From positions 28,804,740 to 28,868,739 of the forward strand of contig CAIIXF020000009.1 of the NCBI GenBank assembly GCA_903813345.2: 64,000 bases of DNA. Direction: 5' to 3'. The position numbers and the translations under genes are program-made. Positions within the stretch are counted from its first letter, which is position 1, and every line of letters begins with the position of its first letter. Origin of the DNA: Owenia fusiformis (lineage: Eukaryota; Annelida; Polychaeta; Sabellida; Oweniidae). This document shows positions 1 to 64,000 of the stretch, one piece after another. The notes under the pieces were generated by a model. It did no database searches. It saw only the letters and a program-made list of their open reading frames with translations, and was not told the origin of the DNA.

Positions 1-3000
1 GTGGGCTTCACCATATCCGTAACAGCTAGACAGACTATTAGTGGGCTTCACCATATCCCTAACAGCTAGACAGACTATTAGTGGGCTTCACCATATCCGT
101 AACAGCTAGACAGACTATTAGTGGGCTTCACCATATCCCTAACAGCTAGACAGACTATTAGTGGGCTTCACCATATCCCTAACAGCTAGACAAACTATTA
201 GTGGGCTTCACCATATCCCTAACAGCTAGACAGACTATTAGTGGGCTTCACCATATCCCTAACAGCTAGACAAACTATTAGTGGGCTTCACCATATCCCT
301 AACAGCTAGACAGACTATAAGTGGGCTTCACCATATCCCTAACAGCTAGATAGACTATTAGTGGGCTTCACCATATCCCTAACAGCTAGACAAACTATTA
401 GTGGGCTTCACCATATCCCTAAAAGCTAGACAGACTATTAGTGGGCTTCACCATATCCCTAACAGCTAGACAGACTATTAGTGGGCTTCACCATATCCCT
501 AACAGCTAGACAAACTATTAGTGGGCTTCACCATATCCCTAACAGCTAGACAGACTATTAGTGGGCTTCACCATATCCCTAACAGCTAGACAGACTATGA
601 GTGGGCTTCACCATATCCCTAACAGCTAGACAGACTATTAGTGCGCTTCACCATATCCCTAACAGCTAGACAAACTACTAGTGGGCTTCACCATATCCCT
701 AACAGCTAGACAGACTATTAGTGGGCTTCACCATATCCCTAACAGCTAGACAGACTATTAGTGGGCTTCACCATATCCCTAACAGCTAGACAAACTATTA
801 GTGGGCTTCACCATATCCCTAACAGCTAGACAGACTATTAGTGGGCTTCACCATATCCCTAACAGCTAGACAGACTATTAGTGGGCTTCACCATATCCCT
901 AACAGCTAGACAGACTATTAGTGGGCTTCACCATATCCCTAACAGCTAGACAAACTATTAGTGGGCTTCACCATATCCCTAACAGCTAGACAGACTATTA
1001 GTGGGCTTCACCATATCCCTAACAGCTAGACAAACTATTAGTGGGCTTCACCATATCCCTAACAGCGAGACAGACTATTAGTGGGCTTCACCATATCCCT
1101 AACAGCTAGACAAACTATTAGTGGGCTTCACCATATCCCTAACAGCTAGACAAACTATTAGTGGGCTTCACCATATCCCTAACAGCTAGACAGACTATTA
1201 GTGGGCTTCACCATATCCCTAACAGCTAGACAAACTATTAGTGGGCTTCACCATATCCCTAACAGCTAGACAGACTATTAGTGGGCTTCACCATATCCCT
1301 AACAGCTAGACAGACTATTAGTGGGCTTCACCATATCCATAACAGCTAGACAGACTATTAGTGGGCTTCACCATATCCCTAACAGCTAGACAAACTATTA
1401 GTGGGCTTCACCATATCCCTAACAGCTAGACAAACTATTAGTGGGCTTCACCATATCCCTAACAGCTAGACAAACTATTAGTGGGCTTCACCATATCCCT
1501 AACAGCTAGACAAACTATTAGTGGGCTTCACCATATCCCTAACAGCTAGACAAACTATTAGTGGGCTTCACCATATCCCTAACAGCTAGACAAACTATTA
1601 GTGGGCTTCACCATATCCCTAACAGCTAGACAAACTATTAGTGGGCTTCACCATATCCCTAACAGCTAGACAAACTATTAGTGGGCTTCACCATATCCCT
1701 AACAGCTAGACAAACTATTAGTGGGCTTCACCATATCCCTAACAGCTAGACAAACTATTAGTGGGCTTCACCATATCCCTAACAGCTAGACAGACTATAA
1801 GTGGGCTTCACCATATCCCTAACAGCTAGACAAACAATAAGTGGGCTTCACCATATCCCTAACAGCTAGACAAACAATTAGTGGGCTTCATCATATCCCT
1901 AACAGCTAGACAAACTATTAGTGGGCTTCACCATATCCCTAACAGCTAGACAAACTATTAGTGGGCTTCATCATATCCCTAACAGCTAGACAAACTATTA
2001 GTGGGCTTCACCATATCCCTAACAGCTAGACAAACTATTAGTGGGCTTCATCATATCCCTAACAGCTAGACAAACTATTAGTGGGCTTCACCATATCCCT
2101 AACAGCTAGACAAACTATTAGTGGGCTTCACCATATCCCTAACAGCTAGACAAACTATTAGTGGGCTTCACCATATCCCTAACAGCTAGACAGACTATAA
2201 GGGGCTTCACCATATCCCTAACAGCTAGACAAACTATTAGTGGGCTTCACCATATCCCTAACAGCTAGACAAACTATTAGTGGGCTTCACCATATCCCTA
2301 CAAGCTAGACAAACTATTAGTGGGCTTCACCATATCCCTAACAGCTAGACAGACTATAAGTGGGTTTCACCATATCCCTAACAGCTAGACAGACTATTAG
2401 TGGGCTTCACCATATCCCTAACAGCTAGACAGACTATTAGTGGGCTTCACCATATCCCTAACAGCTAGACAAACTATTAGTGGGCTTCACCATATCCCTA
2501 ACAGCTAGACAGACTATAAGTGGGCTTCACCATATCCCTAACAGCTAGACAAACTATTAGTGGGCTTCACCATATCCCTAACAGCTAGACAGACTATTAG
2601 TGGGCTTCACCATATCCGTAACAGCTAGACAGACTATTAGTGGGCTTCACCATATCCCTAACAGCTAGACAGACTATTAGTGGGCTTCACCATATCCGTA
2701 ACAGCTAGACAGACTATTAGTAGGCTTCACCATATCCCTAACAGCTAGACAGACTATTAGTGGGCTTCACCATATCCCTAACAGCTAGACAAACTATTAG
2801 TGGGCTTCACCATATCCCTAACAGCTAGACAAACTATTAGTGGGCTTCACCATATCCTTAACAGCTAGACAGACTATTAGTGCGCTTCACCATATCCCTA
2901 ACAGCTAGACAAACTACTAGTGGGCTTCACCATATCCCTAACAGCTAGACAGACTATTAGTGGGCTTCACCATATCCCTAACAGCTAGACAGACTATTAG

Positions 3001-4583
3001 TGGGCTTCACCATATCCCTAACAGCTAGACAAACTATTAGTGGGCTTCACCATATCCCTAACAGCTAGACAGACTATTAGTGGGCTTCACCATATCCCTA
3101 ACAGCTAGACAGACTATTAGTGGGCTTCACCATATCCCTAACAGCTAGACAGACTATTAGTGGGCTTCACCATATCCCTAACAGCTAGACAAACTATTAG
3201 TGGGCTTCACCATATCCCTAACAGCTAGACAGACTATAAGGGGCTTCACCATATCCCTAACAGCTAGACAAACTATTAGTGGGCTTCACCATATCCCTAA
3301 CAGCTAGACAAACTATTAGTGGGCTTCACCATATCCCTAACAGCTAGACAAACTATTAGTGGGCTTCACCATATCCCTAACAGCTAGACAGACTATAAGT
3401 GGGTTTCACCATATCCCTAACAGCTAGACAGACTATTAGTGGGCTTCACCATATCCCTAACAGCTAGACAAACTATTAGTGGGCTTCACCATATCCCTAA
3501 CAGCTAGACAAACTATTAGTGGGCTTCACCATATCCCTAACAGCTAGACAGACTATTGGTGGGCTTCACCATATCCCTAACAGCTAGACAAACTATTAGT
3601 GGGCTTCACCATATCCCTAACAGCTAGACAGACTATTAGTGGGCTTCACCATATCCCTAACAGCTAGACAGACTATAAGTGGGCTTCACCATATCCCTAA
3701 CAGCTAGACAAACCATAAGTGGGCTTCACCATATCCCTAACAGCTAGACAAACTATTAGTGGGCTTCACCATATCCCTAACAGCTAGACAGACTATAAGT
3801 GGGCTTCACCATATCCTTAACAGCTAGACAGACTATTAGTGGGCTTCACCATATCCCTAACAGCTAGACAGACTATAAGTGGGCTTCACCATATCCCTAA
3901 CAGCTAGACAGACTATTAGTGGGCTTCACCATATCCCTAACAGCTAGACAGACTATTAGTGGGCTTCACCATATCCCTAACAGCTAGACAGACTATTAGT
4001 GGGCTTCACCATATCCCTAACAGCTAGACAGACTATTAGTGGGCTTCACCATATCCCTAACAGCTAGACAAACTATTAGTGGGCTTCACCATATCCCTAA
4101 CAGCTAGACAAACTATTAGTGGGCTTCACCATATCCTTAACAGCTAGACAAACTATTAGTGGGCTTCACCATATCCCTAACAGCTAGACAAACTATTAGT
4201 GGGCTTCACCATATCCCTAACAGCTAGACAAACTATTAGTGGGCTTCACCATATCCCTAACAGCTAGACAAACTATTAGTGGGCTTCACCATATCCTTAA
4301 CAGCTAGACAAACTATTAGTGGGCTTCACCATATCCTTAACAGCTAGACAAACTATTAGTGGGCTTCACCATATCCCTAACAGCTAGACAAACTATTAGT
4401 GGGCTTCACCATATCCTTAACAGCTAGACAAACTATTAGTGGGCTTCACCATATCCCTAACAGCTAGACAAACTATTAGTGGGCTTCACCATATCCCTAA
4501 CAGCTAGACAAACTATTAGTGGGCTTCACCATATCCTTAACAGCTAGATGGACTATTAGTGGGCTTCACCATATCCTTAACAA
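1..4583. repeat. 40-bp satellite array, about 114 copies
   Basis: Head-to-tail 40-bp units beginning GTGGGCTTCACCATATCC run from the left edge to 4583, where the last copy diverges. Units are over 90% identical; recurrent variants are CAGACT/CAAACT, TATTAG/TATAAG and CCCTAA/CCGTAA/CCTTAA. Two units are 39 bp (around 2201 and 3240). The array lies inside a TBCD intron and ends about 30 bp from a 5' splice site at 4615. No open reading frame persists through it. The true length is unknown because it is cut by the window edge. Confidence 0.98.
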
Positions 4584-4615
4584 ACTTTGTTCCTTGGAAT
4601 TATAATGTTACATAC

Positions 4616-11472
<6,857 letters not shown>

Positions 11473-11689
11473 CGCTATGTACCTCCGAGTCAATATGAGA
11501 TATTTTCGCTGATTGGTCAAGTTTTGAACTGATGATAATTTTTGACCAATCAGATCACCCCTAAGAAACTAATTTTACTTCCGTCAAAATGGTGGAGATT
11601 GGAAAAATATTTCGTTGTCAAATTTCAAACAAAAAATGTTAATTAACTCCATGTTTAGCTATTTTATATCACTCTAGATACATTTAATC
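11473..11689. promoter_or_regulatory. Bidirectional promoter between TBCD and CLEC16A
   Basis: 217 bp separate the two divergent start codons, so promoters and 5' leaders must share this interval unless upstream non-coding exons exist. No TATA box is evident. It contains two CCAAT boxes in opposite orientation. The transcription starts are not visible from sequence. Confidence 0.8.
11510..11552. promoter_or_regulatory. Inverted CCAAT-box pair (NF-Y-like)
   Basis: TGATTGGTCAA (11510-11520) and TTGACCAATCA (11542-11552) are a perfect 11-bp inverted repeat with 21 bp between. Each contains a CCAAT pentamer in the extended context typical of NF-Y sites. Binding is inferred. Confidence 0.75.
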
Positions 11690-11766
11690 ATGTTTAGTAA
11701 ACAGAAAGGCTGGTTTATTGGCGGTATGGGGAAACCCAAAAACACACATTCGTTAGAAAATCTCAA
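11690..11766 (+). CDS. CLEC16A: CLEC16A exon 1 (coding part)
   Basis: Residues 1-26, [16 protein letters not shown] then KNTHSLENL; donor GTAAGT after AA (phase 2). The 5' leader start is unknown. Confidence 0.92.
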
Positions 11767-14700
11767 GTAAGTGAAAAATATTTTACGGAAATCCATTGCC
11801 ACTGTGTCAGGTGACAATGAATAGATCTAGATTTAGAATTATTAATAGTCTTAAAAAGTGATTGCCACTATTTGTTTTGTAGTTATATTTTAAAATATTC
11901 ACTGAACCCTTCACATTTTTGCTAATGACTCCGTGAGGGTACAGGTTATGGTCATCGATTTTTCGCTATCTGTAAATCTCCAAATAGAAATACTGTGTAA
12001 ATAAAACGGCAGTTGTTGTTGTTTTCAGTTTTCTGGGGAAATACAAATTTCATGGGTTGTTGAGTGTTGACACGACCCATCATTTTTACAAATTGACATA
12101 GAAAAACTAATCGCAACTATAACTTCGTTTTTATATACATACCGAATTCTTTTTTGTAATGTGTAATGTTGCAAGTGCACGCCATCATACATGTAGCTTG
12201 TTGAAAGAAATTGTCAAAACGATAAATAAAAAAAATAAAAAAATAAGAGCTAATTTAGATATAAATTTGTAATAGGTCAAAAAGTGCTTTGGATTTTATA
12301 GATAGTGAGCTTATAAAGTGTTAGAATGAAATCAGTTCAACTGTGACTGCTTGAAGTCACAATTTTGTTTTCAAATAAGTGATAATGGCTGAATGAAAAC
12401 ATTGAACCCCATGGCTGATTTTAATCCATTGGATCAAATCTATTTAGATGAGAAAACAAATAATGGGAAGTATTATGCAAAAATAATCAACTAAATAATC
12501 TGGACATGGTTTTCAGAAGAGAAATTACCTACATTTCCTCAAGTAGATGTCATTGTTATTGTAGGTACCTTCATGCCATATTATGTAAAAACCAGACTGT
12601 TACTGAACACAACAGGAGCCTACTGGTAGAGACCCTTCGTTCTATATCAGAGATCCTTATCTGGGGAGACCAGAATGATAGCACTGTCTTTGAGTAAGTG
12701 TCAACATGTTTATAATGTTTTGTTCCATGGATATGGCGATGTCTATATAATAACCAGCATGTATGATATTAATACCAGTGTAATATTTTAATGTTGGTTA
12801 TACCATGCATATATGTAAGGTGGTGATATGATTTTATTGATTTTTACTTGCAGTGAAGAATTGCTTGTTTTAAAAGGATCCCCCCATATAAATAATATGT
12901 TGATTAATTTAAAACTCAAATTTCTTATTAATTTTGGAAATGATCATAAGATAAATACAATATCTTGTACAGTAAACCTGTCTTATCTGAAAGCCATTGG
13001 GACCAGCTAGAAATGTTCGGATAAAGAGGTGTTAAAATTTCGAGGTTTTGCATTTGGAAATATGACTGTTCATTGTTTTAATTGGGAGTTGATCACATTT
13101 CAAAGTTTCTTTAACATGGAGGTTATTGGGAGGAAAAAATGGGACAGAAAAAAGTGTTTAGATTGGGAGGTGTTTAGATCGGGAGGTGTTCTGATTAGCC
13201 AGGTGTTCAAATATACAAGTTTAACTGTACCTTTTCTTGATATTAAATTGATTTTCTTGTTGCTGGCAATATTAACACTTGTTTGCTACAGTCACTTCCA
13301 CTGATGTCGATAAAAAATACATGTATATGATATCAATGAAAATCATAAAATAAAATAAAGATATCACCATTAGTATTCACTGGCTGACTCATTCTGAAAC
13401 TTGGTACAGATTATTCTCAAAAATAAGGTCTGTTTCTGAAATTGAGGTCTAAAAAGCCCCATTTCTATTGCTGAAATATAAAGAAAATAAGGCTCATCTT
13501 ATGAGGGACCAATATCTACCAGTTGTTTTATATGAATTATATTCTTTACTTTTTTAGTTTCTTCTTAGAGAAGAACATGTTGGCGTTCTTCATACGCTAC
13601 ATGAGGCAGAAGTCAGGACGTTACATCTGCGTGCAACTCCTACAGACTCTTAACATTCTGTTTGAGAATATTAGTAATGAGACTTCAGTGTGTAAGTATT
13701 TTATACAATGTTCATTTGTCCTTAGGAGTTTTTCACAAATTCATACAAAATCCTCATTTTTACAATTCTTACTAAAGATGGTTAAACTATGCCAATTTTT
13801 CACCATTCTAATTTTCAAGTTGGTGTAAGCATGGGCTTTCAATTGTTGAAAGCCCATGGTGTAAGTATATAGCATGTCTGGTTGGTGCAATGTTTTCAAT
13901 ATCTTAAGAGGGGTTAGTGCTCTCTTGTTTGAATTCAAGGGAGGTGACTGGTGTTTTATTCTCAAATCCTAGTTGGGGGCATAGTATCAGATCTTGGTGG
14001 ACCTAGCCATAAACATTGAGGATAATATTTCCCTTGTGGATTTGTCACTTAATTTAATTTTTTTGGTTGCTCTATGTACTGAATATAATGTATTTAGTTT
14101 GAACATAAAATTGTTTGAACTTGTGATGTGGCAATGATCTCCTGTTGGTGTTTGGGTTATGAGAAAAAAGGTTCACCAAGATCTTCCTGATTATGAGTAT
14201 AACATAACAGGAAAAATGGTACCATAGCAACTCGCCCTCCTTAAAATCATATTCAGTTTATACAAGAAATACAAGAGTATATTTTTAATCAAATAATGTA
14301 TATTCTAGATTTATAGATATTTATGTGATTTTACAAATTATTATTGAGCAATGTTATTGCTAACTAGCAAAGATAATAGTTTTAGGAAAGACATTCATGA
14401 TGAATGAATCATTAACTGCATGATTATAGGTTCTGTAGGTCAATGATCAAGTGGCCAATCACCTACAAATAAACAACCCAAACCATTCCTTTTATAACAC
14501 AGTGTTTACTCTGTGATAAATTAAACCAGTCATATTCCTAAACACGATTTAAAGTCCCCATATAAAGTTTAAACCACTTTGGCTTATATTGTAGTCTTAC
14601 CCAATGTTATCAAAGTGGGATATGTGAAACATTTTTTTCAAATTTCCAAAAGTGGTTTTTGATAGACTTTTTGTTCCAAAATTTGTGAATTTATTTAGAG

Positions 14701-17700
14701 GTCACACATATCTTTTAATTAGCCACAATTCATATCAATGCATAGCATTCATCCTCGCATGTTTTTTGCCGAAAAAATTAAGAAAATCGGTTCATAAATA
14801 AGCGAGAAATGAACTTATCAGTGCATGAAAATGGTTCTGAGAAAAATGCATTTCAAAATTTTAGTTCTCATAGAAACGAATGGTACAATGATATCTAAAA
14901 CATGATATATTCTTCCTTTTAACCTGGTTAGACAATCAACATTAGTTTATTATTGAAGTCTAGCATATTTAGAAAAGATTGACATCGAAAAAAAAATTTC
15001 AATTTCAAAAAGTTTTTGCTACCTTAGTGACATCACTAATGTTTCAAAATATTTTTGATATGCTAAAACATTGAAGTGGCCCATTAGATATGGCATTTTT
15101 TTTATTGAAATAGTGTGTTCTTTTGTTCAATCTTTTCATTGGTGTTAAAAAGATAATCTTTTTTGAAATGCATTAAGAAATATTTGATGATTAAAAAATG
15201 TCAACTTTTTTTGAAAAATGGCGGGAAATTTGAATATTTGAGAAATGAAATGCTCACAACTTTTTTTCAAAAAATTTTTTTTTTAAGAAATCTCTAAAAT
15301 AACTTTTTAAGTCATGACAAATAGTAAATGAATGATAAAAAAATATTTTCAAACTCTAGACGGGGACTTTAAGGGTTTTCTTTGCATTAAATCCCATATA
15401 TGGTGTATTTTGTTAACAGCTCGTTCAAGCAACGTATATCTTTTATAACACTACATTTACATTGTGTTAAGATAAGCCAGTCACATTCCTAAACACGATT
15501 TGGGAGTTGGTTCAAAAGTTTTGCATTTATCCTACATACCATTGAATTTACTGCGAGTTCACCCCCATTCTTGTAAACCACATTTTCATTGTACAATATT
15601 GTTTTCCTAAAAAAAATGGTTCCCTCTAATGATTTTTGACTATGCAGTTAATACCACCAACTAAATTAAAGTGATTTTTTTATGTAAAATCTAGAGCAAA
15701 ACATGAGATATCACCGTTATACAGACTTGTAGTTTTATGCTACTTTGTTTTCTGTCACATATGAATTCCTACATTTATGTCTTTTGTATTGTAGATTACC
15801 TGCTGTCCAATAACCATGTTAATTCAATCATAATCCACAGATTCGACTTTTCTGATGAAGAGGTAAGAATTATATCAAGTTGTTGATATAATAAGACTAG
15901 TCCAAATAAAATAATATTTTAATTATTACGAAACACAAAAATTGCCACAAGTTTTCTCACATGTACAATTTGGGAAAAATCCATGTCAATGTCAATAGAT
16001 ATACATGTATTATGACTAATGTTTCCTCAAACTTTTCTGAAAATGTTAACTTAATCTAAACAACCTAAAATGTAGCATTTTTTGTCTTAGTTGGCATACT
16101 CATTTTTTTACTATTTACATATAGAAGTGTCTATATTGATTTGACATGATTTCATGTGCAACCAGGTACAAAAGCCATCTTATAAGTAAGTTTTCACTTT
16201 GTGAGTGTAATATTTCATGATCATTTTTCAGGTGATGGCGTATTACATTTCATTCCTAAAGACGTTATCACTGAAGTTAAACAAACATACGATACATTTT
16301 TTCTACAACGAAGTAAGTATAAACTCCCAAGAAATGGTAATAAATCATGTTCTAGAAACTGTTATAACAAGCGCTTAAAGTTATTTTCTAAATATTGAAA
16401 TTAATGTAGAGACTTAAATGCACATTTGAAATTCTTTTCAAACAACTTTAATGATTGACATATATCTCAATATCTTGGTTATCCAAAAATTTGTACCAGC
16501 TGTCTTGAATGCATAAAATCCACTTTTCAGCACTGCTGGGCATGTGTAATAACCTGGTACAAATCATCTTCGAGTCATTAACAAAAACTTCATAAAGTTA
16601 TGAATTCGTAAATCAATTGTTATAACCATGGAAATACTGTAATGACATCACAGTTAGATAACAAAGGGCTTTGCACTATTTCTGCACACTAATGACTTTG
16701 CCAATGTTTCGCTATTTGAACACACCAATGACTGCACTATTTGAGCACATGAATGACTAAATTGCTCACGAATGTTTCGCTATTTCAACACACCAATGAT
16801 TTTGCACTATTTGAGCACACTAATGACTAATTAGCTCACCAGTGTTTCGCTCTTTCACCACATCAAGAACTTCACACTATTTCCACACACTAATGACTTA
16901 ATAGCTCATCAATGTTTCACTATTTCATCACACCAATGACTTTGTACTCTATCAGCACACTAATGACTAAATAGCTCACAAATGTTTCTCTATTTCAGCA
17001 CACAAATGACTTTGCGTTGTACACTGAAGCAATCAAGTTCTTCAACCACTCAGAGACCATGGTCAGAATTGCAGTCAGAACCATCACACTAAATGTATAC
17101 AAAGGTACGACTTCTACAATTTCTTAAAAAATTTTCCATGTTAGAAATATCAGGGAGATGAATTATTTGTCTGTAGTCAGTTTTATATCAGTGTTCAAAG
17201 ACCAGAAGCTCAGTTTGATTTATTTGATTTCACAAAGTGGTATTATGTCAAACGCAACTAACATTCTAAGGTAGGTCTTTCCTTGACCTATAATATTTTG
17301 GAAAAAATCGAGTTTAAATATCATCCTCTGGCCTACTTAATCAGAAGAGCTCTTTTATAAAATGTTTAGAAACTGTTGTCAGAACTACTATTCACTGATT
17401 TTAGTGTATGGCCATGGTATGTATAAATTGTAAAATGTAAGACAGCTATGTTGGAATTGTATGTTATATATGTTAATTGTTTAGTGTTAAAGTAACATAT
17501 AATATACCTGGCTTATTGATAATCATTTCCAGTAATACAGTATGTACAGCTACATGTATTTTAACCTTATTTGGTAAAAACATGTTAAATATCACATCTT
17601 TGGATATAACATTGCAGCATAAGTTAAATTATATTAAAATGCATGTAACATTATTCCTTTTGATATTTTTAACATAAATGAATATGTTTATAGGGATAGT

Positions 17701-20700
17701 TAATTAATTAAGATTAATTTTATGTTTTTATTTCATAATTATTGCGCCATATTATTAAAATATGTTTTTTTATTATAGCTCAAGCTTGGGGTATTGAATT
17801 ATTTTAGTTATTTTTGCATCTACCTTTCACTGACAACATGATCTTATATACTACATGTGGAGGTGGATCGGGTCAAGTCATTTCATATGAGACTTCATTT
17901 TATTCAGGTTTCTCAAGGCTCGGTTGGGTTGAATAATGACAGTCAACTAGGGGGGGGGGTAATTTTTTTATCCTTTGTCCTATTCTGGACCTGAATTATT
18001 GGTCACCTGATTCTTACCTACCTTTAAGTATATCATACCTGTACACCATGGACAGATTCACGTTCATATCTCAATTCTCAATTCTGGTCACCTGATCCGT
18101 ATCTACCCTTAAGTATATCATACCTGTACACCATGGACAGATTCACGTTCATATCTCAATTCTCAATTCTGGTCACCTGATCCGTATCTACCCTTAAGTA
18201 TATAATACCTGTACACCATGGACAGATTCACGTTCATATCTCAATTCTCAATTCTGGTCACCTGATCCGTATCTACCCTTAAGTATATCATACCTGTACA
18301 CCATGGACAGATTCACGTTCATATCTCAATTCTCAATTCTGGTCACCTGATCCGTATCTACCCTTAAGTATATCATACTTGTACACCATGGACAGATTCA
18401 CGTTCATATCTCAATTCTCAATTCTGGTCACCTGATCCATATCTACCTTTCAGTATATCATACTGGTACATTACGGACAGATTCACGTTCATAGCTCAGC
18501 GTAATGTAGAAAGAGAATTATTTGATATCAGAATGCTAACTGGTCTTTGATAACCATGCATGAAATGTTTAAATTCCTGCATTTCTGAAAATATAGAACA
18601 TGTTGACAATTAGAAAATTGAGCACTTTAACATTCTGAATAGATAATTCCTGAATGCATATATGCTAGCTTAGATATCATTAACACATTATTTATATCAC
18701 AGCTTTGTCTTTATTAGAGGTAGATCAGACTAACGTTTTTTGAGTCCGCAGTCAGGCTTGGTCAACAGTAATCATGACGATTTTCACTGCATACGAGATT
18801 TGTTTCTACTGCCAATGTGATTGGCTTCTACTGCCAATGTGATTGGTTTCTACTGCCAATGTGATGTTATAGCTTGGTAGGCTTGACTCCACAGATCCCA
18901 CAACCCCCCTTCCCCTAAATTGAAATACACTGTATATGAGAATGCTTGCTTCCATATTTCTAACAATTTTATTTGGTATTGCATCAAGCTTGTCCCTACC
19001 CATCATATGTCCATAAACCAAGTATCATTTTAGATGCATTTTTTCAGGAAATACAAATGTGGGAAGGAGTTGATGCAAGACTATTTTTCTTTGAATATTT
19101 ATGTTTTCAAGAAATGGTAAAGGAGCCTGTCCCTTTCCCTGTACTAATCTTGTTTTCTTGTCATTTCTAGCATGCACTATAAGACGTGTGAATGCCCAGG
19201 GACAGCTAAGTAGATGTATGTTATATGTTGTCAGGCCCGTAACTACATTGAGGCAAATGAGGCTAAAACCTCCGTCAAAACTTTTGCCACGAACTTTGTT
19301 CCTTTTTCTCATTCATTTTTGGCATCTCAAAGGCAAGGAGACATATAATTTAAAAATTCAGAGGTGGATGCTTCCTCTTTGTCTTTGATTCCACTTCACC
19401 CTCATTATTCCACTTTGAGCAATTTTGGAATATGTTATTTTTGCCTTGGTAAAATGTATACTCTTGGTATAGTACTGGCTGTAATTTATCATTGTACACA
19501 TGTGATACAGGGTGTCCCATGACAGGGTGTCCCATAAGGAAATGTTTGCTGTAATTTCCAGTATACTGGCACACCCTGTATAAACTATGCTATTTAATTG
19601 ACTGGCCATGAATACATTATTGAATAGAGAAAGAAACAATGTGTAATGTTTATGAAATACAAATTTATAATAAAATTATGCATCAATTTACATGTAATAT
19701 GGCAGGTCTTTTAAAGTTTTTTTTATCAACATTATTGTTAAGCGTATTTAAATGGGTATTGTAGTTTTTTACAATTTTGGTGAATGTTGTTATTTTTGGA
19801 CAATATAACTGATGTTATGCTACCCTCGGCCCCAATATGCACACTGAATGTTGTGTTTAAAATACATTATGTAGTCATTTATTTGAAAATTGTTGTATAG
19901 CAGTGGGGGAGGGTCAACACCAGCTATTGTGTCAGTGAATCATTTTGAATCAACTGTTTCTATAGCTTTGTCTTGGTAGATATATTTTATATTGTTTGTA
20001 GGTTATAGATTTTCATTCACCCACAAAACATATTAGATATCTTTATCATTCCCACTCAATTTTAAAATAGTCATATGTCAGTATGTACATGTATGTTTAT
20101 GTATACTTTCTTCCATTTCATGTAAATGTTGTTGTGTATGTATTATGTTGTCAAAAGTTGATAGAATGAGTTGAATTATGTTTGCAGCTGGGCTGTAGCA
20201 TCTGAGCATTGTATTATATTCAAAAAATTAAGTCTGAGGGGGTATATCTAAACCATCTTTGTAACAACCTCATAGGCAACAAATGACTTTGATGTCTAGC
20301 CCCTCTAACAACTGTATGCAAGACTTGCTTGTCCTTACTATGCAATACTTGCTATAACTGCAAGACTTGTATAGTAGAGGGCAAGAATTGCCAGCTGTAA
20401 AACTGCAGGACTTTAATATTGTGTAAATCTTGCAGTAATATGCACATTTTGTAGAAAATACAGTAGACCAGCTTGATTGAGGCTCAGATATGCATGTTAC
20501 CATAGTATCATAGTATATTTTAATTGAATATGCCTGTTGCCATGGTGTATTCTCATATGTGCATGGTACCATAGAATATTCTACCATGGTATATTTCCAT
20601 GTACAAGAGCTCTCAGATATGCTATGGTACCATAGTAATGGAGCTTGATTGGTTGCTTTTTTGAGAGTTTGCTGAAGTTTTGATTTATTAACAATTAATG

Positions 20701-23700
20701 ATATCATGATCAAAAAATTAAAAATTTGAAGATTTGTTATTGTCTTAATTAGGCTATATAAAGGCAAATTTTTTAATCCTGTTTAAACAACATAATACAC
20801 CTTGTACTTCTTGATACACATGCCATGTCTAACTTGTACTTATTATATGTTTCACAGTGGAGGACCAAGCAATGCTGAGGTATATTAGAGACAAGACAGC
20901 AGCCCCATACTTTTCTAACCTGGTATGGTTCATTGGGAACCATATTCTACAGCTAGACAGTTGTGTGCGCAACGATGCTGAGTAAGTCCACACTACAGTT
21001 AAACCTAAGTGGAACTCCTTCATCTCCTCAAAATAGTTCATTTCATGTTATATTAAAATAGTGTTCCATTTGGAGGTGTTCCACTTGAACAGGTTCATTT
21101 TTTATATTTAGTTAATGCGTATGCTAACAGATCTTTGAAAAGTGATCCACATCTAGGGGGATTGTTCCTTTTAAAGATGTGGTGTTCCACTTTACATGTT
21201 TTTCTAAACTGTGTATTGGTCAGTCAATAAATCAATGTCCTTACAAAAATTGAATCAAGTTTGTAATAACCATTCATATAAACAACATAAGTAACTGATA
21301 ATTGAAAAAAATTCACTGTGATTTCAGTCATCAGAGTAGGGACCGTTTAGCTGACATAGTGGCTGAACACTTGGACCATTTACACTACCTGAATGACATC
21401 TTGTGTCTGAAGATAGATGCCCTGAATGATGTGCTGTCAGACCATCTGTTGAACAGGCTTCTCATTCCTCTCTATGTCTACTCTCTCACCAAGAGAAAGA
21501 AATATAGCAGCCGTGTGGTATGTTGGCACTTTTTTAGTGAAATCTGTATATCTGAACACCTCTCTAATCTGAACACTTTTTCTGTTTGGCTAAACATTTT
21601 CAGATTAGACAGGTTTTACTCTACATAGAATTTGTGCATAACTCAAAATATTGCATATATATGGGGTGTCCATATAGTCTCTTTACACTTTACACAGACT
21701 TTTTTTTTTGTAATTGTAACGAGACTTTATTAGAACACCCTGTATATTTTTGGGGGTTCTTATGATTTACAGGAGTTTCTTTATCTTGTTTTTCATATGT
21801 TGTCCTTTGTTCTTGCTCATCTTAAATGTAATAGAGTAAATGAAACATGCTTGTACAGCTAACAGTTTTGAGTTTTTCAAATATTGCCATTGATGATTTT
21901 AATCCATGGATGTGATTAAGTTTAATAAGAATCTGAAATCATAAACTGGAAAAGAATGTACTGTGTAAACACAGAATAATGTAAATGTCCAACAACTGTC
22001 TATGAATTGTAATTGAATGTATTTTGAAACAAACAAACAAGAATTTTTTTGTATTTTAGGACCAGCGTCCACACATCAGTTCTGTGGTGTCTCTATTCCT
22101 CCTCTCTCAGGTATTTCTCATCATCTCACATGCACCTCTAGTGAGACAACTCGCTGACATCATACTGAATGGTGACATTACATACACAATGGCTAGTGCC
22201 CAGTCAAGCCCTGCGATCAAGGTGAGGTGTACCCTGTGTAATATTATAGCCCCTTTCCTTCAATGTAGCATCCTTGTGACAGTATACAAGTTTGAGAGAA
22301 TGTTTAAGATATATGTTCAGTGAGTTGTATTTTTTGTGTCACCACCAGAAGTGGTGAACAACTTTTTTTGTGGATGTTGATTATCATACAATATCTTATT
22401 TAATATAACTGAATTTATTAATTATCAGACAAGACAATCCATTGATGACAATGATATGTCAGACAATCCATTTATGACAATGATTTGTCCAACATTAAAA
22501 ACATTTCAAACCCTGTGATATTGACATTGCTATGGTCTCCATTGAAATATATCTTCATGAATTACAATTAATTTATGAATCTTTAAACACTTAATATTTA
22601 TATTTGGCAGGGTCGGGGTTGGACAAGGGGGTTCATAGAACCTGAAGAGCCACTAGCCCAGACCCTAGAGAACAACAGGGGAGGAGGACGTCCCTTGAGG
22701 AGGCCTAACTATAGAGACGAGGAAGAGGAGGGGGTACAGCGGAGGGGGGAGGGAGCCTCAAGAAGGGAGGGGACCCAAAGTGGCAATTCCACATTCTACA
22801 CAGATGAAGAAGAACCTGTGCATGGTAAATTTTCTGAAATGTTTTATTAAACTATCTTTAACAATCTACCATGTTGAATAACTAAATTAGTCCTTTGAAT
22901 GACTAACCAGAGAAGTGTTTGAGTTGAAAATCAATAGTAATGTAGTTACTATTAATTTCTGGAAACTTTCAGAAATAAGATTTTAGATTGGTTCTATTTA
23001 ATGTAAAATCTTGATAGTGTTCACTAAGATTTCCTGACTATTTTTGTGTCTCCAATTTGAAGAGTCTTATGCATCATTCTTGTCATCCTTTGTGCAAGAT
23101 ATAAAAACTTCTCAAAAACAAATACTGTATTGGTTGTGTATGTATTTTATAAAATGCAGAAGCTGTTGAAAGTACACAGGAGACAGTCGAGGCAGAATCC
23201 TCTGAGGCTCCGACCCCTCCGTCTGTTAATGACTCATCAGTGGAGCCATCTATACAAGATGCCAATATCACAGATGAAGAGAAGTTACGTTCAAGAAGTT
23301 TAGTCGCAAGAGATGATGATGTCCCTGTTGCCGTGGAAACAAGCTCTGCTACTATAGAAACACAAGAGTCTTCAGTTGTTGAGGAGGATATTTCAGTTTC
23401 AACTGAGGAGGAAAGACCAGAGTCTGCATTTGATTTAAAACAAAAGGATTTTACTCTTGTAAACAGGTGTGTACAAGTCATCTTCAAATAAATGTAGCAT
23501 TAAAACAAGTTAAGTGTTTTTTTTATTGATACTATTCATTCCCTAAATTGTTTAGATTAAATCATTTCTACTTGGAAAAATTATTTTAACCCTTTACAGG
23601 GTGAGAAATTGTTCTGAATAGTATTTACTGGTAATATAAATGTCAGAATAAAACTATGGTCAAAGATATGACAGTCTAAAACCATTTGCCAATCCATATA

Positions 23701-26700
23701 ATACCTGTTTTTGCAATATATTTTATGAATAAGACTGATTTAAGTTAATAAACAATTATTTTGCTGTATTTTCAGACCATATTTGGAGGCAGTATTTACA
23801 GCACTTGAGTGCACAGAGAATGATTATGAGGCACTTTTTGCTTTGTGTTTACTGTATGCACTTGGACACAATGAAGGTAAGATATCAAATTATTTAAATT
23901 CAGTTACTTATGAGAATACATGTATAACTTTAAGAAAACTCTAGATTACATCAAATGCTTTAAGAAAACTCTAGATTACATCAAATGCTTTAAGAAAACT
24001 CTAGATTACATCAAATGCTTTAAGAAAACTCTAGATTACATCAAATGCTTTAAGAAAACTCTAGATTACATCAAATGCTTTAAGAAATCTCTAGATTACA
24101 TCAAATGCTTTAAGAAAACTCTAGATTACATCAAATGCTTTTAATTTGGGAAATATGTATGCAAGTCAAATGTTTTTTTTAGATGAGTACTAATGATCAC
24201 TGACATAGAACTATCACTTTGAAAATATGTAATGACTTATTATTCGATTTTCTAATGTTATACATACATTCCTCTACAGGGTTACCAATTATTTGACACC
24301 ACTCCAATTTACAAAATATTGATTTCTCTTTATTTACTGGTCGCCCTGTATACTGATCACCCTATATAAAGTTGTGTCGAATAGAGTGAAATGTTTGCAC
24401 TATAATACACTAGTTGTGCTTCCAATTTTAAGAAACGCTTTATACTTTGAACACATTTATATTTTGCTAAACAGATGGTAAGCTTTCTGTATTTATTGTA
24501 TAATTTTAGTAGCCTAGCAGTTCTATGTTATTGTATTTTCTGCATGAAAGAAGTAAACCTGTCTGGGGGGGGGGTAAAAAGTCTATGTCCATCAAGTACA
24601 TGTAGAAATAATATAAGGCAAAACATGTGATCTCTGATGCCACTGGAGCCACTGGAACTAGCAAATAGTGTTCAGAATAGCAGGTGTTATATTTCAAGGT
24701 TTCTTTATCTCAATGGAAGATTGCGACCAAGAGAAAGTTTTCACATTGTGAGGTGTTCGGATAACAGGTTTTATAGTAACTTTGAAATTTACAATTGTAT
24801 TTACATTGAGGAAAAAAGCTGTTCATTTCAAATGAAGTTGTCTAAGAGCATATTCCAAATATAGGGTCGTCGTTGACCTCCATGAAGATGTCATTTTCTT
24901 AACAAACACCTCTGGATTAAGAATGAATATTTCATAATCTCCTATATTACCTACTATTCTATGTTAGGTTATAGATTACCAAGAGGCTCTTAGAGGCTCC
25001 AGCTTTTGCCAAGGGGGATTCACTTCTTTAAAAATTCCAGGGTGTTTGCGCTACCCTGGCTATGGGCCTGGCTATGGGCCTGAACAATTTAGGTTCAAAT
25101 TAACGTGTACTTAATTCGAGCACCACATCTTTGTAGCACTGGGATGTTGACACTGATGGGTCTTACTTTTCTTGCTGTATTAAGACTTTTTATTTTGTTG
25201 TACATAGCTTTGTCAGTTTATATTCGTAGTTTACCTTTAGATAGTGCTATTACACTAGTAGCAATTATCATTTGAAAATCCTTAAAAGGCTTAACTTATA
25301 TACATGTAATCTGAAAATAATTAACTTCATCATGTTTGATTTAACTGATTTATGTAAAAGCAAATTCAAGGGGTTTAAATTATATAATATTTCATTTATT
25401 TTATGGTCATAGTATAGTTGAATCGCTACCACAACATTAAGCATGCCAGTCTTATTAACATCATAGTGAACATGTTACACATCTAGTTCATAACTCAAAG
25501 TAGTATGGTAAAAATAATAACTACTCCATCTAAATTGAAGTCTGTGTGTTCATATTTATTTGTTTATTTATCGATTTATTTATTTATTTTATTTTTTTCA
25601 TGCACAGGAATGCATCCTTATATTTTGTCTCATTTTATTTCATTCTATCAGTTGTACGAGTACTACTGCATATATATTGTGAATGATTCATATACAGAGA
25701 GGATATTCTATGATTTTTGAGGGATAGCATTTTTATCCATGAGTGGATAAAAATGATAGCCTGAGAAAATTATAGTATATCCTATTTATCCTATGGAAGT
25801 GTTGCCAATAATTTTCCAAATCCTTTGGGCAAAATTCCACCACATTTAATTTTTCACCTACATTTAAATCATTTTAACAAGCTATAGTTCAATCAGGCAA
25901 GGCTGTTATTTATCAAACCGTTTTGGACCCTAAATTCACAACTAATGAAAAAATAGTATGCATCGGATACGATTGGATATCACATCATTTCAGTCCAATA
26001 CAATTTTAGTGGCACATACCAAAATTATCTTGTGCTGTTATCCCCATAAATATTTAGTATCCATGGGATAAATGTATTTATCCCATACTTGGACGTGTTA
26101 CAGGTACATAAAGCCGGTTTGTAAAATCTTATATTTTCATCAGCGGGCAGATATAGCTTTACGTCCCTCTCCGAGCGGGCAGATATAGTATATCTGCCCG
26201 CAACGTCATAATCGCTGTTCTCGTATTGATTCTTGGTTCTAAATTGTTTGTAACCTTTGCATTACTGTAAACGACAATGGAAAAAAAAGCAGACAATCGC
26301 GATCTGTTTGATGAAGGGAAGGAGCAGTGTGCCCCGTTAATAGTCAAAGAGTTGAACAGGAAATTCCGGCTACGGACAAGAATACAAAACTGGACGTGAA
26401 TATGTTAAATAATTCCACGGTTGGTTGCAAAGTTTCTGAACCGTGGCCAATTGAACAATGTGATTGGTATGGGATAAACAGATCATACGACCTACGGCCC
26501 TCGGGCAGATATATTATATTGGCCTCGGGATAATCCCAATATCCTAAACCTCATATAGGATAATATGAGGTTATATAATGGTTCTTTCTGTATATCGTTT
26601 TTATACTCGAGTGAGTATATGATATATTCACAAGTGAGCGTAGCGAACGAGTGAATATATTATATTCTCACGAGAGTATAAAATGCACGATATACAGAAT

Positions 26701-29700
26701 GAACCATTGTATAATCTTATTATGCCACTCTAAGTCCAATTACAGTTGATTCGAACACAATCATAACAATTAAAAACCATAAAAATATCCCATAGCCAAC
26801 TCAATAATGCTGATGTTGATCTCGAACCATTTATGACGTCACTTGATTCTAGGAAATCATGAAAATTTTCATGATTTTTTTATTCATTAGTTCCCAGAAT
26901 GCACTTCTACAGTGGTATACGCTGGAGTGTATACGGAGGAGTTGTATACGATGACGATATACCACTCTCCACTGTATATCGTTGTTATAGACCCATGTTA
27001 TACAACTGTAATTGGACTTAGAGTGGTATAATCTCTATATATCCCATACCTAATGAGGTTCTAGGCTACAAGGAAGCACATACCTTGAACTGCAGTAGGA
27101 TTGGCATACATCTGTTTTATATATAGGCCATTTTGTATCCAAAAACCTTGCAGTATAAAGATAACCCCTATAAGAATGTATTGTATGTGTGCATCATTGT
27201 GCATCATGCTCTTTTCTGTAATTCGCATGGAAAACAACTTGATTTAATACACTTACATGTATGCATGATTGAACATAAAAACTGGAAATTGATATTTAAA
27301 TATAACCTTCTGAATTATGGAACAATACTGCTTCAAATTGATTGACATATAAAAATTGAATCAAAAAGAATATCAGAGTATAATAGATGGAGTACTTGGA
27401 TCGGATCTCTTTATAGTGTACTCTCTTTTGTTTTTTAGGCATAAACCAAGAATTGTTGGACACAGTACTGATGACGTCAGATAAGTCTCCGCATAAGTCT
27501 ATGTATAACAAGTTACTCATGGAACAGCTCATCAAAATTGTCTCTCTAAGCTGTCATAATGGTGAGTTTATGCTGGATTTTCTCTTACTGACACTATTGG
27601 TATTTAGATGACTTGTAAGTAATATCCATGAGCAGCCTTATTGTACATGGGGGGGGGGGGTTATGGAAGGGCTTCATAAGAAGAACATTTGGCACTTCTC
27701 TACTATGCTAAAACTTGAACATACATGTATATTATTAAAGTTCATATGAGATCCAATAATTTTTTTATTCCTGAAATTTTTTTGATAAAGTTGCTATTGC
27801 AATTAAGAATTTAGATGGTAACTAGTTATTATTGTTTTTAGGGTCCAAAGTGAGGCTGGCCACGCTAGAGATGTCATTGCTCCTAGTGAAACAGTTGGTG
27901 CTTGCACAAGACCGCTGCTATCTCCAAGATCGTCACCTTGCCTGTATAGAGGGTGCTAGAGAGGAAGCCATGCTTTTGTTGCGCAACTTTTATAAGGTAC
28001 ACATTCATACCAGAGTACATGGCATGTATGTTCATGTTTGAGAAATTTTACGAAAAATAAATGTAGAACAAATATTCTTGGTACATAATATAGAAATAGA
28101 ACCTAAAATAAAAAAGGTCTTTTTCTTTCCATTCCAGAGTGAAGAAATATTCCTGGATATGTTTGAGGATGAATATAGGGAGTTTCAGGTAAGGGGATGC
28201 TCTAATAATTAAATCTAAAACAAAAGCGTGTGGTAAGCTGGTTTTGTAGCATGAGTTTACTCTCTTCAGTAAATGTATAATGGTCATGGACTCACTAAAT
28301 GTATTGCCTGTTCCAGAAAAAGCCTCTGAATGTTGAGTATCTAACAATGGATGCATCCATATTGTTGCCTCCAACTGGTACCCCCCTCACAGGGATAGAA
28401 TTCAGCAAGAGGCTGCCCTGTGGTGAAGTGGAGCGTGCACGGAGGGTAAGACAGTTTTTACATTATAATGCTCTCTTCATTTTTAGATCACCACCCAAAG
28501 TGGTGACATATTTTATTTGATTCTCTGTTACATCATCTGAAAGGTTATGTAGGCTTACATAGTTTCACAAACAAAAGTTTCTTCTTGGTCAGTTCAAATA
28601 TCTTAAAAATATATCAAATTCTATTATTTTATTCATTTATGGTTGTTTTACACATGTTTTTCTGTACATTCACTGAACGTTGTACAATCAAAAATTTACT
28701 TTAACAATTAAAAAATGAAATCAGTAGAGTAGCTTGTGCATTTATGTACTTTAGGTTAAAAGAGTAAGTATAAACAATATGTTGTTGATACTATTTTAAT
28801 AAACCTCTGCTTAGACCTTCTCCGTCTGAATCTACCATGTTGTTTTTTAGTCAATCCGTGTATACTTCCTGCTACGGGACCTCTCTCTGAAGCTTCAGAA
28901 CCAGGATGAGAGCCAGCTCCCATTGACAAGAAATGATGAATGTGTAAAAGTTGGCGATGTGCTTGATCTCAGTAAGTTAACCATAAGTAGTTTGGTGACA
29001 TGCAGTTAGTGTTGCCTGTTGGTCACAGGATTTTATCAATGAAATTATATTTCCTGAATATTATTACGTGTACATAAATGTGTCATTGTATTGTCAACAG
29101 CATTAGTGGCAATGTATTACTTTACACACAAATTCAAAATGACATACATGATATGTAGTGGACGATACATGAATTCGAATCAATATAGAAACCCCTATAA
29201 ACCCTAGCAATTATTCATGTTGCAGATAACAGTGACCTCATAGCTTGCACTGTCATTAACAAGGACAATAAAAAGGAGAGAAGGTTCTTAGTAATCGATG
29301 TGCTACAACTTATCCTGGTGGAGCCAGATACACGAAGACTCGGCTGGGGAGTCGTCAGATTTGTTGGATTTTTACAGGTATAAAGTTTTTTTCCACAATA
29401 ATAATATTCCATACTAAGGTTATATGTTACCAAGAGATTAGCTTCTCACATAGTTATCTGTTTATTTAGTGCAGTATCCATGTATTAGGTACCATGGGTC
29501 TCTTTTAATCCTTTTTATTTTACAACCTTAAGATGTGGATAGGGGGAGGGGGTCAAGGGGGGGGGTGGAGGGGGAGCAGTGGGGGGTCGAGATTTGAACA
29601 TTTCAACAATAATTTTTGTCACTAAAACTCTCTAAATCATGTTCCTATTGATTGATTTTGGCCAGTTTTGAATGAAATGAATCATTGGCATATATGATTT

Positions 29701-32176
29701 CCATGAAAAGGTAAAAGATACAATACAGGTTATTAGAGTACTTTATAAAGTTAAGAAAAGAAATTAATACAAAAATGTACATGGTACTTCCATATATGTT
29801 TTTACTTAACAGGATGTTGAAGTCGCAGGAGACAAAGAGGACAGTAGATCTCTACATGTCACCATCCACAAACCCGCAAAATCTATGCACGCTAAACCAT
29901 TCCCTCTTCTAGCTGCAAAGTTTATGTTCGATGACCATATAAGGTGTATGGCTGCCAAACAAAGGCTCTCAAAGGGTAGAATCAGAGCGAGGCAGCGTAA
30001 AATGCAAATGATTGCCAGATTATTGGAGATACCCAACCAGGGTTCAGATGGTCAGTTTCATATGGCGAATGTTCCGAGTTATGCTCGATCAGCCTCAGGA
30101 ATCCCTATACCTGGTAAGATTGTAATACCAAAATGTTCTTAACCGAGTAAAGTTAACAGTTGTATATTAGAGCATCTTTTGAAAAATCTGAGCTCTGTCA
30201 TTTTGCACTGATTTCCTATTTGAGCAGGCATAACCATGGAATTTTTTCTGGTGCTTTTATCATTGATATAATTATATAGTTTAGTGCCTCAGGGTTGAAT
30301 AAAATCTGACTTGTTACCTCTGAAATCGGAAGGTACAATGAACACAATAGTTTACGCGGGAATTTATTTTCCCAATCACAGAAAGTGCCGAAGATTACCG
30401 TCGACACTTTCATGAATTAGCTTAGAAAATAACTAATAAGTAAATATTTTATTGTATAAATATGTTATTGGAAATTGTTCCTTATACCCAATGGTTGAAT
30501 GGTTGATGGCTTTAAAAATAAATTTATATTTGATACAAACAGAGAAGAAAAGACTGGAGTTCTGAACTCATGGAACTCCTCAGGTAATCTACCCCAGGTC
30601 AATATGATAGACATGATTCAATAGAGTCAAAATGCAAAATCAGGGATTCATTTTATGATTTCAGGGCGCGTGCGTCAGATGATTCCACGTAATTCATCAG
30701 ATTCTCAAATTCCCCGTAGACAGCAGGGCAATGTTGAACGTTCTGTTTTCCAGTCTGTTGATAATGTTCCAGCATTCAATTCTGCACGGCAAAGAGAAGC
30801 TCGTCATAGTGAGAGGTAAATTTTGATTCTCATATTTTTAAAAACGAGTTCTTCACTTCTTGTCTAAAATGCAGAGCTAACAATTATGATAGTATTTTTA
30901 GAGCTGTATATTCAGAAGAAGTTAGATTATGTCAAGTAATAACACTGTACTGAGCAGTTTGGGAATATATTGCAGATATACAAGCAGGGGTGTCCATCGT
31001 GCCCAATCCCAACCTCAGGCCATGACATCACAACCTGTGGGTGTGTCTTCAGTATCACTGGACTTATCAGCCAATCGCAGTGATTCTGACATTGAACAAG
31101 CCCTGGATGCAACGTCACCTTCAGCTTTCGCAGTTCAAACCCTGAATAATGTTGAACCTGAAAATGAGGCTAATGGACGTCACAGTAGAAATTCCTCTGA
31201 TGGTGTGTCGCATATTGAGATTCCATTGGAGGATATGTCTAGAGATAGGACACCTGTCGAAGAAAGTCCTATCCCATCAGGTCCAGTACGGAGGACAAGC
31301 TCTCCTTCACTCAGGGGCAGACCAGGAACACGGAGTCCAAGACGCACTCGTAGCTCATCTAGCCCTGTACCCCCACCCCCTAGCTCAATATCCCCACGTC
31401 GTAGTCCCCTTACAGTGGACTCTAAAAAAATTAGTCCGAGGTCATCAGTTGTACAGAGTCTCAGTATCAGCCCCAAGAGGAATCGTGCCAGATCTCTCCC
31501 TACACCCCCAGACCAGGCAGAAAGTTGCCTTAATTCTCCACCCTCAGAATCCCCACCCTCAGGGCTACCCCAAGGTAACCTATCTAAGCTACAGGTCACT
31601 AGAGTAAGGAGTACATCCGGAGGCTCCCCCAAGACCCTTCTGCCTGCACCAACAGCCCCTGTGTCCCTGATTCCAGATTGTGATGTCACAATACCAAGTG
31701 CTAAAATCTTGCCTCCAACTGAGACACCCAGCCATGTTACACCTGAATATGCAATACAAAGCCAGACAGACAAAACTGAAGATAAAACCAACAAAACAGC
31801 TAAAGATGCTGGAAATACAACTCCTGGGACAAAACAGGAACAAACAAATGAGTCGAACAATAAATCAAATATTCCTAATACAACCACTAGTATACCCCAA
31901 GACCTAGGTATAGGGAAGCAATCTATTAATGTTCAAGCCAGTCAAGTTAGTGCCACCCCTGATGTTCAAGATAGTCCTAAACATGAACAAAAAGCTACTG
32001 ACCAGCTTGCTAAAGTTGCCCAAGCTGGAGAGAATCAGGCTGACTTCAATGCTCAGCCAGATGGCATCGCTATGGGAACCTTAGAGAACAAACAAAGTGA
32101 AACAGAAATTGATGTGGAAATTGGCAAAGATGAAAATGCAATAGAAAATATTGTTACACCAGAAGGAATAGTTTAA
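11690..32176 (+). CDS. CLEC16A: CLEC16A / ema / gop-1 orthologue, complete, 21 coding exons, 1358 aa
   Basis: Endosome-associated adaptor known in other animals for mitophagy and autophagy (partner of the ubiquitin ligase RNF41/NRDP1 in mammals) and for endosomal maturation (ema in Drosophila); despite its name it is not a functional C-type lectin. The 21 exons listed below sum to 4077 nt, a multiple of three, with every junction in phase and canonical splice sites. The N-terminal FPL domain (about residues 48-198) has [35 protein letters not shown] and [15 protein letters not shown]. Conserved central blocks include [51 protein letters not shown] and [16 protein letters not shown]. Poorly conserved acidic/Arg-rich and Ser/Thr-rich linkers lie at about 358-531, and a disordered Ser/Pro/Arg tail at about 910-1358. 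The tail makes it about 300 residues longer than human CLEC16A (1053). The start [16 protein letters not shown] matches the family N-terminus. Confidence 0.97.
11767..12564. other. CLEC16A intron 1, no feature seen
   Basis: 798 bp, AT-rich, with an A-rich tract near 12225-12245. I see no repeat or coding signal. Confidence 0.6.
12565..12693 (+). CDS. CLEC16A: CLEC16A exon 2
   Basis: Residues 26-69, [20 protein letters not shown] then [19 protein letters not shown]; start of the FPL domain. Acceptor TTGTAG, donor GTAAGT. Confidence 0.97.
12968..13229. mobile_element. Pogo/Tigger-like MITE copy 2 (family A)
   Basis: Ends TACAGTAAACCTGTCTTATC and TATACAAGTTTAACTGTA are inverted repeats; internal GGAGGTGTTTAGAT and AGGTGTTCAAAT motifs. 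Located in CLEC16A intron 2. Confidence 0.7.
13558..13691 (+). CDS. CLEC16A: CLEC16A exon 3
   Basis: Residues 69-114: [20 protein letters not shown], then [19 protein letters not shown]. 134 nt; acceptor TTTTTAG, donor GTAAGT, phase 1 out. Confidence 0.97.
13821..13865. repeat. Perfect 13-bp-arm palindrome between 9-bp direct repeats
   Basis: CATGGGCTTTCAA (13830-13842), spacer TTG, TTGAAAGCCCATG (13846-13858). TGGTGTAAG occurs at 13821-13829 and 13857-13865 on either side. It could be a tiny foldback insertion with a target duplication, or chance local structure. Confidence 0.7.
14549..15372. mobile_element. 824-bp element with TTAAAGTCCCC inverted ends
   Basis: Left TTAAAGTCCCC (14549-14559) and right GGGGACTTTAA (15362-15372) are exact inverted repeats with TTAA at each outer edge. 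No transposase reading frame is present. Flanks at about 14513-14550 and 15466-15502 share CCAGTCAYATTCCTAAACAC in direct orientation, so an older duplication may surround it. Confidence 0.6.
15795..15862 (+). CDS. CLEC16A: CLEC16A exon 4
   Basis: Residues 114-136, [20 protein letters not shown] then EE; 68 nt, ends in phase 0 at donor GTAAGA. Confidence 0.97.
15863..16231. other. CLEC16A intron 4, no feature seen
   Basis: 369 bp of AT-rich sequence without visible repeats. Confidence 0.6.
16232..16312 (+). CDS. CLEC16A: CLEC16A exon 5
   Basis: Residues 137-163, [20 protein letters not shown] then IHFFYNE; 27 whole codons, acceptor TTTTTCAG, donor GTAAGT. Confidence 0.97.
16665..17020. repeat. 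Degenerate 70-bp tandem repeat running into the exon 6 acceptor
   Basis: The block CTATTTCANCACACCAATGA recurs near 16711, 16779, 16849 and 16919, and its last copy at 16989 is the genuine acceptor plus the first about 20 nt of exon 6. A second sub-block, GAGCACACTAATGACTAA, alternates with it. In each upstream copy the AG of the acceptor is changed. Confidence 0.85.
16999..17104 (+). CDS. CLEC16A: CLEC16A exon 6
   Basis: Residues 164-199, [20 protein letters not shown] then [15 protein letters not shown]; end of the FPL domain. Acceptor TATTTCAG, donor GTACGA, phase 1 out. Confidence 0.96.
17990..18495. repeat. 85-bp minisatellite, about 6 copies
   Basis: GTACACCATGGACAGATTCA recurs at 18041, 18126, 18211, 18296 and 18381, with a diverged copy at 18466. 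The four central copies are almost identical. Confidence 0.95.
19507..19580. mobile_element. Short inverted-repeat element with ACAGGGTGTCCC end
   Basis: ACAGGGTGTCCCATGA at the left (repeated once as a direct copy) and CACACCCTGTATAA at the right form imperfect inverted ends. A related pair, GGGGTGTCC and ACACCCTGTATAT, flanks 21661-21747. Tc1/mariner-type MITE is the likely class. Confidence 0.5.
20858..20981 (+). CDS. CLEC16A: CLEC16A exon 7
   Basis: Residues 199-240, [20 protein letters not shown] then [20 protein letters not shown]. Acceptor TTTCACAG, donor GTAAGT. Confidence 0.97.
21328..21517 (+). CDS. CLEC16A: CLEC16A exon 8
   Basis: Residues 240-303, containing [20 protein letters not shown] and [18 protein letters not shown]. 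190 nt; acceptor TTTCAG, donor GTATGT, phase 0 out. Confidence 0.96.
21537..21624. mobile_element. Pogo/Tigger-like MITE copy 3 (family A), short
   Basis: AGTGAAATCTGTATATCTGA at the left and ATTAGACAGGTTTTACTCTA at the right are imperfect inverted repeats; it lies only about 20 bp after the exon 8 donor. Confidence 0.6.
22060..22221 (+). CDS. CLEC16A: CLEC16A exon 9
   Basis: Residues 304-357: [20 protein letters not shown], then [12 protein letters not shown]. 54 whole codons; acceptor TATTTTAG, donor GTGAGG. Confidence 0.96.
22222..22610. other. CLEC16A intron 9
   Basis: 389 bp. Holds a CACCACCAGAAGTGGTG palindrome near 22339 (family C motif) and two direct copies of CAGACAATCCATTDATGACA near 22430-22490. 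Confidence 0.6.
22611..22824 (+). CDS. CLEC16A: CLEC16A exon 10
   Basis: Residues 358-429, rich in Arg, Gly and Glu ([20 protein letters not shown] and onward). RRPNY is the only short stretch resembling the human protein (KRPNYKN); the rest is a variable linker. Acceptor TTGGCAG, donor GTAAAT. Confidence 0.88.
22825..23159. other. CLEC16A intron 10, no feature seen
   Basis: 335 bp of AT-rich sequence without visible repeats. Confidence 0.6.
23160..23466 (+). CDS. CLEC16A: CLEC16A exon 11
   Basis: Residues 429-531, Ser/Thr/Glu-rich linker ([19 protein letters not shown] and onward) with TDEEK, which also occurs in the human linker. 307 nt; acceptor ATGCAG, donor GTGTGT. Supported mainly by frame continuity on both sides. 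Confidence 0.85.
23776..23876 (+). CDS. CLEC16A: CLEC16A exon 12
   Basis: Residues 531-565, [20 protein letters not shown] then [14 protein letters not shown]; matches the human ALFVLCLLYAMSHNKG segment. Acceptor TTTTCAG, donor GTAAGA. Confidence 0.95.
23931..24140. repeat. 30-bp minisatellite, 7 copies
   Basis: Seven units starting TAAGAAAACTCTAGATTACA, identical except one AAACT to AATCT change in copy 6. A 30-bp period keeps a reading frame open, but it starts 54 bp inside an intron and is not coding. Confidence 0.98.
24550..24778. mobile_element. Pogo/Tigger-like MITE copy 4 (family A), diverged
   Basis: GTAAACCTGTCTGGGG at the left, AGGTGTTCGGATAACAGGTT then TTATAGTA at the right; a G10 run and other sequence occupy the middle. 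Confidence 0.5.
26142..26540. mobile_element. Element with GCGGGCAGATATA palindromes
   Basis: GCGGGCAGATATA occurs at about 26142 and at 26175-26187, the latter followed after one G by its exact complement TATATCTGCCCGC (26189-26201). A diverged CTCGGGCAGATATATTATAT lies near 26500. Looks like a repeat-derived insertion; class unknown. Confidence 0.5.
26550..27040. mobile_element. Foldback element with GCCACTCTAAGTCCAATTAC arms
   Basis: Inverted arms at about 26716-26750 (TAATCTTATTATGCCACTCT, AAGTCCAATTACAGTTG) and 27002-27035 (CAACTGTAATTGGACTTAGA, GTGGTATAAT). A second, inner hairpin surrounds GTGAGCGTAGCGAACGAGTG near 26632. No coding content. Confidence 0.65.
27439..27561 (+). CDS. CLEC16A: CLEC16A exon 13
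   Basis: Residues 565-606, [20 protein letters not shown] then [20 protein letters not shown]. 123 nt, acceptor TTTTTTAG, donor GTGAGT. Confidence 0.92.
27842..27996 (+). CDS. CLEC16A: CLEC16A exon 14
   Basis: Residues 606-657, [20 protein letters not shown] and [20 protein letters not shown]; strongly conserved core. Acceptor TTTTTAG, donor GTACAC. Confidence 0.97.
28138..28188 (+). CDS. CLEC16A: CLEC16A exon 15
   Basis: 51-nt exon, residues 658-674, [17 protein letters not shown]; matches human [13 protein letters not shown]. Acceptor ATTCCAG, donor GTAAGG. Confidence 0.97.
28317..28445 (+). CDS. CLEC16A: CLEC16A exon 16
   Basis: Residues 675-717, [20 protein letters not shown] then [19 protein letters not shown]; the most conserved block of the family. 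43 whole codons. Confidence 0.98.
28446..28850. other. CLEC16A intron 16
   Basis: 405 bp; a partial family C motif (ATCACCACCCAAAGTGGTGA) lies near 28487. Otherwise nothing seen. Confidence 0.55.
28851..28971 (+). CDS. CLEC16A: CLEC16A exon 17
   Basis: Residues 718-758, [20 protein letters not shown] then [20 protein letters not shown]. Acceptor TTTTTTAG, donor GTAAGT. Confidence 0.97.
29226..29377 (+). CDS. CLEC16A: CLEC16A exon 18
   Basis: Residues 758-808, [20 protein letters not shown], then LLVEP-type block [20 protein letters not shown]. Acceptor TTGCAG, donor GTATAA, phase 0 out. Confidence 0.97.
29378..29812. other. CLEC16A intron 18 with G-quadruplex-forming tract
   Basis: 435 bp. 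The stretch 29542-29586 consists mostly of G runs (G5, G5, G9, G5, G6) on the sense strand. The rest is AT-rich. Confidence 0.8.
29813..30113 (+). CDS. CLEC16A: CLEC16A exon 19
   Basis: Residues 809-909. [20 protein letters not shown] and [20 protein letters not shown] then [16 protein letters not shown] match the end of the human conserved region. Acceptor CTTAACAG, donor GTAAGA. Confidence 0.97.
30114..30664. other. CLEC16A intron 19, no feature seen
   Basis: 551 bp of AT-rich sequence; no repeat recognised. Confidence 0.6.
30665..30815 (+). CDS. CLEC16A: CLEC16A exon 20
   Basis: Residues 909-959. [15 protein letters not shown] matches human VQRSVFASVDKVPGF. Acceptor ATTTCAG, donor GTAAAT. 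Confidence 0.93.
30976..32176 (+). CDS. CLEC16A: CLEC16A exon 21 (last coding exon)
   Basis: Residues 959-1358 and stop TAA. Predicted disordered. The first part is Ser/Pro/Arg-rich with many proline-directed phosphorylation-type SP motifs ([20 protein letters not shown]), the second is Thr/Asn/Gln/Lys-rich, and it ends acidic. Little similarity to other CLEC16A tails is expected. Acceptor TTGCAG. Confidence 0.92.
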
Positions 32177-33672
32177 TAAGCTATTATTATGTCATTGCTG
32201 GGATCTCTGTATTCTGATTGGTCTTTGAAGCATCATGTGATCAGAAATATCACAACACATTTCCCCATTTCACTCCTCCCATAATTTTTGAATTGGTAAA
32301 TATATGTTGCCCCACATATCGATCACTTGTAAATTCTGATTCTGGGGAATGCCCAACAATGGAATAATAAAACAAATATTTCATTTTATGATTTTGCAAT
32401 ACCACTTGCACATTCAATAAATTTTGAAAGGATGTATTGTCCTTGCACCATTGCTTGTGGGTATTACACAATATAGTTACACTCTAGAAAATTATTGAAA
32501 GATAAACAGGTATTGCCCACAGAATGAAATATTTCCTCAGTATTTTTCTAGTTGTATTATGATTAAGAAAATGGCTACCTTGGAGGATTTGAATCACCTG
32601 TATTCCTTCAATTTTTTGGTGACCCTTGCTCTCCATATTAAACATTATTTATCTTTTTTTTATTTATGATTGAGAAGGATGCGTTGTTCCTTTGAGTTAG
32701 AATTTAGCAATTTTAGCACCAGGGAATTTGTCAGCTAGAAGAATTTTAATTTATTTAAAAGTTAGGCCTAGTTGAAAAAGGTCCATAAAGCCTGGGTGCC
32801 AAAATTACCCATTTTATGGTGATCAAGTAGAGTGACCAATCCATGACCTCTGCCATTATTCATGTCATCAATATTTTAGTTATAGCAGATTAATATTATA
32901 CATGTGCCGTCAATTTGTAAGATATTTAAGGTCAGCTTTCTTTTTTTCTTAGTTTTGAGAATAAGAATAGAAACCTATTTATTGTAATTTTTGCATTATT
33001 GCATCAGTAAGACAATGTAAATGTTCAAACAATTATTATCATCAGATTGCCAAATGGGTAAATAAACAAATGTTTCAGATACATGCATAGTGTTACATTA
33101 TTAGGCTACATGTAACTTAATTTATATCTGAAAGGGACCATTATACCCTCTGTTACTAAGCAATGTATTTTATAACATCACATATTTCTTATTCTGATTT
33201 GATTATTTAAAAAACTGCCATACATATATATAGCTTGTAGTATTTTATTTTGCTTATACAAGTTTGAGGTTCACAAAGTGATGACTCCAGATCTTCCATT
33301 TTTACACATTTCAACCAATGTTTCTGAATTTTGTGGATTTTAAGTACCATTTTGCTTATTAGTGATTGGGCGCTAATTACAAAGAATACGGTACTTCAAA
33401 TTTTACAAAATGGCAGATCTATTGTCAATATTTAGCGAACACCAAACTTAAACAGAGGACCTTTGGATAATTTGTTAGTCAGTTATTCAGAAAGTTCAAA
33501 ACTTTCTGTAAAATTCTGAAAGGACAATGTCTACTTGTCTTAAATGTGAAGATGAATGTATCCTATGAAGGAATTCACTTTATAATTCAAAAACAAAATG
33601 ACATAGGTAATCCAGGAAGATGAAGTATTTATGTGTCATTGGATTTTTGGAGTTATGCAATTGTACATAAAT

Positions 33673-33948
33673 GAGCCAGGCCACAGGAAAAGGGGTCTTA
33701 TCACAGATTTTTTCAATATTCTGATTTTTTTTGTTTATCTTAGAAAGCACAAAGAGACCTTTCAAATGACCCATGGCTTATGTCTTAACAATTTTTCCTT
33801 GCATATACAAGGTAAATCCAAGGTCTTGTATAGACCAAAAAGTCAGATTTGAATTTAGCACATTTTCCTCTTAATCTTGGGCACATTTTTGGCTCTGTAG
33901 CACAATTCTAATTTTTGTGATAAGACCGGTTTTCATATGGCCAGGCTC
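33673..33948. mobile_element. Inverted-repeat element in the CLEC16A 3' UTR region
   Basis: GAGCCAGGCCACAGGAAAAG and GGTCTTATCACA (33673-33705) pair with TGTGATAAGACCGGTTTTCA and GGCCAGGCTC (33916-33948), about 33-bp arms with a few mismatches. In RNA these would form a stem-loop of about 275 nt. Confidence 0.6.
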
Positions 33949-34088
33949 AAATACTATTGTCTCTGTTTGTAAAAAATGGACCTCGTGTTTGATATTTGAA
34001 ATTATAATTTGTATAAATAGTGCATGGAAATATTGTGGACTAAAGGATGTTATATATAGTTGGTGATATATATTTTGAAAGAATGTGC

Positions 34089-34094
34089 AATAAA
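34089..34094 (+). terminator. Most distal CLEC16A polyadenylation signal candidate
   Basis: AATAAA followed about 40 nt later by GTGTTTCTTTTATTTT, a downstream GU/U-rich element. Confidence 0.5.
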
Positions 34095-34894
34095 AAGTTG
34101 ATTAATTTATGAGAAATTGAAGTATTTTAAAGTGTTTCTTTTATTTTACTCAAAGTTTAAACAAGATCAAAGAAGATTTTGATATGTTTCTCTTCACCTT
34201 GAATTTACTGAGATAAGTGAAGCACAGTGCATAGCCATACCGCACCAGGGATCAACTTAGTGCATTATGGTAAAAGTGCTTTACGAGTTAAGAAAGTTAC
34301 TCTAAATTATGTTTTTGGAAGAAAATATAATTTTTCTAGCTGAGAAAAGCTTTTGAGAGAAAGCACTATTTAAAAAATCCAGATACCTGAACAAATATAG
34401 AAGTTATTGATTGGAACTGAAAAGGGGGACATCTACTTTTCAATTTTTAAATAGATGGAGCTACAAACCTTGGATACAACTATAGATGATCTTGTTGATA
34501 AGTAAGATGATTTTTTTTTAACGTTGTGTCAGTGAGGATATAATAAGTTCATAACTCAGGGGTTTCATTAGAATTTCTCACAACAGGCTAAATAAAAGAA
34601 AACAACAGGCAAAATTAATGGAAATCATAAATTATCATATAAAACTTGAAAATTCCCTAAAAACAACAGGCGATTTTGTGAAAACAACTGGTGAAAAAGC
34701 CTGTTGCCTGCTGCTAATTAAACTACTGATAACTGATGCCAACCTATTTCAAAAACTTAAAATTCCTTGGAAACTGAACACAAGAAAGATAACTGAAAAT
34801 CTAGCAAAAATTGTTCACAGAATTCAAACATATCAATTTTTCAGTATCTTCACCATAAAATGGCAAAAACAGCAAGTTTTTTATCTTGTTTGAT

Positions 34895-35304
34895 ACACGC
34901 GGTCCTAACTTCGACCGTTAATTTGAATTTTTGACCTACCGGATGTTTGAAAATCAAGGATTACGAGTCTCATACTGCACCGTTTCTCTTCAAACTTGTT
35001 CCATTCAAAGCATAACAAAAATCCCTTTCTGATGGTACATTATTCTCTTAAACAGAGTCCCTACTTCCAGCGGCATTTTGGTCCCCAGCTGTAAGAAGGC
35101 CTTCTAACAGCTGGGGACCAAAACGCTGCTAGAACGAGGGACTCTTTACAATAAATTAACACGCCGACAGAAAGGCAATTTTGTTTTGCTTTTAATGGTA
35201 TAAGTTTGAAGAAAAACGGTGCAGTATGAGACTCACAATCCTTGATTTTCAAGCATCTGGTAAGTCAAAAATACAAATTAACGGTCGAAGTTAGTACCGC
35301 GTGT
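34895..35304. mobile_element. 410-bp near-perfect palindromic foldback element
   Basis: About 200-bp arms, ACACGCGG at the left end and CCGCGTGT at the right, flanked by GAT on both sides. The centre is CAGCTGTAAGAAGGCCTTCT around 35088-35110. Arms look over 85% identical by eye. No coding content; lies between CLEC16A and the myosin gene. Confidence 0.85.
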
Positions 35305-35639
35305 GATAATTCCACAATGATTTCATTATTTTGTTTCCCTTTTTGGAGCACATACCATGGCATTCTTTGTGTTATTTTGGAAGTTACAAGATTATGAGGC
35401 AACTTTTAAAAGTACATTGTAGGCGGAGTTAACACCCCGAGACTGGCCATGATTTATATGAGTTTCCAATCCATTTCTGTATCTTGTCAGGCTTACATGT
35501 TGTAAAGTATTCAATGACAAACTCCAAATCCCAGAGATAATGGGAAGTTGTTAATCCTGAAATGTATTTGATTGATATTATACATATTTGCGGATGTTTT
35601 CCCCCATGATGTCAAATACCATATCTCTGACTGTGTTGC

Positions 35640-35930
35640 GTTACTGTTATACACCGTGTAAGTTGTTATTGATATAAGCGCAATGCAAGTCACGTGACAT
35701 TATCAATCAAGGCGGGCGGCGGCCTTGTGAACCGAAACTCTAATTGTGTACGATTGAAGAGCAAATACATCAGATAAAACGAGACGAATCGCCATACGGA
35801 TTATTTTATTAATACTGGAACATACGTAGGATACATTGAAGTAATAACAACGTTTGACAAGACTCGAATTTACACTAAAATTGCAAAGGAATTCTAAAAA
35901 GTTATATTGAAAGTTGCTTCCGGATTCAAA
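35640..35930 (+). promoter_or_regulatory. Myosin II heavy chain promoter / 5' leader region
   Basis: Contains a perfect palindromic E-box GTCACGTGAC (35689-35698) followed by the GC-rich GGCGGGCGGCGG (35711-35722), locally unusual in this AT-rich region. The start codon context TCAAAATGGCGG (35926-35937) resembles a YY1-type initiator around an ATG. Transcription start unknown. Confidence 0.5.
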
Positions 35931-36257
35931 ATGGCGGATGATCTGAAGTATTTGAAAGTGGACAGGTCCATGATAAATGACCCTGCTGCTCAGGCGACAT
36001 GGGCTTCCAAAAAGCTTGTGTGGGTTCCACACGAGTCCCAGGGGTTTGTCCCCGCGGGTGTCAAGGAAGAACGAGCGGACGAGATTGTGGTTGAAATACA
36101 AGAGTCTGGCAAACGTGTGGTGGTCAATAAAGATGACATTCAAAAAATGAACCCTCCAAAGTTTTCCAAAGTTGAGGATATGGCTGAATTGACATGTCTT
36201 AATGAAGCTTCTGTTTTACACAATATAAAAGACAGATACTATTGTGGCCTAATCTAT
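35931..36257 (+). CDS. MYH10: Myosin II heavy chain coding exon 1
   Basis: 109 codons, ending [12 protein letters not shown] at donor GTAAGT (phase 0). Includes the SH3-like N-terminal subdomain. Confidence 0.95.
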
Positions 36258-39200
36258 GTAAGTATGTTCCTCCGATCTGAGTCATTTCTCCCTTTCAAGA
36301 TACAGGAAATAGAGGAAGTTGACCCATCCCACTTTTCTGCCACCTGTATTTACTATTTACAGGTAGTTCTTTACAGAGTGACATAATATTATCTACTCAT
36401 CAAACTTTCAATTTCACTATTTTTATGTCGCCACCACCAGTTATGACATACTTCTATATAGATCTAGTGTCAAACTCTTTTGTGGACACTTCAGCAGTCA
36501 TTGTCTATAATAAATGGTGGTTGGCGTCTATAACAAATGGCAGGACATTTTGCATGTTAATGCCATTTATCCTTTTACATCATACCTGTTGCAACTGATA
36601 AACTGTCATTTGCATTCATTGCAAAACTAGACTGGACTGCCCCGCGATGAGTTGGGGTATCGGATCTGAAGGCCTAGAAAATCACATATATATAAATAAA
36701 GGCCTCCGTGTGCATCTATGTGACAAAACTCCATGTTATACTATTTTGACCTCAATTGTCATTAGTCTGTTCATTGATATCAAGTCATCCTCGATAGTAT
36801 TACTGAAAAATATTTGTCACCTGTTTTGATAAGTATGTATAAAAAAGTATGTGTGAAATTTCTATACAAATGTGAAAATAGTTTTGTGCACTATCATTTG
36901 TCATTTTATGCAAATGGGATGTTTTTAGGCAACCATACCACATAATATATACATGTATTTAACTATACACATGCATGCATTCTTCAAAATTCAGAAAAAA
37001 TTTGAGTGATATAACCTAAGCCATATTCTATTACTGCATGCATTCATGCTTTTCCAGACCAAATTTTAAACTCCGTTCCTCTTGGCTAAACACTCCTTTT
37101 TGTCATCAAAGCTGTACCTTGTTTGACATTTTAAGTTGCTTTATAGAGTTGAAGTTGAGGTCACCTGAGTCTAATCTCCCTCAGAAAAAAGATTCACTTT
37201 GCTTTTGAGAAAATAAGTAGAGTATCATACATGTAGAACCTTAAAGTGATATTTTGAAGAGTATCTCTGTCTAGTAGTTATTGATCAGACTTTCAGCATT
37301 TTATGATCATATTCATAATGCCAACATATATACATAATGAGATTATTTTAAGGTTAGGGCAACTAAAAAAACATTTGAAATATTGTGGCTCATTAAAATC
37401 ATTAAAAGAAATTGTTACCCGTTTTCATTTCAAACCATTTGTAAATGTTTTTTAAGGATTTCTACATTTTAAAAACATTATATACTATTTGAGATTTTCT
37501 TCATTGAATTCTGAAATTTACCGTGACTAGGCTCATCTAGAGTTTTGAAGCACCAAGACATGAATATTATATTTACAAAGTTTTTATGAAGTTTTGACCT
37601 TTTATACAATGAAACAAATGTTATCATAATTATGTTATATTGCAAAATGGTAAGATCAACAAATGATGTAAACTAAGTTGACCTCTTTTAAAGTGTAATT
37701 CTCAGTCTAATATACCAATGCAACATAGAGAATGCAATGCATGACCTTGGCAAATATAAACCAAACAAATCCTCCTTGTAGGAATTGTTGAAATTCCAGA
37801 AGTCATCCATGTTGTACAATAGTTATAAAGTGGCTGATTAGCCTGGGTTTAAAAGTTAACTTAGGACATCATACTCTCATACTTTCCTCTGAAATATAAA
37901 CAAATCTTGTGATAAATCATATTATTTTCAATCATTTCAATATAATTTTGAACTTTCTCTTCATTTCATCTTTTAAATTAGTTTGCTGATTCTCATCTGT
38001 TCTCAGTTTTTCATTTAAAAATGTAACATTTGTGAACTGCGTGGGGAAGCATTCATGTTATGGCATTGCTAGTATCTTAGCCAGAGGATAAACATGAATG
38101 ATAACAGTATATGTGATAATTAGCATCCTCTTGTTCTCACCTGCGTTTACCTGAGATATGCTACCACTTTGCATGTTGACCAGTTTTACACTGTCTTTGA
38201 AGTAACTTTAATAAGTTCACTTTAAAAATTTAAGATCAGCTATACTTCTATAACATTTTTTCTCTCAGCTTCGATAGAATAACATCGTTTAACAAAGATT
38301 TGATCAAATATTCAATTCATGTAAATATAATATGTTGCCTACATATATTTATATATCTACTTATTATATGTAATACATGTGCATTTACTGCAGTACATTT
38401 TTATCCTGCAATGCATTGTTGTAATAATTTGTATCAAATACATGAAACTTGTGATGAAGCAAGTCACAAGTTTTCAAATAAATATCTATGGTTCTTTGTA
38501 GACCTGGTCTATTCTATGCAGTTGTTAACCCCTGCAAGTGATTCCCCATAAAGCAAGCCACCAGTTTTCAAATAAAGATATTTTCTTCTTTGTAGACATA
38601 CTCTGGTCTCTTCTGCGTAGTTGTTAACCCCTACAAGCGTCTCCCCATATACACAGAACAAGTGATAGAACTCTACAAGGGCAAGAAACGACATGAGGTA
38701 CCCCCACATATATTTGCTATCACCGACACAGCATACAGGAGTATGCTTCAAGGTAAGCTTATGATACAAGTTTCTTAAATCTTACTCTCTGACATGAACA
38801 ATGTGTTAAAATTGTTGACGTCAAGATATTCACAAAATGGAAGTGAGAACTTAGTGATCAAGACTGGGGTCAACTAAATGTTCACATTTAAGTGTGTATG
38901 TTTATTAAGTAGGTAGTGTTCATTTGAACGTAGTATGTAGTTTTAGGGGCTGAATGTAGAAATATAATTTGACTAAATGCTTAGTAAAACCTGTCTAATC
39001 TGAACCCTACTGAAAACAGTCAAAAGTCTTTCAAATAGGTAAGTCAATGGAGATAACAAATTTGGGACTGAGAAAAAAGTGTTCACATTGAGAAATCTTT
39101 GGTTTGGAGACGTGTCCTCATATATAGGTTTCACTTTATATGCTCATATATTGATATGATTTTGTACATGTTTTGATTAGGGAGATTGTTCATGAAGTAC

Positions 39201-42200
39201 ATGTTCATTAAGGATGAACATTGATCTTAAAATATATATTGTTCGTAATTGCTAATGTAAGATTAGATATGGTTAATAGTCTACACTATGACATCATTCT
39301 CAGCAATGCTTTACATAACATTTGAAAGAGATAACTGGAGATTATTATAGTATTAACAACCTCTACAATCTTTTGAAGAAAGCAGTTGCCAAAGATAAAG
39401 TGGTAAATGAGGATGAATGTACTTTCCAGAAAGCTCACAGGATCTGACCCATGATATACAGTGAAACTTATATTCAAACACCTCCGGACACCTCTTAATG
39501 TGAACACTATTATCTCCTATATCTCTCGCATATTCAGAAAACCTCAGACAGGTTTTACTGTATTGTATATGTCAATCTTCCTTTAAAATATCTTTCTAAG
39601 TTACCAAATTTCTGATATTTCTTTTCTTTTTTTCTTATTTTCTTATTTATTTTACTGATAAGTTGTGACATATTATTGTTACAGCTACCATTCATTCACA
39701 TATTTTATTTTGGTTCATTAAAAAAGAGCTTCGACTACCTTAGTCTCGCCCCTAGTGTAATGTACTATTATTTTTGGAATCTATGGGCTGTTACATGATG
39801 TTATAGTAGTGAACCATGATTATGTATGATTAATATTCAGGTTAAAATAGTATAGCGTTACATACTATCTGTAATTAACTTATTTTTGTACTCATCTCCA
39901 CTAGTAAAGATCATCTTGACTCCTCAATAGATTAACTATTGTATCAAGCTCTTCTACCCCCCCCTCCTCCCTTCTTTGTGATTCCCTTTAAAGCAACATT
40001 GAGAGAGAATATGAGAGAGTATTATGGCTTGATGCAAGACTAATAGAAGGATATCAATCTCCAAATGCAAGGGTCCAGACTACACTATCCACTAAAGGAA
40101 GGAGAGACAGAGTAGATGATGTCTGGACTCCTGCGTTTGGAGGATATGGGAAGAAGAGGGGTTTGATGTTAGACTAAATCATTGCTTGATACACATGTGA
40201 TTTGTCATTTTAGGAAAACGGTTTGTTATTTATTTTTCTCTGATAAACACTGATTAAGACTCTGAGCTTTAATCCAGTTCAATGAAATCAGTGAGATAGT
40301 AATATATTAGGCAGTTGAAGACGCCATGACTTATGAACATATTAATGGATTATCATGTTATAATTATCTCCTTGAAGCTGGAATTTTTTCAAAATTCATA
40401 ATTTCACTCATGTTAGTTTTCTTAATTAGCTCAAATGGATATTCTGTCAGTAAATGCAACAATTCAATTTTCCCTAGTATTTCAAATCTTGAAAAAGCTG
40501 TAAACTTTTAGAGCCTTTAGAACTTACTTTGAATTACTTGTACATGTACAACATGATCTTTAGTAGTACATGTAAACTAGTTAAACATAGGTGATATCAT
40601 CATGAACTGGCTTGATGGATCAATGCATATTATCTGCCACAGTAATTGAACCCAGGCCAAAGTCAAACCACTGGATAATGAGCTGAACTGAGGTTTTGGA
40701 CCACTTATAAATAGTTTTATTAAAATAGATTAACCTCTACAAAATACAGATTCTAACTGTGCTACATGTTGTTTTCATTACATAAGTATATATTGCTCAG
40801 TTGCATATACTACTTATTGTATGACAATCAGCCATTAGATATATTGGGGGGGGGGTTACTGTATCTCTTCCATTCTCTGTCACATTTGATCTACGTCAAC
40901 CCTGGCTTATGTAGATTTTCTATATCGATTTTTTTTAAAGCTACAGCCGCCGTACACCCACCATAGAGCATATGTGACTGCGGCTTTAGAATGTGTATCA
41001 CATATGTGTGTTAGGTTGTTAAACTGTACATTATTAAAAAACAGAATATCAGATATTGTATTCATATTCTTAAAGACCAAGTTGACCTGCACACATTGAA
41101 ATCAATATGAAAGGGTTGAAATATCAATTTGAGATCTAAATTTAATTTATTTAAATACTTTGTCTGATATAATGGTTACCCTGATCTAAAATAAATATGT
41201 ATTCTTTCCTCTGACTATAACAGAGGATTTTCCAGTTTGGCTGCTTAAAATGAGAGTATGGATGAGGTTGAGTAGGTCTTGGGAAGGGTAGATATAAGAC
41301 TGCTTGACTTTCAAAGGTAAAATTGATATGATGATTTTCTGACATGGACACTTTAATGAGGTCATTTGATATTGCTTTATAGTCTTGTTGCTATTGCCTT
41401 GAATGACCCCATGTCACTTGTGCCTTTTGTTTATGGTATTTGTGTAGTTCTTATAAATATTTTATAGCATGTACCTCAATGTTGTATGCTCCTTATCAAT
41501 TATTTACAAATTCCATACCATCTTAAAAAACTATATACAACATTTAATCAAGATGCAAAACTTTAACTTTACAAAGTGGGTATAGAAATGATTTAGTGAA
41601 TGCTACATCTCTATTTTATGTCCTGTCTCAAACTTCCATCTGTATGTTCAGTTTTGATATAGATTTGTTTTGGCAGTGCTATTCAAATCTTTCTCGCTCA
41701 ATGATAAACTTGTCACTCTTCACTATAATTTCAAATTACTTCCCAATTGTGTGTTGTATTTAAACTGACTAGGGATACAAGGGTTTTGAGATGTATGCAA
41801 GTGGTATGTATTGAAGTTGATGTGACCTGATGTCACCCCACCCTTCCTCACTGTCTGCCAACCTAAATATAAACAAACAGACATGTTGATCATGTTTCAG
41901 AGAAAATTAAGCAAAATTAGTAGGATAGAGCACCCAAGTGAAAATGCTAGAAAATCTTATAGGTTCTGTGTACTTTAAAGAAGTTATAGGAATTAGGGAT
42001 GATGACCAGAGATATGTCCAAACATAGACCTGGGTACTATCCTGTTGCTCATCTTTCAGGATAATGATTTATAAAACCAGTTTTCATCTTGGATTTTCAT
42101 GTTAAAAACTTGAAATATAAACACCTGCCAATCAGAACACAAACTCTCTTGTCTGAGTGGTGTTTGGATAAGACTGGTTTAACTGTACTCTTCATTATTA

Positions 42201-45200
42201 TTTGAAGAATATAATGTGTTCGCTATAGAAAGGATTGCAAACCACCAAGAAGTACATCATTTGAAAGGTCTAATGACCTAGTCCTGTGAGCACCAGTTAT
42301 CCAGACACTTTTCGCCAGTGTCAGTAGCTTCTATAGGTTTTAATGTCATTTTCATTCCTCGGCTCAAGTTTATCTATTTCATATTTGATCTAGCAACCTT
42401 GAAATGACTAGAGGCAATTGTGGGAAAGGAGACTGAAAATCTAGTAGTAATATTACATTACAACACACAACATCCACCTGTTCTCTCAAACAGTGCTGAA
42501 TGCTATGATTTATGATGAGGCATACTTGAACAAAAATGCACTTTTTAATCTAAATGTACCAGTTTCATTATCTTTAATCCTAGCATGAAGCTTAGATTAG
42601 CGAAATGTTTCTAATTGATGATTTTGAAAAATTTTAACAATCTTAAAATATATCTTGGCAAATCTCAACCTAATATTCCAAAAAGCCATCCTCCTTCTGG
42701 ATTAGAACCCTTGGCATGTGACATACCTTACATCAGAGCAATCAGATTTTACACTGGAAGAAAACTGGAGATATCCACGGGGGTAAAGCAGACCCGATGA
42801 TGCAATGAGCTTGCTCGGTGGTATCATGACTGTGTAACGGGGCTTAATGTTAAGTGAGCTTGGCGGTAGGTTCAAACAACGCGAATCCTCAAGGCATGTG
42901 CTCATGGTATCATCGTGGCTTAACACCCGTGATATCACTCTCTGATCATTGTTTTGAGTGCAAAATTGTTTACTTTATTATACTTTAGTATTTTCTTGAT
43001 ATGTTTGTTGTGAGCCTTCATGGTTATCTCTTCATGACAAGACAACCTGGTCTACTTCAAGACAAAGACACTTCAGGTCTCTAAGGGTCATATCACTCTA
43101 ACTCATGAATGATAACATTGTCAATTTTGATAGACTTTAGATCACAGGTTAGCAGTAACTAGATGTTTAAGTTGCATCGTATATCTGAAATCTTGCCATG
43201 TGTTTTTGAATATTTCATAACATAGAGTATATAAATAAAAGGGGCCGTGCTTTAAATAATACAGGTGCAGTATCCATCTGGAGTCTTTTTGTATTTCATC
43301 AGGAGCCAGTGAGGCCCCAGTATGATGATATCACTTCATCTAGGTGTCAGTTGGTATTGCATCAATGGGAAGTCGCAAGTCTTATATCAAATCTCTGGTC
43401 CCTCCTAGGTGTTTGGGGTTCACAAGGCCTCGCTGCAAGTGTAAATATATTTTGCACGCCGCAAGTGTAAATATATTTTGCGACCACAAGGCTTCGCGTA
43501 CAACAAGTGTTAATATATTTTTGCGAAAGGGATTGACTTCACCTTTCGTTCATCAAACTACTGATAAAAACTTTTAATTTAGAGAGTCAGAGCTGTAAGT
43601 TGCTCTACTACTTTAGTTGTGGCTTTTTTTTTCTATAGACCTCGATGTAAAAGTCAAGAAATCTCATTTTGAATATGTTAACTGTGACCTCAATTCCAAC
43701 ACAACAAGCCTTCTTTGCATTTCTGTGCTAGCTTTTCTAGCGCCTGCAAAGTACAAATTAGGATGTGGTGACAATTCTGACAAATTATTAAACGCTTGCA
43801 ATAAAATGTCTGAAATGAATTAATCATTATAAAGGCTTTATATGGTTATCCTTTGAACTTTGCTTATTTCAATTGTGATATCCATGTTGTATACATCAGA
43901 GCAGACATGAAAAGATAAATTAGATGAGTTTATTTGAGGCTGCATTCCATTATATTAGACATGCACCTTATTTTAGAATGGTGGCACATACCAAAAGCAA
44001 TGATTCAATTCAGTTTTTATGCATATTATGATATTTTATAAGGAATCAAATTGCATCCAATTTTACGGAGGAATTTGGTGTGTGTGTTGGAGGGGGGGGG
44101 GGGGGGGTGTAGCATGATTGACCCCAGATCAAATAAATACCTATCTTTAAAGCAAAAATGTTCTGCTATTTTTCACAAAAATATTTATTTTAGGCCTGGT
44201 TTTTGTTTGTTTTCCAACTGCTTTAAAAAACTTCATTTTCTATCCTCTCCATTCACATTGAAAAAGTTATTTGGCAAAAATGTTTGTGATGAAAACTTGT
44301 AGATTGATTTTCTTTATCAAAATCATCACAGTATGATGTTTCAAGGTTCTATAAACAACAAACTATTGGGGAAGTTTTACAGCTGAGCCAGAACAGGTGT
44401 ACTTGGAGAACCTGTCTTGAATCTGTTGACTAATTTGTATATACATATAGGACTGTAGCCACACTTGATTAGATAAAGTCAAGAGTAACATTGGGACATT
44501 CAAAAACTGGATCTTTTACAAAAGGAACTAGTTCCAAAGTAATTGAATGTCCTCCTCCCATACTAATTATCTGTACATTCTATGTGTGAATTGTTTATTA
44601 CTTGTAAACAGACAGGCTAGAATTAAGTTATTAACCTGTTCTGTGTTGGAAGGAATTCCTGGTAGTAAATTCTCTTGGAGTTCATTGGGTGCACTATTTT
44701 GTTTTATTACATATCAGTGTTCTGATTCAGTCATTGATGTTTTTAGAAACAATTTCCTTTAAGTTCATGCTCACACCTTAGATGTTATTTATATATTCCT
44801 GGAATGCCCCAACTTATCATGTTCCAGTTTTTGATTATTTCAAAGTACAAATCTGTTTTCATTTATTTAGATGTTTGTTGAACTTAAAGTTAATATCTTA
44901 ATGATCGGGAAGTTATAATTTTTTTTTATTAAAATTAAGTTCAGTAACATGTGCCTGTACTTCAACTTACACATTGTACAGTTCCCTGATATAACCATGT
45001 AATAAAGTTCAATTGAGCTGATCAAATAAAACACAACATAAAAACCTATATTAATATTGTTGAATATAGTTTAAACATGAATAGGCTGACTGTAAAGATA
45101 GTCTGGCGATATGTACATGTGCATATGTTTCAGGCCATGAGCCAGCTTTTCGCAAGGGGGTTCACTTTTCAAAAAAATTCAAGAAGGTTCACATTTGGCC

Positions 45201-48200
45201 CAAAATCAACTGAAAAGTGCTAAGAATGATGAAAAACTGCATGATTTTGAATTGATTTTTGTTCAGGGGGGGGGGGGGGCTACAGCCTGAGTTTAATCAT
45301 ATGTTATATATAATCTGAAAAACATGACGTTTGTAGGATTTTAGAGATTTTACCATGGAATATTTTATGATGCATTTACTGTATCAAAATCATATAATTT
45401 GGATGATACTACAGATAATGTTGAAGTGAACACTCTAAATGATCACTATATTCCATTGATAAGAGCTTTGAATTATATTGACTAAACTAAACTTCATATA
45501 TGAATCAGCCAACTGCCCAGGTGCATTCATCAGTTGTACTCTGCCCTCAATATACTGTTCTGTACCATATAGACTACATATCCTGTCCTCAGTAAACCAC
45601 ACCCCTTTAATAGTTACAATTTTCTACCCTTGATACCCCATGCCCTCAATATACCCTGCAGTCAATAACCCTGTCTTCATTAAAAAATGTTTATAATTCT
45701 GAATATTCTATCCTTTATATCTCCTGCAGCTATTTACTCTACCCCTTTGAAATCCTGGATTCATCTTATTGCTTTCACTAATCCTTACCCATAATTCTGA
45801 CCCAAGGACAACTTATCCTCAGGATATCTTTCACACAGACTTTTGTTCCTTATCCAGATTTAGTGAATGCTATTAATTGAAATAATAGACCAATCATTTT
45901 AATAATGAAATTGATAAAACAGACAGCTGAAAAAAGTTATCGGAAATTGCAGTATTAGAGTTGAAGAGATTATCATGATTGTTGGTCTGGTATAGAATGT
46001 CTGTACTCGTATATATAATAATGTACTTCTTTCGTTGACAACTGTTCATCAAAACATGGTACATAAGTCAATGAACTGTAAAATCTGACGAATCTGAATG
46101 CAACTAGGACCAGGCAAAAGTGTTCAGTTAAGCAGGTGTTCACATTTCAATGTTTCTTAATCTGTGATTTATTGAGGCATGTGTTCACATTGAGAGGTGT
46201 TCAGATATACAGGTTTTACTATATAGACTAAGACCCTGAACCCCTGAGGTTGGCCATAAAATTCTCTCTGAAGAATACATGAAAATTTCTGTTGAGAGAT
46301 GTCAAAAGAAGTCAAATCCTTACATAGGGTTCTAGCATATACAACACTTGCATATTTTACATGAAAACATTTTTTACCAAATATGGTATAGAAATGCTAC
46401 CATATAAACATTCCAATCATTGTTTAGCGTACAAATATGAAAGAATCATATCCACAGTGACATTTTTGGAACCAATAAAATCGACCACAATACTCAAAAC
46501 CACAGAATTCAACTACATGACCTATAATTTCCTGTCAAAGTGAGTTTAATCACACACACTGGAGGAATTGATTTATGTGTAGACCTACTTTTGCGATGAA
46601 TCATCTGGTGAAAAAATGAATGTTTGTTAAAGATAGAATTGTAATGTTACTGTATTGTATTATGCTAGGAAATGAGTGAATCATAGATAGATATGATATG
46701 AAGGGAGAATGAGTTCATATATTGCTGACCCGCTCAAAAAGTTGTACTATTTTGAATGATGTATTAATCTTTTATCTGGAAAATAGGTGAAGAATGATAG
46801 GAATGAATATTGATATCTGTTTATATCTGTACTATATGCATGCAATTTCACTTAGGTTCCTTATCTAATTTGTCTGTTTTGCCCTTGATAATGTAGAGAA
46901 AACTGTGTTAATAATGCCATGTTATTCAAGGAGAATGTTGCATAGTTTTTGCAATAGTTCTTTCCTGAGTAAGTTAGTCATGTTACTTATACTTGCATTT
47001 GTATCACTTCATGTCAGATATTTTCTGAGAAATGACCACATCCTCTTCTCTTTGCACGCTCTTCTCTACAGATATATTTTTCATTGGAGAACTTAAAGCA
47101 CAAGATAAATCAAAAAGAAAAAGCAATTAGACTCGCATAATTACTTCTTGGAGATACAGGTGTGGAAATATCCTATTTGATCCACCTTCCTTTTGCTTGT
47201 GTGAAATTAACCTTTTCATATTTGCAGTATAATGTATTGGTGGAACACTTTCGAAGTTCCAGAGGTGTTCTACTTTGACAGGTTTTACTATACATACACT
47301 TTTGATATTTTGAAAATAGAAGGTATTCTATTCTGCTACTGCAGCAAATATCAGACTGAGGGTCATTTGAGGCTTCACATTGAAAGGTCACAAAAGGGAC
47401 TGTATATAAACTGGCATCTGGATCAAAGTAAATAGTCAATATTGTTTTACCTATAGGTATAGTGTCTGCATTTTCTTAACTTGCCCTTTGAATATGATAA
47501 CACTGAAATCGTGCATATAATCCGAAAATAATCATAATTAAAAAGAATGAATTAATAAACAAGAAGGCTCCATATTAAATTGTGTAGAAAATCAGAAAAC
47601 GGCATAGTTTAAGGTATATGGGATAAGAGGAACTTACATGATTGAGTGATATTTCATTCAAAGTACACTATCTTATAAGGTACATTTAGTAGTAGACCAC
47701 AAGTCTGACCAGTCTATTGACCAGACTGTTGTTTGCTGGCCAGATTGTGTGTATTTTCTCTATAGGCTACCAAAATATTTTCAGACCAAATATTTCATTA
47801 TCTTGTTCATACAATTCTTGTGTGTATTTTATATACAATGCGACCTTTTGTATGTGCAACATGCCCTCCGTTATATCTTATGTGCCCTCTAATATGCATA
47901 TTGTGCCCTCTTTTATGAAATTTTGCAGGTCATATTGACCAGATTCTTTGGAACCAGACCAGTAGAATGTTTTCAGATTATACAGAATGCCTCAATAAAT
48001 CGAAAATTAAATAGTTTAGGAATAGTTTCTGATTGTGCTGTAGTTCCTGTATTTAGAACAAATTTGGCCTGTTATCAATTTTATTATGAAGATTAGTGGA
48101 GTCAGGAATTTTATATTGAATGCCAAGTTTATTTGATCATTGAAAATCTGTTGATAAAATGTCAGACCAGTTTAAATAAGTCAATATGAAACATGGAATA

Positions 48201-51200
48201 GAGAGCCTACTTGGTAGTACTTTGAGGCTATGATGGGTAGTTCTTGGTAGTACTATGGGGCAAATTCTGTTTGATATGTTTGGAAGTACTTTTGGGCTAT
48301 GGTGGGTGGTTCTTGGTAGTACTAGGGGAAAATTCTGTTTTATATGTTTGGTAGTACTTTGGGGTTATGATGGGTGGTTCTTGGTAGTACTAGGGGCAAA
48401 TTCTGTTTTATATGTTTGGTAGTACTTTGGGGTTATGATGGGTGGTTCTTGGTAGTACTAGGGGCAAATTCTGTTTTATATGTTTGGTAGTACTTTGGGG
48501 TTATGATGGGTGGTTCTTGGTAGTACTAGGGGCAAATTCTGTTTTATATGTTTGGTAGTACTTTGGGGTTATGATGGGTGGTTCTTGGTAGTACTAGGGG
48601 CAAATTCTGTTTTATATGTTTGGAAGTACTTTTGGGCTATGATGGGTGGTTCTTGGTAGTACTCTGAGGCAAATTCTGTTTGATATGTTTGGTAGTACTT
48701 TGGGGTTATAATCTGTGGTTCTTGGTAGTACTTTGGGGCAAATCCTGTTTTATATGTTTGGTAGTACTTTGGGGTTATAATCTGTGGTTCTTGGTAGTAC
48801 TTTGGGGCAAATTCTGTTTGATATGTTTGGTAGTACTTTGGGGCGATAATCTGTGGTTCTTGGTAGTTTTTTGGGGCAAATTCTGTTTGATATGTTTGGT
48901 AGTACTTTGGGGTTATAATCTGTGGTTCTTGGTAGTACTTTGGGGCAAATTCTGTTTGATATGTTTGGTAGTACTTTGGGGTTATAATCTGTGGTTCTTG
49001 GTAGTACTTTGGGGCAAATTCTGTTTGATATGTTTGGAAGTACTTTGGGGTTATGATGGGTGGTTCTTGGTAGTACTTAGGGGCAAATTCTGTTTGATAT
49101 GTTTGGAAGTACTTTGGGGTTATGATGGGTGGTTCTTGGTAGTACTTTGGGGCAAATTCTGTTTGATATGTTTGGTAGTACTTTGGGGCTATGTATCCTG
49201 AAGCAAGGTATGAAAAATAAATTAGAAAAACTTCATACTTAAAATAAAAATGTTATGTGGTAGAAGAGAAGTGTTCTCTTGAAGTGGGTGTTTCTGTAGG
49301 TGTTCTGTCAGGTGTTCACAATCTGCAATTAATATAAGAATAACCCCTGAATATTTGTGAAAACAAAATTGAACCCAAGACCTTCATATGAGAATCTCAT
49401 TGAAGAACACTTTACCAGAATCTGGAGGTTACATTTCTAGTGTGCAACAGGCTATTAATTAGACACTGAATTAAAGGTTAACCACTTCAGCTTGTTATTA
49501 GTTGTATACAGTGATAACAGGTACATGTTATACAGGTTATATAGGTTATATATGTACTATCATAAGGTAAAATCTCCAGCTTTTTAACAGGGTGCTATAT
49601 TTTTGATTTTTTAATTTGAAGTAGTATTACCCTTTTTTAAGTTTTCCAAGTCGAGTCTCTTACAAAACCTGATAAAAAAGTAAGTCTAATTTTTTTTGTG
49701 ATTTGCCATTTATATTTTTAGTGCCTTGAATGGCAAAGGGTTATGCTCTCATTACAAGAAGCAAAAAGGGCATGTTTTGGTGGTTTAATTCAGTGGTTCT
49801 ACTGAATGACTGATAGAATCTGTGGGATAGCTATCATCATCTACTGTAGTTTGTTATTCCCCACTGAGATTTATCTATGAGTAAACACTTCAAGATTATG
49901 ACCTGAGATAAGTTGATGATTTTTTTACTTTTGATGGAATCAAGTACTTAACATGGTCAAATGGTCAAATACATTATGAACAGTACTTCAGTAACAAGCT
50001 TTATCCAATGTTAATGTACTCAGTATGTGTGTGTAGTATGTAAAGGATGTAAAGTTTAATAATTTCCGCCTTGGAAAGAAGATTGAAAAGTCTGGAATAA
50101 TGAAAATCTTGAAAGTTGTTGTTGGTTCACAGGTTCTTTTTGGCCTTGAGTTTAATTTTTGAATTATCACCCTCGTACACGGATGATGTCCATATCATTC
50201 TACATGAATACATGTATAGTAAAACCTGTCTACTCTGAATGCTACTGGGACCTGCCAAAAGTGGTCGAATTGGCAGGTTTTCACATATTGAAATTTTTAA
50301 CATTGAAATCTACATTATATTTAAAAAATGAAAAAAATGAGATCAAAAAAGAGTTTACAATGTGAGGTATTCAGATCAGAGAGGTGTTCTGATGTAAAAG
50401 TTTTACTGTAGTTATATATTACTCCCCATTACTCTTGCCATCACATATCATGTTGTTTCAATTAACAAGTGAAATATAGGACCACTTGTTTAGAAAATAA
50501 CTGAAAACGGGGACCTGAGTTGCAAAACAACTCTCATGTTGACCTCACTTGCTTCTAAAGATACAGCATTAGGCTATCCAGTAGAAAAAGTTCAAAAAAT
50601 TTATATGTATTCATTTGGACCTGTTTGAACCTCCAAATATTGATTTTGTGGTAAAAAATGTTTCTATAAAGTTGAGTGTTTATGACTTTTTTTATTCTTT
50701 TACTTAACAAGGGAACAAGGGGATATGTCATTTACACCTACTAAAGTCTATGCCTTTTACTATATGGGCTCAATAGATACTAAATCATATGTGAACAAAA
50801 TCTCAAGTTGTTTTTTTAAATGGGAAACTGTAGTAAAACAATTTTAATACATGTAAAGAATGTTTGATTTTGATTTTAGTAGTCAGATTAAGTCCCCTCT
50901 ACATGAAGTGAAAATCTAAGCTGAAACATAAACTACAGTTAACCATGCCTAAAATGAATGTTGCTTTAAGTAGTCATATTGGGAGGGTCCTTTTAAGTTT
51001 TATAGTTGTATAGTTCCTTTTAAGTTAACTTCGTTTTATATTTTATTTTGATTTTCACAAAATACCATTCATAATGCAAGCCTGTACCATATTTGAATCC
51101 ACATTAGATAAAGAGGGACTCTGATGAATCAGAATATACATATATTACTCTGGGAAACATACTTTTCAGTTCAATAGATGCAGGTAACACTGTACTAAAT

Positions 51201-54200
51201 CATAGCATCGTTACTAAAGAGGAAAGCAGTTAGTCTCGCATCAAGCCTTTGTAGATCCCCAAGCACCTGAAGAGGGAGGGGATCTGGAGACTTGACGCAA
51301 GACGCTAGCCATAGTACCCCTATGATAATCATTTCTGATTTGATGCTGATCATCTTAACAATCTCAAATGTAATGATCATATATGGGAGTTTAATTGCTA
51401 ATTCTAGGCAGAAAATGTAATTATTCTGATTAGATATAGGTAAGATCAGAAGACATATCTCTCGTTTGAAGAGTTTATGTGAAGTCAACCTCTTAACAAG
51501 GGTTATCATATTGGGTATGGTGAACTTGAAACTCAGGGAAAGTCATGACTCAGAAAGCAGAGCCAGATGTTAGTCTGGTTAGTCATAGAGTACTTAAATC
51601 TTGAGTCTTCTATCACACAGTTACAATTAGTTGTTTTACCCTAGAGCAGCTTGACCCTGTCTTTTTAGAGTTTTATGCGTTATAATAAAGGATTTGTGTT
51701 CCTTGGATGTATACTTGTACATTTAAGAAGTCTGATAATTTTTATGTTACATGTATCGAGTTTAAGTTTATGTGCTAGGGTTTTGTAATAACTTTTTTCA
51801 TCAGAGTGAAAACGTGGTTAGGCATTATACCAAAATTCAGGTCTTAACTATGTTTTTCATGTGTGTATATGTAATTATATTAAAAATATGTATAACCATT
51901 GCATTCTGAGTTACTGTTTAATATTCATATTCAATATTCAATAGATCGTTAGGATGAATACTGGATATACGAGGGGTGATCCAAAAGTCTTGGACGCCCT
52001 GCTCTAATTTTGTTGGTTTTTGATAAAATTACTTTAAACTTTCCAATGATAAAGACCAACAACCTAACTACTTTGTGTATTAATTTCATGGAGAAATGAT
52101 ATGTATTATGTAGTTTTCTAGACAGTTTTTAACATGGGGACCCTGTCACCCGGAACGGTATTCACACATGACAACTTTCAGCCTTAAATGTTGCCGCCAT
52201 TTGACTTGTTTCGCAAGTCTTGACCACTGTCTCTTTTTGAATTGTGAATGTTAAACCATGTTAGTTTACTTCCTTTCTTACTAGGCAACCAATTAATTGT
52301 GTTTTATTTATAATGTCCCATATGACAATGATCATATCTGTCAAATTCTAAGAAAATGACATCAGACAAACAACCCTCATTCTTGTATCATTTTTGCTCC
52401 AAAATGGCTGCTGAAATGCAGAACATGAAAGAAATCAAAGTGGAACAAAGAATACTACAAGATATTTTCACTATTATTGACCTTTAGCAGCTACTATATG
52501 CACAATACAGTCTAGATATGGCTCTGTGTGATTTTCTACCTTTTTTCGAAGTTGAAAGGAGGGTTGAAAGAAAATGTTTTTTTACTCATTGGATGAGGTT
52601 TAGACTGGCACCCCAGTATCATTTGTATCACATAAGGAATGTCAGTTTCATAAATGTCTTCCATTCATTGGCAAAGCAGTATGAAAAATGGGTTCAAATT
52701 CGTGGAAAATATGTTGAAAAGTAGGTCTTAATATGTGAAGATGATGATAGCAGATGACACTCAGATTGAAAATCGGAAATTCTCTCATATAATGACTGGT
52801 GTTAGGATGTGCACCCGCACCTAAAGTATTTGCCATATTATAACAGTTGTGACGTGATTTGCTATATTTAAAAATACCGTTCCGGGTGGCAGGGACCCAG
52901 TGTTAAAGAATCTTTACCAAAAAGCTAAAATATATTATTTTCTGTTGAAACTTATACACAATGTTGTTAAGATGTTGATCTTTATTAGGAGGCCCCCCGA
53001 AGGGGCCTCCTATCAATTTTGTAGATATTATTATTATTCTTTATTATTAGACTCCAGATTGAAAATCTGGAGTCTATTGTTTTTGCCTGTTTTCTTTATT
53101 ATTATTATTATTCCTCCTCACCAAATTTCTCGTCAACTATAACAGCTTACTTAATCCAACTTACATGGTTAACTAAGGACTGTATCCGGCTTTCTGGGAA
53201 ATTAGGTCAAATTTCTATCTAGGTCATAGGTCAAGAACTAGGTCAAATCGTTGATTTTCACTAATTCACCACTTTTCTCAGTCGTCTTTCAATATTTTTG
53301 CTCCGGTTTTTTTTCATCATGTTTCTTGGAAAAACCGCTAATTCCGTAAGGCAAATCATTTTTTGATTACTCTTACCGATTTTGAGATATTGCGTCCGAA
53401 AAGTAGGTCAGAACAAAAAACTCTCCAAATTCAACATGAGAGTTATGAAATAAGTGTAGAATGATCTCAGGAATCCGAATCTGCAAACCAAATTTCGATC
53501 GGACTTCCGGTTCGGAAGTTATGGCGTTTTGAAAGCTCAAAAATAGCTAAATTTGGTGCCTATGTTAAGTCAATGGGAAAAAAGACTTTTTCGAAGTGTA
53601 AAATACAGGATATAGACTGAGTACAGCTTAACATAATGAATGCTTATAAAAGAAGGGGACCTCAAAAGCTACATAGTTTCAAAATTTGGACACCAAAATG
53701 CCTAGGTCAAAATCTAGGTCAAATTCATAGTGTTTCCTTATTTTTACGATTCTGACACTACACTTGAATAACTTACTTCCAAATTTTGTATACAGGTAGC
53801 AAAGAGTGTGCTAATAGGGTTAGGCTTTTGCCGTCAGAAAGTATTTTGACCCACTTTTGAGATATGGTGTCCGAAAAGTAGGTCAAAATAAAAAGTTCTC
53901 CAGATCCAACGTATGAGTTATGAATTAAGGGTAGAATTTTCCCAGGAATCCGAATCTGCAAACCAAATTTCGATCCGACTTCCGGTTCGGAAGTTATGGC
54001 GTGTCCAAAAAGTAGGTCAAAATAAAAAAAATCCAAATTTAACGTATGAGTTATGAATTAGGGGTAGAATTTTGTCAGGAATCCAAATCTGCAAACCAAA
54101 TTACGATCCGACTTCCGGTTCGAAAGTTATGGGGTTTTGAAAGCTCAAAAATCGCTAAATTTGGTGCCCCATGTTATGTCAATGAGAAAAAGGATTTTTT

Positions 54201-57200
54201 GAAGTGTAAAATACCAGATAAAGACTGAGTACAGCTTAATATTCTGAAAGCCTATAAAAGGAGGGGACCTCGAAGGCTATCTAGCTTTAAAATTTGGACG
54301 CAAAAATGCCTTGGTCAAAATCTAGGTCAAATTCATAGTTTTTCCTTATTTTTGCGATTCTGACATTACACTTTAAGGATTTGCTTCAAAATTTTGTATA
54401 CAGGTAGCAAAGAGTGTGCTTATAGTGTTAGCCTTCTGCCGTCAGAAAGTTTTTTGACCCACTTTTGAGATATGGTGTCCGAAATGTAGGTCAAAATAAA
54501 AAATTATCCAAATTTAACGTATGAGTTATGAATTAAGGGTAGAATTTTCTCAGGAATCAGAATCTTTAAACCAAATTTCGATCTAACTTCTGGTTAGATA
54601 GTTATAGCGGTTTGAAGTCTCGAAAAGTCGATATGATGATATCCCCATGTTAAGCTAATAGAGTCGAAGATAGCCTTCTTAAAAGTTGTCTAAATGTCTA
54701 TATTCTAGCTGACTCAGCTTATTCTGAATGACTCAGCTTACAAGTTCTGGATGACTCAGCTTAAAAAAATGTGAAATCTGGAGTCTTAAATTGAACTTGT
54801 TCAATTTACATGTCTAGTTATTATTTATTCTTCCTCCCTCTTTTTCTCCTACTTCCAACTACCTTTCAACTAGGTACTACATAGTCCTACTAGGGACCTG
54901 GGCTGAACTTGGCGGGAAAGGAATTTTTATCTAGGTCAAGGTCAAAGGTCAAAATCTAGGTCAAATCTAAGTTTTTTTCAAGTTTCTCAAATCCTGACAC
55001 TACACTTAAATATTTTTGGCTGAATTTTTGCACACAGATAGATATTAGTATTCTATTAGTCTTAGCCTTTTGCCGTCTAGAGAAATTGTGCCTAGATTTT
55101 GAGATATTGAAGGTCAAAAAAAGGTCAAAAAAGGTCTTTTTTCAACTTGCTTCAAATTGACCAAATTTTTTTTTAAAACTCATCTACAAGTTCTCAGGAT
55201 TCCAAATCTGACCTTACTTTTGACCTTTGACCTTTGGTTGACCTTCATTGACCTCAGAAAGATCAAAAAAGTTGATTTTTCAAATCGATTTTCTGGATTC
55301 AAATTTAGGTATATTTATTCACAAAAGATCTTCTGAGGTCTAAAAAAGTAAAATTTGCAAGGTCAAAGGTCAAGGTCATCAAAAGAAATCACAAACTGTG
55401 TTTTCTAAGTTTCTCAAAATTGGAGACTACAAATCAATTTTTTTTACTGAAAGTCAGAATATATATTCCTCTAAAGGTTCTACACATATTAGCAATTGAC
55501 TATTTATTAAAATTTTGCTCCAGTTTTGAGATATTAGAACTCAAAAACTGAAAAAAGGTCAAATTTCAAAAATTTTCAAGGTCAAATTTCAACTTGCTCT
55601 AAATTGACCAAACTTTTTTTAAAAAAGCATCTACAAGATCTCAGGAACTCAAATCTGACCTTAGTTTTGAACTATGACCTTTAGTTGACCTTCAGTGACC
55701 TTCGAAAGGTCAAAAAAGTTAATTTTTCAAATTGATTTTCTGGATTAAAATTTAGGTTTCTTCAATCAGAAAAGATATACTGAGGTCTAAAAAGTAAAAC
55801 CTGTAAGGTCAAAGGTCAAGGTCATCAAACAAGATCACAAACTGTGTTTTCTAAGTTTCTCAAAGTTTGTGACTACAAATCAATATTTTTGAATTAAAGT
55901 CAGGATATATATTCCTCTAAAGGTTTTACACATAATAACAATTGATTATCTATTAAAATTCTGCACCAGTTTTGAGATATTGGACCTCAAAAACTGAAAA
56001 AGGTCTAATGTTGAAATTTTTCAAGGTCAAATTTCACATTGCTTCAAATTGACCAAACTTTTTTTTAAAAATCATCTACAAGATGCCTGGAGTTCATATA
56101 TGTCCTTGTATTTAAGATTTGACCTTTGGCTGACCTTTAAATGTTCAAAACAGCCTACGGGGCCTCCGTAAGATTGCTTGCAATCTTCTAGTTATCTGAA
56201 AGTTTCGTGCAATTATATTAGAAAATAGCAAAGTTAGAGTGGAGCGTCCAAGACTTTTGGATCACCCCTCGTATTGGCTAATTTGATGATGTTGTAGGTA
56301 GAAATTTGACTGTGCAAAAACAGGATTAGTTAATGAAAACACAGAATGAATTTTTAAAAGCCCATCCTATGATCCTGAACATCATTAACATCATCAGCAT
56401 CATCATCTGTGAAAAATGATATAGGATGTTTCTATTTTTCTAAAATTCTATTATTGTCTTGTCAGTGGGAAGATGTAGATAACAATTCTGTTTATTGATT
56501 GAATAAGTACATATTCAATTTATATGCTATATAATTTAATTAACTGTAAGCATTTGCAGAATGATGCCCTGTTCAGTTATTATCTGCCTGTTTATAACAT
56601 TATTCCCTATTTTCTGGGATACTTTAGCAAACTCAGTGTGAACATCTAAAAAAGATTACGAAGTGTCCATTGAGAATGTGAATGTTGGTAATAGTTGATT
56701 TTAAGGTCAAAACTAAATGTGCTGATTAACAGGTAGTTGCAAGTTCTCTGCAACTACCTGTTATGAATAAATGAAGCATTCAGCTTGGTTAGAGGTATTC
56801 CATGTAACTTTGCATTCGACTGAGTTAGGAATATAACATTGTGGTAATCCACGCCCTCTCCATCTCTATCCTTCTGGATGCGATGCAACAGAGAGAGATG
56901 CTATGAGTATCAGAATGGGAATATAACATTTAGTGGATTTAAATGTCAAAGTGACAAAACTCTATGGGAAAAGTCTCTATGTGAAATGAACACCACCGTG
57001 AATGTCAAACCACTGAGCAACTAAACAAGTCAAAAGTGTCAGATGCTGGTATGCCTCAGCTCAAATTTGAGGTTTTTGGGGTAGAACAACATAACACAAC
57101 AACATAACCTTCTTATTAAAAGATTTTTGAACAAACATAAATATAGTTGCCAAACTTGCCATTCTCATATTCAGCCCCTCTCTGTCGGCTTGCATTATGC

Positions 57201-60200
57201 TACATATAAACTGGGAAGTCTGCCCAGATGTCAGTTTAGCTATAAGGTGGCTTATTTATAAGTTTGACAATATCTTTTTCATGTCACTACCAGAAGTGGT
57301 GACATATTGTTATACTAAAGTTATCCAAAAGTCTAAAATGATCATGACATTTTAATATGTAGATGTTGTCTGCAAGTTAGCAGAAGTACTTGCACATGTA
57401 AAGGATATTGTATATGTATGTACTTGTACTGTATATTTATGTACTTGTACTGTATATTTATGTACTTGTACTGTATATTTACTATATATGTACTTGTACT
57501 ATACTTCCATGAACTCATTGTGTTTTATATTATATAGGCATATATGCCAATTTCTTAGTATAAGTATCAAAATCATCGGTGTGTCTTTGATATGCCAATT
57601 TATCATTTACATGTCCTTGGAATTTTTCTTGTTTATTCATCGAATGTTTTCTTGTGTTTTTCAGATAGAGAAGATCAGTCCATCCTTTGCACGTAAGTAC
57701 ATGTCAAGAGACCTGTAGAGAGAGGGGTACTTAATATTATAATACCTCACTATCCTGGAGAAATTATTATCCGATATTCTAGGGTCTCTGCGTAACCCTC
57801 AAATTCAGAGAATAGCAGAAATTACAACTGTTGATTAAGCTCTTTTTAAAGACGTGAAATTGAACTCTTAAAAGGGTTATCTAAAAATACTGAGAGTGAG
57901 AGGAAATACTTTACTCCCAGGGTTCTAAGAATGTAATTGATAGATTTGCTCCCATTTTGTAATATACCATTCTCTATAAACAGGGAGTATTATTTCCAGA
58001 GAATGTAATTGATAGATTTGCCACCATTCTGAACTACACCATTCTCCACTTAACAATGTGATTAACATATTCTTTATCATGAAATGAATCTTATAAGAAG
58101 TGGCAGTGAATAAGTGAAAAAGTTGATGAAGTGATATCTAACAGGTCTCATATTTGACCTCATCCACCCTATGAGGAAAACATATCTGGGTGTAGAACTG
58201 GATTCTCAATATTTATAAATTCCTCTGAGGTATTTTCTTTTTAATGATTTATGATCTTTATATTGTAACATCAAGAATTGTGATCTAGCATACTTTGGAG
58301 AAACCAAAATTGATATAAATCCTGATTTCCTGACCCTCACTGAGATTCAACCCTTGGGGGTCAGGTAGAAAACTAGGGATACAGTTTCTGAAAAACTTTT
58401 TCAATGTTACAATTAAGTTACTTATCTTTTTAATTATTAATTAGTACAAATCATAGTCATCTACTTATTAGAAATATGCAATTGTTCATTGCTAATACTT
58501 ATTGAAATCTTGATAAGGGCAACCTCTTCATTTCTGTAATAAGTAGCCTTAATTGAAACTTATCAATGTGAACCACTTAAGCTTATTTAACCCTCCTAAT
58601 CGTGAAGTTTCACCCTAATAAGAATCATTCTTCACTTTTTACGAACCTGTCTGAATTATTTGCCTGATTTCTGGCATTTGCGGATAATTTTAAGTTATAC
58701 TAGATTGTGCATTATATTTATCATGAATTTCAGTCTTCTCTGTATTTACAAATAAAATATTGACTGAAGATTTCATATATTGTGCTGAAGAATTTATCTC
58801 TAGGACCACTGTTACAAATCCCTGTTGTTATGAAGCATTTGGAGATGTGATAACCTGTATCACCTTTATTTGTAGTAGTCTTCTAGACTCCCTATGAAGT
58901 GGTAAAACATGGAACTGAAACATGAAAATTTTAAATCTCCCAAAGTAAAGATATAAGTGAAAACTTCTTATCGCTTTGTAGAACATACATTCTGTCAATC
59001 TATGATATTTTTTTGGTTTATACAGCTACCATAAGGTTTTATTTTTTACAATGCCAATTGATGATTAAGTAAATGGTTAAGTTTGGCTTATAATGTTGTT
59101 AATTTTTTTTTTGTGTTTTGATATAAAGATGTAGTTTATGTCTTTCATCAATTTGTTCGACCTCTATATCCTATTATACACTTGATCATTTCCTCCCATG
59201 TTTTACGTATTTTCTTTTTTTATTTATTTCAATTGTTCTGTTCAAACAATATGAGAGGTCAAGTCAGAACATCGTTTTTTGTCAACAATGTTATTTTTCA
59301 CTGAGAACATCGGCATTTTGTTTCATTTTAAATAGGGAAGGGATTCTGTCAAAATTGCATAGAAATGACAAGGCAACAACCAAAGGTACACATTTTCTCA
59401 GATTATCTTTACCAAAATAACCTATTGTTTTGAGTAAATAAGTGTTTTTTCTCATTCATGTTGTTCTAATCAAACTATAGAACATATTTTGACTCAACCC
59501 ATAAGTAGTATCAGGTACCTTTTATATGCATTTATATACAATAAAGCCTCTATATCAGAATACCTCTCTAATCCGAAAACCTCTTATTGTGAACACTTTC
59601 TTGGTTCAGATTTTGATTCACTTATTAAGAAACCTCGAAATGTGAACACCTGAACACTTTTGACCAGTCCAAGTAGTGTTGGCATAAGTCAGTTTTTACT
59701 GTGCTTGTACAGTACTGTAAAGTGCAGTATAAGATTACATAGAGGTAAAATGACATTTTAAAATAAACACTTCAAGGAGAGTCAATAGTATAACAGGAAA
59801 TGAATGTTAGTTTTAATCAAATATATAAAATACATTCTCTAGTACAGCGGCAGAGTTATCATGACATCCTGTATTCGTCATGTTTCTATATATTTTACTT
59901 TTCTTTTATGAGATATGGTTATTCACATTTCTTTTCAACTTATATTTTTAATCTTTTAAGGGATTAAGCGCTCAAAGTACTTGTGGTGATTTCACAATTC
60001 TAAGTGGTGATTAAAGGCGTTAAATATTGGCGGAATCTATAAACAATAATTCTTTAAATCTTGTCTAATCTGAAGGGATGGGCCAAAATTGTTTGGATTA
60101 ACAGGTCCCCACATTTCAAGGTTTAAAGAACATTTAAGTCAATTGGAGATTACAAATGTGAAAGAGTGTTCACATTGATAGGTGTTCGGATTATAGAGGT

Positions 60201-63200
60201 GTTCTGATATACAGGTTTCAGTATACAGTATTCTGGGTTCAAAGTATAAAATAACTATTTGTAAAATGTTCCATAGTTTAAACAAAACTATTAACTGGAT
60301 AGAATGTCCCAATTATGACCCAAATCTCTCTAAAATTAAACAGTAGAAAATCACTACTTACATCATGTTTACTTGTGAGTTATACTTACCCTTCCCTCCA
60401 ATTTTTAATCTCTACACAAAAAAAGCATAATATTGTATTTTTCCCTGAGTAAGATGATATATTCATCAATCTTCATCTCTCTACACTTGAGAGGGTAACA
60501 CAAAACTAATCAACATATACTAAGTTGTGAAAATAGTGGGGAACAGCAGATTTCATAATATGAACAAGGTTCAAGTTGAGATTTATATACTGCACACTGA
60601 TCTCCAGACTTCAAATTACAGAGGAAATACATTAAAAATCTAAAAGTGACACAATTAAGTAAATATTTACATACTGAAATATTAAGACGGAAAAATGTAA
60701 TGAAAGTATTAACTGGATATTTAACTACTAACTTCTGACTTGTGTCATTCATGAAAAATGACTTGTTAATATAACATGACCTCAACATAAATCTTGCATT
60801 TCCATTTGTTCAATGTCAATGTAATGATTTGGGGACTTGTGGTTGATAGAAATAACCATTGCCATGGTTAACTGTTACCATGGTTTCAGAGAAAATGTAG
60901 CATCATCTATCATTATTAGAAATTAGAATGAATCCATTTTTATATGAATGTACACCGCATTTTCCTTTAAACAATTCACTCAGGTACACCTTCTGTAAGT
61001 TTGAATCCCTCTTTATCTAACGCTTATGAGAGCAATTGACAGCTGAGGCCATTGATTTTACAATCTTCAAACATCTTATCCCAGTTTGGCAAAACTTATC
61101 TGATTAAAGTATATTATTATGTCACCACCAGAAGTGGTACCATATTGTTATAGTCTAACTGACGGTGTTTGGCGTTTGGTGTATCTGTAACAAATGGCTG
61201 GTGGTGACATCTTGCATGTTATCACCTTCTACTTTTCATTTGTGTTTAGTCTCAATCAGTAAATAGAGTAAATTGAACAATGTCTTGTTTTTGCAGAGGA
61301 GAATCAGGTGCAGGGAAAACAGAAAACACCAAAAAAGTCATTCAGTATTTGGCGTACGTGGCTGCGTCACTCAAACATGGCAAACAAAGCGTTGCAAATG
61401 TTGTCAACGCAATGCATGTAAGTTTAAAGAACTTGGCGATCAATTAATTATAGTGTTATGTAATCCTGAACATGCTCACCTTTTTAAAGCTACATTCTTG
61501 CATTTTTGGTTATCAAGAAATTATTTTGAGAGATTACTATATATATGGTACGAGAGAACTCATGGCAGCATGGGTATTTGTCATACTTCAAGAACACACC
61601 CTTTTTAATGGAAACATAAAGTTACTCTCAAATATGGAATAACACTACAGAGCTATGTTCGGATTATATAGCACTGGGTTGGATGTGGAATAGATTGGTC
61701 TCTGATATATCGTCTAGATATAACAAATTAATTTATAATCTAATCGACCAGTTTCTAACAGATCTGGCCATCTGCTTTGATATTCAAGTTTTATAGAATT
61801 TGTGTGTGAGCTCCACAATAACATTTCAATATTTCCTTTGGGGGAAGGATATTATATTTTACATACACAAATTCAGAAAGACTTTGATTTATTTAATGAT
61901 AATTGTGATTGAGTTCATGCTTATGGCTGTTACAGTTTTATGCTTGGCTTTTAAGCTTTGCAAAATTGATAAGGGTGCAATTATGAGACTTAAGAACTGC
62001 ATGATTTAACCCTTCCCTGTCACTTGGTAAAGTTTGTAGATACAGGAAGGGTTAATATGCATCTCAAGATTAGCTTAATGTATTGTATGCTTCATTGTAT
62101 GTACTGTATGCTTTGTTGTACATGTATATATTGTACACTTTATTGTACATAAAGCATCACAAAAAACTCACCAATATAAATTCAATTCATGCAGCATCAT
62201 ATATTTTAATTATGAATAATAAAAGTGATTATTGGTGAATTTGATTATTTTATAGTGATTTTTGTGATGCTTTTTGTCAGACAGCTTTGGTGTCAGCTAG
62301 TTGTAATGTAGCTACTGTACCCATTAACAAAACTGGAGGCTGTTGCCATGGTTACACATTAATATTACTGCTTCTCTTGATCATGTTTATAAAAGCTATA
62401 ACAATTTGAAAGGTGCTTATTTCGTTAGTCATAGTTTTTAATGGGTTCTATTAAAATACTCAAAAGAAGGGGGCATTTGGTTTCATATTTTGATGAATAT
62501 TGACAGTTTTTACTAACTTTGGTCCTAACACTCCAGTTTTTGTTAATAACTTGTTCATTTTGATTTTTTCCAGCTTTTATTTTAGCCATACTCATTCTAA
62601 TTGCTTCAGTATCTCTATTTTCTAGGTTTAAATAATTTACATATTTCTTTCTCAAATGCATTTTTATTACTTTGTTTCTGAGCATGCTTTAAAAAGGACT
62701 ACCATTGGAAAGCTCCAGATATATGTCTCAAGAGCCGTTTCACCTCACCCATGCTTTTTTCAGTCTATGATAATGCACCTACTAAACAAAAGTCTACCTT
62801 GTATTTTAATTTTTTACCTTTAATTAGTTTCATATTTTAATTGCATTTTAATTACTCATCTAATTTAATTCCTACCTGACTAGAAATTACATTTAAAAGC
62901 TTAATTCATGTTGTCTTCGTGTGTCATGTTTGCCCTATCTCTGTCTGCGCTTTTGTAAATGAGTTCCTTTGCATTTGTCTTGTAAACATCAGCATTTTAA
63001 ATATTTATCTTTTAAGATTATTTATGTGAATGGAATAAGATTATTTTTGAATCTGCTATATTTAACACTGGCTTGGAAGCGCACCTACTAATATGTTGAT
63101 AAAAGATCAAAAGTTTTCTTCATATTTAGGTTTGACCTAGTTTATATTTTTAATTCAGTATATATCGTATAAATATAAAAATTGTTGACATAAATTTTGA

Positions 63201-64000
63201 TATGCATCTACAGTATGTGTGTAGCATCTTGTTTTTGAGTCCACGTAATGATTTAATAAAAGATTAAACTAAAATGAAAACATCACTTTCTGTCAGTTAC
63301 AAGCACTTTGATTTCAGTATTCTAGTTTAGATTAATATTACAATAGCATTCATAATCAAATTGTTTTTTTGTTATCTCAAAAATCACAAATGATAAATGT
63401 TGTCCAACTATCTCTAATGCATATTAGAATATCAAAGTTTTCTTATATTATGTTTTTCTTTGATTATATATCTTATACAAATATACCATATCATAACTTG
63501 TCTCTGATTTAATTGATTTGAAAGGTTGTCAAATTCTGTCATTTTGTATTTCGATAAAAATGATTTAAATTTTTTATTTGAGCTAAATAATTTGCATAAT
63601 AATAGAACCCAGATAGTATTTCATTGTATGTCTCATATATTTACCTTATTTCACACACCTGAGAATAAGATCAAATAAAAGTAGTTGAACGTGTCATATA
63701 ATACGTGTCTTTACATCAACATGCCTGGGAAATATGGCAAAAAATGATAAATAACATTATAAGGTTTCTTCTTTTTTTCGCTATCACAGAAGTATAAACT
63801 TGACATATTTCAATTGCTGGGCTTTGTCCAACAGGTAACTGGCAATAATTGATTTGAATAATAACATTAAATGTTATCTTGGGTATGAGGATATTTTTTA
63901 AATGGGCAATGATGGTGCTAGTTGCTATTTCTTGCAAAATAAAAGCGATTTACTTCAATTTTGTCAATTAATGTCATGAAGTTCAGTTTTATGTTTGATC
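35931..64000 (+). CDS. MYH10: Non-muscle myosin II heavy chain, N-terminal motor part, 4 coding exons, truncated by window edge
   Basis: Actin-based motor heavy chain of the cytokinesis and cell-contractility myosin (vertebrate MYH9/10/14, fly zipper). Exons 35931-36257, 38596-38752, 57665-57692 and 61297-61417 join in frame to 211 residues out of roughly 1950-2000. The start [20 protein letters not shown], an SH3-like domain (about 30-75), [49 protein letters not shown] and the P-loop GESGAGKT (172-179) are diagnostic of class II myosin, and KKLVWVPHE plus the acidic start favour the non-muscle type. The 157-nt and 28-nt exons match the vertebrate non-muscle myosin gene structure. Intron 2 is 18.9 kb. 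Invertebrates usually have one such gene, so the vertebrate symbol is approximate. Confidence 0.95.
36258..38595. other. Myosin intron 1
   Basis: 2.34 kb. Contains a family C motif copy (TATGTCGCCACCACCAGTTA near 36425) and, at its 3' end, a 94-bp duplication of the next exon's acceptor region (38459-38552). Otherwise AT-rich. Confidence 0.65.
38459..38552 (+). pseudogene. Relic duplicate of the start of myosin exon 2 and its acceptor
   Basis: 38459-38552 is a diverged direct copy of 38553-38650: upstream GCAAGYCACMAGTTTTCAAA, acceptor TTCTTTGTAG, and the first about 50 nt of the exon. The copy's exon part starts at 38502, lacks 5 nt (ATACT) and so is frameshifted, with an in-frame TAA if spliced. 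Confidence 0.88.
38596..38752 (+). CDS. MYH10: Myosin II heavy chain coding exon 2
   Basis: 157 nt, residues 110-162, [20 protein letters not shown] then [20 protein letters not shown]. Acceptor TTTGTAG, donor GTAAGC. Confidence 0.97.
38984..39140. mobile_element. Pogo/Tigger-like MITE copy 5 (family A)
   Basis: GTAAAACCTGTCTAATCTGA at the left, TATATAGGTTTCACTTTATA at the right, AAAGTGTTCACATTGAGAAA inside. Confidence 0.65.
39457..39563. mobile_element. Pogo/Tigger-like MITE copy 6 (family A)
   Basis: TACAGTGAAACTTATATTCA to CAGACAGGTTTTACTGTA: inverted ends over about 105 bp with CTTAATGTGAACAC inside. Confidence 0.7.
46078..46231. mobile_element. Pogo/Tigger-like MITE copy 7 (family A)
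   Basis: GTAAAATCTGACGAATCTGA to GATATACAGGTTTTACTATA, with CAGGTGTTCACATTTCAATG and GAGAGGTGTTCAGAT inside. Confidence 0.7.
48208..49200. repeat. 69-bp minisatellite, about 14 copies
   Basis: Each 69-bp unit holds two half-units beginning TTGGTAGTACTTTGGGG. Copies differ in GATGGGTGG versus AATCTGTGG blocks, which cluster (left part and far right GATGGG, middle AATCTG). The 23-codon period keeps a 173-codon frame open by chance of periodicity; it is intronic and not considered coding. Confidence 0.95.
50218..50411. mobile_element. Pogo/Tigger-like MITE copy 8 (family A)
   Basis: GTAAAACCTGTCTACTCTGA to TGATGTAAAAGTTTTACTGT; GGGACCTGCCAAAAGTGGTC and GAGAGGTGTTCTGAT inside. Confidence 0.7.
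52129..52906. mobile_element. 778-bp inverted-repeat element with mariner transposase remnant
   Basis: 34-nt inverted ends (52129-52162 and 52873-52906) with four mismatches share CACCCGGAACGGTATT; both begin TTAACA. It lies inside the mariner-type MITE and contains the transposase relic at 52474-52727. Confidence 0.7.
52474..52727 (+). pseudogene. Mariner-type transposase, C-terminal relic
   Basis: From about 52510 the frame reads [20 protein letters not shown], matching the mariner signature YSPDLAPCDFFLFPKLK around the third catalytic Asp, and ends [15 protein letters not shown] then stop (52725-52727), like the family terminus RWEKCVEVNGEYVE. A short frame at 52403 ([16 protein letters not shown]) may be the N-terminal end, which would make this an internally deleted copy. 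The first two catalytic Asp are absent. Confidence 0.7.
52987..56191. mobile_element. Outer hairpin-ended element (Helitron/Helentron-like 3' end), about 1.4 kb without insertion
   Basis: The 5' end carries the hairpin AGGAGGCCCC-CCGAA-GGGGCCTCCT (52987-53011). GGGGCCTCC recurs at 56159-56167, followed by the hairpin AAGATTG-CTTG-CAATCTT (56170-56187) and CTAG before TTAT (56188-56191). The body contains two tandem copies of about 447 bp (from about 55290 and 55738). It is split by the related element ending at 54817. Confidence 0.75.
53049..54817. mobile_element. Inner hairpin-ended element, same terminal grammar, about 1.77 kb
   Basis: The 5' hairpin AGACTCCAGATT-GAA-AATCTGGAGTCT (53049-53075). 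AATCTGGAGTCT recurs at 54775-54786, then the hairpin AAATTGAA-CTTG-TTCAATTT (54788-54807) and CTAG before TTAT (54814-54817). The body has two tandem copies of about 600 bp (GACTGAGTACAGCTTAA near 53620 and 54220). No protein-coding frame. Confidence 0.75.
57408..57512. repeat. 26-bp tandem repeat, about 4 copies
   Basis: TATGTACTTGTACTGTATAT repeated with small changes, ending in TATATGTACTTGTACTATA, about 150 bp before myosin exon 3. Confidence 0.85.
57665..57692 (+). CDS. MYH10: Myosin II heavy chain coding exon 3 (28-nt microexon)
   Basis: Encodes [10 protein letters not shown] across its junctions (residues 162-171). Acceptor TTTTTCAG, donor GTAAGT. Its length equals the vertebrate non-muscle myosin exon of the same segment. 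Confidence 0.96.
59540..59701. mobile_element. Pogo/Tigger-like MITE copy 9 (family A)
   Basis: AATAAAGCCTCTATATCAGA to AAGTCAGTTTTTACTGTG; contains CTCTCTAATCCGAAAACC and CTTATTGTGAACAC. Confidence 0.65.
60055..60224. mobile_element. Pogo/Tigger-like MITE copy 10 (family A)
   Basis: AAATCTTGTCTAATCTGAAG to GATATACAGGTTTCAGTATA; ATAGGTGTTCGGATTATAGA and GGTGTTCTGATATAC inside. Confidence 0.65.
61120..61240. mobile_element. Family C repeat with CACCACCAGAAGTGGT palindrome
   Basis: TATGTCACCACCAGAAGTGG at the start, then ATATTGTTATAGTCTAACTG and TGTAACAAATGGC. Related copies or fragments lie near 22338, 28487, 36425 and 57283. Class unknown. Confidence 0.5.
61297..61417 (+). CDS. MYH10: Myosin II heavy chain coding exon 4 (P-loop)
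   Basis: Residues 172-211: [20 protein letters not shown], then [20 protein letters not shown] entering loop 1. Acceptor TTTGCAG, donor GTAAGT, phase 0 out. About nine residues longer than the vertebrate MYH9 equivalent before its next exon. Confidence 0.95.
61418..64000. other. Start of myosin intron 4, to the window edge
   Basis: 2.58 kb AT-rich. One inverted-repeat element (62148-62275). I looked for the next expected exon (GELE-QLLQANPILEAFG) and do not see it, so it lies beyond the window. Confidence 0.7.
62148..62275. mobile_element. Short foldback element with AAAGCATCACAAAAA ends
   Basis: AAAGCATCACAAAAAACTCA on the left pairs with TAGTGATTTTTGTGATGCTT on the right; CACCAATATAAATTC pairs weakly with GGTGAATTTGATTA inside. 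Confidence 0.6.

Follow-up and report, generated by a model that had tools for sequence, protein, structure and literature searches.

A stretch of 64,000 nucleotides from Owenia fusiformis (GCA_903813345.2, contig CAIIXF020000009.1, positions 28,804,740–28,868,739 of the forward strand; the window) contains two mobile elements, one inside the other, that share one end layout. With a probability of about 90%, both are non-autonomous rolling-circle transposons with Helitron2/Helentron-type ends (HINEs), and the inner one sits in the 5′ microsatellite of the outer one. The outer element (52986..56191, + strand) is about 1436 bp long without the inner one. The inner element (53048..54817, + strand, 1770 bp) is of the same type and has the same orientation. 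An initial annotation had proposed such a nested pair, linked it to Helitrons or Helentrons, and suggested that one element had inserted into the other at a TTATT run. All sequences it named are in place, a similar microsatellite stretch occurs in both elements, and the layout matches the Helitron2 description in print (PMC3627910). That description already contains the repeated 5′ arm, which had not been recognized as a standard feature. Hence, the end layout of the pair is not an undescribed arrangement; it is the published Helitron2 plan.

Ends of the nested elements

Each element begins with a hairpin that includes the 5′ copy of its asymmetric terminal inverted repeat (ATIR). In the outer element this hairpin is TAGGAGGCCCC-CCGAA-GGGGCCTCCTA (52986..53012, + strand, 11-bp stem), with the ATIR GGAGGCCCC at 52988–52996. 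The leader that follows (53013..53047, + strand) carries the TTATT microsatellite and is the insertion site of the inner element, whose own hairpin is TAGACTCCAGATT-GAA-AATCTGGAGTCTA (53048..53076, + strand, 13-bp stem), with the ATIR AGACTCCAGATT at 53049–53060. The two hairpins fold at −13.0 (outer) and −11.6 kcal/mol (inner), and in both cases 0/200 shuffles are as low. If the outer hairpin is instead folded with a bulge (C4-GAA-G4), it loses 5.2 kcal/mol relative to the CCGAA fold. The GAA loop assigned to both 5′ hairpins is thus exact for the inner element; both loops end in GAA, but the best outer fold has the loop CCGAA.

Toward the 3′ end, the right arm of the hairpin recurs as the 3′ ATIR, GGGGCCTCC in the outer element (56159..56167, 24 nt before the end) and AATCTGGAGTCT in the inner element (54775..54786, 31 nt before the end). 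Neither word has another exact copy in the window beyond the 5′ hairpins. After a gap of 2 nt (outer) or 0 nt (inner) follows a hairpin with the loop CTTG, which is AAGATTG-CTTG-CAATCTT in the outer element (56170..56187) and TAAATTGAA-CTTG-TTCAATTTA in the inner element (54787..54808). The outer element ends in CTAG (56188..56191), then TTATC, and the inner element in CTAG (54814..54817), then TTATTATT; all these features lie on the + strand. The described order of recurring arm, CTTG hairpin and CTAG is therefore present in both elements. As isolated strands the 3′ hairpins have z-scores of only −2.1 and −2.9. The arms had also been said to differ completely, which is true of the 5′ arms, but the basal TAG/CTA is common to both elements and the 3′ stems share ATTG.

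Two instances of the strict layout are present in the window, against none in 500 dinucleotide shuffles, in which each hairpin alone averages 0.25. A search of both strands of the 64 kb finds two perfect hairpins whose arm is at least 8 and whose 3–5 nt loop ends in GAA, and these are the 5′ hairpins of the pair. Likewise, the two perfect hairpins with a CTTG loop and an arm of at least 6 are its 3′ hairpins. When the loops are left free and a CTRR end is required, the scan gives 9 rows in the window, all of them redundant rows of the two nested elements on the + strand, and 4 in 200 shuffles. If no CTRR end is required, the window and the 200 shuffles give 8 rows each. Hairpins at 13830, 25728, 26063, 10694, and 56727 were rejected as further ends: in no case does the loop end in GAA, and the layout scans picked up none of the five (the surroundings were inspected for the first four; 56727 was judged by its loop and the scans).

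A third, HINE-like element lies on the − strand from 8102 to about 6233, its 3′ limit being only approximate. On its 5′ side it has the ATIR TATGTCCCCACC with an imperfect local inverted repeat and a second 5′ copy at 7904; its interior holds a GTCY microsatellite and a 162-bp array (×6.4); and on its 3′ side are the ATIR GGTGGGGACATA and a weak palindrome, ACACA-TT-TGTGT. When the layout scan was relaxed to an 11-nt ATIR, a mismatched local repeat and a weak palindrome, it recovered this element and the inner one and missed the outer one, whose ATIR has 9 nt. In 200 shuffles the same scan gave 17 matches, spread over 15 of the shuffles. The relaxed scan alone is insufficient, and the third element rests on its microsatellite and 162-bp array too. 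Since this element has the layout with other loops, the loops GAA and CTTG, which had been taken as fixed and are so in the nested pair, are not universal.

One could also argue that both nested elements are canonical Helitron1 elements, and that their 5′ hairpins are incidental. CTAG at the 3′ end has been reported as a Helitron1 motif. Both elements have a CTRR 3′ end, and the order of 3′ hairpin, CTAG and then T is that of Helitron1 and Helraiser. However, a 5′ TC is absent, the elements starting with TAG or AG, and, for the ends chosen here, the insertion is not between A and T, the base to the left being T (TTAT^T). Moreover, both elements have a 5′ hairpin and an ATIR, whereas Helitron1 is described without a 5′ hairpin (PMC3627910). 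The Helitron1 explanation is already largely contradicted, and we consider it very unlikely. CTAG, a Helitron1-type end, is here combined with a Helitron2 layout in both nested elements.

TTAT flanks both elements on both sides, and both start at TTAT^T; each element probably begins with the T that follows TTAT, with a margin of a few bases at its ends. Judged from the letters, the flanks could be a 4-bp target duplication, as would be expected if the pair were miniature elements of a cut-and-paste DNA transposon. By eye, taking one TTAT out of the joined microsatellite yields a more regular TTA run, which resembles that of the inner element itself. Yet the terminal inverted repeats are not symmetric: the 3′ repeat lies 24 and 31 nt inside, a hairpin stands between it and the 3′ end, and the 5′ repeat is present twice, as the two arms of a hairpin. 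Insertion into T-rich targets has also been reported for Helentrons (PMC4067079). A cut-and-paste origin hence seems highly improbable to us.

A TTAT-like target recalls the IS200/605 family as well. The nested elements might then belong, as non-autonomous relatives, to a different HUH system (IS200/IS605-like Y1 elements or Replitrons). Hairpin ends are indeed known for the IS200/605 family (PMC3627910). An ATIR with a 3′ hairpin right after it is, however, the plan of Helitron2, and judged against that plan we hold this explanation to be even more improbable than the previous two.

Bodies of the elements and searches for relatives

Both bodies contain tandem repeats. The inner element (53394..54609, + strand) holds two copies, 87% identical, of a unit of about 609 bp in which AGGTCA words occur (counted across both elements jointly). 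The outer element (55131..56137, + strand) has about 2 copies of a unit of about 447 bp, 85% identical. Aligned globally, the two elements agree poorly (identity in 651 of 1355 aligned columns), which is probably due to repeat units that fall out of register, and local alignments were used instead. For the 5′ part of the bodies 0/1000 shuffles are as good, and a 195-column stretch of the repeats scores 101, while the maximum of 1000 shuffles is 31 (0/1000 as good). The repeat stretch is the better evidence for homology, because the 5′ score is partly due to the TTATT run, which shuffling destroys. In the 3′ parts of the bodies homology is not detectable (62/1000 shuffles as good). The bodies are partly homologous and the 5′ arms are not; the loops and CTAG are common to both elements. 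The features that count against a Helitron2/Helentron-type assignment include the CTAG 3′ end, the TTAT flanks and the 3′ body parts without detectable homology.

The unlike 5′ arms could have arisen by the exchange of whole end modules between families, as opposed to a gradual matched change of three arm copies. This explanation stays within the same class and is compatible with HINEs, and we give it an even chance. An exchange would fit the oyster HINEs, in which flanks and arrays are combined (PMC7492417). On the other side, GAA, CTTG, CTAG, and the basal TAG/CTA are shared despite the unlike arms, so that the end modules would need a common origin or a shared constraint.

Neither element contains a recognizable transposase. 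No Rep/helicase was recognized in either, the longest stop-to-stop frame being 94 aa, and the three longest frames of the pair have no match in Pfam. Rfam gives 0 matches in the window at gathering score, and a blastn search against phages and plasmids gave no match. In viral contigs, a 16-mer of the outer 3′ end was found at 6 loci, by eye none of them preceded by the left hairpin arm. A 20-mer of the body was found at 5 loci, where the best match to the element is 21–28 nt long (E about 5e-4); at two of the five, L008 and L009, which were partly inspected, the match lies by eye, without annotation, within phage-like coding sequence. The matches of both patterns look like chance. Viral contigs, phages and plasmids thus yielded neither a partner coding for Rep/helicase nor a second copy, which also counts against the assignment.

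How the ends may be recognized

Unrelated stem arms under identical small loops hint at how such ends may be recognized. It is possible, but in our opinion doubtful, that recognition is by GAA on the 5′ stem, CTTG on the 3′ stem and CTAG at the cut, and that the stems need only match each other in three places. The enzymatic steps are inferred from the ends and would be as follows. A Rep-helicase (HUH) encoded elsewhere would nick TTAT^T beside the 5′ hairpin, and peel off one strand; on reaching the 3′ end, it would find termination marked by the CTTG hairpin and the cut by CTAG. The ends would then be joined into a circle, which would insert at another T-rich site. The 5′ ATIR, single-stranded or at the circle junction, could pair either with its neighbor, forming the GAA hairpin, or with the 3′ ATIR, forming an arm that encloses the CTTG hairpin and the joint. 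For a switch between these two states, the three arm copies would have to match each other but could have any sequence, while the loops and CTAG would be read by the enzyme. For joined ends, the two states are predicted at −17.3 versus −16.2 kcal/mol in the inner element and −20.3 versus −14.6 kcal/mol in the outer one. The two predicted states count in favor of this explanation, and the gap of 5.7 kcal/mol between those of the outer element counts against it.

DNA mini-hairpins with GAA or C-TT-G loops are known for unusual stability. The DNA parameter set applied here scores all 64 triloops equally on the inner 5′ stem, which means that no triloop earned a bonus of its own on these stems, and on either 3′ stem 192 of 256 tetraloops outscore CTTG. 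Stability as the reason for the choice of loops hence receives no support from this model calculation.

If the loops were read, one Rep-helicase could move families with entirely different arms. The arms would be free to turn over together, perhaps by copying from one another at the circle junction, which brings the 3′ ATIR next to the 5′ hairpin. The idea also offers a simple exchange test, in which the stem is swapped and the loop kept.

Comparison with known systems

In Helraiser and Helibat (Helitron1), a 3′ hairpin is followed by CTAG as in the nested pair, and the loop outweighed the stem sequence in a test: about 90% of the activity is retained when the native 3′ loop sits on a foreign stem, and a changed loop (the closing pair was changed too) is as bad as deletion of the hairpin (PMC4778049). 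By analogy, this result agrees with the sharing of loops between unlike stems in the pair. If loop reading, which the Helraiser test suggests for a Helitron1 3′ hairpin, is also valid for Helitron2, it would explain completely divergent arms in elements that are still mobile. The differences are the 5′ TC of Helraiser (PMC4778049) and the description of Helitron1 without 5′ hairpin and ATIR (PMC3627910). Among the literature matches listed, none dealt with conserved loops in Helitron2, judged by title and opening of the abstract, and those on HELIANO/HLE2 held no description of HLE2 ends.

FoHeli1 and FoHeli2 of Fusarium oxysporum resemble the pair in GAA between the stems of the very 5′ end, in the ATIR, and in insertion after TNAT and before T (PMC5148889). 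In contrast to the pair, their 3′ end is ATATTTT and not CTAG, the 3′ ATIR itself is within a hairpin, and protein-coding copies are known. Joined-end amplicons were obtained for FoHeli1, and circles were unconfirmed by rolling-circle amplification (PMC5148889). The GAA loop common to these fungal elements would make loop reading, if true, an old rule.

In Helentrons and HINEs the ATIRs are termed subTIRs (PMC4067079), and Helitron2/Helentron elements insert in a T-rich site (TT, TTTT^T/C or TNAT^T), usually without target duplication; mite HINEs show no target modification (PMC4067079). Helentrons, DINE-1, and mite HINEs share with the pair palindromic 5′ subTIRs, a 3′ stem-loop, T-rich insertion and, in some copies, tandem repeats (PMC4067079). 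The 3′ subTIR of mite HINEs is about 38–60 nt inside (PMC4067079), versus 24 and 31 nt here, and no endonuclease-bearing partner of the pair was seen. Nothing decisive for the pair comes from oyster satellites (PMC8268682) or from a DINE-like element of a blow fly that has subTIRs, GTCY repeats and a 3′ hairpin (PMC3630058). Cg_HINEs of the Pacific oyster have the same order of subTIR, inverted repeat, microsatellite, tandem repeats, subTIR and palindrome, and use T-rich sites, but the pair differs in its perfect stems, its TTATT microsatellite and its units of about 609 and 447 bp (PMC7492417). GTCY-like microsatellites, found in 6 of 11 named Cg_HINEs, are shared with the third element of the window (PMC7492417).

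The closest plan is that of Helitron2, in which ATIRs of 8–15 nt lie 0–2 nt from the 5′ end and about 20–30 nt from the 3′ end, the 5′ ATIR pairs with downstream nucleotides, and the subterminal 3′ ATIR immediately precedes the 3′ hairpin (PMC3627910). The nested pair has ATIRs of 9 (outer) and 12 nt (inner), 2 and 1 nt from the 5′ end and 24 and 31 nt from the 3′ end, a 5′ hairpin that bears the ATIR, a 3′ hairpin 2 and 0 nt after the 3′ ATIR, and a 5′ T. It differs in its CTAG end, in unlike arms on partly homologous bodies, and in offering no protein for placement in a tree. Two Culex Helitron2 elements show compensatory arm changes, and Chlamydomonas CRe Helitron2 elements have variable duplications of 7–19 bp (PMC3627910). 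As the end grammar of the pair is the known Helitron2/HINE end plan, the initially proposed pattern can be used as a detector for such elements.

Anatomy of the nested pair

The outer element lies at 52986-56191 on the forward strand. The inner element (53048-54817, same orientation) is inserted in its TTATT run, 35 nt after the outer 5' hairpin. Both 5' hairpins, the solitary copy of each right arm, the pair of CTTG-loop hairpins and the CTAG ends can all be read in the window where the initial annotation placed them. On both strands of the 64 kb these are the only perfect hairpins with arms of at least 8 and a loop of 3-5 nt that ends in GAA, and the only CTTG-loop hairpins with arms of at least 6. 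The strict layout (a hairpin whose loop ends in GAA, then an 8-mer from that hairpin's right arm no more than about 25 nt ahead of a CTTG hairpin, and CTAG at most 12 nt after the latter) occurs twice in the window and in none of 500 dinucleotide shuffles. With the loops left free and a CTRR end required, all 9 (redundant) rows belong to the outer or inner element, versus 4 rows in 200 shuffles; if CTRR is not required, there are 8 rows, again all from these elements, versus 8 in 200 shuffles. When each is folded by itself as DNA, the 5' hairpins come to -13.0 and -11.6 kcal/mol (0/200 shuffles equally low for each), the outer 3' region -6.8 kcal/mol (2/200) and the inner 3' region -5.2 kcal/mol (7/200).

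Both elements follow the same order: TTAT, T, the 5' ATIR (asymmetric terminal inverted repeat), loop, complement, TTATT microsatellite, CCTCC, a body rich in AGGTCA and containing about two tandem units (609 bp and 87% identical in the inner element, 447 bp and 85% in the outer), the 3' ATIR, the CTTG hairpin, CTAG and TTAT. Judged by alignment, the two bodies are partly homologous. A 195-column stretch scores 101 (maximum 31 in 1000 shuffles), and the 5' body parts align from the microsatellite, which contributes part of the score, to beyond CTAGGTCAAATC (score 55; shuffle maximum 35, n = 1000). This local alignment begins 44 nt (inner) and 51 nt (outer) from the 5' end; ahead of it, we see by eye only TAG, GAA and CTA in common. 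The 3' body parts show no alignment above chance (62 of 1000 shuffles equally good).

AGGTCA occurs 38 times in the two elements (both strands; 11.9 per kb) and 34 times in the remaining window (0.56 per kb). Over its two strands the window has five AGGTCA-N-AGGTCA sites, every one of them inside the two elements; these direct repeats resemble nuclear-receptor DR1 sites. About 0.5 kb 3' of the outer element is a perfect 15-bp hairpin with a 7-nt loop, TAACAGGTAGTTGCA (56727-56763). A tandem array (69-bp unit x14.3, 94% matches) spans 48211-49193, with strong GC skew (0.39 at 48001-50000).

A third element and the limit on fixed loops

A third HINE-like element runs on the reverse strand from 8102 to about 6233, with ends TATGTCCCCACC and GGTGGGGACATA and 12-nt subTIRs (the Helentron term for ATIRs). 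It starts at TTAT^TA, as do the other two. Its features include an imperfect inverted copy of the 5' repeat close by, a GTCY microsatellite, a satellite-like array with 6.4 copies of a 162-bp unit, and the weak palindrome ACACA-TT-TGTGT. A 198-bp stretch including its 5' end is present twice in tandem. The third element rests on weaker evidence than the pair: its 5' region folds moderately well (5/200 shuffles equally low), its 3' region no better than chance (68/200), and a relaxed layout scan finds matches in 15 of 200 shuffles.

The GAA and CTTG loops had been taken as fixed. This holds for the outer and inner elements but not for the third, which has the layout with other loops, neither GAA nor CTTG. 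Hence, the layout is common to different kinds of HINE in the window, and within it the two loops are common to the AGGTCA-rich pair only.

In Helraiser, as described in PMC4778049, the native loop on a foreign 3' stem retains about 90% activity, and changing both loop and closing pair, or the whole hairpin for a foreign one, is equivalent to deleting the hairpin. The same loops on unlike stems in our pair agree with this, two elements being no proof. Common descent alone suffices to account for the shared loops, and our energy calculation on them found no stability reason.

Elsewhere in the window, a 40-bp unit is repeated 114.6 times (1-4582, 97% matches). ACCTGTCATTTATTTATGTCCCCAACTGT and its near reverse complement flank about 1.2 kb (9659-9687 and 10860-10888), with another copy at 11070-11098; in addition, the stretch at about 9550-9687 is repeated almost exactly, in direct orientation, at about 10961-11098. 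Read by eye, this looks like a TIR-type insertion or a rearranged repeat.

Coding capacity, insertion and movement

No stop-to-stop frame in the outer or inner element exceeds 94 aa, and a Pfam search with the three longest frames gave no match at E 0.001; we therefore take both as non-autonomous. In a search for relatives, two patterns run against viral contigs gave apparent chance matches, and a search of phages and plasmids gave no match. Outside the elements, a frame at 35898-36386 scores 53.6 bits against Myosin_N (cut-off 27) and 28 bits, short of the cut-off of 33.3, against the beginning of Myosin_head. On this match the window is probably animal DNA; our reading of the frame is an animal non-muscle myosin II.

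We consider the pair to be, with a probability of about 0.9 for the class, passive elements of the Helitron2/Helentron class, moved by a Rep-helicase encoded elsewhere. Judging from Helraiser (PMC4778049) and FoHeli1, movement would involve nicking, strand peeling that stops at the 3' hairpin, and the formation of a circle. For FoHeli1, joined ends were amplified, and the rolling-circle amplification reported gave no confirmation of circles (PMC5148889). At joined ends, the 5' ATIR could pair to either side, a two-state switch. By calculated energy, this switch is nearly balanced in the inner element (-17.3 and -16.2 kcal/mol) and unbalanced in the outer (-20.3 and -14.6 kcal/mol).

TTAT flanks both elements on either side. 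Around the outer element, where the flanks are host sequence, this could reflect a target rich in T (TTAT^TTAT), additional T's that belong to the element, or duplication of 4 bp. In the case of the inner element, the joined microsatellite looks more regular by eye once one TTAT is taken out. Variable duplications of 7-19 bp are described for Chlamydomonas CRe elements (PMC3627910).

Comparison with published plans

According to Bao and Jurka (PMC3627910), the Helitron2 ATIR is 8-15 bp long, lies 0-2 bp from the 5' end and forms a 5' hairpin with its downstream nucleotides; its 3' counterpart lies some 20-30 bp inside the 3' end, directly 5' of a hairpin. In their proposal, the two ATIRs pair with each other as replication ends and thereby open the 5' hairpin; they also point to compensatory changes in the arms in Culex. 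The oyster Cg_HINE order is given as subTIR, IR, microsatellite, tandem repeats, subTIR, palindrome (PMC7492417). Mite HINEs are similar in structure, with T-rich insertion and, in the account of Thomas et al. (PMC4067079), no target modification found. In FoHeli1/2, GAA separates the 5' stems and insertion is after TNAT and before T (PMC5148889). Like Helitron2 as described by Bao and Jurka, our pair has the required ATIRs, 5' hairpin and 3' hairpin; unlike Helitron2, it has a CTAG 3' end, which is reported as a Helitron1 end. The outer and inner elements are ordinary members of an already-known kind, with two modest extras: the contrast between loops and stems, and the CTAG end combined with the Helitron2 plan.
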